From a virus: a stretch of DNA of 46,152 nt. The notes below the pieces were generated by a model. It did no database searches and was not told the origin of the DNA. It worked only from the letters and a program-made list of their open reading frames with translations. Where the stretch lies: positions 1-46,152 of IMG/VR virus record IMGVR_UViG_3300017714_000022, one strand, 5' to 3'. The position numbers were made by a program, and so were the translations under genes. Shown in pieces: positions 1 to 46,152 of this stretch (positions are counted from its first letter, which is position 1; every line of letters begins with the position of its first letter).

Positions 1-240
1 ACAATTGGTCTTAGTATAACGGGTGCACAGGGTATTCAAGGAAAACAAGGTATAACAGGTAATCAAGGTACTCAAGGAAGACAAGGTACTCAAGGTAAAC
101 AAGGTACAATTGGTCTTAGTGTAACAGGTGCACAGGGTATTCAAGGAAAACAAGGTATAACAGGTAATCAAGGTATTCAAGGAAGACAAGGTACTCAAGG
201 TAAACAAGGTACAATTGGTCTTAGTGTAACAGGTGCACAG
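1..240 (+). repeat. 105-bp in-frame tandem repeat (collagen-like)
   Basis: Near-identical 105-bp units start at 1, 106 and 211; the third departs after about 240 and the first may begin before the window. Each unit encodes 35 residues of Gly-X-Y triplets rich in Gln, Thr and Lys (GTQGRQ, GKQGTI, GNQGIQ). The period is a multiple of 3 and lies inside an open frame, so this is protein repeat expansion rather than a noncoding array. Confidence 0.9.
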
Positions 241-1020
241 GGTACTCAAGGTAAACAAGGTACTATAGGAGCATTAGGAGATACAGGTATTCAAGGTATT
301 CAAGGTAAACAAGGTAAAATTGGTACAACAGGTACAACAGGTAATCAGGGTACTCAAGGTAAACAAGGTACTATTGGTACAACAGGTACAACAGGTAACC
401 AGGGTACTCAAGGTAGACAAGGTACTATAGGTACAACAGGTACAACAGGTAATCAGGGTACTCAAGGAAGACAAGGTACTATTGGTACAACAGGTACAAC
501 AGGTAATCAAGGTACTCAAGGTACTATTGGCCCCGTAGCAGGTTCAAATACTGAAGTTATTTTTAATAATAGTGGAGTTGCAGGAGCATCAGCTGAATTT
601 ACTTTTACTACGGGTACAGGATTAGTAACTGCTCAAAGATTAAATGTTGGATCATCAGCTGGAACAAATAGTACAGATGGTTTAATTAGAGCTGCAAATG
701 ATGTAATTGCATTTGCAACTTCAGATAAAAGATTAAAAACTAATATATTACCAATACCAAACGCTTTAGATAAAGTAATAATGATGAATGGTGTTGAATT
801 TGATTGGTTAGAATTTGAAGCTAATAAAACACAAGCTATACATGCTAATAAAGGACATGATGTAGGTGTTATAGCACAAGAAATAGAAGCTATATTTCCA
901 GAATTAGTTGATACAAGAGCTAATGGTTATAAAGCGGTTAGATACGATAGATTAGTAGCTGTATTAATTGAAGCTGTTAAAGAACTTAATATTAAAATTA
1001 AAAATTTGGAAAATAAATAG
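1..1020 (+). CDS. Tail fibre with collagen-like shaft and C-terminal S74 chaperone domain (5' end missing)
   Basis: Frame 1 is open from the first base to the TAG at 1018-1020, giving 339 residues with the N terminus outside the window. Residues 1-178 are Gly-X-Y triplets that should form a trimeric collagen-like shaft. A short globular linker follows, then from residue 241 the motif SDKRLKTNI and later GVIAQEIE, typical of the intramolecular chaperone (peptidase S74) of endosialidases and T5/K1F-type fibres. In that family Ser and the Lys five residues later form the self-cleavage dyad; here these are S241 and K246. The chaperone should drive trimerisation and then be cut off. The product is a virion appendage, probably a host-recognition fibre. 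The ATG at 781 lies inside the chaperone and is not a real start. Confidence 0.9.
   Translation, partial: TIGLSITGAQGIQGKQGITGNQGTQGRQGTQGKQGTIGLSVTGAQGIQGKQGITGNQGIQGRQGTQGKQGTIGLSVTGAQGTQGKQGTIGALGDTGIQGIQGKQGKIGTTGTTGNQGTQGKQGTIGTTGTTGNQGTQGRQGTIGTTGTTGNQGTQGRQGTIGTTGTTGNQGTQGTIGPVAGSNTEVIFNNSGVAGASAEFTFTTGTGLVTAQRLNVGSSAGTNSTDGLIRAANDVIAFATSDKRLKTNILPIPNALDKVIMMNGVEFDWLEFEANKTQAIHANKGHDVGVIAQEIEAIFPELVDTRANGYKAVRYDRLVAVLIEAVKELNIKIKNLENK
322..537 (+). repeat. 54-bp in-frame tandem repeat (collagen-like)
   Basis: Four 54-bp units start at 322, 376, 430 and 484. Each encodes 18 residues, six Gly-X-Y triplets of the form GTTGTTGNQGTQG plus a variable K/R-Q-G-T-I end. Differences between units are mostly silent or swap Lys for Arg, which fits recent duplication or gene conversion within the fibre gene. 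Confidence 0.9.
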
Positions 1021-1022
1021 TT

Positions 1023-2750
1023 ATGGCTTCAACATCATTAACTTCAGCTTCTTTAAGTTCTTTAATCTTAACTAGAGGTTCAGTTACCGTAGCTAATAAT
1101 TATGGATTAGAAGATGTATTTAATACTATAGGGGCACAAGCAGCCCTTCCAGGTATTGCTGTAACTGGTAATTATGACTTAGATGATTTAAATGGGTTAG
1201 ATAATTCATATGCTGCAAATAATTTCGCTACAGGTCATTTTAGAACTCTTCAATCTCCTGCAGGTCAAGATGCTAATAGTAATATTTATTTTTGCAGTTA
1301 TAATGGAAATTATGTAGCTAGAAGTTTTAAAAGTGGTACAACTACAATTTATAAAAATGGTTCATCAGCTGGAACAATTACTTCAGCAAGAGGTACTTTA
1401 TCATTAAATTCATTAGTAGTTGGAGATAGAATATCTGGTGATAAACCTTTTGTTTTTTATCATAGTACAAATCCAGGTGTTCAAGGAGCTTATGGAGGAT
1501 ATATGGGTTATCAATTTGCTACAAGAATAGATAGACGAACTATAACTTTTCATATTTTTAATTTAGATAGTGTTAATAGTACTTCATATGTTATATTATA
1601 TACATCTACATCCGATGCAAATGTTACTTCTATGACTTCAGTATCTTCAGGAACTATAACTGCAGGATCTTATGCTTCATATGGACCAACAGCTACTCAA
1701 GGAAATTATTATATTTTAACAAGTGGTTTAACTTGTTGTGTTCGTGGAGATTATCCATCGTCTGATGTTGTTATGATGTATCCTATGTCACAAGAAAATT
1801 TATATGGTTGGTTTTCTTCAAATGGTCATACTTTTTCAGTAAATAACGCAGAATGTGCAAGATTAGATTCAGGGGGAGGTGATGATATATTAGGCCGAGA
1901 TGTTGATAATCAATCTACAACAATCATAGGCTCCTTAGGCACGGGTAATGGAAATACTTTTACTTCTGATGGTGTTTCTACAATAACAGGAGGAAATTAT
2001 TTTAGTGGAGAAGCATCTGTTGTGTATAATTCATCCTTTGCAGGAACTGTTAGAGCTGGAACTATATTTGCAGCTGAATCACAAGGTGATGGTAATGGAA
2101 CAGAAATGACATCATTTACATCAGCAACTGCTCATGGTAGAATGTGTGTAAGTGGTGGAGGTGCAGCTTGGAATGCTTTTGTAAAAGTAGGTTGGTCTGC
2201 ATCTGGAGGAACAACTGCCTTAGTATATCCTGATTATGGTGATGTAATAATGAGATTTAATTCTGCAGGAACTTTTCAAGAAGCACTACCTTTTAGTGGT
2301 AACAATACAACAGAACCTTACTTATCTTCAGCTTATTTTGGAAACGGTTCAGGAACAGGAACATCAGCCAATGCTGGTGATTTTTTCCTATGCAATGTAG
2401 CAGTTCAAGGTTACCAAGATACAGATGCAAGTGATAAAGATGAAGCAAATATGATAATGACTAATGATGTTGACTCTATTACAGCAAATACTTATGTAAT
2501 TTATGCACATACTGAAGAATTAGAAGGAGTAAGTAGTGCAACAGATGCTTGTAATGAAATAGGAACATCATATTCTCATGAAGTATATTCACCTGGTTCA
2601 TTCGCTGATGGAAATGTAATTTTTAATGATGATGTATTTTTTGAACCTTTTGGGGGTGGTACTAATTATTTTATATATTACTCTGGTAGAAGTAAGTTTA
2701 GTTTTCAATGTAGTGGTGAAGGAATAATATCAAATCTCGCTAGTTGTTAA
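1023..2750 (+). CDS. Putative virion surface or fibre-associated protein
   Basis: This 575-residue protein is very rich in Ser, Thr, Gly and Asn, with many short beta-like segments and no signal peptide or membrane segment. I do not recognise a named family. It starts two bases after the fibre stop, in the context AAATAGTTATGG also used by other genes here, so it is probably co-expressed with the fibre. Composition, size and position suggest a distal tail, fibre or adhesin component; the SGGG/GNGNGT-rich middle could be a flexible or lectin-like region. The last 30 residues include FSFQCSGEG and end in Cys. The role in the virion is inferred from position only. Confidence 0.6.
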   Translation: MASTSLTSASLSSLILTRGSVTVANNYGLEDVFNTIGAQAALPGIAVTGNYDLDDLNGLDNSYAANNFATGHFRTLQSPAGQDANSNIYFCSYNGNYVARSFKSGTTTIYKNGSSAGTITSARGTLSLNSLVVGDRISGDKPFVFYHSTNPGVQGAYGGYMGYQFATRIDRRTITFHIFNLDSVNSTSYVILYTSTSDANVTSMTSVSSGTITAGSYASYGPTATQGNYYILTSGLTCCVRGDYPSSDVVMMYPMSQENLYGWFSSNGHTFSVNNAECARLDSGGGDDILGRDVDNQSTTIIGSLGTGNGNTFTSDGVSTITGGNYFSGEASVVYNSSFAGTVRAGTIFAAESQGDGNGTEMTSFTSATAHGRMCVSGGGAAWNAFVKVGWSASGGTTALVYPDYGDVIMRFNSAGTFQEALPFSGNNTTEPYLSSAYFGNGSGTGTSANAGDFFLCNVAVQGYQDTDASDKDEANMIMTNDVDSITANTYVIYAHTEELEGVSSATDACNEIGTSYSHEVYSPGSFADGNVIFNDDVFFEPFGGGTNYFIYYSGRSKFSFQCSGEGIISNLASC

Positions 2751-3307
2751 TGTATACTTTTTTAAAAGACAAAATTCTAGATGAAAGAAATCATGAAGTA
2801 ATGATGGATTGGGAAACTCCTATTATGAAAGAACATGCTAGAGTTGTAACTAAAAACGGAGGAGATATATTAGAAATAGGATTTGGAATGGGGATATGCT
2901 CTAGTTTTATACAACAAGCTAATATTAAATCTCATACTATAATTGAAATACATAATCAAGTTTTTGATAGATTATTAGAATGGGCTAAAGATAAACCTAA
3001 TGTTATTCCTATAAAAGGTGATTGGTTTAATAGTATTCCAAATAAAAAATATGATGGTATAATGCATGATACTTGGGAAGATAAAAACTATCATAATTTT
3101 ATTCCTATAGCTAAAAATCATTTAAAATCTAAAGGAATAATAACTTATTATACTCCAACCCCAAAACAGATAATTGAAAATCAATTTAAAGATACTAACA
3201 GTAAATTAACAGTTACAAAAATTAATGTTAATCCTCCTACTAAAAATATGAATTATAAATATTTTGATAGAAAAGATTATTATTGTATTGAAATTGTTGT
3301 TGATTAG
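2750..3307 (+). CDS. SAM-dependent methyltransferase (guanidinoacetate/arginine N-methyltransferase-like)
   Basis: This is a compact 185-residue class I methyltransferase. Motif I is visible as DILEIGFGMGIC, followed by TIIEIHNQ at the end of beta-2 (the acidic residue that holds SAM ribose), GDWFN, and YDGIMHDTWED at motif IV. The combination of EIGFGMG, IIEIH and GDW resembles the guanidinoacetate/RMT2 arginine methyltransferase group. I chose the ATG at 2750, which overlaps the previous TAA as TAATG; a TTG at 2744 is possible but less likely. The gene lies between fibre and neck genes, so its target could be a virion protein or a small molecule. The fold is clear; the substrate is unknown. 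Confidence 0.8.
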   Translation: MYTFLKDKILDERNHEVMMDWETPIMKEHARVVTKNGGDILEIGFGMGICSSFIQQANIKSHTIIEIHNQVFDRLLEWAKDKPNVIPIKGDWFNSIPNKKYDGIMHDTWEDKNYHNFIPIAKNHLKSKGIITYYTPTPKQIIENQFKDTNSKLTVTKINVNPPTKNMNYKYFDRKDYYCIEIVVD

Positions 3308-3321
3308 ACGACTTTTTTCTA

Positions 3322-3336
3322 TATTTATAATAAAAT
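3322..3336 (+). promoter_or_regulatory. Late-type motif upstream of the first neck gene
   Basis: TATTTATAATAAAAT lies 8 nt before the ATG at 3344. It is one of at least seven copies of TATTTATAAYAAAATA placed just upstream of genes in this window. Here a GTTG at 3296-3299 also lies 20 bp before TATATTTA (3320-3327), so this copy could double as a host-like promoter. Confidence 0.6.
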
Positions 3337-3343
3337 TATAATT

Positions 3344-4501
3344 ATGGCTGTAATCCCAATTTATCCTGGTTCATCATCTTTTTTTCCTGGAGATACACCT
3401 TTTGGATTTTATGATAATCAATATGATTTCCAAACAGATGCTGATAGAGTAGTAACATATGTTGCAAGAAGATTAGGTTATCCTATAATGGATGTTGAAT
3501 TACAAGATTTAAATTTTTATGCTGCATTTGAAGATGCAGTTACAACTTATGGTAATGAATTATACGCTTATAAAGTAAGAGAAAACTATTTATCTATTGA
3601 AGGATCCCCAACAGCATCTAATTTAAACCATGAATTAATAACTCCTAATTTTGCTAGTGTAGTAAGATACTCAGAACAATATGGAGAAGAAGCAGGTACT
3701 GGAGGTACTACAACTTGGTATTCAGGATCTATTCCTGTTACGGCTGGTCAACAAGATTATAATTTAAAAACATGGGCATCAGCTTCTTTGGGATTAGATA
3801 ATAAAGATTTTATTGAAGTAAAAAGAGTATTTTTTGAAGCAACCCCAGCAATTGTTAAATTCTTTGATCCTTATGCTGGTACAGGTACAGGAATAATGAA
3901 TATGATGGATTCTTTTGGATGGGGAAATTATTCTCCTGCAACTAATTTTTTATTAATGCCTCTTAATTTTGACATTGCAAAAATTCAAGCAATAGAAATG
4001 AGTGATACAGTTAGAAGATCACAATTTTCATTCGAATTAATTAATAATAATTTAAGAATATTTCCAATACCTCAAAATAGTGGACATTTAAACATACAAT
4101 ATATAAAATTATCAGAAAGAAATGATCCTATATCAAAATATCCTAGAGGACAATATAATGTAACTAATGTTTCAAATGTTAATTATTGTAATCCTGATTA
4201 TTGTCAGATAAATTCTATAGGTAGAAGTTGGATATTTGATTACACATTAGCTGTATGTAAAGAAATATTAGGATATATTAGGGGTAAATATTCACAAGTA
4301 CCAATTCCTGGAGCAGAAACAACATTAAACCAACAAGATTTATTATCAGCTGCCTCAGATGAAAAATTAGCATTAATTACAAGATTAAGAGAATATTTTG
4401 ATGAAACATCAAGAAGTAATTTATTAGCAGTTAAAGCAGCAGAGGCAGAATCGTTACAAAAAATAGAAGCAGCAGTACCTTACCCAATTTATATAGGATA
4501 A
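3344..4501 (+). CDS. Head-tail neck/connector protein candidate (gp13 position)
   Basis: This 385-residue soluble protein begins with a Pro/Phe-rich stretch, then ADRVVTYVARRLGYPI and ELQDLNFYAAFEDAVTTYGNEL. That last pattern recurs in neck or connector proteins of marine T4-like phages. It is followed after one base by a gp14-like neck gene and then by a gp15-like gene, which is the T4 order 13-14-15. Together this supports a role in closing the filled head and joining it to the tail. Sequence identity to T4 gp13 is not obvious by eye and the protein is longer than T4 gp13 (about 310 residues), so the numbering rests on synteny. Confidence 0.6.
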   Translation: MAVIPIYPGSSSFFPGDTPFGFYDNQYDFQTDADRVVTYVARRLGYPIMDVELQDLNFYAAFEDAVTTYGNELYAYKVRENYLSIEGSPTASNLNHELITPNFASVVRYSEQYGEEAGTGGTTTWYSGSIPVTAGQQDYNLKTWASASLGLDNKDFIEVKRVFFEATPAIVKFFDPYAGTGTGIMNMMDSFGWGNYSPATNFLLMPLNFDIAKIQAIEMSDTVRRSQFSFELINNNLRIFPIPQNSGHLNIQYIKLSERNDPISKYPRGQYNVTNVSNVNYCNPDYCQINSIGRSWIFDYTLAVCKEILGYIRGKYSQVPIPGAETTLNQQDLLSAASDEKLALITRLREYFDETSRSNLLAVKAAEAESLQKIEAAVPYPIYIG

Positions 4502-4502
4502 T

Positions 4503-5078
4503 ATGGCATTATTTGGAGGAGCAAGAGACGTAAGTATGTTTAGAGGAATTAGTAGAGAACTAATGTGGGATATTATTGTTCAAGAATGCGCTCTTTATAA
4601 ATTTAGGTTAGAAGAAACTAATGTTAATATTTATGGTGAAGCTGCTGAAGAAAAATACTATGAAGCTCCAATGTTACTTAATGTATTAATTGATAGACAA
4701 GATCAAAATTTCCCTGAATCTGATTTAGGAGTTAATTTTACAGGAGGACGTACATTTAGATTTTTAAGAGATGATTTAGCAGGAGTAAAAGGTAATAGAA
4801 CAGGTAATATAGGAGTAATTGTTCCTGAAGTTGGTGATATTATATGGTATGAAAATGGGTACTATGAAATATATAAATTAATAAACAACCAATTATTTGT
4901 AGGTAAAGACCCAGATTATCCTAACCAAGATGATAATGGTAATAATCCATATGGTAATTATGATTTAGCTAGTTTTGGTTATGATGTATCTATAATAGCA
5001 GAAGCACATTATGTACCAGCAGATAGAGTAGGAATTTCACAAGAAAGATTAATATCAAGTATAAAACATGTCAAATAG
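4503..5078 (+). CDS. gp14: Neck protein, T4 gp14-like
   Basis: At 191 residues it shows the gp14 pattern: an N-terminal helix with QECALYKFRLEETN, then EEKYYEAPMLLNVLIDRQDQNFPESDLGV, FRFLRDDLAG, GDIIWYENGYYEIYKL and a beta-rich end with a conserved His (EAHYVPADR). T4 gp14 is 256 residues, so this is a short form. It starts one base after the preceding stop and overlaps the gp15-like gene by 11 bases, a tightly coupled neck operon. It should assemble with the gp13-type protein on the portal to form the collar or neck. Confidence 0.75.
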   Translation: MALFGGARDVSMFRGISRELMWDIIVQECALYKFRLEETNVNIYGEAAEEKYYEAPMLLNVLIDRQDQNFPESDLGVNFTGGRTFRFLRDDLAGVKGNRTGNIGVIVPEVGDIIWYENGYYEIYKLINNQLFVGKDPDYPNQDDNGNNPYGNYDLASFGYDVSIIAEAHYVPADRVGISQERLISSIKHVK

Positions 5079-6057
5079 GGGAAGAAAAGTAATACCAAAA
5101 ACTCAAAAAGAAATAAGTAAGGGGATGCATACCCCTTATTCTAAAGAAATAGGTAATCCTAATAACGCTTCATATCAAATTACTGATAGAAGTAATCAGG
5201 TTTCTTTTAAGGGAGACACTGTAAAACCTTTTACAGTTGGGTTATATGATATAGATGAAACTATACTTTATTATTTTAATAATGTAATTAAACCTACAGT
5301 TATTCAAAATGGTAAAAGAATAGAAGTTCCTGTAATATATGCTGATTCTGAAAGATGGAATCAAATTCAAAAAAATGGTTATTTTAGAGATAAAAAAGGA
5401 AGAATAATGATGCCTTTAATTACTTTTAAAAGAACTAATATAGAAAAAAATAGAACAGTTACTAATAAATTAGATGCTAATTTTCCTAATAATTATAGGG
5501 TATATGAAAAATCTTATAGCTCTAATAACACTTATGATAAATTTAATATATTAAATAATAGAAGACCTACTAAAAATATGTATGCAGTTGTAGTTCCTGA
5601 TTATGTAACATTAAATTATGATTGTATAATTTCAACATATTATATGGAACAAATGAATGGTATAGTAGAAGCTATCAATTATGCATCAGATTCTTATTGG
5701 GGAAATCCTGAAAGATATCAATTTAGAGCAAGAATAGATTCTGTTGCAACTAACATTGATATGCCTGCAGATAATGATAGATTAGTTAAAAGTACATTTA
5801 GTATAAAAATGTATGGTTATATAGTACCTAATATACTTCAAAAAGATTTATCATCAATAAAAAAATATAATTCAAAAGCTAAAATTTCTTTTAACCCTGA
5901 GATGGTAAGTAATATAAATGAAGTAGAATCTTCTCCACCTAATAGAACAAATATACCTCATGGGGATTATGTAGGGTTTGTTGATCCACCATCAACAAGA
6001 GAACCTTCTAATAGAATTAATACTAATAGAGTACCCCCATCTCCTCCACCAGAGTAA
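5068..6057 (+). CDS. gp15: Proximal tail sheath stabiliser / tail terminator, T4 gp15-like
   Basis: At 329 residues it carries the hallmarks of the gp15 family: FTVGLYDIDETILYYFNNVIKP near residue 55, EVPVIYADSERW, RDKKGRIMMPLITFKRT, and later YYMEQMNGIVEAINYASDSYWG followed by FRARIDSV. In T4, gp15 forms the hexameric ring that caps the finished tail and joins it to the neck. The C-terminal 60 residues are low-complexity and Pro-rich, ending in a run of prolines; T4 gp15 (272 residues) lacks such a tail. The start overlaps the gp14-like gene. Confidence 0.85.
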   Translation: MSNRGRKVIPKTQKEISKGMHTPYSKEIGNPNNASYQITDRSNQVSFKGDTVKPFTVGLYDIDETILYYFNNVIKPTVIQNGKRIEVPVIYADSERWNQIQKNGYFRDKKGRIMMPLITFKRTNIEKNRTVTNKLDANFPNNYRVYEKSYSSNNTYDKFNILNNRRPTKNMYAVVVPDYVTLNYDCIISTYYMEQMNGIVEAINYASDSYWGNPERYQFRARIDSVATNIDMPADNDRLVKSTFSIKMYGYIVPNILQKDLSSIKKYNSKAKISFNPEMVSNINEVESSPPNRTNIPHGDYVGFVDPPSTREPSNRINTNRVPPSPPPE

Positions 6058-6128
6058 TTAATTTTAAATAAAAACTTAATATGTATAATTGATAATAAGT
6101 TTAAAATATTAATCTAAAAATAAAAGTA

Positions 6129-6383
6129 ATGTCAGAAGAAAAAGTTTTATCTCAAGAAGAAATTGATAATATAAAAAAGATAAGAGAAGATTTTCAAACT
6201 TTAGTAGAAAATGTAGGAGATGTAGAAGTAGCAATGATGAATCTCAATATTAAAAAGAAAAATTATACAAAAGATTTAGAAAAAATTCAACAAAAAGAAC
6301 AAAAAATAGCTGAAGAATTAGAAAAAAAATATGGTAAAGGAAATATTTCTTTAGAAACTGGAAAGTTTACCCCAATTGGGTAG
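6129..6383 (+). CDS. Small coiled-coil protein of unknown function
   Basis: This 84-residue, highly charged protein is almost entirely predicted helix: heptad-like Leu/Ile spacing runs from SQEEIDNIKKIRED through EKIQQKEQKIAEELEKKYG, ending in a short tail GKFTPIG. I do not recognise a named family. It sits alone between the gp15-like gene and the sheath gene, preceded by a 70-base AT-only gap and followed by the late-type motif of the sheath gene. A small virion or assembly-chaperone role is plausible from position only. Confidence 0.7.
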   Translation: MSEEKVLSQEEIDNIKKIREDFQTLVENVGDVEVAMMNLNIKKKNYTKDLEKIQQKEQKIAEELEKKYGKGNISLETGKFTPIG

Positions 6384-6401
6384 TTTTAAGAAAAAATATA
6401 A

Positions 6402-6417
6402 TATTTATAATAAAATA
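6402..6417 (+). promoter_or_regulatory. Late-type motif upstream of tail sheath gene
   Basis: TATTTATAATAAAATA ends 13 nt before the sheath ATG at 6431. It is a perfect copy of the shared motif. A TTG at 6376-6378 lies roughly where a -33 box would be, but the -7 hexamer is imperfect (AATATTTA). Confidence 0.65.
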
Positions 6418-6430
6418 AAATAACATAAAA

Positions 6431-8764
6431 ATGGCAGAAGTATTAATATCACCGGGTGTTTTAGCAAGAGAAAACGACCAATCACAAATAACATCACAAC
6501 CAGTACAAGCTGGGGCTGCGATTATTGGACCAGCTGTAAAAGGTCAACAAAATATACCTAAATTAGTAACTAGTTATTCAGAATATCAAGCTAATTTTGG
6601 AACTACTTTTTTAAGTGGATCAAATCAGTATACTTATTTTACTTCGATTTCTGCTTATAATTACTTTCAAAATGGAGGAACTTCATTATTAGTAACTAGA
6701 GTTACACCTGGAGCTTTTTCACCAGCTACTTCATCAATAATTCAAAGTGCAGAAGAATCAGGTGTTGTTAATTTAAATACTAATTTATTTTCAAGTTGGA
6801 ATTTAGGAACAGGAATTAGTGGATCATCTGCTACTTCTACAGCTGTAGCAACAACAGTTCTACCAGCAGGAGGAACTGGATTAACATTGAATGTTGTAAC
6901 AACTAGTTCTGCTGGAAAATTAGATGGAACACTTAACGCTATATTTCCTGAACAAACAACAGCAGGAGCAAATATGGTTGCAGCTACATATAATGATGTA
7001 ATAGTAACTTCAAGTTTAGGTAATACAAGTGCTTTAGCAAGATGTGTAGTAGCTTCAGCAACAGCTTTTACTTCAATTCAATTTGTAGATAATGCAGGAG
7101 CATTTACAACAGGATCAGGATTTTTTAATGGTGAAGTACTAAGTTTTTCATCTCAATCTTTAGGAGCAACTGTTGCGGGGGGAACAAATCCTCAATTTAC
7201 TATTGGGACTACTTCAACTGATAAAGGTTTATTTGTTGAACCAACAGCAATAACAGTTGATGGTGCTGGAACTGGATACGCAGTAGGAGATGTATTAACA
7301 GTAGCTAAAGCTAATCTTGGACCATCTGATAATGATTTAACAATAAATTTAACAGCTGCTGATATAGTAAATTTTGAATCTTTTGTGTTAGAAACAATAG
7401 CTGATGGTAATATAATGAATAGTGCAGGAACTACAGGAGCTAATGGTACATTAACCAACGGAACATCTGATAATTTTAGATGGGAAATAACAAACCCAAG
7501 TACTTCATCAGGTGTATTCTCATTATTACTTAGACAGGGTAATGATACAGCAACAGCAAAACAAGTAGTTGAAACTTATTCAAATATTTCATTAGATCCT
7601 TTAGCACCTAATTATATTTCAAAAGTAATTGGTGATCAAGTACAAACAGTAAGAGGATCAGGAACTGATGTTTATCTACAAACTTCTGGATCATATCCAA
7701 ATGCTTCAAGATATATAAGAGTAAAAGAAGTAAATAAGAAAACTCCAAATTATTTTGATAATGCTGGAAGTCCTAAAGCAGAATTTACAGGTTCTATTCC
7801 AATTGCTAGTAATGGAACATTTGGAAATGGGATAGGTGATATAACAGGAAGTGGTGCACCTTCAAAATTCTACCAAGATATTGATAATGTTGATTCTCAA
7901 GGTTTAGTAGGATCAGATTATACTACAGCAATTAACCTATTAGCTAATAGAGATGATTTTAGATATAACTTAATTACTTCACCAGGTTTAATACTAGCAA
8001 ATAGTGTTACAGGAGATGGTTGGACAACAATTCAATCAAATTGTGAAAATAGAGGAGATGCAATATTTGTGGGTGATTTAGTTAATTATAATGCTTCATT
8101 AACACAAGTAACAGGACAAGCAGCTTCAGTTGATTCTTCATATGTAGCTACATATTGGCCTTGGTTACAAGTAATAGACCCAGATTCAAGAGAATTAGTT
8201 TGGGTACCAGCATCTACAATGATACCAGGTGTTTATGCTTATAATGATAGAGCAGGTGAACCATGGTTTGCTCCAGCAGGTATTAATAGAGGAGGATTAG
8301 GAGCAGTTAATCAAGCAGAAAGAAAATTAACTAATACTAATAGAGATAATTTGTATACTGGAAAAGTAAATCCAATAGCAACATTCCCAGGACAAGGAAT
8401 TGTAGTATTTGGACAGAAAACATTACAAACTAAAGCTAGTGCTTTAGATAGAGTAAATGTAAGAAGATTATTAATCACACTTAAAAATTATATTTCTCAA
8501 ATCGCTGATACATTAGTATTTGAACAAAACACGGCAGCTACAAGAAATACATTCTTAAGTCAAGTTAATCCTTACTTAGAATCAGTACAACAAAGACAAG
8601 GTTTATATGCTTTTAAAGTTGTAATGGATAATTCAAATAACACACCAGATGTAATTGATAGAAATGAATTAATTGGTGCAGTTTATTTACAACCAACTAA
8701 AACAGCAGAATTTATTTACCTAGACTTTAACATTTTACCAACTGGAGCTACTTTCCCAGCATAA
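6431..8764 (+). CDS. gp18: Contractile tail sheath protein, T4 gp18-like
   Basis: At 777 residues it is larger than T4 gp18 (659). The N terminus shows the sheath signature ISPGVLARENDQS, AAIIGPAVKGQQNIP, then TYFTSISAYNYFQNGGTSLLVTRV. The C-terminal conserved domain is clear: GIVVFGQKTLQTKASALDRVNVRRLLITLKNYI, LVFEQNTAATRNTF and a final YIYLDF-type strand. The middle (about residues 110-420) is Ser/Thr/Gly-rich and probably forms inserted surface domains that account for the extra length. The product polymerises around the tail tube and contracts during injection. Its own late-type motif fits high late expression. Confidence 0.95.
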   Translation: MAEVLISPGVLARENDQSQITSQPVQAGAAIIGPAVKGQQNIPKLVTSYSEYQANFGTTFLSGSNQYTYFTSISAYNYFQNGGTSLLVTRVTPGAFSPATSSIIQSAEESGVVNLNTNLFSSWNLGTGISGSSATSTAVATTVLPAGGTGLTLNVVTTSSAGKLDGTLNAIFPEQTTAGANMVAATYNDVIVTSSLGNTSALARCVVASATAFTSIQFVDNAGAFTTGSGFFNGEVLSFSSQSLGATVAGGTNPQFTIGTTSTDKGLFVEPTAITVDGAGTGYAVGDVLTVAKANLGPSDNDLTINLTAADIVNFESFVLETIADGNIMNSAGTTGANGTLTNGTSDNFRWEITNPSTSSGVFSLLLRQGNDTATAKQVVETYSNISLDPLAPNYISKVIGDQVQTVRGSGTDVYLQTSGSYPNASRYIRVKEVNKKTPNYFDNAGSPKAEFTGSIPIASNGTFGNGIGDITGSGAPSKFYQDIDNVDSQGLVGSDYTTAINLLANRDDFRYNLITSPGLILANSVTGDGWTTIQSNCENRGDAIFVGDLVNYNASLTQVTGQAASVDSSYVATYWPWLQVIDPDSRELVWVPASTMIPGVYAYNDRAGEPWFAPAGINRGGLGAVNQAERKLTNTNRDNLYTGKVNPIATFPGQGIVVFGQKTLQTKASALDRVNVRRLLITLKNYISQIADTLVFEQNTAATRNTFLSQVNPYLESVQQRQGLYAFKVVMDNSNNTPDVIDRNELIGAVYLQPTKTAEFIYLDFNILPTGATFPA

Positions 8765-8780
8765 AAATGAAAAACAATAA

Positions 8781-8796
8781 TATTTATAACAAAATA
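8781..8796 (+). promoter_or_regulatory. Late-type motif upstream of tail tube gene
   Basis: TATTTATAACAAAATA ends 12 nt before the tube ATG at 8809. No TTG lies at the expected -33 distance, so it is unlikely to act as an ordinary host promoter. Confidence 0.65.
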
Positions 8797-8808
8797 AAAT
8801 AACAAAAA

Positions 8809-9297
8809 ATGGCAGTATTAGATCCTAACGAAATATTTTTCACAGCTTTTGAACCAAAGGTAGCTAACCGATTTATATTGTATGTTGATGGTATACCATC
8901 GTATATAATTAAGGGAGTTAGTGGAATGGGGTTCGCGCAGGATGAAATAATATTAAATCATATAAACACTTATAGAAAAGTAAAAGGTAAATTAAGATGG
9001 AATGATTTAACAATGGAATTATTTGACCCTATTACACCTTCAGGGGCTCAAGCAGTAATGGAATGGACAAGATTACACCATGAATCAGTTACTGGTAGAG
9101 ATGGTTATTCTGATTTCTATAAAAAAGATTTAACAATTGATGTATTGGGTCCTGTCGGAGATGTAGTTTCTGAATGGATTATTAAAGGTGCTTTTATTAA
9201 GGACGCATCATTTGGGGATATGAATTGGGATGATGATACTACAGTAATGAATATTTCTTTAACATTAGGAATGGATTATTGCGTATTAAATTTCTAA
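8809..9297 (+). CDS. gp19: Tail tube protein, T4 gp19-like
   Basis: At 162 residues it matches the length of T4 gp19 (163). Family features include PKVANRFILYVDGIPSYIIKGVS near the N terminus, KLRWNDLTMELFDPI in the middle, and WIIKGAFIKDASFGDMNWDD with a closing beta strand. It stacks as hexamers to form the DNA conduit inside the sheath. The gene follows the sheath gene by 44 bases, has its own late-type motif and is followed by a strong intrinsic terminator, which should insulate its high expression. Confidence 0.95.
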   Translation: MAVLDPNEIFFTAFEPKVANRFILYVDGIPSYIIKGVSGMGFAQDEIILNHINTYRKVKGKLRWNDLTMELFDPITPSGAQAVMEWTRLHHESVTGRDGYSDFYKKDLTIDVLGPVGDVVSEWIIKGAFIKDASFGDMNWDDDTTVMNISLTLGMDYCVLNF

Positions 9298-9322
9298 AAG
9301 AAAAACCATATATTTTACATTT

Positions 9323-9348
9323 AAGCTTGGCATACGTCAAGCTTTTTT
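9323..9348 (+). terminator. Intrinsic terminator after tail tube gene
   Basis: A perfect 7-bp stem, AAGCTTG (9323-9329) and CAAGCTT (9338-9344), encloses an 8-nt loop and runs into an uninterrupted T tract (43-48). It begins 25 bases after the tube stop codon. Confidence 0.8.
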
Positions 9349-9357
9349 GTATATTAC
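9326..9357 (+). promoter_or_regulatory. Host-like promoter superimposed on the terminator
   Basis: CTTG at 9326-9329 (the left arm of the hairpin) and TATATTAC at 9350-9357 are separated by exactly 20 bp, the same spacing as the other host-like promoters here. The hairpin's loop, right arm and T tract form the promoter spacer. It would serve the gp26/51-like gene at 9397. Confidence 0.65.
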
Positions 9358-9362
9358 ATATG

Positions 9363-9373
9363 TATAACAAAAT
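9363..9373 (+). promoter_or_regulatory. Degenerate late-type motif
   Basis: TATAACAAAAT matches the 3' core of the shared late-type motif, 24 nt before the ATG at 9397, but the 5' half reads ATG instead of TATT. It could be the late counterpart of the host-like promoter just upstream. Confidence 0.35.
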
Positions 9374-9396
9374 TAAGTTATTAACAAATAAGAATT

Positions 9397-10143
9397 ATGT
9401 CTGAAAATAAATTTAAATTCCCTACTGAAGAAGTAGAATTACCATCAAGAGGCTTATTATATCCTAAAGATCATCCATTAAAATCTGGAAAGGTTGAAAT
9501 GAAATATATGACAGCTAAAGAAGAAGATATTTTAACTAATCAGAATTATATATCTAAAGGAATTGTATTAGATAAATTATTACAATCTTTAATTGTTACT
9601 GATGTAAAACTTAAAGATATATTAATTGGTGATAAAAATGCTATTTTAATTGCTTCACGTATATTAGGGTATGGTAAAGATTATAAGATTAGGTATAAGG
9701 GTCAAGAACATACTGTAGATTTAAGTTTATTAGAAAATAAAAAAATAGATGAAGATTTATTTAAAGGTGGAAAAAATGAATTTGATTGGGAACTACCACA
9801 TTCTGGAACTAAATTAACATTTAGATTGTTAACTGATGGTTTAGATAAAGAAATTGAAGCAGAAATTAAAGGTATTCAAAAAATTAATAAAGGAGCATCA
9901 CCTGAAATTTCAACAAGAATGAAATATATAATTACTTCAGTAGAAGGAGACTCATCTGGTAAAACTATTAGAGATTTTGTTGATACTTATCTTTTAGCTC
10001 GAGATGCAAAAGCATTAAGAGATCATGTAATAAAAATACAACCTGATATAGAATTAAAAGCCACAATTACTAATGAGTATGATGAGCTTGAAGAAATAGA
10101 TGTACCAATTTCTTTAAATTTTTTTTTCCCTGACGCCAACTGA
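9397..10143 (+). CDS. Baseplate hub/tail assembly chaperone, T4 gp26/gp51 family
   Basis: At 248 residues it belongs to the T4 baseplate protein family (gp26/gp51 group): VELPSRGLLYPKDHPL at the N terminus is followed by GKVEMKYMTAKEEDILTNQNYI and IVLDKLLQSLI. It lies between tube and tape measure, the place where many tailed phages encode tail-assembly chaperones. The frame ends in FFFPDAN just after a run of nine T (10119-10127); the +1 frame from there continues as convincing coding sequence for another 96 codons. The 248-residue form and a frameshifted form of about 340 residues may both be made. Confidence 0.85.
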   Translation: MSENKFKFPTEEVELPSRGLLYPKDHPLKSGKVEMKYMTAKEEDILTNQNYISKGIVLDKLLQSLIVTDVKLKDILIGDKNAILIASRILGYGKDYKIRYKGQEHTVDLSLLENKKIDEDLFKGGKNEFDWELPHSGTKLTFRLLTDGLDKEIEAEIKGIQKINKGASPEISTRMKYIITSVEGDSSGKTIRDFVDTYLLARDAKALRDHVIKIQPDIELKATITNEYDELEEIDVPISLNFFFPDAN

Positions 10144-10417
10144 AGCAGCTCAATATAGAAGTAATATTTTTTCACAAATTCATGAAATAGTTTTTAATGG
10201 TAAGGGAGGCTATGATTGGGATACTGTGTATAATATGCCCATATGGCTTCGTAATTTCACATTTAAAAAATTAGATGAATTTTATAAACAACAAGCAGAA
10301 GCTCGGAAACCTAAAAAGAATAATGATATAGATTTATCTAATCCTAATAAATCAAAACTTCCCCCTAAAAGAACAGTTTCACCTCCTACTTATATTACAA
10401 AAGCATCGAGAAAATAG
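10127..10417 (+). CDS. Frameshifted C-terminal extension of the gp26/51-like protein
   Basis: From 10118 this frame is open to the TAG at 10415, encoding 96 residues past the T run: SLTPTEAAQYRSN, then IHEIVFNGKGGYDWD, VYNMPIWLRNFTFKKLDEF and a Lys/Pro-rich tail. The first ATG is at 10235 and a GTG is at 10226, yet the protein-like sequence begins well before both, so independent initiation would lose about a third of it. The MP-WLRNF-F-KL pattern resembles the end of other tail-assembly chaperones. A -2 or +1 slip on the nine T would join it to the upstream gene. An assembly or biological indel in the homopolymer is the main alternative. Confidence 0.7.
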   Translation, partial: SLTPTEAAQYRSNIFSQIHEIVFNGKGGYDWDTVYNMPIWLRNFTFKKLDEFYKQQAEARKPKKNNDIDLSNPNKSKLPPKRTVSPPTYITKASRK

Positions 10418-10427
10418 TATTTTTTAA

Positions 10428-10443
10428 TATTTATAATAAAATA
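10428..10443 (+). promoter_or_regulatory. Late-type motif upstream of tape measure gene
   Basis: TATTTATAATAAAATA ends only 5 nt before the ATG at 10449. If the AT-rich octamer were a -10 box, the transcript would be almost leaderless. No -33 TTG is present. Confidence 0.65.
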
Positions 10444-10448
10444 TCTCC

Positions 10449-12851
10449 ATGGTTAAAAAGAGTAAATCTCAAATAGAAGCAGAAAAAAATGCAAAAGAAA
10501 CAGCTGTAGTTGTTGAGGATGCTTTAAGAAATATTGCTGATAAAGTAGGTGATATTTTTAAAGAAGCTCTTTCTTCAACTGATAATGTTTCTAAAGCAAT
10601 TGCTAAAGATATTACAGGAACATTAAATTCACTAGCTAAAGTATCAAAAGATTTAGCAGATGCTAATATTAAAGCAGCTGAAGGAGCATTTAGACAAGCT
10701 GATGCTGCTAAACTTATCCAACAAAGACAAGCTAAAATAAGAGCTATAAATTATCAAATTTTAGCTTTAGATGAAGAACAAGTTGATGCAAAAGCAGACT
10801 TATTAAAGGAATTAGCAAAAATAGAGAATTATAATGATGAATTTGTAGCAGGCCTGCAAGAACAAGTAAGTTTATCCCAAAAGTTTAACAAACAAATGGG
10901 TCTTACGGGAGTTGCTTTAGGTGGTCTTAAGTCATTAGCAGGTAATTTAGGATTAGGAGCTTTAACTGATACTTTTGATAATGCTGAGGCAGCAGCAAAA
11001 GAGGTAGTAGATGTAACTGGAGGATTAGCTAATCAATTTAAAGTATTAGGTGCTGGTTTAGCATCGTTAGGTAAAAGTTTTTTAAGTTTCCTTACTTCTC
11101 CTGTAGCAATGATAGGTCTTTTAGTTAAAGGTTTTCAATCATTATTATCATTAGGTCAGAAATTTAGTCAAAAAACAGCAGATATAGGAAAATCCTTTTT
11201 AGGGATGGGAAGTGGCAGTGCAACAGTTGTAAAAAACTTAAAACTAATAGCTCAGGAAAATAATAATATGAATTTTGCTGAAGCTAAGAGAGCTATGGAT
11301 GGTATAAATGCTGTAGCAGGTACATCTGTAATGGTAAGTAAAGAACAAGCTAATACTTACCAAGAATATGTAGATTTATTAGGTTTAAGTGAAGAAGCAA
11401 CTCAAGGATTATTTAAAATTTCAGAATTAACAGGAACAAGTTTTGGGGATATAGATGATACTATTAAAAATACTGTAATGGGTATTGATGGGGCATCAGA
11501 AGCATCAGTTAATTTAACAGATATAATGAATGAAGTAGCTATGGCATCATCTACTACATTAGCTAATGTAGGTTCCAGTCCAGAGGCATTAGCAAAAGCA
11601 GCATTTCAAGCTAAAAGATTAGGAATGACATTAGATCAAATAGCTGCTGCAGGTGAAGCTTCTTTAGATTTTGAATCTTCTATTGCTAATGAAATGGAAG
11701 CTGAGTTATTGCTAGGTAAAAATCTTAATTTAGAAGCTCTTAGATCTGCATCTTTAAGAGGAGATGAAGAACAAGTAGCAAAGGAAATGAATAGAATTCT
11801 TTCTGAAAATTATGATGCAACTGAAGGTAATAAAATTGCACAACAAGCTTTAGCAAAAACCTTAGGGGTAAGTGTGGATGAAATGCACAAAATGAATCAA
11901 ACACGTTTACTTCAAAATCAACTAGCTAAAAAAGGTATAACTGATCAAGATTTAGCACAAAAAACACTTGCTAGATTTAGAAAAGAAGGTTTAACTGAAG
12001 CAGAAGCAATGGCTAAGTTAAATGAAGAAGAACTTGAATTTACAAAACAAAAAGGAATAGATGCACAAGCAACAACAAGAACTTTAGAAAATGCTAAAGA
12101 ACTTTTTATGAATTCATTAGCTCCTTTAGCTGAAAAAGTAGCAACAGCATTTAGTTCATTAGTTAATAATGAGGGTTTTAAGACTATGTTATCTTCAATA
12201 GCAGGTGTATTAAAAAGTATAGTAGGATTTGTAATGGATTTCCCAAAATCATCACTTGGAATAGGCCTTTCAGCTATTTTTGGTGGGTCATTGCTTAAAG
12301 CAGTTACAGGTGGAAAGTTAGGATCGTCTGGAAACCCAATGCATGTAACAATGTCCAAAGGTGGATTAATGAGTAGTTTACTAAGTAAAATTACAGGAGG
12401 AGGAGAAGGTGGAGGATTAGGTGGCATAAAATTTCCAAAAGGAAAAGGTATGCTAAAAGGAGCAGGTAAATTAGCAAAAGGAGTACTTGGTAAAGTAGCA
12501 GCACCCTTAGCAATTGGAATGGCTTTATTTGATGGTTTTAAAGGATTTAATGCAGATAAAAGTGCATCATTAGGAGATAAATTTAAAAATGCAGGATCTA
12601 GTGCTTTAAATGGTTTATCATTTGGTTTATTAGGACAATCAGCAGATACAATCTCAGCAAATGCTGCCGTTAATGGTAGCAATGTTCCTTTACCTTCTAA
12701 TATTGCAGCAACTACAACTGCCCCAACTGAAAATGAAGTTGTTACTTTATTAAAAGAATTAATAGTAGCAGTAAAAGATGGAGGTGATGTTTATATGGAT
12801 GGGAATAAAGTAGGAAGATCGTTAGTACTTGCAACTTCTAATATGGGATAA
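10449..12851 (+). CDS. Tail tape measure protein
   Basis: At 800 residues it has the typical layout: an N-terminal Ala/Lys-rich helical region with coiled coil (residues 1-150), a hydrophobic stretch around 200-240, long Ala/Glu-rich helices, another hydrophobic Gly-rich region around 580-690 and a short C-terminal end. It follows the gp26/51-like chaperone gene directly, the usual gene order. It should set tail length and be ejected with the DNA; at the common rule of about 0.15 nm per residue the tail would be near 120 nm. The C-terminal Gly/Lys-rich region with a GMALFDGF segment may contact the membrane. An antisense open frame over its end is a shadow. Confidence 0.85.
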   Translation: MVKKSKSQIEAEKNAKETAVVVEDALRNIADKVGDIFKEALSSTDNVSKAIAKDITGTLNSLAKVSKDLADANIKAAEGAFRQADAAKLIQQRQAKIRAINYQILALDEEQVDAKADLLKELAKIENYNDEFVAGLQEQVSLSQKFNKQMGLTGVALGGLKSLAGNLGLGALTDTFDNAEAAAKEVVDVTGGLANQFKVLGAGLASLGKSFLSFLTSPVAMIGLLVKGFQSLLSLGQKFSQKTADIGKSFLGMGSGSATVVKNLKLIAQENNNMNFAEAKRAMDGINAVAGTSVMVSKEQANTYQEYVDLLGLSEEATQGLFKISELTGTSFGDIDDTIKNTVMGIDGASEASVNLTDIMNEVAMASSTTLANVGSSPEALAKAAFQAKRLGMTLDQIAAAGEASLDFESSIANEMEAELLLGKNLNLEALRSASLRGDEEQVAKEMNRILSENYDATEGNKIAQQALAKTLGVSVDEMHKMNQTRLLQNQLAKKGITDQDLAQKTLARFRKEGLTEAEAMAKLNEEELEFTKQKGIDAQATTRTLENAKELFMNSLAPLAEKVATAFSSLVNNEGFKTMLSSIAGVLKSIVGFVMDFPKSSLGIGLSAIFGGSLLKAVTGGKLGSSGNPMHVTMSKGGLMSSLLSKITGGGEGGGLGGIKFPKGKGMLKGAGKLAKGVLGKVAAPLAIGMALFDGFKGFNADKSASLGDKFKNAGSSALNGLSFGLLGQSADTISANAAVNGSNVPLPSNIAATTTAPTENEVVTLLKELIVAVKDGGDVYMDGNKVGRSLVLATSNMG

Positions 12852-12864
12852 TATTTATAATAAA
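12852..12864 (+). promoter_or_regulatory. Late-type motif immediately after tape measure stop
   Basis: TATTTATAATAAA starts one base after the TAA at 12849-12851 and lies 25 nt before the ATG at 12890. The 3' end diverges (C in place of A), making this the least perfect of the long copies. Confidence 0.55.
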
Positions 12865-12889
12865 CAATAATTAATAAAAATAATACAAA

Positions 12890-13195
12890 ATGGCATCAGA
12901 AAATTCACTAAAAAATAGATTTGATACAAATGGTTCATCTTTAGCTGTACCTATTTCTCCAAATCCAAACCCATCAACACCTGATAGTATAGGTGTTGTA
13001 GGTAATTCAACATTACATAATGAATACTCTAATATTGGTACACCAGAAAGTAATACAGCTCCCTATACTAATTTTGGGGCATCAGCAATAGCTTATTCAA
13101 CTCCAAAAACATCACAATTAGGTGAACAAGCTTTTGGTCAACAAGAACAATCAAATAGGTATAAAAATAACCTACCTGCAGGGTCATCTTGTTAA
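12890..13195 (+). CDS. Small Ser/Asn/Pro-rich protein in the tail operon, unknown
   Basis: This 101-residue protein is low in hydrophobic residues and rich in Ser, Asn, Pro and Thr, with no predicted helices, signal peptide or membrane segment; it ends in PAGSSC. I do not recognise the family. It lies between the tape measure and a large baseplate or tube-cap gene with its own late-type motif, 11 bases from the next start, so it is probably a small structural or assembly protein of the tail tip. Confidence 0.7.
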   Translation: MASENSLKNRFDTNGSSLAVPISPNPNPSTPDSIGVVGNSTLHNEYSNIGTPESNTAPYTNFGASAIAYSTPKTSQLGEQAFGQQEQSNRYKNNLPAGSSC

Positions 13196-13206
13196 AATAA
13201 TTTTAT

Positions 13207-15072
13207 ATGTCTGGTACTTTAACACCTGAATCTCGTGGTCGTCTAATTAATTTAAAGACAAATCTTAAAAGTTTAAATTATGGTGGGGATCGACCTGCTT
13301 CTGGTACCAGTAATCAACCCTATGAAGTAACTCCAATACCTGAAGGAACAGAATATTTAAGAGATGGAATGCCTCTTCTATCAGGCCCAGATTTTATATT
13401 AAGAGGTGGTTTAACAGCTCCTTTTGCAGCTCTTAAAGATGTAAGTAGATTAGTTAAAATGTTTACTGATACTAAATCTCCAAGGGGTATATTTTTTACT
13501 TTAAAAGAAAATTTATTATCAAGAACAAGTGTTAAAACTCAAGCTTCTTTTGGAGCCGGTTATTTAGGAGGTGTAATGAACCAAGGAGCTTATTTACCTA
13601 TAGGTACTATACTTGATGCTGGTTTAGGTTGGGCGGGTATTCATTTAAATAAATTTGGTATAAATCCTGTAGGTTCATTAGGTGGTCCTCATGGTGCTAA
13701 CAAAAATGCTAGAGGAGGTAATCTTGCTTTAAATCCTTATAGTGTAGTAGTACAAAATTCACAAATTGCAATAGATAACAGATTAGTTGATCTTTCTAAG
13801 GCTCTTACTAATGGGGAAGAAGATAATATTAGAGAATTAAGGGGTTTACCAAGTTATAAATATAACCCTAAAGCAAATGAAGAAAATCCATTTACTCCTG
13901 TATTATATTCATATGGAGGAGGACCTGGTTCTATATTAGGGGTTGGTAGAACAAGAATTTTTAAAAATTTACCTACATATAATGCAATAAGAAATTATGA
14001 GGGTTTATCAACTGATAGTCCTTTTTATAGTGGAATTGGTAGTAATGATAAAAAAATCTCTCCTTTATTAGTAGGTAATATATTAAAAGGTTATATATCT
14101 ACAAATAAAGATTTTAAACAAGGAGGAGGAGACCTTAGGAGTTTTAGTAATTACGTAATTGAAGGACGTACAACAGAATTAGAAGGTACAAATCCTTTTG
14201 CTGCTTCAAAAATAATTCATAAAGCCCCAAATTATACAAGACAAAATAAAGCATTAAGAGTTGGTTTAGGAGACCCAGGTAGACATGCTACATACGCAGT
14301 TTCTGGATCTGTTACCCCAATAAGAACTGTATTCAATTATGGTATTGATGCTTCCCAAATGTCAGCTTTAGATAAAATAACAGCATTAAAACCTTACGAA
14401 GGTGAAATAGTTAATGCTAATTTACCAGTTGATGATTTATGTACCTTTAATATTGCAGTTATTAAAAATGGTGCTAGTGAAGGTAGAAATGCTGATTATC
14501 TTCATTTTAGAGCATATATAAATGGTTTTACAGATAATTATGGAGCGACTTGGAATGATGTTCAATATGTTGGTAGGGGTAATAAATTTAAAAGTTACGG
14601 TGGTTTTACTAGGGATATATCAATGGGTTTTACTATAGCAGCTACTTCAAAAGCAGAATTAACACCTATGTTTACTAAATTAAACTTCTTAGCATCTACA
14701 TTAGCACCAGATTACACTTCAGCTGGATTTATGAGAGGAAATATAGTAAGAATGACTGTAGGAGGTTATTTACATGAAGTACCTGGAGTATTAACATCTT
14801 TAACTTACACTATACCAGATGATACAACATGGGAAATAGGAATAGATACAGAAGGAAATTCAGATCCTTCAGTAAAAGAATTACCTCATAGAATAGAGGT
14901 TAGCTTAGCTTTTACTCCAATAGAAGATTTCTTACCTTCACGACAAACTTTAAGTTATGAAGATGGAGAATTAGTAGCTATGGGAGATCAAAGATTTATT
15001 AGTTTAAAAAATGGTGATGGAAATTTATATGAAGGTATAGGAAATTACATAAATAAAGTTAGAGATGAATAG
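13207..15072 (+). CDS. Baseplate/tail-tube cap structural protein (gp48/gp54 analogue?)
   Basis: At 621 residues, its C-terminal third carries a pattern seen in tube-initiator or baseplate proteins: LHFRAYINGFTDNYGATWND, VQYVGRGNKFKSYGGFTRDISMGFTI, then MFTKLNFLASTLAPDY and a strand-rich end. In T4, gp48 and gp54 close the hub and start tube growth, and this gene sits just before gp53. The N-terminal half contains a Gly-rich region (residues 110-170) and no known domain. It overlaps the gp53-like gene by 8 bases. The baseplate role is well supported by context; the precise T4 equivalent is uncertain. Confidence 0.65.
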   Translation: MSGTLTPESRGRLINLKTNLKSLNYGGDRPASGTSNQPYEVTPIPEGTEYLRDGMPLLSGPDFILRGGLTAPFAALKDVSRLVKMFTDTKSPRGIFFTLKENLLSRTSVKTQASFGAGYLGGVMNQGAYLPIGTILDAGLGWAGIHLNKFGINPVGSLGGPHGANKNARGGNLALNPYSVVVQNSQIAIDNRLVDLSKALTNGEEDNIRELRGLPSYKYNPKANEENPFTPVLYSYGGGPGSILGVGRTRIFKNLPTYNAIRNYEGLSTDSPFYSGIGSNDKKISPLLVGNILKGYISTNKDFKQGGGDLRSFSNYVIEGRTTELEGTNPFAASKIIHKAPNYTRQNKALRVGLGDPGRHATYAVSGSVTPIRTVFNYGIDASQMSALDKITALKPYEGEIVNANLPVDDLCTFNIAVIKNGASEGRNADYLHFRAYINGFTDNYGATWNDVQYVGRGNKFKSYGGFTRDISMGFTIAATSKAELTPMFTKLNFLASTLAPDYTSAGFMRGNIVRMTVGGYLHEVPGVLTSLTYTIPDDTTWEIGIDTEGNSDPSVKELPHRIEVSLAFTPIEDFLPSRQTLSYEDGELVAMGDQRFISLKNGDGNLYEGIGNYINKVRDE

Positions 15073-15391
15073 ATACGCTACAGCACAGTTTTTACAATCT
15101 TATAGTAACAATACTATTGAAGGTAGAGGAATTCAATATAAAAATGTGGTTAAATATCCCTCAATTCCCCAAAGTATTAATGATATATATGCTATAACAG
15201 AATTTGGAGATAGATATGATAATTTAGCTTTTCAATTTTATGGTGATGTGACTTTATGGTGGATAATTTCTATTTCTAATCCTAACATAGTTAACTTTTC
15301 ATCTATGTTTATTCCTATAGGTTCACAAATTAGAATTCCCCAAAATATAGGGGCTATAATTAATAGTTATAAAGAATTAAATAGATTATGA
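15065..15391 (+). CDS. gp53: Baseplate wedge protein, T4 gp53-like
   Basis: At 108 residues it is about half the length of T4 gp53 (196) but shows the family's core: VVKYPSIPQSINDIYAITEFGDRYDNLAFQFYG, DVTLWWIISISNPN and a LysM-like close, PIGSQIRIPQNI. In T4, gp53 completes the wedge and clamps neighbouring wedges together around the hub. The start overlaps the preceding gene and its end overlaps the hub gene by four bases (ATGA), so the three are translationally coupled. Confidence 0.85.
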   Translation: MNRYATAQFLQSYSNNTIEGRGIQYKNVVKYPSIPQSINDIYAITEFGDRYDNLAFQFYGDVTLWWIISISNPNIVNFSSMFIPIGSQIRIPQNIGAIINSYKELNRL

Positions 15392-18300
15392 GTAATATCA
15401 TAGGCAATCCCTTTGAGGAGTGGGTAAAAGGTCAAGTAGATATTAGACAAACTGCTTTAGGTCAATATTCAAATATTAACTCTAGTGCTTTAAAATATTA
15501 TTCTTCTAAAACCCCTTGGCTAAGATTAGCAAGTTCAGTTAATATTACAGGTAAGGTAATTAATGGAGTACCTGATGATAGTGTTTATTGGAAATTAATA
15601 CAAGCTGGTTTTATAAAAGAACAAATATTAAATGATAATTTAGCTAAAAATTTTATACTTTTTGGAGGAGCAGCATCAGTTTCTGATGATTCCTTTACAA
15701 TAGATAAAGAAAAATACACTACAGCAGTATATGATGGTGCTAAAGCTGGATTAAATTATTCATCAGGGGTAAATCGTTCTTTTGGTAATAATGGAAAACA
15801 ATTATTTGAAGGTGCTTATGGTTGGGGGGGTATTAGTGAAAGAGGTTATGTTCCTATGCCTGGGATTGAATCTGCTACAACTACATATTACAATAATGGA
15901 GCTTTAAGTAAAGCAACAATAAATATAAAATGTTTTAGTAAATCCCAATTTTCATTATTAGATGTTTTATATTTAAGACCTGGATATACTCTTTTATTAG
16001 AATTTGGTTGGACTGCTTATTTAAATAATTTAGGTCAAATTGAAAATTGGCCTAATTTTACTACAACACCCTTAGATTTTTTACTAAATCCTGATAGTTT
16101 TCCTGGAGAAAAAAATCAATATGAGATGTATAGAAAAATTAGTGAAGAAAGAAAACTATATCAGGGTAATTACGAAGCAGTTTATGGAAAAGTATCTAAT
16201 TTTAAATGGTCTTTTGATTCAGATGGTACATATAACATTTCAGTAGATTTAATAGGAATGGGTAATATTATGGATTCCTTAAAACTAAATGTAACAGATC
16301 CTGATAAAGGTAAAGGTGATAGTAATAAATCTCCCTCAGAAACTCCTATAAGTATAGAAGAATTTGCTAAAGAGTTATTTGGTATAGCAGCAGGAGTAGC
16401 AATATATTCTCAATATCAAAATGCATATCATTATCCTGAAAAAGCAAAACAAGAAATAAGAGCTTATAGAGAAGGAGGAAAACAAATATTTGATCCTTAT
16501 AATACAAAAACTACAACACCTGCAAAATTAAAAGCCTATTGTCAAGAAAAATATGATTTAAGAATAGCAGATGAACAAAATGCTAATAATGTTGGACAAC
16601 AAAATGCTGATATGAATCCCTTATTAGCTAATAAAAATGATACTAAATTAAATAAAGAATTTTTTAAAATATATCAACAATTTGTATCTTTAAATGTAAA
16701 TGCTTCTGTTGAAGAAGCAAAAATCATTCCTAGAGTAAATGGTGTAAAAAATGGGGGATGTTATATAAATAAAACTTATAATGGTGAAAGAGACATAGAA
16801 GGAGGAGGTTTAGCTTTAAAAAGTGGTTATATTAAATTTGCGGCGTTATTAAAAATAATTGAAGATAATTGTAATTTATTTTCAAAAAAGGGAAAAGGTA
16901 ATAACCCTAGAACTAAAATGATTAAATTTGATTTTAAATATGGTGATGGTGTAACATCCGATACAAATTATATGTTAATAGTTCCTCCAGGTTTTTCAAC
17001 AAACCCTCAAATATGTATAGTACCTTGGACCTCAGCGGATATAAAAGGAGTTATTCAATTTAAAACTACAGAATATAATAGTGACCAATCTAATTCTATT
17101 AATGAAATGTTAACAAATTCAACAAACTTTTTTGTTGAAGATAATCCTTTTGTAGGAAGATTAGCTAATGTAATGATAAATTTAAGATTTGCAGCTGGAG
17201 CACTAGCATCAACCCCTAAAAATGAAGAAGGAGCAATATCTGTTATATCGTATTTAAATACTATATTACAAGGAGTAAATGAATCTATGGGTAGTATTAA
17301 TAATTTTAGAGTTATACATGATGAAGATACAGGTATTATAAAAATATATGATGAGTCTCCAATGCCTGGACTTGTACAAGTTGATGATAAATCATTTACT
17401 ACATTTAATGTTTTTGGTGTAAAACGAGGAGCTGAAATCCCTTCAGAAAATGGTGTAACTGCTTTTAAACAACAAAACACTACTGGATCATTTATTACTA
17501 ATATTGGGTTAGATGCTGAAATACCTTCAAACTTTGCAACATTAATTTCTATTGGATCCCAAGCTTCTGGAACTAATCTTCAAGGAAATGGAACATCTTT
17601 TTCTAATTATAATAAAGGTTTAATAGATAGAATTATACCTGAAAAAATAGATGCTGTTGAATCCTCAGATAATAATGAAAAACCTACACCTATCCAAAAA
17701 GCAAAAACAATATGGAAAGAAAAAATATCTTATGCAGCTTCTGTTGGGGGTAGTGAGGGTTATGGTCCATATCAAGAGGTTTATACAGCATATGGTAATG
17801 ATGGGAGTGGGGGAAATATGTTTAATTTCCATCCAGATACAACAAGAAATTTAACAGAAAATTATACAAGTTATATTAAAATAGTACATGGGGTATCTGC
17901 TGAAAGATTAATATGTCCTCAACCATTTTTCCTTCCTTTTAATTTAAATTTATCAATGGATGGACTTTCAGGAATGAAATTATTTGAAAAATTTAGAATA
18001 ACAGATGATATACTCCCTCCCTCTTATGAAGAAAATAGTGTTGATATTATAGTTAAAGGTATTAATCATGAAGTTAATGTAAATACATGGTCAACAACAT
18101 TAGATACTTTATCTGTTCCAAGATTTAAAACAAAAGCAGAAGTTAAAGAAGAAACAATTGCAAAATTACCTAAAGAAAAACAAAAACAATTAGAAGAAGC
18201 AGCAAAAGATCAAGATATAAATAATGCTTTTAGAGAATATGTAACAGCAACACCATGGAGTGCAGCTTTTATTAGTTATGTTATAAAAGAAGCAGGAGTA

Positions 18301-18816
18301 AATTTCCCATATGGAGGAAACCATGCTATTTATTCACAAAAAATCAGAGAAGGAGGTTCAGGTAATCCTTATCCTTGGATAGCCAAAAATCCAAAAACAA
18401 CAAGAATACGTCCAGGAGATATTGTTGTAGAAAATAGAACTGGAGGTCCATATAAAACTTGGAATACTAATCCATGGACAGGATCTAGCCATGGGGATAT
18501 AGTAATAGATGTAAATTATGATAAGGGATACATTACAGTGGTAGGAGGAAATGTTGGTAATACAGTTAAAACAAAAACAAGACCTATCTATGGAGGAAAA
18601 GGAACAAGAAATAGAGGAAGGATGAAAAGTCCCCAAAATTATTTTGTTGTACTAACACCAAAAAATAGTTTTAGAGATCAAATTGTATCTGCTGCTAAAA
18701 AAGAAAATTTAAATTTTGATTTAAGAGATGAACTTGATAGAAGTGTTGAAAACCAATTATATGCTTATTATCAAGTAGCTCAATTAGATGCACCTCCACC
18801 AAACTCACAAGCATAA
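15388..18816 (+). CDS. Large baseplate hub protein with C-terminal predicted wall-degrading domain (DUF2272-like)
   Basis: The product is 1142 residues. The N-terminal half has motifs seen in baseplate hub proteins of marine T4-like phages (YVPMPGIESATTTYYNNGALSKA, DVLYLRPGYTLLLEFGWT). Residues about 945-1090 form a separate enzyme-like domain: TPWSAAFISYVIKEAG, a conserved His in GGNHAIYS, RPGDIV, SSHGDIVID and VVGGNVGNTVKT, resembling DUF2272 and CHAP-type amidase folds. T4 puts lysozyme on the hub (gp5); this looks like the same idea with a different enzyme, used to open peptidoglycan during entry. A stretch of Lys/Glu-rich helix (about 915-945) links the parts. The next gene starts on the last base of its stop codon. 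Confidence 0.75.
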   Translation: MSNIIGNPFEEWVKGQVDIRQTALGQYSNINSSALKYYSSKTPWLRLASSVNITGKVINGVPDDSVYWKLIQAGFIKEQILNDNLAKNFILFGGAASVSDDSFTIDKEKYTTAVYDGAKAGLNYSSGVNRSFGNNGKQLFEGAYGWGGISERGYVPMPGIESATTTYYNNGALSKATINIKCFSKSQFSLLDVLYLRPGYTLLLEFGWTAYLNNLGQIENWPNFTTTPLDFLLNPDSFPGEKNQYEMYRKISEERKLYQGNYEAVYGKVSNFKWSFDSDGTYNISVDLIGMGNIMDSLKLNVTDPDKGKGDSNKSPSETPISIEEFAKELFGIAAGVAIYSQYQNAYHYPEKAKQEIRAYREGGKQIFDPYNTKTTTPAKLKAYCQEKYDLRIADEQNANNVGQQNADMNPLLANKNDTKLNKEFFKIYQQFVSLNVNASVEEAKIIPRVNGVKNGGCYINKTYNGERDIEGGGLALKSGYIKFAALLKIIEDNCNLFSKKGKGNNPRTKMIKFDFKYGDGVTSDTNYMLIVPPGFSTNPQICIVPWTSADIKGVIQFKTTEYNSDQSNSINEMLTNSTNFFVEDNPFVGRLANVMINLRFAAGALASTPKNEEGAISVISYLNTILQGVNESMGSINNFRVIHDEDTGIIKIYDESPMPGLVQVDDKSFTTFNVFGVKRGAEIPSENGVTAFKQQNTTGSFITNIGLDAEIPSNFATLISIGSQASGTNLQGNGTSFSNYNKGLIDRIIPEKIDAVESSDNNEKPTPIQKAKTIWKEKISYAASVGGSEGYGPYQEVYTAYGNDGSGGNMFNFHPDTTRNLTENYTSYIKIVHGVSAERLICPQPFFLPFNLNLSMDGLSGMKLFEKFRITDDILPPSYEENSVDIIVKGINHEVNVNTWSTTLDTLSVPRFKTKAEVKEETIAKLPKEKQKQLEEAAKDQDINNAFREYVTATPWSAAFISYVIKEAGVNFPYGGNHAIYSQKIREGGSGNPYPWIAKNPKTTRIRPGDIVVENRTGGPYKTWNTNPWTGSSHGDIVIDVNYDKGYITVVGGNVGNTVKTKTRPIYGGKGTRNRGRMKSPQNYFVVLTPKNSFRDQIVSAAKKENLNFDLRDELDRSVENQLYAYYQVAQLDAPPPNSQA

Positions 18817-19760
18817 TGTATATACCTAAATCACAAATAAAAGATAATTTATTTACCCCTGGGGGTGAATGGTATTATGTTAGTTCTAATTCTCCTTATA
18901 CTGGGTTTTACTATCAATTATCTAATGGTAAAGCCTATACGGGTAAAGATCAAAATGATCCCCCAAATGAAGAAATATATCAATCAATTCCTTTAGTTTC
19001 ATCTGAAACAACTACTAATTCTGTAGAAGTATCAAATAAAATAGTAGAATATAATCAAGATTGGGAGGGAAGTAAAGATCTTAAAATATACGGAATATTA
19101 AGTGATACAGACTATAATTTATTAAAATTAATACCTCAATATTATCAAGAATTTCCAACTCCTGAAGATTATAAAAATGGTATGTTTATAAGATATTTTC
19201 TTTGCAAAATAAATCAATTAGAGTATTTAGAAGTTAATAAACAAACCTATGATAATGTTGATACTAAAAATAATGCATGGGTATGGGAAAATTATATACC
19301 TTTTACTTTAGATTGGTATATAAAAGGAGATATTGATAGAGTATTTAATAATAATAAAGGATCTATATTTATTAAAGAAAAAGAAATAAACAAAAAAGGT
19401 TTAGGAAATTATTTAGGAAAAAAATATTTAGAATATTTTAAATATCCTAAATCTAGCAATCTTACTACTACAGGAGGAGAACTAATAACTTTATCAGGTC
19501 AAGATTATGTAGGATCTTATCATATCCATGAAAATCAAGGTCCTATGGAAGGGGCTATTCACATACAAGGGGCTCATAATAGATTATTTTACAAAAGATT
19601 TTATCAAAATGAATTAGTTGATGTTTTAAATCAAGAAGGAGTTATTGAAACAGGAGAGTCACAACAGGTTGAATTTGTAAGGGATTTAACTATAGAATAT
19701 GATATACCTAATCAAATTCAAACAAGTAATAATAATTCTTCAACTGGAGGTGGATATTAG
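18816..19760 (+). CDS. Putative baseplate/virion protein, unknown family
   Basis: This 314-residue soluble protein is rich in Tyr, Asn and Lys, with a notable segment YHIHENQGPMEGAIHIQGAHN near residues 235-255 containing four His, which could hold a metal, and a disordered Ser/Gly tail ending in TGGGY. I do not recognise the family. The start overlaps the hub stop by one base, so it is the last gene of the tail operon. A role in the baseplate is inferred from that coupling; nothing in the sequence identifies an enzyme. Confidence 0.65.
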   Translation: MYIPKSQIKDNLFTPGGEWYYVSSNSPYTGFYYQLSNGKAYTGKDQNDPPNEEIYQSIPLVSSETTTNSVEVSNKIVEYNQDWEGSKDLKIYGILSDTDYNLLKLIPQYYQEFPTPEDYKNGMFIRYFLCKINQLEYLEVNKQTYDNVDTKNNAWVWENYIPFTLDWYIKGDIDRVFNNNKGSIFIKEKEINKKGLGNYLGKKYLEYFKYPKSSNLTTTGGELITLSGQDYVGSYHIHENQGPMEGAIHIQGAHNRLFYKRFYQNELVDVLNQEGVIETGESQQVEFVRDLTIEYDIPNQIQTSNNNSSTGGGY

Positions 19761-19780
19761 ATAAATTTTTCATATATTGA
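19749..19780 (+). promoter_or_regulatory. Weak candidate promoter before the polymerase gene
   Basis: TATATTGA at 19773-19780 resembles the -7 boxes used elsewhere, but the -33 position reads GGTG rather than TTTG. It lies at the boundary between virion and replication genes, 13 nt before the polymerase start. Confidence 0.3.
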
Positions 19781-19792
19781 AATAAAAAAGTT

Positions 19793-21052
19793 ATGTTTTG
19801 GTTAGTTGAAAGTAAAGTTCAATTTGAACAGTTTACAAATGCTAATTGGGAAGAAGTTTTTATAGAAGTAATTCCAAATAGTTATTTAATACATCCTGCA
19901 CAAAATAATATTTGCGCTTTGTATATTAGACCATTATTATCAACTAAAGGATTTATTGTCCCACTATCACATAGTGAAACTTTAAATATAAATATAACGG
20001 AAATAAACACGATGTTACATAAATTTAGTAGCATATATGTGCGTGATAAGAAGGAATTTTTACATTATTTACCACTAAAAGGCCTCTTTGACATAAACCA
20101 ACAAAACCCTCCGTATATACCAGAATTAACCCAAACACATCACATTTTTAATAGGAGATATCCTAATAAAAAAGACATAAATAGAATTATACCTATAGTT
20201 AAACATTATGAATATTGTGAAAAAATATATAATAACCTTAAAGATAAAATAAATGAACAAATCAATGAATTCTACAATAATAAATCTTCAGTGGTTTTCA
20301 ACGCCATTGAAAGAAATGGTATACGAGTTAATAGAGAAAAATTTGAATCGTACTTTCATGCTATCGACGGAGATTACGTCTACACGCAGTACAACTTTAA
20401 AACTCTTACAGGAAGACCAAGTAATAAATTTAAAGGAGTAAATTATGCCGCAATTAATAAAGAAAACAATAGTCGAGAAAGTTTTATACCCCGTAATGAC
20501 ATTTTTGTTGAGTTTGATATTGGGGCTTATCATCCTACTTTGTTATCTAAGTTGGTTGACTTTGATTTTGGTAATGAGGATATTCATACTGCCTTTGCGA
20601 AAATGTATGGGGTTGAATATAAAAAAGCCAAAGAATTAACATTTAAACAATTATATGGAGGAGTATTTGATCAATATAAAGATCTAGAATTTTTTAAAAA
20701 AGTTCAAGTATATACTGATAATTTATGGGAAGAGTTTAAAGAAAAGGGCTGGATTGAATGTCCTATTTCAAAACATAGGTTTATTAAAGAAAAAATAGGT
20801 GAAATGAAGCCTCAAAAATTATTAAATTATTTACTACAAAACTTGGAAACCGCAATGAATGTTCATATATTGTGGGAAATAATTAAGTTATTAAGAAATA
20901 AAAAAACAAAAATAGTTTTATATACTTATGATTCGTTTTTATTTGATTTAGATAAAGAAGAAGAAGATGTGTTGGAAGAAATAAAAGAGCTATTTAATAA
21001 ATATAAACTACAAATAAAAATATGCTATGGAAACGATTACAATTTTAAATAA
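19793..21052 (+). CDS. Family A DNA polymerase, short form
   Basis: The product has 419 residues. The palm motifs of family A are visible: LTGRPSN near 204 with an NYAAINKE segment after it, motif A FVEFDIGAYHP (about 237-247), motif B KELTFKQLYGG (about 279-290) and motif C LYTYDSFLFDLD (about 375-386). Motif C reads YD where most family members have HDE, though an Asp remains. The first 190 residues replace the usual exonuclease and thumb architecture and show no clear DxE exonuclease site. T4 itself uses a family B enzyme, so this is a different replicase on a T4-like virion. It starts with the common AAAAAAGTTATG context. Confidence 0.85.
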   Translation: MFWLVESKVQFEQFTNANWEEVFIEVIPNSYLIHPAQNNICALYIRPLLSTKGFIVPLSHSETLNINITEINTMLHKFSSIYVRDKKEFLHYLPLKGLFDINQQNPPYIPELTQTHHIFNRRYPNKKDINRIIPIVKHYEYCEKIYNNLKDKINEQINEFYNNKSSVVFNAIERNGIRVNREKFESYFHAIDGDYVYTQYNFKTLTGRPSNKFKGVNYAAINKENNSRESFIPRNDIFVEFDIGAYHPTLLSKLVDFDFGNEDIHTAFAKMYGVEYKKAKELTFKQLYGGVFDQYKDLEFFKKVQVYTDNLWEEFKEKGWIECPISKHRFIKEKIGEMKPQKLLNYLLQNLETAMNVHILWEIIKLLRNKKTKIVLYTYDSFLFDLDKEEEDVLEEIKELFNKYKLQIKICYGNDYNFK

Positions 21053-21500
21053 AACTCCTAATATGTATACAGTGGACGATTTTTCGGACATTACTAATCA
21101 AAATTTAGGAGATTTGAACAATAAACTATTTTGCACATTTACTACCCTAGATAATTTAGAATTACTTCTAAGTTCTATTACAGACAAATATAATATAATG
21201 TATAATAAAATATTTGTTTTGTATGTTAAAGAAAATGATGAGTATGTTTGTACCTACAACATTGACCAAGGCAATATCTCAGACTTACCTGATAATACAA
21301 TTTTAGTTCATAGAAAAAAAGAAACAAATACACTTTATACTATTAATGCTTTAAATGAATTAATTAAAAAATTAAATGGTGGTGTAGTTGATACTAAGTT
21401 CCCTATAACTTGGGAACATTATAAAAATTCAGTACTTTTAACTCAACATGATGAGTTAAAACAATTGAAAACAAAAATTCATAAAATAATTGAACTATAG
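21027..21500 (+). CDS. Unknown protein overlapping the polymerase gene
   Basis: This 157-residue acidic protein has an alternation of strands and helices, with VDDFSDITNQNLGDLNNKLFCTFTTLDNLE at the start and a helical, Lys-rich end. No motif is recognised. The annotated ATG lies 26 bases inside the polymerase gene in another frame; an ATG at 21063 outside the overlap would remove 12 residues. It sits between the polymerase and the SSB promoter, so an accessory replication role is plausible, but it is only inferred. Confidence 0.65.
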   Translation: METITILNKTPNMYTVDDFSDITNQNLGDLNNKLFCTFTTLDNLELLLSSITDKYNIMYNKIFVLYVKENDEYVCTYNIDQGNISDLPDNTILVHRKKETNTLYTINALNELIKKLNGGVVDTKFPITWEHYKNSVLLTQHDELKQLKTKIHKIIEL

Positions 21501-21532
21501 TTTGGTTGTTTTATAAATTTGTCGTATATTAA
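21501..21532 (+). promoter_or_regulatory. Host-like promoter for SSB-UvsX
   Basis: TTTG at 21501-21504 and TATATTAA at 21525-21532 are separated by 20 bp, starting directly after the TAG at 21498-21500. The leader is about 25-30 nt and ends in AAAAAAAGTTATTATG at the SSB start. Confidence 0.75.
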
Positions 21533-21563
21533 TCACAGTTATAAATAAATAAAAAAAGTTATT

Positions 21564-22391
21564 ATGGATTTAAACCAAATAAAAAAGAAGTTAGAGTCAC
21601 TTCAGTCACAATCAAACTCAAACAAATCAAGTGGAAAATCAATATTTTGGAAACCTACAGTAGGTAAACAACAAGTTAGAATTGTTCCTAATAAGTATAA
21701 TAAATCATTCCCATTTACTGAAATGCAATTCTATTATGGAATAGGTCAAAGAGTAATGGCTTCTCCTATGAATTGGGGAGAAAAAGATCCAATTCAAGAA
21801 TTTACAAAACAATTGCGTTCTAGTGGAGATAAAGAAAATTGGTATTTAGCAAAAAAATTAGATGCCAAAACTCGTATTTTTGCCCCAGTAATTGTAAGAG
21901 GTGAGGAAGAAGAAGGTGTTAAATTATGGCAGTTTGGAAAAGAAGTTTATCAAGCATTTTTAAATTTAGCAGCTGATGCTGAGGTTGGTGATTATACTGA
22001 TGTATCAGGAGGAAGAGATATTAAATTAACAACTGTAGGACCTGAAGTAACAGGAACTCCTTATAATAAAACTACTATTTCCCCATCAATGAAACAATCA
22101 CCTATTAGTGATAATACTAACATAGTTGAAAGAGCTTTAGATACTCAACCAAATCCTATAGATGTGTTTAAAAGACTTACTTTTGATGAGGTTAAAGCTA
22201 ATTTAGAAACTTTTTTAAAACCTGAAGGTGGAGAAGAAGGTGAAATTTTATCTGAACCTGCTGTGGGATTTGATAATGATAAATCAAATAATTATTCACT
22301 TGAAGGGAAAAATACAACTTCTAAGGCAGAAAAATTTGATTCATTATTTGATGATAAAAAGTCTTCAACTGATGATGATTTACCATTTTAA
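21564..22391 (+). CDS. gp32: Single-stranded DNA-binding protein, T4 gp32-like
   Basis: At 275 residues it is close to T4 gp32 (301). It has a basic N-terminal arm (MDLNQIKKKLESLQSQ), a core with KQQVRIVPNKYNKSFPFTEMQFYYGIG and WYLAKKLDAKTRIFAPVIVRG, and a disordered acidic tail ending DDDLPF, the usual partner-binding end of SSBs. The Cys/His zinc site of T4 gp32 is absent. It coats single strands and should recruit UvsX and the helicase. It is followed after 3 bases by uvsX and preceded by a strong host-like promoter. Confidence 0.9.
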   Translation: MDLNQIKKKLESLQSQSNSNKSSGKSIFWKPTVGKQQVRIVPNKYNKSFPFTEMQFYYGIGQRVMASPMNWGEKDPIQEFTKQLRSSGDKENWYLAKKLDAKTRIFAPVIVRGEEEEGVKLWQFGKEVYQAFLNLAADAEVGDYTDVSGGRDIKLTTVGPEVTGTPYNKTTISPSMKQSPISDNTNIVERALDTQPNPIDVFKRLTFDEVKANLETFLKPEGGEEGEILSEPAVGFDNDKSNNYSLEGKNTTSKAEKFDSLFDDKKSSTDDDLPF

Positions 22392-22394
22392 AAT

Positions 22395-23468
22395 ATGGCT
22401 AAGAAAAAATCACTTACAGAAGCTGCTTCTAAGGAACTTAAATCTAAATTTGACCTAAATGCTTTTAAAGATAAAAAAGGTTTAAAACAAAATGTAAAAT
22501 TTAAGGAACAAGAATGGATTCCATTATCTTCAGCATTTCAGGATGTTACTTCTATTCCTGGTATTCCTATGGGACATATTGTACTACTCAGAGGACATTC
22601 AGACACAGGTAAAACAACAGCACTTTTAGAAGCTGCTGTATCTGCTCAAAAACGAGGTATAATGCCCGTGTTCATTATTACAGAAATGAAATGGTCTTGG
22701 GATCATGCTAAAATGATGGGTATGGAAGTAAATGAAGTTGTTGATAAGAAAACAGGTGAAATTACTAATTATGATGGGAATTTTATTTATGTTGATAGGG
22801 AAACTATTAATTCTATTGAAGATGTAGCTGGGTTTATTTTAGATTTAATGGATGAGCAAAAGAAAGGTAATTTACCTTATGATTTATTATTCTTATGGGA
22901 TTCAATTGGATCAGTGCCTTGTGAAATGTCAATTAAATCAAATAAAAACAATAATGAATGGAATGCAGGTGCTATGTCAACACAATTTGGAAATAGCGTA
23001 AATCAACGTATTACATTGTCACGTAAGGAATCATCCTCATATACTAATACACTTGTATGTATTAATAAAGTTTGGACGTTAAAAGCGGAGTCTCCAATGG
23101 GACAACCCAAACTAATGAATAAAGGAGGTTATGCAATGTGGTTTGATTCCACATTTGTAGTTACATTTGGTAACGTTATGTCAGCTGGAACTTCTAAAAT
23201 TAAAGCTATTAAAGATGGTAAACAAGTTGAATTTGCTAAACGTGTAAATATTCAAATTGATAAAAATCATATTAATGGTGTTACTACTAGAGGTAAAATC
23301 GTAATGACTCCTCATGGATTTATTAATGATAATGACAGAGAACTAAAAGGTTATAAAGATGCCAGAAAAGATGATTGGGCTGATATACTAGGTGGTGGTG
23401 ATTTTAGAGTAGTTGAAGAAGATCAAGCATACACTGATATAACATCTTTTGGGGAAGAACCACAATAA
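22395..23468 (+). CDS. uvsX: RecA-family recombinase, UvsX-like
   Basis: At 357 residues it has Walker A GHSDTGKTT (about 65-73), the conserved Glu region FIITEMKWSWD, Walker B LLFLWDSIGS (about 162-171) and the loop 2 region with QFGNSVNQRITLSRKE, all as in UvsX. It forms filaments on single-stranded DNA for strand exchange and recombination-dependent replication, working with the gp32-like SSB just upstream. Length is near that of T4 UvsX (391). A host-like promoter carrying a perfect hairpin follows the stop. Confidence 0.92.
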   Translation: MAKKKSLTEAASKELKSKFDLNAFKDKKGLKQNVKFKEQEWIPLSSAFQDVTSIPGIPMGHIVLLRGHSDTGKTTALLEAAVSAQKRGIMPVFIITEMKWSWDHAKMMGMEVNEVVDKKTGEITNYDGNFIYVDRETINSIEDVAGFILDLMDEQKKGNLPYDLLFLWDSIGSVPCEMSIKSNKNNNEWNAGAMSTQFGNSVNQRITLSRKESSSYTNTLVCINKVWTLKAESPMGQPKLMNKGGYAMWFDSTFVVTFGNVMSAGTSKIKAIKDGKQVEFAKRVNIQIDKNHINGVTTRGKIVMTPHGFINDNDRELKGYKDARKDDWADILGGGDFRVVEEDQAYTDITSFGEEPQ

Positions 23469-23470
23469 AT

Positions 23471-23501
23471 TTTGATACCCGGAATATCTTTCGTATATTC
23501 C
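23471..23501 (+). promoter_or_regulatory. Host-like promoter for 5' nuclease-helicase-RNR
   Basis: TTTG at 23471-23474 and TATATTCC at 23494-23501 are spaced 19 bp. The spacer contains ATATCTTTCG, shared exactly with the promoters at 38928 and 41818. Confidence 0.7.
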
Positions 23502-23504
23502 GGG
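23478..23504 (+). other. Perfect inverted repeat over the -7 box
   Basis: CCCGGAATAT (23478-23487) and ATATTCCGGG (23495-23504) form a perfect 10-bp stem with a 7-nt loop CTTTCGT. It is not followed by a T tract on either strand, so it is not a standard terminator; it covers most of the -7 element and could be an operator or a transcript 5' hairpin. Confidence 0.7.
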
Positions 23505-23518
23505 CATAAAAACAACAC

Positions 23519-24550
23519 ATGAAACAGAAAGAATTATTTAAGCTTCTGGATAATATCCAGGAGCAAGGCCCACAAACTGAGACTCACGAAAGAATATTAT
23601 TTATAGATGGTTTAAATTTATTTTTTAGAAATTTTGCTGTGTTAAATATGGTAAATCCCTTAGGAATTCATATCGGGGGATTAGGTGGATTTTTTCGTTC
23701 TTTAGGAGCTATGATTCGTCAAATTAGTCCTACACAGGTTTATGTAGTATTTGATGGGGCTGGATCAGCTAATAACAGAAAAAATATAATGCCAGAATAT
23801 AAATCTGGTAGAGATTTACAACGTATTACTAATTGGGATGCTTTTGATGATAAAGATGATGAGGATGATGCTAAAGTAGACCAAATGGTTAGAATTATTC
23901 AATATTTAAAAACATTACCCGTTAAAACTGTAAGTATTGATAAAGTAGAAGCAGATGATATTATAGCATATTTAAGTAAATCTGTTATTAAACACCCTAA
24001 AGACAAATCTTTTATCATATCATCAGATAAAGATTTTTTACAATTAGTTAGTGAAAATGTTGTTGTATATCGTCCTATGGAAAAAGAATATTATACACCT
24101 AAAACCGTAATGGATAAATATAAAATGTCTCCTCATAATTTTATACTACATAAAACATTATTAGGTGATAATTCTGATAAAATTAAGGGTGTTAAGGGAT
24201 TAGGTGAAAAAGGATTATTAAAAAAGTTTCCTGAATTAATAGAAAAAGACATGAATTGGGATGATATATTAAATATATGTGAAAATAAAATATCAGATCA
24301 CGTTGTATATGCTCGAATAATTCATGGTCAAGATGATTTAGAAAAAAATTACAAAATAATGGATTTAAGTAATCCAATGTTAAGTAAAGAAGATAAAGAA
24401 TGGTTAGATGAGGTTGTAGAATCAAATGATCTTTCGTATTATCCCGATCAATTCGTAGCAATGTATAATGAAGACCAAATAGGAGGATTAATTCGAAATG
24501 TTGAGTTTTGGGTTAAAGATTGTTTTCAAAATTTAGTTGTAAAAAAATAG
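23519..24550 (+). CDS. 5'-3' exonuclease/flap nuclease (T4 RNase H / PolI 5' nuclease family)
   Basis: At 343 residues the metal-binding acidic residues typical of the FEN family are visible in order: ILFIDGLNLFFRNF, VVFDGAGS, KVEADDIIAYL, ISSDKDFLQLV and the helix-hairpin-helix GDNSDKIKGVKGLGEKG. T4 RNase H is 305 residues. It removes RNA primers and flaps on the lagging strand. The family A polymerase in this window has no 5' nuclease domain, so this gene supplies that activity separately. It lies 4 bases upstream of the helicase gene. Confidence 0.88.
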   Translation: MKQKELFKLLDNIQEQGPQTETHERILFIDGLNLFFRNFAVLNMVNPLGIHIGGLGGFFRSLGAMIRQISPTQVYVVFDGAGSANNRKNIMPEYKSGRDLQRITNWDAFDDKDDEDDAKVDQMVRIIQYLKTLPVKTVSIDKVEADDIIAYLSKSVIKHPKDKSFIISSDKDFLQLVSENVVVYRPMEKEYYTPKTVMDKYKMSPHNFILHKTLLGDNSDKIKGVKGLGEKGLLKKFPELIEKDMNWDDILNICENKISDHVVYARIIHGQDDLEKNYKIMDLSNPMLSKEDKEWLDEVVESNDLSYYPDQFVAMYNEDQIGGLIRNVEFWVKDCFQNLVVKK

Positions 24551-24554
24551 TTAT

Positions 24555-25928
24555 ATGACATTAACAAATTTAAACTCATATGGAACTAGCTTCCAGATTA
24601 AAGTAATATCTTCTTTATTAACACATAAAGAATTTTTAGTTAACATTAATGATATGTTAAGTGAAGAATATTTTGATAATCAAGCCCATAAATGGATTAT
24701 TAAAGAGGTTTTAAAGTATTATGATAAATATCATACTACACCTTCAATGGAAATATTAGCTGTAGAGTTACAAAAGTGTGGTAATGAAGTTTTACAAATA
24801 TCTATAAAAGAACAACTTAAAGAAGCATATAATACTTCTAATGATGATTTAGAATATGTACAAGAAGAATTTGCATCTTTTTGTAAAAACCAACAATTAA
24901 AAGGAGCACTGTTGCAAAGTGTTGATTTACTAAAAGGTGGAGACTATGAATCCATAAGACATTTAATTAACAATGCTATTAAAGCAGGACAAGATAAAAA
25001 TATAGGACATGAGTATACTAAAGATGTTGAATCAAGATATAGAGAAGATAGTAGAACAACAATTAAAACCCCATGGGATAAAATTAATCAATTACTTCAA
25101 GGAGGCCTCGGAAATGGAGATTTTGGTCTTATATTTGGTAATCCAGGAGGTGGTAAATCTTGGTCGTTAGTAGCTTTAGGAGGACATGCTGTTAAATTAG
25201 GTTATAATGTTTTACATTATACTTTAGAATTAGGCGAACAATATGTAGGAAGAAGATATGATGCCTATTTTTCTAGAATTGGAGTTGATAAAATTCAAAA
25301 ACATAAAGATAAAATTGAAAGTATAATGGAGGATTTAAAAGGAAATTTAATTATTAAAGAATTCCCTACAGGAAAAGCAACAATGTCTACTATAGAAGCA
25401 CACATTCAAAAGGTTAAAGACACAGGAATTGAACCAGATTTAATTATAATTGATTATGTAGATCTTCTTTCATCAAAAAGAAAAACAGTTGATAGAAAAG
25501 GAGAAATTGATGATATTTATACTAGTACAAAAGGATTAGCTCGTGAACTAGATATACCAGTTTGGAGCGTTTCCCAAGTAAACAGAGCAGGTGCTAAAGA
25601 TAACATTGTAGAGGGAGATAAAGCAGCTGGGTCATACGATAAAATTATGATTACAGATGTTTGTATTTCTCTTTCTAGACAACGTAAAGATAAAGTAGAA
25701 GGAACTGGGAGATTCCATATTATGAAAAATAGATATGGTATGGATGGTTTAACATTTGGAGTTAAAGCTGATACTTCAACTGGTCATTTTGAAGTTTCAA
25801 ATGAACTTTATCAAGAAGGTGAAGAAGATAATGATAATACATCTACTCCACAAACTAAAAGTTTTAGTGGGATTGATAAATTTGATAGATCTGAGTTGCA
25901 AAAGAAATTTTTTGAACTAAATACATAG
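24555..25928 (+). CDS. gp41: Replicative DNA helicase, DnaB/T4 gp41 family
   Basis: At 457 residues it has an N-terminal DnaB-like helical domain, Walker A GNPGGGKSW (about 195-203), the catalytic Glu region LHYTLELGEQYVGRRYDAY, Walker B LIIIDYVDLLSS (about 295-306), and a later SVSQVNRAGA motif with a Gln sensor. T4 gp41 is 475 residues. It forms a hexamer unwinding DNA ahead of the polymerase. The last 40 residues are acidic and disordered. No primase gene is visible in the window. A 32-base A-rich gap separates it from the RNR gene. Confidence 0.9.
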   Translation: MTLTNLNSYGTSFQIKVISSLLTHKEFLVNINDMLSEEYFDNQAHKWIIKEVLKYYDKYHTTPSMEILAVELQKCGNEVLQISIKEQLKEAYNTSNDDLEYVQEEFASFCKNQQLKGALLQSVDLLKGGDYESIRHLINNAIKAGQDKNIGHEYTKDVESRYREDSRTTIKTPWDKINQLLQGGLGNGDFGLIFGNPGGGKSWSLVALGGHAVKLGYNVLHYTLELGEQYVGRRYDAYFSRIGVDKIQKHKDKIESIMEDLKGNLIIKEFPTGKATMSTIEAHIQKVKDTGIEPDLIIIDYVDLLSSKRKTVDRKGEIDDIYTSTKGLARELDIPVWSVSQVNRAGAKDNIVEGDKAAGSYDKIMITDVCISLSRQRKDKVEGTGRFHIMKNRYGMDGLTFGVKADTSTGHFEVSNELYQEGEEDNDNTSTPQTKSFSGIDKFDRSELQKKFFELNT

Positions 25929-25960
25929 AAATAATAACAATAAAAAAAAACAAAAATAAA

Positions 25961-27814
25961 ATGAACATTACGCAGGAAATACTATCAGATATTGTAGTTT
26001 ATAACAAATATGCAAAATATTTACCTAATAAACAAAGGAGAGAAACATGGGAAGAGTTAGTTACTAGGAATAAAGAAATGCACCAAGAAAAATTTCCTGA
26101 TTTAAAAGATGAAATAGAAGATGTTTATAAAATGGTATATGATAAAAAAGTTTTACCATCAATGCGTAGTTTACAGTTTGCAGGAAAGCCTATTGATATA
26201 AATAATTCTAGAATATTTAATTGTTCTTTTTTACCAATTGATGATTGGAGATCATTTAGTGAGGTAATGTTTTTATTACTTTCGGGTTGTGGTGTAGGTT
26301 ATAGTGTTCAAAAACATCACATTGAAAAATTACCTGAAATTAGAATTCCTAGAAAAACAAGAAGATTTTTAGTAGGAGATTCAATTGAAGGATGGGCTGA
26401 TTCTGTTAAAGTATTATTAAAATCTTATTTTGGGATAACAACTGCAAGACCTATTTTTGACTTCCGTGATATTAGACCAAAAGGAGCAGAATTAATTACT
26501 GTAGGAGGTAAAGCACCAGGCCCAGAACCATTAAAAGAATGTTTATTTCAAATACAAAAGGTATTAGATAGAAAAGAAGATGGAGAACAATTAACATCTA
26601 TTGAAGCTCATGATATTATTTGTCATATTGCTGATGCTGTATTATCTGGTGGTATTCGTAGAGCAGCATTAATTTCTTTATTTGATTTACATGATAATGA
26701 AATGTTAACTTCAAAACATGGTGCTTGGTGGGAATTAAACCCACAAAGAGGAAGAGCTAACAACTCAGCTGTAGTTATTCGTTCAAAAGTAACTAAAAAA
26801 GATTTTTCTGAATTATGGAGTAAAATTGTTGCTAGTAATTCAGGCGAACCTGGGATTTATTTTTCAGATGATAAAGATTGGGGTACAAATCCATGTTGTG
26901 AAATTGCTTTAAGACCATTTCAATTTTGTAATTTAACAGAAATTAATGTTTCTAACATAGAATCTCAAGAGGATTTAAATAAAAGAGTAAAAGCAGGTGC
27001 ATTTTTAGGAACTTTACAAGCAGCTTATACTAATTTCCATTATCTTCGTGATATTTGGAAAAGAACAACTGAAAAAGATGCACTTGTGGGGGTAGGAATG
27101 ACAGGAATTGGTAGTGGGATAGTTTTAAAATATGATTTAGAGGAAGCAGCTAGAGAAGCTAAAAAAACAAATGAAGAAGTTGCTAATATTTTAGGGGTTA
27201 ATAAAGCAGCTCGTGTAACAACAGTAAAACCTTCAGGAACTAGTTCATTAGTATTAGGAACTTCATCAGGGATTCATGCTTGGCATAATGATTTTTATGT
27301 AAGACGTATGAGATTAGGAAAAAATGAAGCACTCTATCAATATCTTTCTCAATCTCACCCAGAATTAGTTGAAGATGATTTCTTTAAACCTGATATTCAA
27401 GCTGTAGTTTCAGTTCCACAAAAAGCACCTAAGGGGGCAATTTATAGAACAGAAAGTCCAATGGATCTATTAGAAAGAACTAAAAAGTTTAATATGGAAT
27501 GGGTAAAAGCAGGCCATAGAAAAGGAGCAAATACAAATAATGTTTCAGCAACAATATCAGTTAAACAAGATGAATGGGACTCAGTTGGAGAATGGATGTG
27601 GGAAAATAAAAATACATTTAATGGTTTATCTGTATTACCTTACGATAATGGTTCATATACTCAAGCTCCTTTTGAAGATATTTCAGAAGAAAAATTCTTA
27701 GAAATGGAAAGTCATTTAAATAATATTGATTTAAAAAAGATAATTGAAATGACTGATGAAACAGATTTAAAGGATCAAGCAGCTTGTGCTGGGGGTGCTT
27801 GTGAAGTAGTGTAA
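25961..27814 (+). CDS. nrdJ: Adenosylcobalamin-dependent (class II) ribonucleotide reductase
   Basis: At 617 residues it resembles the monomeric B12-dependent RTPR type: SRIFNCSFLPID (active-site Cys on the first strand), SGCGVGYSVQKHHIEKLP, then NPCCEIALRPFQFCNLTEINVS with the N-x-C-E-type catalytic cluster, TVKPSGTSSLVLGTSSGIHAWH, and a C-terminal CAGGAC dithiol for thioredoxin. Lactobacillus RTPR is 739 residues, so this is a shortened form. No nrdB or activase is present. It makes dNTPs for phage replication and needs host B12. The thioredoxin at 45319 could be its reductant. An AT-only inverted repeat (27812-27831) covers the stop and may be a weak terminator. Confidence 0.88.
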   Translation: MNITQEILSDIVVYNKYAKYLPNKQRRETWEELVTRNKEMHQEKFPDLKDEIEDVYKMVYDKKVLPSMRSLQFAGKPIDINNSRIFNCSFLPIDDWRSFSEVMFLLLSGCGVGYSVQKHHIEKLPEIRIPRKTRRFLVGDSIEGWADSVKVLLKSYFGITTARPIFDFRDIRPKGAELITVGGKAPGPEPLKECLFQIQKVLDRKEDGEQLTSIEAHDIICHIADAVLSGGIRRAALISLFDLHDNEMLTSKHGAWWELNPQRGRANNSAVVIRSKVTKKDFSELWSKIVASNSGEPGIYFSDDKDWGTNPCCEIALRPFQFCNLTEINVSNIESQEDLNKRVKAGAFLGTLQAAYTNFHYLRDIWKRTTEKDALVGVGMTGIGSGIVLKYDLEEAAREAKKTNEEVANILGVNKAARVTTVKPSGTSSLVLGTSSGIHAWHNDFYVRRMRLGKNEALYQYLSQSHPELVEDDFFKPDIQAVVSVPQKAPKGAIYRTESPMDLLERTKKFNMEWVKAGHRKGANTNNVSATISVKQDEWDSVGEWMWENKNTFNGLSVLPYDNGSYTQAPFEDISEEKFLEMESHLNNIDLKKIIEMTDETDLKDQAACAGGACEVV

Positions 27815-27859
27815 TATAATCCTTTATATTAGTTTACATATTCCTAGTTAGTCTCCATA

Positions 27860-27875
27860 TATTTATAACAAAATA
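27860..27875 (+). promoter_or_regulatory. Late-type motif before the envelope cassette
   Basis: TATTTATAACAAAATA is identical to the copies at the tube gene and at 36367. It ends 4 nt before the ATG at 27880. No TTTG lies at -33. Confidence 0.65.
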
Positions 27876-27879
27876 TTTT

Positions 27880-28005
27880 ATGGAAAAATTAATTCAATTT
27901 TGGAATTGGTTATTTGGGAAAAAAACTAAAGTAGTAAAATCTTCATGGGAAACTAATAAAGGCAGGCCTGCACCTAAAAGAAGAGGTAGACCTAAAAAAA
28001 AATAA
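27880..28005 (+). CDS. 41-residue basic protein with AT-hook-like tail
   Basis: ATG at 27880 to TAA at 28003-28005. The first 14 residues are amphipathic and aromatic (MEKLIQFWNWLFGK); the rest is strongly basic with GRPAPKRRGRPKKK at the end. RGRP flanked by basic residues is the AT-hook core, which binds the minor groove of AT-rich DNA. A perfect late-type motif lies just upstream and the next gene starts 1 base after the stop, so it is likely translated. It could be a small DNA-binding or packaging protein, or a membrane-tethered one through its N-terminal helix. Confidence 0.65.
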   Translation: MEKLIQFWNWLFGKKTKVVKSSWETNKGRPAPKRRGRPKKK

Positions 28006-28006
28006 A

Positions 28007-29050
28007 ATGAAAAAATTATTATTTTTAATTCTTATATTTAGTACTTTTAATTCTTATAGCCAAGACTTAAAAAAAATATTTAAATTTGCTACATTCTATA
28101 CAGCAGCAAATGGGGGAACATCTATTTCTGATGTAGATGTATATTCTGTTACTGATGGTTTACAAACAACTACAATTGAAACCCCTTTTGATTATTCTTT
28201 AACTGCAGGTATTAGAAAAATAGCTAGATTTGGTTATGAAAATCGTGCAAACACTTTTTATGATGGAACTGAAAAATCATTTTCTGATGCTACTACAGTA
28301 GGTAAAGTAAAAGGATTTGAATTTTTATTTGAAGTTGATTATAAAAGACAACAAGGTGAAAATTATTTAGATCAACATCATTTTTTAAGATATGTTGATG
28401 ATAAGTGGATAGCTAAAATTGAATACTTAGCGGATGGTTTTGCAGATATTAAGTATTTTGAATCATCACAACGTTATAGATACAAACATAATCCAAAATT
28501 GTCATTTAATATAGGTGCAGTGCAACGTTTATCTGAACCTTATGGTTATGATCCTTTAGAAGAATGGAAATTATCAAATGGAAATTTACATTATACATTT
28601 TTAGCACTAGAAGAAGGTTATACTATGATATTTGATGGACAAGGTAATGTAGAATATTTTGATCCATCAGGAAACTCTGTTGCAACTTCAACTGAAGTGT
28701 GGGAAGCAATAGCTATACCAGAAATGTTATCAAATTATACAGAGAAAAAAAGAAATCAATTAAATAATACAATACAACATTCATTAATAATAGGATTTGA
28801 TTATTACCATTACACAAAAACATTTTGGTTACATTCATGGGGGAATTTAATGCCTTATCATTTAGATCAAGGGGGAGAATTTTCATATCATGAATATAAT
28901 GAAGGTCAATGGTATGATTATTCAGGGGGATTAATATTAGGGTATAAATTTGATAAACATTTAGGAGTATTTGCTGAGGGGAAATATAATAAATATTGGA
29001 ATAGAGAATGGCATGATTTTTCTATTGGGATGAATTATGTAATATTCTAA
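28007..29050 (+). CDS. Exported beta-barrel-like outer-membrane protein, unknown
   Basis: At 347 residues it has a classic N-terminal signal peptide (MKKLLFLILIFSTFNSYSQ, cleavage after SYSQ-type end), then many alternating-residue beta strands rich in aromatic residues (YKRQQGENYLDQHHFLRYV, SLIIGFDYYHYTK) and a last strand ending in Phe (IGMNYVIF), as outer-membrane barrels do. I do not recognise a named family. It begins a run of exported proteins. The role may be in modifying the infected cell's surface, for example by blocking receptors; this is inference. Confidence 0.7.
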   Translation: MKKLLFLILIFSTFNSYSQDLKKIFKFATFYTAANGGTSISDVDVYSVTDGLQTTTIETPFDYSLTAGIRKIARFGYENRANTFYDGTEKSFSDATTVGKVKGFEFLFEVDYKRQQGENYLDQHHFLRYVDDKWIAKIEYLADGFADIKYFESSQRYRYKHNPKLSFNIGAVQRLSEPYGYDPLEEWKLSNGNLHYTFLALEEGYTMIFDGQGNVEYFDPSGNSVATSTEVWEAIAIPEMLSNYTEKKRNQLNNTIQHSLIIGFDYYHYTKTFWLHSWGNLMPYHLDQGGEFSYHEYNEGQWYDYSGGLILGYKFDKHLGVFAEGKYNKYWNREWHDFSIGMNYVIF

Positions 29051-29054
29051 TTAA

Positions 29055-29171
29055 ATGAATTATGAACCTTTAAGTAAAAAAATATTATTAGAAAGGGGAT
29101 ATTGTTGCAAAAATGGTTGCAAAAATTGTCCATATAAAACAAAAGATAAAGATGGCAAAAGAATTAAATGA
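29055..29171 (+). CDS. 38-residue DUF5522-like mini protein
   Basis: ATG at 29055, TGA at 29169-29171. The sequence contains LLERGYCCKNGCKNCPY, matching the short Cys motif (CC-x3-C-x2-C) of the DUF5522 family common in Bacteroidetes. The four Cys (17, 18, 22, 25) could bind a metal. It starts four bases after the upstream stop and overlaps the next gene by 20 bases. It is easily missed because of its length; the motif makes it convincing. Function is unknown. Confidence 0.7.
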   Translation: MNYEPLSKKILLERGYCCKNGCKNCPYKTKDKDGKRIK

Positions 29172-29436
29172 AGATACAACTTTAAAATTAAGTATAAAAA
29201 CTCTAGTAGGTATAGGAGTATTAATTTTTACTCTAGTAGGTATGTGGTTTACATTACAAGCAGATATAGCTGAAGCTAAAGAACTTCCCATCGCACCACC
29301 ACCTGATGTCACTAGAATGGAATATGATATGAAAGATCAACTCATTAGACAAACTATTATGACAACTCAAGATGATGTTAAAGAGTTAAAAGAACGCCTT
29401 GTTAGAATGGAAGAAAAGATTGATAAATTAAGATAA
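29152..29436 (+). CDS. Small single-pass membrane protein with coiled coil
   Basis: I chose the ATG at 29152 (94 residues) because it follows an A-rich context and limits the overlap with the DUF5522-like gene; an ATG at 29113 would add 13 residues. There is one membrane helix (TLVGIGVLIFTLVGMWFTL), a Pro-rich hinge (PIAPPPD), and a C-terminal charged coiled coil (DVKELKERLVRMEEKIDKL). This layout is seen in holin- or spanin-like accessory proteins and in hemolysin XhlA-type proteins. It precedes a set of exported proteins. A lysis-related role is possible but not shown. Confidence 0.65.
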   Translation: MAKELNEDTTLKLSIKTLVGIGVLIFTLVGMWFTLQADIAEAKELPIAPPPDVTRMEYDMKDQLIRQTIMTTQDDVKELKERLVRMEEKIDKLR

Positions 29437-29443
29437 AATTCTT

Positions 29444-29788
29444 ATGAAAAAATTATTTACATTACTATTATTTTTAATATTTTCTTTAGTAGTAAAATCC
29501 CAAGTAATACCGAGTGAAGGATTAATTATAGCTGAATTTAATGCCCCTTTTTCAGGAACTCAATGTGAATATCTAGATAAATTAACTGATTGTGATTTAG
29601 CAAAAATAGATATTTCAACCCAACCAAAATTACAATCAAAACACAAAATTGTAGTTGTACCAACTTTAATTGTGTTTTATGATGGGGAAGAAGTAGCAAG
29701 ATTTCAAGCAAATATTATGATGAAGTTAGAAGTAACTAGAGAAGAAGTACAAGATAAGATTGATGAAACTATAATGTCAAACTTTTAA
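29444..29788 (+). CDS. Exported thioredoxin-fold protein lacking CxxC
   Basis: At 114 residues it has a signal peptide (first 19 or 20 residues), then a short thioredoxin-like fold: a beta strand LIIAEFNAPF, KIDISTQPKLQSKHKIVVVPTLIVFYDGEEVARFQ with the conserved cis-Pro after Val, and a C-terminal helix. The usual WCxxC is replaced by PFSGTQCEYL with a single Cys, plus a second Cys at TDCDL. It should be periplasmic. It may chaperone or bind a partner rather than reduce disulfides, possibly linked to the Cys-rich repeat protein encoded next. Confidence 0.65.
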   Translation: MKKLFTLLLFLIFSLVVKSQVIPSEGLIIAEFNAPFSGTQCEYLDKLTDCDLAKIDISTQPKLQSKHKIVVVPTLIVFYDGEEVARFQANIMMKLEVTREEVQDKIDETIMSNF

Positions 29789-29799
29789 TATAAAAAACA

Positions 29800-32700
29800 A
29801 TGAAAAAACTACAGTTATTATTATTAATAATTTTAATACCTTTTTTAGGTTATACACAAAATTCTTGGATTCATATCCAATTAATGACAGATAATTATCC
29901 TTCTGAAACAAGTTGGGATATTACCCCTCCAGGTGGTTCACCTATTATTATAGAAAATGATAGCAATATGCTACCTAATACTTTATATGATACTATTGTT
30001 CAACTTGGTGGAACTATTATTGCAAGCATATATGATGAATATGGTGATGGTTTATCTTCCTCACAATTTGGTGGTACTGATGGTTGGTTTATGATTAGTA
30101 ATTCATGTCAAGATACAATTATGTATGTTGCAGGTAATTTTGGAGATAGTTTAGTACAAACATTAACTATTGCTCCTTGTGCTCCTCCTCATGGAGGTTG
30201 TTTAGACCCAATAGCATTAAATTATGACTCTACAGCTACATTTTCAGATAGTTCTTGTATTTATCCTTTATGTAGTGGGTTAGATACTTTTTGGGTAGAA
30301 AATTTTTGTAATGTAGGTCAAAATAAAGTTTGGTACCATTGGAGTAATATGCCTAATCCTAATTGTAGAATGGCTTATTATACTAGAACAACAGATCCTA
30401 ATACTCTAGGTAATACTTGGTATCCATACCCTATAAATTTTTCAAACACAGGTTTATTGTATAGTAACAGCCAACCAAATACTACTTATTACTTTTTAGG
30501 AATGTTAGCTGATTCAAGTTTAACAGATACTTTAGTAATAACAACAGGAGAATGTATTCCTGGTTGTATGGATCCAACAGCTTTGAATTATAATCCTTGG
30601 GCAAATACAGATGATGGTTCATGTCAAGCACCTCCTGCAAATTGTGTAAATGGAGAATCTAATATTGTAATAACAATTACACCAGATACTTATGCTGGAG
30701 AAACTTCTTGGGAAATTGCAGATACAACAGGTACAGTATTAGCAACCTCACCTAATTATACTATAACAGGAGTACCTGTAATATCAGAAATATGTGTACC
30801 AAATGGTACTGTAATAGAATTTACTTTATTTGATTCTTTTGGAGATGGTTTATGTGGTTCATGTTATGGTGGAGTAGATGGTACAGCATTAGTTCAAACT
30901 TTATGTGGTGATACTTTATTATCAATATTACCAGGTAATGCAAATTTTGGAAATGATACTTCTGTAATTTATACTGTAACTCCTTGTACACCTAATATTA
31001 TTTTAGGATGTACTACTCCAGGATTTACAGAATATAACCCACAAGCTAACACTGATGATGGTTCTTGTTTAACTCCTATAGTAATTGGTTGCATAGACTC
31101 AACTTCACCTGATTATGACCCATTAGCAAATACAATGGATATAATTCCTAGTTGTGATTATACTTTAGTAATTACAGATGAAGCAGAAGATGGATGGTTT
31201 GGTGCATGGGTTGGTATATTACAAGATACTACAATATTAGGTCCTTTTATGATGGGCCCTAATGATGGTTATTCAGAATCTTTTACAATTACTTTAAGTG
31301 CTTTAAATCCAGTTGAATTAATGTTTTTTGCTCCAGGCAATTCATCAACAACAGCAAATCAATGTGGATTCTTTTTAATAGGTCCTGAAGGTGATACTAC
31401 ATTATCTGGTGGTACTAATCCTTGGACAGATCCTATGTTACAATTTCCATATAGATATAATAATGTACCTTATTGTGGAGATTATTGTACACCTGGAGTT
31501 TTAGGTTGTATGGATCCTACAGCATTAAATTATGATAGTCTAGCTAATATGCCTGATACTTGTACTCCAGTTATTTTAGGTTGTACAAACAGTTTAGCAT
31601 TTAATTTTAATCCAACTGCAAATGTAGATGATGGATCGTGTGAACCTATAATAATAGGATGTATGGATTCAACTGCATTTAATTATAATCCTTCAGCAAA
31701 CACAAATGATCCTTTGTCTTGTATACCTGTAATATTAGGATGTATGGATGATACACAATTTAATTATAACCCAGCAGCAAATACAGATGATGGTAGTTGT
31801 ATTCCAATAATATTTGGTTGCACTGACCCATTAGCTTATAATTTTGATTCATTAGCTAATACTAATAACGGTTCATGTATACCAGTTATTTTAGGTTGTA
31901 CTGACCCAACAGCTTTTAATTATAGTACTAATGCTAATACAGATGATGGTAGTTGTATTCCTGTAATAATTGGTTGTACTGACCCAACAGCATTAAATTA
32001 TGATTCTTTAGCTAATACTAATAATGGGTGTATTTATCCAATTCTAGGTTGCACAGACCCTAATGCTTTTAATTTTAATGTAAATGCAAACACAGATGAT
32101 GGTTCATGTGTACCTGAAGTTTTAGGATGTACTGATCCTACAGCTTTAAACTATGATTCATTAGCAAACATAAATATAGGTTGTATTTACCCAATTTTAG
32201 GTTGTACTGACCCAACAGCATTTAATTATAATGTAAATGCAAATGTAGACGATGGTTCATGTGTACCCTATATTTATGGATGTACCGATTCTACAGCTTT
32301 TAATTTTAACCCAACAGCAAATACAAATGTAGGATGCATTTACCCAATTTTAGGTTGTACAGATCCTACAATGTTTAATTTTGATCCATTAGCAAATACA
32401 GATGATGGTAGTTGTATTCCTTTTATCTATGGTTGTATGGATCCTATAATGTTTAATTATGACCCTAATGTTAATACTGATAATGGTTCGTGTATTCCTT
32501 TCATATATGGATGTACAGACTCAACGCAATATAATTTTGACCCAACAGCAAATACAGACAATGGATCTTGTATACCCTACATATATGGTTGTACCGATAA
32601 TACAGCACTTAATTTTAATATACTAGCAAATACACTAGATAATTCTTGTTGTTATATAGGAGGTTGTACTGACCCAACAGCAGTAAATTATGACCCAGAT

Positions 32701-33201
32701 GCTTGTTTTGATGATGGGTCATGTGTTACACCAATTTCAGGTTGTACTGACGTGTCTGCTTATAATTATGATCCTACAGCAAATGTTTCAGATACAACAG
32801 CTTGTTTATATGATGCTGGTTGTTATGGAGGACCTGGAATACCTTATTGGTTAAATGATGGGTGTTATGCTTGGGTAATTGATGTTGATAATTATTGTTG
32901 TACTAATGACTGGGATGCAAGTTGTCAATCAATGTATAATTATTGTGAATTAGGTTGGCCTACTTCACTTGAAAATTTATCTACATTAGGTATAAGAGTT
33001 TATCCTAATCCTGCACAAGATATAGTAAATATTGATACTCGTTTAAATATTAAAGTAGAATTATATAATATAACAGGAGAATTAATATTAAAAGAAGAAA
33101 ATTGTAAAAGAATTAATATGAGTGATTTTCCTTCTGGTATTTATCACGTGATAATAATTTATCAAGAAAAAAGATTTATAAATAAAATAATTAAACAATA
33201 A
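29800..33201 (+). CDS. 1133-residue Cys-rich repeat protein with T9SS type A sorting domain
   Basis: N-terminal signal peptide (residues 1 to about 20) is followed by two CUB-like domains with IYDEYGDGL and LFDSFGDGLC motifs, and 21 copies of a repeat of about 25 residues with the frame GCTDPTA, NY/NF, AN, DDGSC. Seventeen are tandem (about residues 568-1005). Next is a Cys-rich CCTNDWDASC module, then from about 1062 the sequence GIRVYPNPAQDIVNID, VELYNITGELIL, FPSGIYHVIII and a basic end: the type A C-terminal domain that directs cargo through the type IX secretion system. The two Cys per repeat probably pair, and Asp clusters may bind calcium. It is likely secreted or anchored on the host surface. 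Confidence 0.88.
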   Translation: MKKLQLLLLIILIPFLGYTQNSWIHIQLMTDNYPSETSWDITPPGGSPIIIENDSNMLPNTLYDTIVQLGGTIIASIYDEYGDGLSSSQFGGTDGWFMISNSCQDTIMYVAGNFGDSLVQTLTIAPCAPPHGGCLDPIALNYDSTATFSDSSCIYPLCSGLDTFWVENFCNVGQNKVWYHWSNMPNPNCRMAYYTRTTDPNTLGNTWYPYPINFSNTGLLYSNSQPNTTYYFLGMLADSSLTDTLVITTGECIPGCMDPTALNYNPWANTDDGSCQAPPANCVNGESNIVITITPDTYAGETSWEIADTTGTVLATSPNYTITGVPVISEICVPNGTVIEFTLFDSFGDGLCGSCYGGVDGTALVQTLCGDTLLSILPGNANFGNDTSVIYTVTPCTPNIILGCTTPGFTEYNPQANTDDGSCLTPIVIGCIDSTSPDYDPLANTMDIIPSCDYTLVITDEAEDGWFGAWVGILQDTTILGPFMMGPNDGYSESFTITLSALNPVELMFFAPGNSSTTANQCGFFLIGPEGDTTLSGGTNPWTDPMLQFPYRYNNVPYCGDYCTPGVLGCMDPTALNYDSLANMPDTCTPVILGCTNSLAFNFNPTANVDDGSCEPIIIGCMDSTAFNYNPSANTNDPLSCIPVILGCMDDTQFNYNPAANTDDGSCIPIIFGCTDPLAYNFDSLANTNNGSCIPVILGCTDPTAFNYSTNANTDDGSCIPVIIGCTDPTALNYDSLANTNNGCIYPILGCTDPNAFNFNVNANTDDGSCVPEVLGCTDPTALNYDSLANINIGCIYPILGCTDPTAFNYNVNANVDDGSCVPYIYGCTDSTAFNFNPTANTNVGCIYPILGCTDPTMFNFDPLANTDDGSCIPFIYGCMDPIMFNYDPNVNTDNGSCIPFIYGCTDSTQYNFDPTANTDNGSCIPYIYGCTDNTALNFNILANTLDNSCCYIGGCTDPTAVNYDPDACFDDGSCVTPISGCTDVSAYNYDPTANVSDTTACLYDAGCYGGPGIPYWLNDGCYAWVIDVDNYCCTNDWDASCQSMYNYCELGWPTSLENLSTLGIRVYPNPAQDIVNIDTRLNIKVELYNITGELILKEENCKRINMSDFPSGIYHVIIIYQEKRFINKIIKQ
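31501..32815 (+). repeat. 17 tandem 72-78-bp coding repeats
   Basis: In-frame units of 24-26 codons repeat here, each with a Gly-Cys-(T/M)-Asp start, a central Asn-Tyr/Phe, and Ala-Asn followed by Asp-Asp-Gly-Ser-Cys. Two alternating subtypes (DDGSC ending and NxGCIYPIL ending) suggest duplication of a two-unit block. Spacing is regular but the DNA is diverged, and there are no spacers of unrelated sequence, so it is not CRISPR. Confidence 0.88.
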
Positions 33202-33209
33202 AAACAAAA

Positions 33210-33761
33210 ATGAAAAATTTATTTACCCTTATATTAACAACATTCTTAGTTATTGGATGTGGAAGTGATAAAAAAGTAGACCCAGCTTTAGCTGGAATGA
33301 TACAAGAAGATGGTTCAATTTTAAATGTAAAAATGGATCCTGCAACAGTTACTTTATATGTAGTAAACAATACAGATCAACTAATTTATTGGCACAGAAC
33401 TATGGGTATGGATAAAAATGATGTATATGATACTATTGCTATAGGTGATACATTACTTTCAAATTCAAATACTCAACCATTAGCAGGGGCAACTTCATTT
33501 ATAGGTACAATTTTACCTCCAAAAGGATTAACTAGTATATCTCCTAGTAATGGTAATTGGAATTATGAATATGGATTTGATGGTAGTAATACTATGAAAA
33601 TAAATAACGAAAATGATGGTGGAGGACCAATGCCAGGTAATGCTACAGCAAGATCAGCAACTTGGGTATATGAAACAGAATTTAAAGATGGAAACCCATC
33701 ATCAATTAATAATACTATAACATTTACAACTTCTGTATGGCCTAAACCTACAGTTAAATAA
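33210..33761 (+). CDS. Lipoprotein, unknown function
   Basis: At 183 residues it has a short hydrophobic N terminus ending in the lipobox LVIGC, so Cys17 should be acylated. Mature residues GSDKKVD follow the Cys. The remaining sequence is beta-rich and polar with GGGPMPGNATARSATWVYE near the end; no domain is recognised. It starts 8 bases after the T9SS substrate stop and belongs to the same exported-protein cassette. It could anchor or assist the surface protein, or act in superinfection exclusion as other phage lipoproteins do; both are inference. Confidence 0.75.
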   Translation: MKNLFTLILTTFLVIGCGSDKKVDPALAGMIQEDGSILNVKMDPATVTLYVVNNTDQLIYWHRTMGMDKNDVYDTIAIGDTLLSNSNTQPLAGATSFIGTILPPKGLTSISPSNGNWNYEYGFDGSNTMKINNENDGGGPMPGNATARSATWVYETEFKDGNPSSINNTITFTTSVWPKPTVK

Positions 33762-33810
33762 TATGTTAGATTATAACTTATTAAATATATTAATTATAAA
33801 ATAAAAAATT

Positions 33811-34026
33811 ATGTGGTCAATATTTAAAAATGATAATGAGTGGAATGAAAAAACTGTAGTAGGTTTTATTGCATTTTTAGTAATGGTATTATTTGCTTTA
33901 TTAGATTTATTAACTGGATACACAGGTAAAGATTTAGTAATTAATGAAACAATATATGATTCATTTACATGGGTTGTAATAGGTTGTTTTGGAATAGCAG
34001 GAGTTGAAAAATTTGCAAAAAAATAA
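33811..34026 (+). CDS. Holin-like two-helix membrane protein
   Basis: At 71 residues it has two membrane helices (VVGFIAFLVMVLFALLDLL, about 16-34, and FTWVVIGCFGIAGVEKF, about 51-67), a short polar loop and a charged C terminus ending in AKK. Size and topology fit small holins. The next gene, 8 bases on, encodes a putative wall enzyme, and this adjacency supports a lysis role. No sequence family is recognised, so another small membrane function is possible. Confidence 0.6.
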   Translation: MWSIFKNDNEWNEKTVVGFIAFLVMVLFALLDLLTGYTGKDLVINETIYDSFTWVVIGCFGIAGVEKFAKK

Positions 34027-34033
34027 TTAAATT

Positions 34034-34642
34034 ATGAGTTGTTATACAAGAGAACAAATTGAAGAAACGATGATTAGTAAGGGTTATAAATACTTTACTG
34101 GTGGAGATTATGATGTTAATATTATAGGTGTAAGAAATTCAAAAACTAAAAATAGAGTTACTAATGCATTTGATGATTGTATAACTTTATCTTATAAATT
34201 AGATAATGAATGGAAATTTCATTGCTTTAAATGTACAACAGACCCAGGGACACATTGGGTAGAAAATTTATTAAACCCAAATGGTGTAGCAATTTTAAAA
34301 CCAGGACAATACAGAAGTTCTCATAAAATTGGTTTACATCAAGGAAAATATGAGGCATTAAGACAAGCTAAACCTTTAGAAGTTTATCGTGATGATAATA
34401 CTGATGGAGTTTATGATTGTTTAGAAGAAGATATTGAAAAAGGTATTTTTGGGATTAACATCCATAGAGCAACAGCTAAAACAGGAGGTAAATCAACTCG
34501 AGTAGATAAATGGTCGGCTGGTTGTCAAGTAATTGCTTCAAATGAAGATTTTGCGGTGTTTATGAAAATTTTACGCCAAGCTAGAGATGTTTGGGGTAAT
34601 TCATTTACTTATACTCTTATTGAGTCTAAAGATATTGTTTAA
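34034..34642 (+). CDS. Putative peptidoglycan enzyme with L,D-transpeptidase (YkuD)-like motif
   Basis: At 202 residues, FGINIHRA with His144 and, 17 residues later, WSAGCQVI with Ser161, Gly163 and Cys164, give the H-x16-S-x-G-C layout of YkuD-type catalytic sites. Several other Cys and His (HCFKC, DPGTHW) lie in the middle. There is no signal peptide, so a holin or the lysis event would be needed for access to the wall. Next to a holin-like gene it is the best endolysin candidate in the window. YkuD enzymes usually cross-link; phage relatives may cut or exchange instead. Confidence 0.6.
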   Translation: MSCYTREQIEETMISKGYKYFTGGDYDVNIIGVRNSKTKNRVTNAFDDCITLSYKLDNEWKFHCFKCTTDPGTHWVENLLNPNGVAILKPGQYRSSHKIGLHQGKYEALRQAKPLEVYRDDNTDGVYDCLEEDIEKGIFGINIHRATAKTGGKSTRVDKWSAGCQVIASNEDFAVFMKILRQARDVWGNSFTYTLIESKDIV

Positions 34643-34656
34643 TTAAAAAATTAGTT

Positions 34657-35892
34657 ATGTGGAAAAATATTCAAATAAGATTATTTCCTTTAATAATTGC
34701 ATTCTCCGCACTATCAGTCTCTATTTCAGCAGCATTTTATTCTGTTAGTGGTTTAAGTAAATTATTTGCAGGAGCAGCTGTTGCAGTTATAGTAATGGCA
34801 GCGTCATTAGAAATTGCTAAACTAGTTATAGCATCTTTATTATATCAATATAGAAAATCCTTACCAAAATTTTTAAAGTGGTATTTATCTATAGCTTGTT
34901 TTATTTTAATTTTAATAACTTCTATGGGTATTTATGGATTTTTATCTGCAGCATACCAAGAAACAGCTTCAAAATCTGGAAATATAGATGCACAAATTAC
35001 TCTAATAGAAACTAAAAGGGATAACATAAAAGAACAGTTAATTGTATATAATGAAGAAAAATCAAGTATAAATAAATCCGTAACAAGTTTACGAAATGGT
35101 TTAAGTAACAATATAATACAGTATACAGACACAAGTGGTAATATAGTTACAACAACTTCATCATCAACTCGTAGAGCTTTAGAAAAACAATTAGATCAAG
35201 CTATTGAAAGACAAACAATAATAAATGCTAAAGTTGATAATTTAAATGATAAAATATTTCAATATGAAACTGAAATAGTTGAAGTAAGAACTAGTGATGC
35301 TGTTTCTAGTGAGTTAGGCCCTTTAAAATATCTATCAGGATTAACAGGAATACCTATGGATCAAATTATTAATTATTTATTATTGACTATTATATTTGTA
35401 TTTGATCCTTTAGCTATTGCTTTAGTAGTAGCAGCTAATTTTGCTTTTGAACAGATAAAAACAACATCTTTTATTCCTAAATCTATAAAAATAAGACAAC
35501 CTAAAAAGGTAAAAATGTCTGTTCCTGAAGGTATGGAGTTTGATAAATCTTATCCTTTACCTAAAATGTATGAACCTTCAGAAGTTAAAGTTGAAGTTAT
35601 AAACCAAAAACCTAAATCAAAAAAACAATCTCCTGATTTTGAATTAGCTACAAGTGAGAGTCAAAATAGATTAATAGATAAAGATGAAGAAAGGATAAAT
35701 ATTATAGGTCAAAATGGTAATGATGGTTTACATTATGATAAATTAGATTTAAATAAAGATGGGGTTGTTGATGATAATGAACGTTTATTAGTAATGCAAA
35801 AATTAAAATCTTTAGCTCATGAAGCTAAAATGAGTGGAAATACTGCCTTATATGAAGTTTATCTATCTCAAATCAATGAAATTAAATCTTAA
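34657..35892 (+). CDS. Conserved phage membrane protein with coiled coil and EF-hand-like loop
   Basis: At 411 residues it has three membrane helices at about 8-28, 36-62 and 74-98, then about 130 residues of helical coiled coil (QITLIETKRDNIKEQL, QLDQAIERQTIINAKVDNL), a fourth hydrophobic segment near 228-262 with FVFDPLAIALVVAANFAF, and a cytoplasmic tail. Residues 364-375 read DLNKDGVVDDNE, a perfect EF-hand calcium-loop pattern. Similar membrane proteins occur in marine T4-like phages without known role. It ends directly at a host-like promoter. Roles in lysis timing, membrane remodelling or exclusion are all possible. Confidence 0.65.
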   Translation: MWKNIQIRLFPLIIAFSALSVSISAAFYSVSGLSKLFAGAAVAVIVMAASLEIAKLVIASLLYQYRKSLPKFLKWYLSIACFILILITSMGIYGFLSAAYQETASKSGNIDAQITLIETKRDNIKEQLIVYNEEKSSINKSVTSLRNGLSNNIIQYTDTSGNIVTTTSSSTRRALEKQLDQAIERQTIINAKVDNLNDKIFQYETEIVEVRTSDAVSSELGPLKYLSGLTGIPMDQIINYLLLTIIFVFDPLAIALVVAANFAFEQIKTTSFIPKSIKIRQPKKVKMSVPEGMEFDKSYPLPKMYEPSEVKVEVINQKPKSKKQSPDFELATSESQNRLIDKDEERINIIGQNGNDGLHYDKLDLNKDGVVDDNERLLVMQKLKSLAHEAKMSGNTALYEVYLSQINEIKS

Positions 35893-35924
35893 TTTGGTTT
35901 ATTAAAAAATTTTTCGTATATTTA
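35893..35924 (+). promoter_or_regulatory. Host-like promoter
   Basis: TTTG at 35893-35896 and TATATTTA at 35917-35924 are separated by 20 bp, beginning one base after the upstream stop. The leader ends in AAATAAAAGTTATG at 35948. Confidence 0.75.
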
Positions 35925-35947
35925 TCCTATAAACAAAAATAAAAGTT

Positions 35948-36358
35948 ATGAGAGGTAGACCATCTGAAAACATTGAACGTAAAACAAAGTATACATTAGA
36001 ATTTTTTGATTATCCATCAAAACCAGAATTAGGTGGAAGATCTATATGGCATTTTGATGATAAAAAGTCTAAAAAAGGTGCTTATAAAGTAGAACAATTT
36101 TACTCTAAAGATAAAAAATATAAAAAAATAAAAATAGAAAAAGGTAAAGCATACGGTAAAATGCCTGTAGTTATGGTTTTTAAAACTTCAAATCGTTCAA
36201 ATGCTAAAACTAAAATAAAGATATGGAACAATGAAAATGTAGATTATATTCTATTAGCTAAAAAACTACCAGGAGTACCTGAAAAGGCAGAAATATTAGA
36301 AATTGGCGTAGGTTTATCACTTATTAATTACTGTCGAGAAAAATATAATCTAACTTAA
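35948..36358 (+). CDS. Small basic protein, unknown
   Basis: At 136 residues it is Lys-rich, with MRGRPSENIERK at the N terminus (an AT-hook-like RGRP core), then strands and a basic middle (KSKKGAYKVEQFYSKDKKYKKIKIEKG). The C-terminal half has VPEKAEILEIGVGLSLINYC. No family is recognised. The charge and the RGRP suggest nucleic-acid binding. It is first in a unit that begins at a strong host-like promoter and ends at the terminator at 37971. Confidence 0.65.
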   Translation: MRGRPSENIERKTKYTLEFFDYPSKPELGGRSIWHFDDKKSKKGAYKVEQFYSKDKKYKKIKIEKGKAYGKMPVVMVFKTSNRSNAKTKIKIWNNENVDYILLAKKLPGVPEKAEILEIGVGLSLINYCREKYNLT

Positions 36359-36366
36359 TTTTCATA

Positions 36367-36382
36367 TATTTATAACAAAATA
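36367..36382 (+). promoter_or_regulatory. Late-type motif inside the accessory region
   Basis: TATTTATAACAAAATA ends 7 nt before the ATG at 36390. The perfect copy suggests the following gene is expressed with the virion genes although it lies in the accessory half. Confidence 0.65.
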
Positions 36383-36389
36383 TAAAAAC

Positions 36390-36935
36390 ATGGATAATTT
36401 TGACCTTAAAAAGTTTGTTAGCGGAAAAACGTTATTAAACGAAAACGCCCCAGGATATGATACTAGAAAAACTGGAGAACCGTTACCAACCCTAGAAAGT
36501 GTAAAAGCAGCTTATGAAGCTAAAAATACTGAATCCTTAAATGAAGGTAAAAAATCTGAATTAGATAAAAAATTAGCTGAAATTGATAAAGCAGGAGCTA
36601 TTACTACTTTAGAAGCTAAAATTAATGCTATTGATGAAGCTATTGAAGCTAAAAATAGTAGAATTAATATGGTTCAAGAAGATGAAAATCTATCAGAATT
36701 AATAGATAAAAAAAGAGTTAAAGAAATGCAAAGAGAAATTAAACTCTTAGAAAGATCTAAAAAATTATATGAAAAGCAATTAGATAAAGCAAACGGTAAG
36801 AAAAAAGCTAAAAAAGAAATTGTAGACGAATATAATGTAGAACCACATGATGCTCCAGATGCATCAGCTGATATGGAAATGAGTGAAATGAAATCCGATA
36901 TATCTGATGACCCAGATGATTTTGGAAAATACTAA
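36390..36935 (+). CDS. Helical, charged protein; possible virion-associated protein
   Basis: The product has 181 residues. The start, MDNFDLKKFVSGKTLLNENAPGY, resembles the N termini of small structural proteins in marine T4-like phages. The middle is coiled coil (residues 55-135: KSELDKKLAEIDKAG, RVKEMQREIKLLERSKKLYEKQLDKA) and the end is acidic (SADMEMSEMKSDISDDPDDFG). A late-type motif just upstream favours late expression. A scaffold or capsid-associated role is possible but not established. Confidence 0.65.
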   Translation: MDNFDLKKFVSGKTLLNENAPGYDTRKTGEPLPTLESVKAAYEAKNTESLNEGKKSELDKKLAEIDKAGAITTLEAKINAIDEAIEAKNSRINMVQEDENLSELIDKKRVKEMQREIKLLERSKKLYEKQLDKANGKKKAKKEIVDEYNVEPHDAPDASADMEMSEMKSDISDDPDDFGKY

Positions 36936-37078
36936 TGGCTAAAAAAAGGAAATTAAATAGTAAAAATCCTAAATATTGGGATAAAAGTCTTTTAGTTGAA
37001 GAAGAAATTAAAAAAAAAGTATTAATTAAGGATGTTGATGGTGTTAAAATATCAGCAGTTTGGTATAAATCAAAATAA
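36935..37078 (+). CDS. 47-residue basic protein, unknown
   Basis: ATG at 36935 shares its A with the upstream TAA (TAATG coupling). The sequence is Lys-rich (MAKKRKLNSKNPKYWDK) with a strand-like end (VLIKDVDGVKISAVWYK). It ends 2 bases before the next start. Coupling at both ends and normal codon use support it as a real small gene. No function is recognised. Confidence 0.6.
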   Translation: MAKKRKLNSKNPKYWDKSLLVEEEIKKKVLIKDVDGVKISAVWYKSK

Positions 37079-37080
37079 AA

Positions 37081-37962
37081 ATGGCAACAAGAGCACTTAT
37101 AGGATATTTAGATGACAATAAAGTATTAACTTCTACTTATAATCATTATGATGGTTATCCTGATCATTTAGGAAAAATGTTAGATAAACATTATAATAGT
37201 GATGAAAAAGCAAAATTCGTAGCAAACGAAGGTTATATTTCATATATAACTGATGATGGTACTATAGAAGCTAAAAATAAAATGAATCCTGAAAAAACAA
37301 GACTTGATAAAGAATGGGAGGATGCATTATATGATATGGCTGGTCAAATTGATAGCTATGGTGCCGATTATGCTTATATTTGGTATGAAGAAGATGGTGA
37401 TTGGGTTGAAATAAAAAATACAGGAACTAGAAGTATGATAGACCAATTAGCTAATCAATTAGCATCTGCAGCTACAATGTTTGGTCCTGTTGATGAAGAA
37501 AAATCAATGAAAGAAAGAAGAGCAGTCCCTTCAGACAGAGCAAATCATAAATTAATGGATAAAGCAATCGATAAAGATGAAAAAATAAAAGATATGAAAA
37601 AAGAAAATATAGATTATAGATTAGATCCTTATGATGATAAAGAGGAAGTTGAAGGAATGATAATAAAATTAGTTGTGGGTAAAAGAGGTGTAGATGCTGA
37701 TATAGCTAAATCTTTTATCGATACCCACTACGAAGATATTATAAATGCAGATGGTACTGATGGTATACTTGATGAATTTGATGAGTTTATGTCAGTTAAC
37801 ACAGAATATGTAAGAGAAGAAGATAACATAGAAGTTGATTCTAGTGATGCAGCAGCAGGGGATGATGCTATAGAAAGAGAATCAGCGTCAGGTGCATTTG
37901 AAGAAGCAGTAAATTGGAGAGGTGAAACTCTTAAAGAACAATTTAAAAGATTATCAAAATAA
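37081..37962 (+). CDS. Conserved phage protein (ATRALIGY/HYDGYP family), unknown role
   Basis: At 293 residues, the first 120 contain MATRALIGYLDDN, YNHYDGYPDHLGKML and YAYIWYEEDGDW, a pattern found in many phage and some bacterial proteins with no known function. The rest is acidic with helices and a DDAIERESASGAFEEA tail. The C terminus, GETLKEQFKRLSK, is basic. It is the last gene before a clear terminator. Confidence 0.7.
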   Translation: MATRALIGYLDDNKVLTSTYNHYDGYPDHLGKMLDKHYNSDEKAKFVANEGYISYITDDGTIEAKNKMNPEKTRLDKEWEDALYDMAGQIDSYGADYAYIWYEEDGDWVEIKNTGTRSMIDQLANQLASAATMFGPVDEEKSMKERRAVPSDRANHKLMDKAIDKDEKIKDMKKENIDYRLDPYDDKEEVEGMIIKLVVGKRGVDADIAKSFIDTHYEDIINADGTDGILDEFDEFMSVNTEYVREEDNIEVDSSDAAAGDDAIERESASGAFEEAVNWRGETLKEQFKRLSK

Positions 37963-37970
37963 AGTTATGA

Positions 37971-38003
37971 ACTACGCGTTGTTCACAATTGCGTAAGTTT
38001 TTT
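37971..38003 (+). terminator. Intrinsic terminator with imperfect long stem
   Basis: ACTACGCGTTG (37971-37981) pairs with CAATTGCGTAAGT (37986-37998) around loop TTCA, with two single-base bulges and one G-T pair, and is followed by six T (37998-38003). It closes the unit ending with the gene at 37081. Confidence 0.7.
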
Positions 38004-38010
38004 AATTTAG

Positions 38011-38042
38011 TGTGGCTATACAAAAGTAATTTTGTATATTGT
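38011..38042 (+). promoter_or_regulatory. Host-like promoter of the small exported-protein unit
   Basis: TATATTGT at 38035-38042 has TGTG at 38011-38014, 20 bp upstream. The -33 box is one mismatch from TTTG. The start would lie near 38048, leaving a leader of about 150 nt. Confidence 0.55.
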
Positions 38043-38051
38043 ATAAATACA

Positions 38052-38173
38052 TTTGGAAAAAATGTACACAATGCCACATAAAAAGTGGCATTCGCTACGT
38101 TTTCCCAAAAAAGTATTAAAAGCATATGTGGGATAGTCCCATATATTAACATATGTAAGATGGTCTTACATAT
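38052..38173 (+). other. Folded 5' leader with three or four hairpins
   Basis: An outer stem TTTGGAAAA (38052-38060) with TTTTCCCAAA (38100-38109) encloses a perfect 8-bp hairpin AATGCCAC/GTGGCATT (38070-38092). Two more follow: a 10-bp stem with loop TAG (38124-38146, one G-T pair) and a perfect 10-bp stem ATATGTAAGA/TCTTACATAT with loop TGG (38151-38173). No T tract follows any of them. This is unusual for such AT-rich DNA and suggests a structured leader RNA before the gene at 38198. Confidence 0.6.
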
Positions 38174-38197
38174 TATTTATTAATTAAAATCAAAAAA

Positions 38198-38608
38198 ATG
38201 AAAAAAATGATTTTGAGTTTAGCTTTAGGACTAGGATTAGTACTTGGAGTAAACGCACAGGAGAAAGGTGACTTCTACATAGGTACAGGTGACATTTCTA
38301 ACACAGCATGGACTGAATGGTCTATAAGCCCAACAGTAGGGTATGGTTTAACTGATAAGTTAATGGTAGGTTTAAATATCTCCCAAGCTGATTCAACTGT
38401 TGACCAAGTTATTGATGTACATGCAAGATATTTTCTTAGAGGATATTTTGTATATGCTTCAGCACCAAATTTAGAAACAGATAATCTAAGTATTGGTATT
38501 GGTAAATTGTTTACTATTCACAAAGGAGTGTTTGTAGATCCTAAGGTTGTTTATAACTCAGGTGACAAAACGACTAACTTAACGTTAGGCGTAGGTCTTA
38601 AATTTTAA
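38198..38608 (+). CDS. Small outer-membrane beta-barrel-like protein with signal peptide
   Basis: At 136 residues it has a signal peptide (about 20 residues, ending VNAQ), then amphipathic strands of the outer-membrane protein type: WSISPTVGYGLTDKLMVGLNIS, IDVHARYFLRGYFVYASAP, LSIGIGKLFTI, and a last strand LTLGVGLKF ending in Phe, the usual barrel-assembly signal. It is short for a complete barrel, so it may oligomerise. Codon use is slightly less AT-biased than in its neighbours. A structured leader and a dedicated promoter-terminator pair suggest special regulation. Surface masking against other phages is a reasonable guess. Confidence 0.75.
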   Translation: MKKMILSLALGLGLVLGVNAQEKGDFYIGTGDISNTAWTEWSISPTVGYGLTDKLMVGLNISQADSTVDQVIDVHARYFLRGYFVYASAPNLETDNLSIGIGKLFTIHKGVFVDPKVVYNSGDKTTNLTLGVGLKF

Positions 38609-38635
38609 ACTAGTATTAATTAAAAAACTAAAAAA

Positions 38636-38863
38636 ATGGAAAAAGTATTTTCTTATTTAAATGGATTTTTAGGTGGATTAAGCGCGTTGTTTTTAGCTTT
38701 TATCCCAGTAACAATCCTATGGTACGTATTAACAGGTGGTGCAATATTTAATTTTGATGTTGTTACTAACCTTACAGCTCTTGTAAGCTCATTAGGTAAT
38801 GGTGGGTTTGTTGGTTTAGTTGTTTTAGTTCTTATTGCTTCATTCTTCACTGCGAAGAAATAG
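38636..38863 (+). CDS. Small two-helix membrane protein
   Basis: At 75 residues it has two hydrophobic helices (GGLSALFLAFIPVTILWYVL and GFVGLVVLVLIASFF) and a basic end TAKK. It is in the same short unit as the outer-membrane-like protein, 27 bases downstream, and is followed by a strong terminator. No family is recognised. It could be a holin or an inner-membrane partner of the upstream protein. Confidence 0.65.
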   Translation: MEKVFSYLNGFLGGLSALFLAFIPVTILWYVLTGGAIFNFDVVTNLTALVSSLGNGGFVGLVVLVLIASFFTAKK

Positions 38864-38880
38864 TAATATAAATACATCAG

Positions 38881-38915
38881 TTAGAAAGGCGTCCTAAGGA
38901 CGTCTTTCTAATTTT
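38881..38915 (+). terminator. Strong intrinsic terminator
   Basis: A 14-bp stem, TTAGAAAGGCGTCC (38881-38894) with GGACGTCTTTCTAA (38898-38911), has a 3-nt loop TAA and only one G-T pair, followed by TTTT. Upstream AAT-rich sequence would also allow weak function on the other strand. It separates the exported-protein unit from the next promoter 13 bases on. Confidence 0.9.
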
Positions 38916-38927
38916 CCCGCGAAAATA

Positions 38928-38959
38928 TTTGGATACCTGAAATATCTTTCGTATATTTA
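38928..38959 (+). promoter_or_regulatory. Host-like promoter
   Basis: TTTG at 38928-38931 and TATATTTA at 38952-38959 are spaced exactly 20 bp. The spacer ends in CCTGAAATATCTTTCG, close to that of 41818 and 23471. Confidence 0.8.
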
Positions 38960-39009
38960 CCATGTAAATAAGGCAGAACGCCGGAAAACAATAAATAAAG
39001 GTTATAAAA

Positions 39010-39189
39010 ATGTTAAATTTAATTTTAAAAGAACAAAAAAGATTAAAAGCTTCTGGATGGAAGCCTAAATTTAGAGGTGATACTGGTGTAAACATAGCTC
39101 AACTAATGGTAGATAATAAAGTTGAATTACGTAATGATTGGGATAGATCATTTGTAGATACATTTAAAAACTTAAAAAATAAAAAATAA
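39010..39189 (+). CDS. 59-residue basic protein, unknown
   Basis: ATG at 39010, TAA at 39187-39189. The protein reads MLNLILKEQKRLKASGWKPKF at its start, with an acidic-basic mix and NDWDRSFVDTFKNLKNKK at its end. It is first in the unit driven by the promoter at 38928, with an A-rich start context, and 5 bases from the next gene. No family is recognised. Confidence 0.6.
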   Translation: MLNLILKEQKRLKASGWKPKFRGDTGVNIAQLMVDNKVELRNDWDRSFVDTFKNLKNKK

Positions 39190-39194
39190 AAGTT

Positions 39195-39626
39195 ATGCCT
39201 ATAGTAGAATTTTCTAATTTAAACAAATATGGTAATCTTCGAACTAGAAGATTTTATCAAGAAAAAAGTAATTTTAGTATTAATCCTAAAGGGTTTGGTC
39301 CATTTGTTTCTTTTAAATTATTTAAATATGATTATGAACATCATATACCCCCCGCATTAACAAATGTTGGAGGAAAAAAATATATTGTACCTATATGGCA
39401 AGAAGTACTACCTGAAACTACGTTAAATGATATAAATTGGATTAAACCTAAATTAAAAGTAAAATCAAAACCAGTAATTAAAACTCATATAAGTGGAAGT
39501 GGGTTAGGTGAATATACAACAAAGTATTACCCTGAATCTGGTAAATATCATTGTACTTGTCCTGGTTATTGGAGGTCAAGTGGCAATTGTAAACATGTAA
39601 AAGAAATGAAAATTAACCAAAAATAA
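39195..39626 (+). CDS. SWIM zinc-finger protein
   Basis: At 143 residues, the C-terminal 30 contain YHCTCPGYWRSSGNCKHVK, the CxCx(n)CxH pattern of SWIM zinc fingers, which bind DNA or proteins. The rest is basic with KSKPVIKTHISGSGLGEYTTKYY. It lies just upstream of DNA ligase with only 5 bases between, both with AAATAAAAGTTATG starts, so it may work in DNA repair or ligation. The zinc finger is clear; the partner is inferred. Confidence 0.8.
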   Translation: MPIVEFSNLNKYGNLRTRRFYQEKSNFSINPKGFGPFVSFKLFKYDYEHHIPPALTNVGGKKYIVPIWQEVLPETTLNDINWIKPKLKVKSKPVIKTHISGSGLGEYTTKYYPESGKYHCTCPGYWRSSGNCKHVKEMKINQK

Positions 39627-39631
39627 AAGTT

Positions 39632-40909
39632 ATGGAACCAATGGAAGAATTAAATAAATTTATAGAAGAAATGAGGAGTACTAGTAGTGCTACCGATAAA
39701 ATTGCGATTATAGCGCGTAGTAGTACGTTTATACATAAAGTACTAGAATATACTTATAACCCCTACAAACAATATTATACTACAAGTAAAACGTGTAAGA
39801 AAAATAGTGATAAATGTTATTATGATGGTGGAGATTTATATCCATTTGAATTATTAGATTCATTATCAGATAGAAAATTTACAGGTCATGAAGCAATTAC
39901 ATTAGTAAATGGTTGGGTAGAAAATAATGAATATGGAAAATTATTATATAGAATTATTGATAAAAACTTAGATATAAGAGCGGGAGATAAAGTAATTAAT
40001 AAAGCTGTTCCAGGTTTAATTCCTACTTTTTCTGTTGCATTAGCTCAAGAATACAAAGGTAAATGTGATTGGGATGATAATTGGTATGCTTCAAGAAAAT
40101 TAGATGGTGTACGTTGTTTAGCAGTTACAGATACTGAAGGTAAGTGTACATTATATAGTAGAATGGGTAAAGAATTTACTACATTGAATAAAATTAAATA
40201 TGCAATTGAAGCTACAGGTGTTATTAATTATGTGTTTGATGGCGAAATATGTTTATTAGACGAAGATGGTAATGAAGATTTTCAAGGTGTAATGAAAGAA
40301 CTTAGACGTAAAGATCACCAAATTAAAAATCCTACGTTTATGATATTTGATATGATTCATAAAACTGAATTTGATAAAGGTAAATCAACAGATACCCTAT
40401 CAGAAAGATTACACACATTAAGAACATGGTTAGGTCCTAGATATGATACTAAAGAAACATTACGTTATTTAGACCAATCAGTTATTACTAATGAAACACA
40501 TTTTAATAATTGGAATCAAATGGCAAGTGATAATAATTGGGAAGGATTTATGTTACGTAAAGACACTGAATATGAGGGTAAACGTAGTAAAAATTTACTT
40601 AAAGTAAAATCGTTTTATGACGCTGAATATGAAGTATTAGGTTTTGATGTTGATAATCATGAAGTAGTTAGAGAAGGTAAGTCAGTATCAATGACAATGT
40701 TATCACAAGTATGGATTGAACATAAAGGTCATTTAGTAAAAGTAGGTAGTGGGTTTACTCAAGAACAACGTTTAGAATACATGGATGGATCTATTGTTGG
40801 TAAAGTAATAACTGTTCAGTATTTTGAGGAAACAAATAATCAAGAAGGAGGAATTTCATTACGTTTTCCAACTGTAAAAGTAATACATGGAGATAAAAGA
40901 GAAGTATAA
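39632..40909 (+). CDS. ATP-dependent DNA ligase
   Basis: At 425 residues it has the nucleotidyltransferase motifs in order: motif I SRKLDGVRC with the adenylated Lys at 156, TLYSRMGKEF (motif Ia), VFDGEICLLD (III), FMIFDMIH (IIIa), WEGFMLRKD (IV) and NLLKVKSFYDAEYEVLGF (V), then a C-terminal OB domain. T4 gp30 is 487 residues. It seals nicks after primer removal and repair. The first 110 residues form an extra N-terminal domain. The next gene overlaps its end by 23 bases. Confidence 0.93.
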   Translation: MEPMEELNKFIEEMRSTSSATDKIAIIARSSTFIHKVLEYTYNPYKQYYTTSKTCKKNSDKCYYDGGDLYPFELLDSLSDRKFTGHEAITLVNGWVENNEYGKLLYRIIDKNLDIRAGDKVINKAVPGLIPTFSVALAQEYKGKCDWDDNWYASRKLDGVRCLAVTDTEGKCTLYSRMGKEFTTLNKIKYAIEATGVINYVFDGEICLLDEDGNEDFQGVMKELRRKDHQIKNPTFMIFDMIHKTEFDKGKSTDTLSERLHTLRTWLGPRYDTKETLRYLDQSVITNETHFNNWNQMASDNNWEGFMLRKDTEYEGKRSKNLLKVKSFYDAEYEVLGFDVDNHEVVREGKSVSMTMLSQVWIEHKGHLVKVGSGFTQEQRLEYMDGSIVGKVITVQYFEETNNQEGGISLRFPTVKVIHGDKREV

Positions 40910-41387
40910 TAAAATAAATAAAGTACTAGATTATATTGAAAATGTATTAGAAATACCTAGGAATGAATATAATGGTATGTCTGCTTGTCCTTTTGCTAAA
41001 AAAGAACGTGAAAACGATAATCTTTATATAGATGTTATAAATAAAGATAATGGGTTTTTTAATTTAATGGATAAATTTTTTAAATCAGGTAAAGATAATG
41101 CTATTTTTATTAATGAAATTGATATAGATAATACAGATACAAGACGTTATCAAGTTTTTTTAAATAAAGAATTAAAGAAAAAATCAATTACAACTCATAA
41201 AGTATTATGTATAAACCCAAAAGATAAACTATCAGTTGAGGGGTTTAATGTGAGAGCAAAATCACCTTATTTTTTAATTTTAGTAAATAATCAAAAAGAA
41301 ATAAACCAGGCCCATAATAAATTATTAAAAACAAATTATTTTGATAAAATGGATAATAATTATAAACATTACCTAGGAATAAAATGA
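40887..41387 (+). CDS. Unknown protein in the ligase unit
   Basis: At 166 residues it is Lys- and Asn-rich, with MSACPFAKKER near residue 31 and PYFLILVNNQKEINQAHNKLL near the end. No domain is recognised. Its ATG lies inside the ligase gene in another frame and its end overlaps the next gene by four bases (ATGA), so it is translationally coupled on both sides. Confidence 0.65.
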   Translation: MEIKEKYNKINKVLDYIENVLEIPRNEYNGMSACPFAKKERENDNLYIDVINKDNGFFNLMDKFFKSGKDNAIFINEIDIDNTDTRRYQVFLNKELKKKSITTHKVLCINPKDKLSVEGFNVRAKSPYFLILVNNQKEINQAHNKLLKTNYFDKMDNNYKHYLGIK

Positions 41388-41830
41388 GAATACCTAAAAA
41401 ACCAAGTGGAAGACGAGCACTACCTTTTTATTGGTGGAGGCGTTTTAGAACACATAAATCATTACCATATAAATCACCACTAATTAATAAAATTAGAAAT
41501 GGTGATTTTGAATGTTCTCCTTTTTTTGAACAAGCTAAATGGGAATTACATTGGATGAAAGAAGAACAAGAAGAATTTATTAGTAGTTATCAAGGTAAAG
41601 ATTATGAACTCGATAATCTATATACAGAAATTGAAATTAGAGCAAGAAAACGTTATAATAAATTATATGAAGATGGGATGAAAGATGAATTTGATAGAAT
41701 GGATAGATTAGTAAATGGTTTAAGTAAATATTTTAAAATTAAAAAGGATAATATTAAAAATATAATGGAAAAATTTGATGGTACTACTGAAGAACTTTTT
41801 CTTTTTATGCAGAAAAATTTGGTTTCCTGA
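41384..41830 (+). CDS. Unknown helical protein in the ligase unit
   Basis: At 148 residues it has a very basic, aromatic N terminus (MRIPKKPSGRRALPFYWWRRFR) and a helical, acidic middle with EQEEFISSYQGKDYELD. It ends in a helix with TTEELFLFMQKNL. No family is recognised. The basic start suggests nucleic-acid or membrane contact. The -33 box of the next promoter lies within its last codons. Confidence 0.65.
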   Translation: MRIPKKPSGRRALPFYWWRRFRTHKSLPYKSPLINKIRNGDFECSPFFEQAKWELHWMKEEQEEFISSYQGKDYELDNLYTEIEIRARKRYNKLYEDGMKDEFDRMDRLVNGLSKYFKIKKDNIKNIMEKFDGTTEELFLFMQKNLVS

Positions 41831-41849
41831 GATATCTTTCGTATATTTA
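41818..41849 (+). promoter_or_regulatory. Host-like promoter
   Basis: TTTG at 41818-41821 and TATATTTA at 41842-41849 are spaced 20 bp, with CCTGAGATATCTTTCG in the spacer. The -33 box overlaps the end of the upstream gene. The leader ends in AAATAAAAGTTATG. Confidence 0.8.
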
Positions 41850-41871
41850 CGTATATTAAAAAATAAAAGTT

Positions 41872-42063
41872 ATGAGACTACAATTAGAAATTTTAGCAAA
41901 ATGGTTAAAAGACCATAAAGAAAGTTGGGATGAAAGAGATGGTGTCCTAGAATCAGCAATTAAACGTAGTAAAGAAGATACTATGTTTCAAATAGGTGAT
42001 TTACTAGATGAAATCCTACAAATGGATCCTGATCAAATTGATGACGAAAGACGAGACAAATGA
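41872..42063 (+). CDS. 63-residue acidic helical protein, unknown
   Basis: It begins MRLQLEILAKWLKDHKESWDERD and ends in an acidic tail (DPDQIDDERRDK). It overlaps the UV endonuclease start by four bases (ATGA), so the two are coupled, and it is the first gene of its unit. It may be a small regulator or simply an accessory; nothing more can be read. Confidence 0.65.
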   Translation: MRLQLEILAKWLKDHKESWDERDGVLESAIKRSKEDTMFQIGDLLDEILQMDPDQIDDERRDK

Positions 42064-42956
42064 ATTTAGGATACGCTTGCATTAATACGGATTTAAAAAG
42101 TAAAGGTATATTTACAAATAGAACAATGCGTAGAAAAACGTTTGATTCTAAAGGTTTAGATTATGTTTCTGACTTATCACTTCAAAATGTAAAAGATCTT
42201 AAAACACATATTCTTTGGAATAATGAATTTAAAATTAAATTATTTAGATTATCATCTCAAATATTCCCTTGGATGGAGGAATACAATTGGGAGGATCTAA
42301 AAGATTGGGAGGAAATTAAATCATTAATGTTAGAATGTGGTAACATAGCTACTGAATCAGGACAAAGACTTACTATGCATCCTGGCCCTTATCATTGTTT
42401 AGCTTCTCCAAATCCTAAAGTTGTTAAAAGAACAGTTATTGGACTTGATAAACATGCTGAACAATTTGATATGATGGGATTTACACCCAGTCATTATAAT
42501 AAAATTAATATTCATGTGGGTGGGGCTTATGGGGATAAAGAAGGAGCATTAGAAAGGTTTTGTAAGAATTTTGAATTATTGGGTGATAGTACTAAAAAAA
42601 GATTAGTAGTAGAAAATGATGATAGCCCAAACGAATATTCAGTGGCTGATTTATTTGATTTTGTTTACTTAAAAATCAAAACCCCAATTACATTTGATTA
42701 TTTCCACCACAAGTTTAATACTGGTGGTTTAACTGAAAAACAGGCATTAGAAACTGCTTCTATTACATGGCCTAAAGGTATAACTCAATGTTGTCACTAT
42801 TCAGAAAGTCGTAGAAAAGAAAAATTAGATGAGTCAATTCGTCCTCAAGCTCATTCTGATTTAATTTATGAAAAAATACAAACATATGGTCTTGAACCAG
42901 ATATTGTAATTGAGGCAAAATTAAAAGAACAATCAATTTTTAAAAGAGTAATATAA
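42060..42956 (+). CDS. uvdE: UV-damage endonuclease, UvdE/UvsE family
   Basis: At 298 residues, the TIM-barrel UvdE signatures are visible: NLGYACINTDLK at the start, RLSSQIFPW, LTMHPGPYHCLASPNP, NIHVGGAYGDKEGALERF, VVENDD and FDYFHHKF, with the His, Glu and Asp residues that hold the metals in this family. It nicks 5' of pyrimidine dimers and other lesions, starting repair without photolyase. This fits a phage living in sunlit surface water. The product should cooperate with the phage 5' nuclease and ligase. Confidence 0.9.
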   Translation: MNLGYACINTDLKSKGIFTNRTMRRKTFDSKGLDYVSDLSLQNVKDLKTHILWNNEFKIKLFRLSSQIFPWMEEYNWEDLKDWEEIKSLMLECGNIATESGQRLTMHPGPYHCLASPNPKVVKRTVIGLDKHAEQFDMMGFTPSHYNKINIHVGGAYGDKEGALERFCKNFELLGDSTKKRLVVENDDSPNEYSVADLFDFVYLKIKTPITFDYFHHKFNTGGLTEKQALETASITWPKGITQCCHYSESRRKEKLDESIRPQAHSDLIYEKIQTYGLEPDIVIEAKLKEQSIFKRVI

Positions 42957-43153
42957 TGGCAAAATTAACAAGAACAGTAAATTACTGTAATTACTTATGG
43001 GAAGAATATGTGTTAACAGATGAACTATTAGCAAAGTGGAAAACAGGTGATGAAGATATCCAACAAGAAATCATAGATGATGCAGATTGGGACCTAGTAA
43101 GAGATAAACCAATTGATGATTACGGAGACGTAGAATTCGTAGAAGAAGACTAA
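42956..43153 (+). CDS. 65-residue acidic protein, unknown
   Basis: It shares its A with the preceding TAA (TAATG). The protein begins MAKLTRTVNYCNYLWEEYVLT and becomes strongly acidic (IDDYGDVEFVEED). The next small gene starts on the last base of its stop. No function is recognised; tight coupling supports expression. Confidence 0.6.
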   Translation: MAKLTRTVNYCNYLWEEYVLTDELLAKWKTGDEDIQQEIIDDADWDLVRDKPIDDYGDVEFVEED

Positions 43154-43296
43154 TGGTAGAATTTTTAAGACACGCACTTGGGTTTTGTGGTGAACATTGG
43201 CACCCAAATATTTGGACTATTCTTTTAGGTGGGCTTGGTTTACAACAATCTTTTTTGTATATTAAATATAAAATAAAGGAATATGCCAAAAACTAG
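43153..43296 (+). CDS. 47-residue small membrane protein
   Basis: ATG at 43153 overlaps the upstream TAA; the TAG is at 43294-43296, 14 bases inside the next gene. The sequence MVEFLRHALGFCGEHWHPNIW contains a Cys and two closely spaced His (H16-W-H type pattern), then a hydrophobic stretch TILLGGLGLQQSFLYI. Its 3' half overlaps a promoter on the same strand. Similar 'LG-CGE-H-N' mini proteins occur in phages, but no role is known. Confidence 0.55.
   Translation: MVEFLRHALGFCGEHWHPNIWTILLGGLGLQQSFLYIKYKIKEYAKN
43234..43265 (+). promoter_or_regulatory. Host-like promoter for the deazaguanine cluster
   Basis: CTTG at 43234-43237 and TATATTAA at 43258-43265 are separated by 20 bp, inside the 3' part of the upstream mini gene. 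It lies 18 nt before the ATG at 43283. Confidence 0.65.
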
Positions 43297-44074
43297 TCAC
43301 GAATTACCTGTAAATATGCTTTCTAGAAGTTATGATATTAATGACTATGAGTATTGTTTACCTCATTTATTAGATGAAAATGAAATGTATAAAAATCATT
43401 TTTATAAAGCTAAAAAAGATGGTAGATATATCATAATGGATAATTCTCTTCATGAATTAGGTGTAGCATATGATTCTGATAGGTTAATGTATTGGATTAA
43501 TGAATTAAAACCTAATGAATTTATAGTACCTGATGTTTGGCAAGACCAAACAGCAACATTAGTTAATGCTAAAAAATGGATGTCTATAGAATTACCAGAA
43601 GGAGTAACTAAAGTAGCAGTTGTTCAAGCACAAAATTATCATGAAGCATTTCAATGTTATAATATATTAAAAATACAAGGTTATAAAAAAATAGCATTTA
43701 GTTATGGTGCAGATTGGTATGCTAAAGAATTTCCTCATCCTAATCCGTTAGTTGGTAAAATGATGGGTCGTATAATGACTATATCTAAGATGTATAAAAG
43801 TAATTTAATAGAAAAAAGTGATAGAGTACATTTATTAGGATGTGCTTTACCTCAAGAATTTGCTTATTATAATGATTTTCCTTTTATTGAATCAATTGAT
43901 ACTTCTAATCCTATTATACATGGTTTAGAAGGGGTTAAATATAGTTCTAATGGGTTATACACTAAATCATCAACTAAGATTGATAAATTAGGATTAATAC
44001 CCCTAAGCCAAGAAACATTATATAATATTAATCACAATTTAACACAATTTAAAAAATTTAAAGAATGTCAATAA
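43283..44074 (+). CDS. dpdA: DpdA-like DNA 7-deazaguanine transglycosylase (phage TGT relative)
   Basis: At 263 residues it looks like the short phage DpdA branch of the tRNA-guanine transglycosylase barrel: YIIMDNSLHELG (Asp53), EFIVPDVWQD (Asp84), KIAFSYGADW, RVHLLGCALPQEF and FIESIDTSNPIIHG (Asp206). The CxCxxC-type zinc site of bacterial TGT is absent. DpdA enzymes exchange guanine in DNA for preQ0 or a relative. The gene overlaps QueC by 10 bases and precedes a QueD-like gene, so the base precursor and its insertion are encoded together. A tRNA-acting enzyme is less likely given this context and the missing zinc site. Confidence 0.75.
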   Translation: MPKTSHELPVNMLSRSYDINDYEYCLPHLLDENEMYKNHFYKAKKDGRYIIMDNSLHELGVAYDSDRLMYWINELKPNEFIVPDVWQDQTATLVNAKKWMSIELPEGVTKVAVVQAQNYHEAFQCYNILKIQGYKKIAFSYGADWYAKEFPHPNPLVGKMMGRIMTISKMYKSNLIEKSDRVHLLGCALPQEFAYYNDFPFIESIDTSNPIIHGLEGVKYSSNGLYTKSSTKIDKLGLIPLSQETLYNINHNLTQFKKFKECQ

Positions 44075-44853
44075 ATAAAAAACAAGCAGTATTATCGTTA
44101 TCAGGTGGAATGGATTCAAGTACAGTACTATTACATTTGTTAGCAAAAGGTTATAAAGTAACAGCAGTTGGTTTTGATTATGGTCAAAAACATGATATTG
44201 AATTAGAAAGAGCAAAAGAATTAGTTAAATATTTAAATATAAATAATCAAACAGTAAGTTTTCAAATAATTAAATTAGATGGTTTAGTAGATTTATTAAA
44301 CTCAAATTTAGTTAAAGGTGGAAATGATGTCCCAGAAGGACATTATGAAGAAGATAACATGAAAGATACAGTTGTACCTAATAGAAATAAGATGTTTTCA
44401 TCTATTATTCAAGCTGTGGCATTATCAATCGCTCAAGAAAAAGGAGGAGAGGTTAGAATAGCAATGGGAATACATGCAGGAGATCATGCAATTTATCCTG
44501 ACTGTAGACAAGAATTTAGAGATGCAGATTATGAAGCATTTAAACAAGGTAATTGGGGAGCAGATAAAGTAAATTATTATACACCTTATTTAAATGGTGA
44601 CAAATTTGATATTTTAAAAGATGGTGAAGTATGTTGTAAAATATTAAAATTAGATTTTGATGAAGTTTACAAAAGAACAAATACATCATATAAACCAGAT
44701 GCTGAAGGTAGATCAGATTACAAGTCAGCTTCATCAGTAGAAAGAATTGAAGCATTTATTAAATTAGGAAGAAAAGATCCAGTTAATTACATTGATGGGT
44801 GGGAAGTAGCAAAAAAACACGTTGAACAATTATTAGCTGAACATTCAGCTTAA
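44065..44853 (+). CDS. queC: QueC-like 7-cyano-7-deazaguanine (preQ0) synthase
   Basis: At 262 residues it has the PP-loop SGGMDSST (13-20), GFDYGQKHDIEL, VPNRNKMFSS and AMGIHAGDHAIYPDCRQEF, the typical QueC core. QueC uses ATP and ammonia to turn 7-carboxy-7-deazaguanine into preQ0. The C-terminal zinc region is altered: where QueC normally has SCY and CGxCxxC, this protein reads TSYKPDAEGRSDYKSASSVER, with Ser, Tyr or Lys in place of every Cys. A CC pair at 190-191 lies elsewhere. The core looks active, but the metal site is lost or moved. The tRNA-Gln gene begins 6 bases after its stop codon. Confidence 0.88.
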   Translation: MSINKKQAVLSLSGGMDSSTVLLHLLAKGYKVTAVGFDYGQKHDIELERAKELVKYLNINNQTVSFQIIKLDGLVDLLNSNLVKGGNDVPEGHYEEDNMKDTVVPNRNKMFSSIIQAVALSIAQEKGGEVRIAMGIHAGDHAIYPDCRQEFRDADYEAFKQGNWGADKVNYYTPYLNGDKFDILKDGEVCCKILKLDFDEVYKRTNTSYKPDAEGRSDYKSASSVERIEAFIKLGRKDPVNYIDGWEVAKKHVEQLLAEHSA

Positions 44854-44859
44854 CATAAA

Positions 44860-44932
44860 TGTCCTGTGGTGTAACTGGCAACACGTCTGTTTTTGGTGCA
44901 GAAGAGTCTAGGTTCGATCCCTAGCGGGACAA
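44860..44932 (+). tRNA. tRNA-Gln (anticodon UUG)
   Basis: A full cloverleaf can be drawn: 7-bp acceptor TGTCCTG/CGGGACA, D stem GTGT/ACAC, anticodon stem TCTGT/GCAGA with loop TTTTGGT (anticodon TTG), a 5-nt variable region, T stem CTAGG/CCTAG with loop TTCGATC, and discriminator A. CCA is not encoded. It reads CAA, the dominant Gln codon of this AT-rich genome. Queuosine is placed only at GUN anticodons, so this tRNA is not a substrate of the neighbouring enzymes. Confidence 0.92.
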
Positions 44933-44947
44933 CTAAAAATAAAAAAA

Positions 44948-45107
44948 AATGTTTGAAATAAAAAATAAAGTAACAATTAATGAATTAGATAGTATAGTAA
45001 ATGTACTACAAAATATAGATGCAACTTTAAATGCTCTTGTATTGGTAAGTATTGTATTTGTAACATGGAAAATAATAAGATATATAGTATCTGATTTTAT
45101 AAAATAA
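44948..45107 (+). pseudogene. Small membrane-protein gene with apparent frameshift
   Basis: From ATG 44948 the frame reads MFEIKNKVTINELDSIV, then turns into an unlikely Cys-rich sequence. The other frame, from 45000 to TAA 45105-45107, reads NVLQNIDATLNALVLV and a clear membrane helix, but has no start and follows a stop. Removing one A from the AAAA at 44998-45001 would join them into a sensible 52-residue single-pass protein. So this is a broken gene, a read error, or a recoded gene. Confidence 0.5.
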
Positions 45108-45116
45108 ATAAATAAA

Positions 45117-45302
45117 ATGGAAAAAAAAGAAATGAAATCAAAAATAGATAAATTACCTGATCCAAAGCTTCATCAACAGATTAGTTTTGTAAAATCTGGC
45201 ATTAGAATAATAGGTTACGCAGCTATTCTTTTTAGTTTGGGTTGGGCAGTTACTTTTCTTATCTTAAGTGAAGTAATAGGTATAATAGAAGAACTAGTAT
45301 AA
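45117..45302 (+). CDS. Small single-pass membrane protein
   Basis: At 61 residues it has a charged N terminus (MEKKEMKSKIDKLPDPK) and a membrane helix IIGYAAILFSLGWAVTFLIL near residues 31-50, ending in an acidic short tail. It follows the frameshifted membrane gene by 9 bases, so the two may have been a pair. No function is recognised. Confidence 0.6.
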   Translation: MEKKEMKSKIDKLPDPKLHQQISFVKSGIRIIGYAAILFSLGWAVTFLILSEVIGIIEELV

Positions 45303-45318
45303 ATTAAAAACAAAAATT

Positions 45319-45579
45319 ATGAATAAAGGAATATTATTTTTTAATGCACCTTGGTGTCAACCATGTCAGGTATTAAAACCCGTAATAGAACAAATAGGTA
45401 GAGATGGTATTAATGTAAAAAGTATCAATACCGAGTATGATGCTTCAAATACAGAAAAATATCAAGTTAAAAGCATTCCACTTTTAGTATTAACTGATTT
45501 AAATGGGAACGAAATTAAAAGAACTCAAGCTGGGGGATGGACTAAAGAACAAGTATTGACTTGGTTTCATAATGGGTAA
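45319..45579 (+). CDS. Thioredoxin/glutaredoxin-like protein
   Basis: At 86 residues it has APWCQPCQVLKP with redox Cys13 and Cys16, the cis-Pro motif VKSIPLLVLTDLNG, and a final GGWTKEQVLTWF helix. It is shorter than host thioredoxin (about 105), which is common for phage versions. It probably reduces the C-terminal dithiol of the class II ribonucleotide reductase at 25961. It overlaps the QueD-like gene by 8 bases. Confidence 0.88.
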   Translation: MNKGILFFNAPWCQPCQVLKPVIEQIGRDGINVKSINTEYDASNTEKYQVKSIPLLVLTDLNGNEIKRTQAGGWTKEQVLTWFHNG

Positions 45580-46060
45580 ATTTCAATCAAGTAAAGTATT
45601 TGACGGGTTTAGCACAGTATTTCGTCAATGGAAAGCAGAAGATACACATTGTAGATTTTTACATGGTTATGGTATTTCATTTAAAATTTATTTTGAAGGT
45701 GAATTAGATCATAGAAATTGGGTTTGGGATTTTGGTGGTATGAAACGAGCTAAAACTCAAATTAATGGTAAATCACCCAAAGAATGGATGGATTATATGT
45801 TTGATCATACGGTAATAATTGCTGAAGATGATCCATTATTACATGAATTTAAAATGTTAGATAATCTTCCTAACTTAGGAAACAATAATAAAGGTGGTCT
45901 GCAATTAAGAATAATCCCAGCTACTGGTGCAGAGAAATTTGCTCAATATATTTATAGTAATATAAATGAATTTGTAAAAACTGAAACTAACAATAGAGTT
46001 AGGGTTACTAAAGTTAAATTCATGGAACATGGAAAAAATGCCGCTTATTATAGCGAGTAA
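45572..46060 (+). CDS. queD: QueD-like 6-carboxy-tetrahydropterin synthase
   Basis: At 162 residues it belongs to the PTPS/QueD fold: THCRFLHGYG (Cys27, His31), NWVWDFGGMKRA, FDHTVIIAEDDPLL and a closing VKFMEHGKNAAYY. QueD converts dihydroneopterin triphosphate to 6-carboxy-tetrahydropterin, the second step toward preQ0. The usual CxxxHGH has Tyr33 in place of the second His, and the early zinc His (FxAxH) reads as Phe-rich TVFRQW, so the metal site is unusual. Other phage QueD-like proteins share this look, so it may be a subfamily trait rather than loss of function. Confidence 0.8.
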   Translation: MGKFQSSKVFDGFSTVFRQWKAEDTHCRFLHGYGISFKIYFEGELDHRNWVWDFGGMKRAKTQINGKSPKEWMDYMFDHTVIIAEDDPLLHEFKMLDNLPNLGNNNKGGLQLRIIPATGAEKFAQYIYSNINEFVKTETNNRVRVTKVKFMEHGKNAAYYSE

Positions 46061-46071
46061 ATAAGTTATTA

Positions 46072-46152
46072 GTGAATGAAAAACCACTTAAAAAAATTAA
46101 CAATATGCACAAACAATTAAAAAGGATAGAGGACTATAATAAAACTCTTCCA
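46072..46152 (+). CDS. Start of next gene (QueE candidate), cut by window end
   Basis: An open frame runs to the last base, from GTG 46072 or, more likely, ATG 46105 (MHKQLKRIEDYNKTLP). Only 16-27 residues are visible, not enough for a motif. Because dpdA, queC and queD precede it, the missing pathway enzyme QueE (7-carboxy-7-deazaguanine synthase) is a sensible guess; the visible part would be the short region before the radical-SAM core. Confidence 0.4.
   Translation, partial: MNEKPLKKINNMHKQLKRIEDYNKTLP

Follow-up and report, generated by a model that had tools for sequence, protein, structure and literature searches.

The genes at the end of this viral DNA raise the question of whether a phage encodes its own machinery for replacing guanine in its DNA and, if so, by which base. 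A guanine look-alike in phage DNA is a known way to evade host defences. The window analysed here is the whole IMG/VR record G000, 46,152 bp, and is not part of a longer contig. Every gene that an earlier note had named between 43283 and 46152 was found in its place; the features are as follows.

43283..44074, + strand: putative dpdA-like DNA guanine transglycosylase; ORF of 263 aa, phrog_19058 at E 3.4e-42
44065..44853, + strand: queC, 262 aa; PF06508 at E 1.8e-39; retains the catalytic motifs but none of the four zinc cysteines
44860..44933, + strand: tRNA-Gln (TTG), by ARAGORN; Rfam RF00005, 58.9 bits
45319..45579, + strand: small thioredoxin, 86 aa, with APWCQPC; PF00085 at E 6.5e-10
45572..46060, + strand: queD-like gene; PTPS PF01242 at E 1.2e-13, phrog_2389 at E 1.7e-39
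46105..46152, + strand: queE, first 16 codons, cut by the record end; read from the sequence, continued in contig L044

The described overlap of the DpdA-like gene with queC amounts to 10 bp (43283-44074 against 44065-44853), and the tRNA-Gln, thioredoxin and queD said to come next were all recovered, by ARAGORN/Rfam and by Pfam matches, with two short ORFs between the tRNA gene and the thioredoxin. The tRNA-Gln lies within the cluster, yet it is conserved in the closest relatives only; the thioredoxin recurs immediately upstream of queD in many relatives. The last 48 bases of the window open, with an ATG at 46105, the frame MHKQLKRIEDYNKTLP, which had been read as probably queE. The final 600 bases of the window recur without a difference in a second contig (L044, IMGVR_UViG_3300017757_005223; the same contig is behind L002), which extends these 16 codons to a 260-aa QueE, encoded by a full queE at 5695-6474, and continues with a phosphoribosyltransferase-like gene, folE (7389-8084, some 1.6 kb beyond the end of the window) and a MazG/hydrolase-like gene. 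The proposed check of the sequence past 46152 for queE and folE therefore returned both, and of the two sources suggested for GTP cyclohydrolase, beyond the window or the host, the first was borne out. The window and the overlapping identical contig together encode FolE, QueD, QueE and QueC; with the full queE and folE of this contig, the phage has the whole pathway in its own genome.

Assignment to a T4-like flavophage is reasonable, given T4-type sheath, UvsX-like, single-strand-binding and DnaB-type genes and one named relative infecting Flavobacterium. DpdA relatives are encoded by 481 IMG/VR contigs, 80 of which were kept and compared for synteny. Two gene orders recur over these roughly 80 contigs, DpdA-QueC-(Trx)-QueD-QueE-FolE and QueD-DpdA-QueC-QueE-FolE, and their conservation is strong, far beyond chance. 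Counts of tetranucleotide palindromes gave no clear restriction signal and are uninformative as a sign of protection.

The identity of the transglycosylase was approached from sequence and from structure. A Pfam search returned only a sub-threshold match to DUF6610, next to the strong match to PHROG 19058. Searches of PDB sequences by phmmer and hmmsearch retrieved only 7ui4, at E 1.6 and among chance matches; because of these chance-level results, structure comparison was needed. An AlphaFold2 model built on 43 sequences reached pLDDT 93.4 and pTM 0.90, superseding an earlier one from 12 sequences (pLDDT 69). Foldseek comparison of the model to the PDB gave 142 matches at E<=0.001 (best E 8e-8), and the 50 listed are all TGTs or the DpdA 7ui4, the solved DNA preQ0 insertase. 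A TGT-type fold is thus supported by the modelled structure. Alignment by hhalign of the DpdA profile with bacterial TGT and with the DpdA of 9g and MiCath returned nothing, and the predicted link to TGTs runs through structure and intermediate named relatives.

Among these relatives, the window DpdA is 37% identical by tblastn both to the immuto DpdA and to Campylobacter Firehammervirus phages such as CP220, and the profile of 43 relatives detects immuto at E 2.5e-75, CP220 at 4e-59, MA9V-3 at 8.8e-18 and phiST at 4.5e-13; homology to the CP220/immuto phage DpdA family was thereby established. This family is presumably DpdA3; DpdA3, DpdL, DpdM and DpdN are reportedly defined by Cui et al. 2023. 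The profile also matched each of the 11 large phage contigs with zinc-less QueC to which it was applied. Asp53 (in MDNS, 43439-43441) and Asp206 (in SIDTSNP, 43898-43900) are invariant in the 43 sequences. They occur in the order of the 9g motifs LDSGAF and CDSSSW and, assigned by this order in place of the hhalign alignment, are proposed as the catalytic Asp pair. The C-terminal zinc site of tRNA TGTs, CxCxxC...H, present in the bacterial enzymes, was not found in the 263 residues, in agreement with the short, zinc-site-less DpdA of the earlier note. Its broader claim, a 7-deazaguanine DNA-modification cluster, is supported by the transglycosylase fold and by the nearest characterised relatives, which are phage DpdAs and not tRNA enzymes.

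The same genes could in principle serve to raise queuosine in host tRNA during infection, with no DNA modification. Related queC-queD-queE genes do occur in Cysteiniphilum and Facilibium together with TGT and QueF and with no match to the DpdA profile. Against such a role stand the 263-aa DpdA, devoid of the tRNA-TGT zinc domain and akin to phage DpdAs, the absence from the window's relatives of any QueF scoring above cut-off, and the linked tRNA-Gln, whose anticodon is not of the GUN (Q tRNA) type and whose presence is not conserved. We regard it as improbable, and retain DNA as the likely target.

The most unusual component of the cluster is QueC. According to PMC13329287, QueC is defined by SGGxDS and C(x)8CxxCxxC, residues Tyr35, Arg99, Tyr131 and Tyr189 are essential in the E. 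coli enzyme, and zinc is described as required for function. The cysteine motif is replaced in the window protein by two segments.

44677..44691, + strand: TNTSY in queC; by alignment, Ser208 stands at the site of the first zinc Cys, and the Tyr after it corresponds to E. coli Tyr189
44713..44745, + strand: SDYKSASSVER in queC, where the zinc motif would have its CxxCxxC half

None of 55 distinct phage QueC proteins has the four cysteines (Cys4) and all 55 carry a SDYKSASSVER-type segment, the consensus at the lost site being T-x-T-S-Y ... SD(Y/F)(K/R)S(A/G)(S/A)S(V/I)ER. SGGxDS, YxQxHxxE, VPxRN, YPDC and the Tyr189 equivalent are kept in 54-55 of the 55 (YPDC in 54). Cys4 was also absent from 79 further viral relatives (0/79), and the cysteines are retained in the QueC or Gat-QueC of phages phiSM, CP220, 9g and MiCath. 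The window protein scores 132.6 bits against the NCBIfam equivalog TIGR00364, below the cut-off of 150.3. With its known catalytic residues kept, the zinc-less clade most likely still makes ADG/preQ0, apparently independently of zinc. QueC-family proteins can act otherwise: in CBASS and Qat systems they join CDG to a protein N-terminus (PMC13279940, PMC11996544, PMC13329287), and a Cap9/QatC-like ligase of this kind would be unrelated to a DNA base. Cap9 and QatC retain the zinc cysteines, however (PMC13329287), while the window QueC has canonical preQ0-synthase motifs and folE, queD and queE as neighbours, and a ligase is very improbable here.

QueD is a variant as well; neither this nor the loss of the QueC zinc site appears in the earlier note. 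The canonical QueD (PTPS-I) motif is CxxxHGH (PMC5041015). It is absent from the window QueD, which has CxxxHGY (HCRFLHGY at 45647-45670) and scores 27.7 against the NCBIfam equivalog, whose cut-off is 89.25. HGY was found in 57 of 59 phage QueD sequences, within the pattern FRQW...(S/T)HCxxLHGY; two of the three usual zinc histidines are apparently missing in the alignment, and the Cys, the DH pair and the C-terminal Glu are retained. Unlike the zinc-less QueC, HGY QueD is also found in the deazaguanine phages phiST, phiSM and MiCath.

Gene content, fold, synteny, and the loss and retention of motifs are the computed support for the reading that is very likely in our view: a phage-encoded DpdA cluster which puts dPreQ0 or dADG in the phage's own DNA by means of an apparently zinc-independent QueC. 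DNA rather than tRNA as target, the product, zinc independence and an anti-restriction role are each what we infer from this support. FolE, QueD and QueE would lead from GTP to 7-carboxy-7-deazaguanine (CDG); QueC would amidate CDG to ADG and then dehydrate it to preQ0; the short DpdA, probably using an Asp as nucleophile, would exchange DNA guanine for preQ0 (or ADG); and dPreQ0 or dADG would impede those host nucleases that recognise guanine.

The base is left between dPreQ0 and dADG, because the minimal set FolE, QueD, QueE, QueC and DpdA is reported to yield dPreQ0 (PMC6884629), and in CP220, which has a related DpdA, dADG reportedly takes the place of 100% of dG (PMC8306585); dPreQ0 is slightly favoured. 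No QueF above cut-off was found in the window-type relatives G001, G002 and G003 (84-100 kb), G008, G009, G059, G062, G063, G065 and G066, and a preQ1 end product is therefore not indicated; these relatives include several contigs of 158-173 kb, and the records may be incomplete. QueF is present in immuto and two other contigs. The CP220 figure and the missing QueF would also suit a zinc-less QueC that halts at the amide, the same cluster then giving dADG and not dPreQ0. However, zinc-less QueC stands alongside QueF in immuto and in Fastidiosibacteraceae, where preQ0 is needed, and the QueC of CP220 keeps Cys4, so that dADG occurs there without zinc loss, which was ruled out as its cause. A halt at the amide is possible, at clearly less than even likelihood.

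In order to follow the zinc-less QueC outside phages, 84,980 cellular genomes were scanned with its alignment, which revealed 438 relatives. The best 80 include marine group II/III euryarchaea, Pirellulaceae, Fastidiosibacteraceae (Cysteiniphilum, Facilibium) and also phage contigs binned into MAGs; they gave 79 checkable QueC ORFs, none with Cys4 (0/79). As a control, canonical QueC were sampled from the class to which Cysteiniphilum belongs, and 27 of 27 had Cys4. In ten genomes of marine euryarchaea, Fastidiosibacteraceae and Pirellulaceae (completeness values not given) the zinc-less protein is the only strong or full-length QueC match, and TGT and PTPS (QueD) are present in all ten; QueF was found in the seven bacterial ones tested (7/7), and the order folE-queE-queC-queD in all six archaeal loci checked. 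Since it is the only QueC in ten genomes with TGT and PTPS, there is strong indirect evidence that the cellular zinc-less protein is a working QueC, though salvage of preQ0 or queuine may explain these genomes without one.

In the QueC tree, Fastidiosibacteraceae are nested in the phage group, and two earlier-branching phage lineages have starred support. Their queE groups with phage queE (100/100), and their QueD shares CxxxHGY with that of the phages; a common origin of the phage and Fastidiosibacteraceae modules is well supported by these comparisons. As for the direction, phage-to-bacterium transfer of queC was tried and set aside, a phage-only clade not being rejected by the AU test (p-AU 0.20). 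On balance we lean towards a zinc-independent QueC class shared by phages, marine euryarchaea, planctomycetes and Fastidiosibacteraceae, with the catalytic residues kept and a conserved Ser/Asp segment in place of the cysteines, which with CxxxHGY QueD would form a phage-type preQ0 module, maybe captured from phages by Fastidiosibacteraceae for queuosine.

This type of 7-deazaguanine cluster is already known, immuto being annotated with one; the zinc-less QueC is the new part. No description of its lineage was found in the accessible part of the 2026 PF06508 survey, where three small archaeal clusters are left unanalysed; Cui et al. 2023 lay outside this comparison. A large, mostly uncultured phage group is added to those expected to replace DNA guanine, and the zinc motif that defines QueC is missing in a widespread lineage with intact active site, including genomes with no other QueC. 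Should these proteins be active, nitrile-forming QueC does not always need zinc, contrary to what is assumed, and such enzymes are overlooked by annotation rules that rely on the zinc motif.

Compared with known systems, the window QueC shares fold family and all catalytic motifs with canonical QueC (E. coli, B. subtilis; cluster 1 of PMC13329287), which has the C(x)8CxxCxxC that it lacks; it scores below the TIGR00364 cut-off. Enterobacteria phage 9g, with its dG+ pathway, likewise has FolE, QueD, QueE and a DNA-modifying DpdA (PMC6884629), but its Gat-QueC has the zinc Cys4, its QueD is canonical HGH, and its DpdA is not linked to the window's by hhalign. The Campylobacter phage CP220 (Firehammervirus) has the same DpdA family along with QueD and QueC, but its QueC has the zinc Cys4, its QueD a HxH motif (HSH), and its genes are scattered; dADG was measured in CP220 only (PMC8306585). 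In the Flavobacterium phage immuto (NC_055915), whose record already annotates the relative of the window DpdA as DpdA, QueF is present, whereas the window-type relatives have none above cut-off, and a formyltransferase adjoins DpdA; a formyltransferase in G002 gave no match to immuto gp204 and is surrounded by sugar-nucleotide genes. The immuto queC lies about 15 kb away, whereas window-type relatives keep DpdA and QueC together. Identities to the window are 69% for QueD, 59% for QueC, 73% for QueE, 63% for FolE and 37% for DpdA, and immuto shares with it both the zinc-less QueC and the CxxxHGY QueD.

The tRNA-Gln(TTG) gene (window 44860-44933) is located between queC and the thioredoxin gene in the closest relatives (L002, L003, L006, L007), and was not found in the 15 other related loci scanned. 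Immediately upstream of the 7-deazaguanine cluster, the window contains a further gene, conserved in the closest relatives only:

42060-42956, UvdE-type UV endonuclease gene (PF03851, E 1.1e-54)

A small thioredoxin gene (window 45319-45579) recurs directly before queD in many related phages, and overlap of the two genes is frequent among them.

Contigs resembling the phage group were detected inside MAGs that carry the labels Pelagibacter, Woesearchaeota or uncultured bacterium (L134, L135, L136, L141). The QueC of L134 is identical to that of the viral locus L009, and these contigs are probably the result of binning contamination. In three cellular genomes (Cysteiniphilum, L142; Facilibium, L145; a Thiotrichales genome, L140) a phage-type zinc-less queC is divergent from queE and a queD of the CxxxHGY variant, a module possibly captured from phage. 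TGT and QueF are encoded elsewhere in these genomes, in which no match to the window-type DpdA profile was found.

Two further genes were identified in Flavobacterium phage immuto (L018) and in phage phiST (L020):

L018 15040-15567, immuto gp204, gene with a formyltransferase domain, adjacent to dpdA on its downstream side and near queF
L020 10482-10829, phiST CGPG_00067, encodes a small HRH-motif protein resembling a QueD paralogue

The former is possibly the dPreQ1 formyltransferase DpdN; the latter may be the CDG decarboxylase DpdL. No QueC was found in phiST.

In L044, which is identical to the window over the window's last 600 bases and continues into complete queE and folE genes, the radical-SAM cysteines of QueE (queE, 5695-6474) are arranged as Cx3Cx7C (CTHRCYFGEGGWC), instead of CxxxCxxC; the same Cx3Cx7C arrangement is present in the QueE proteins of immuto and phiST.
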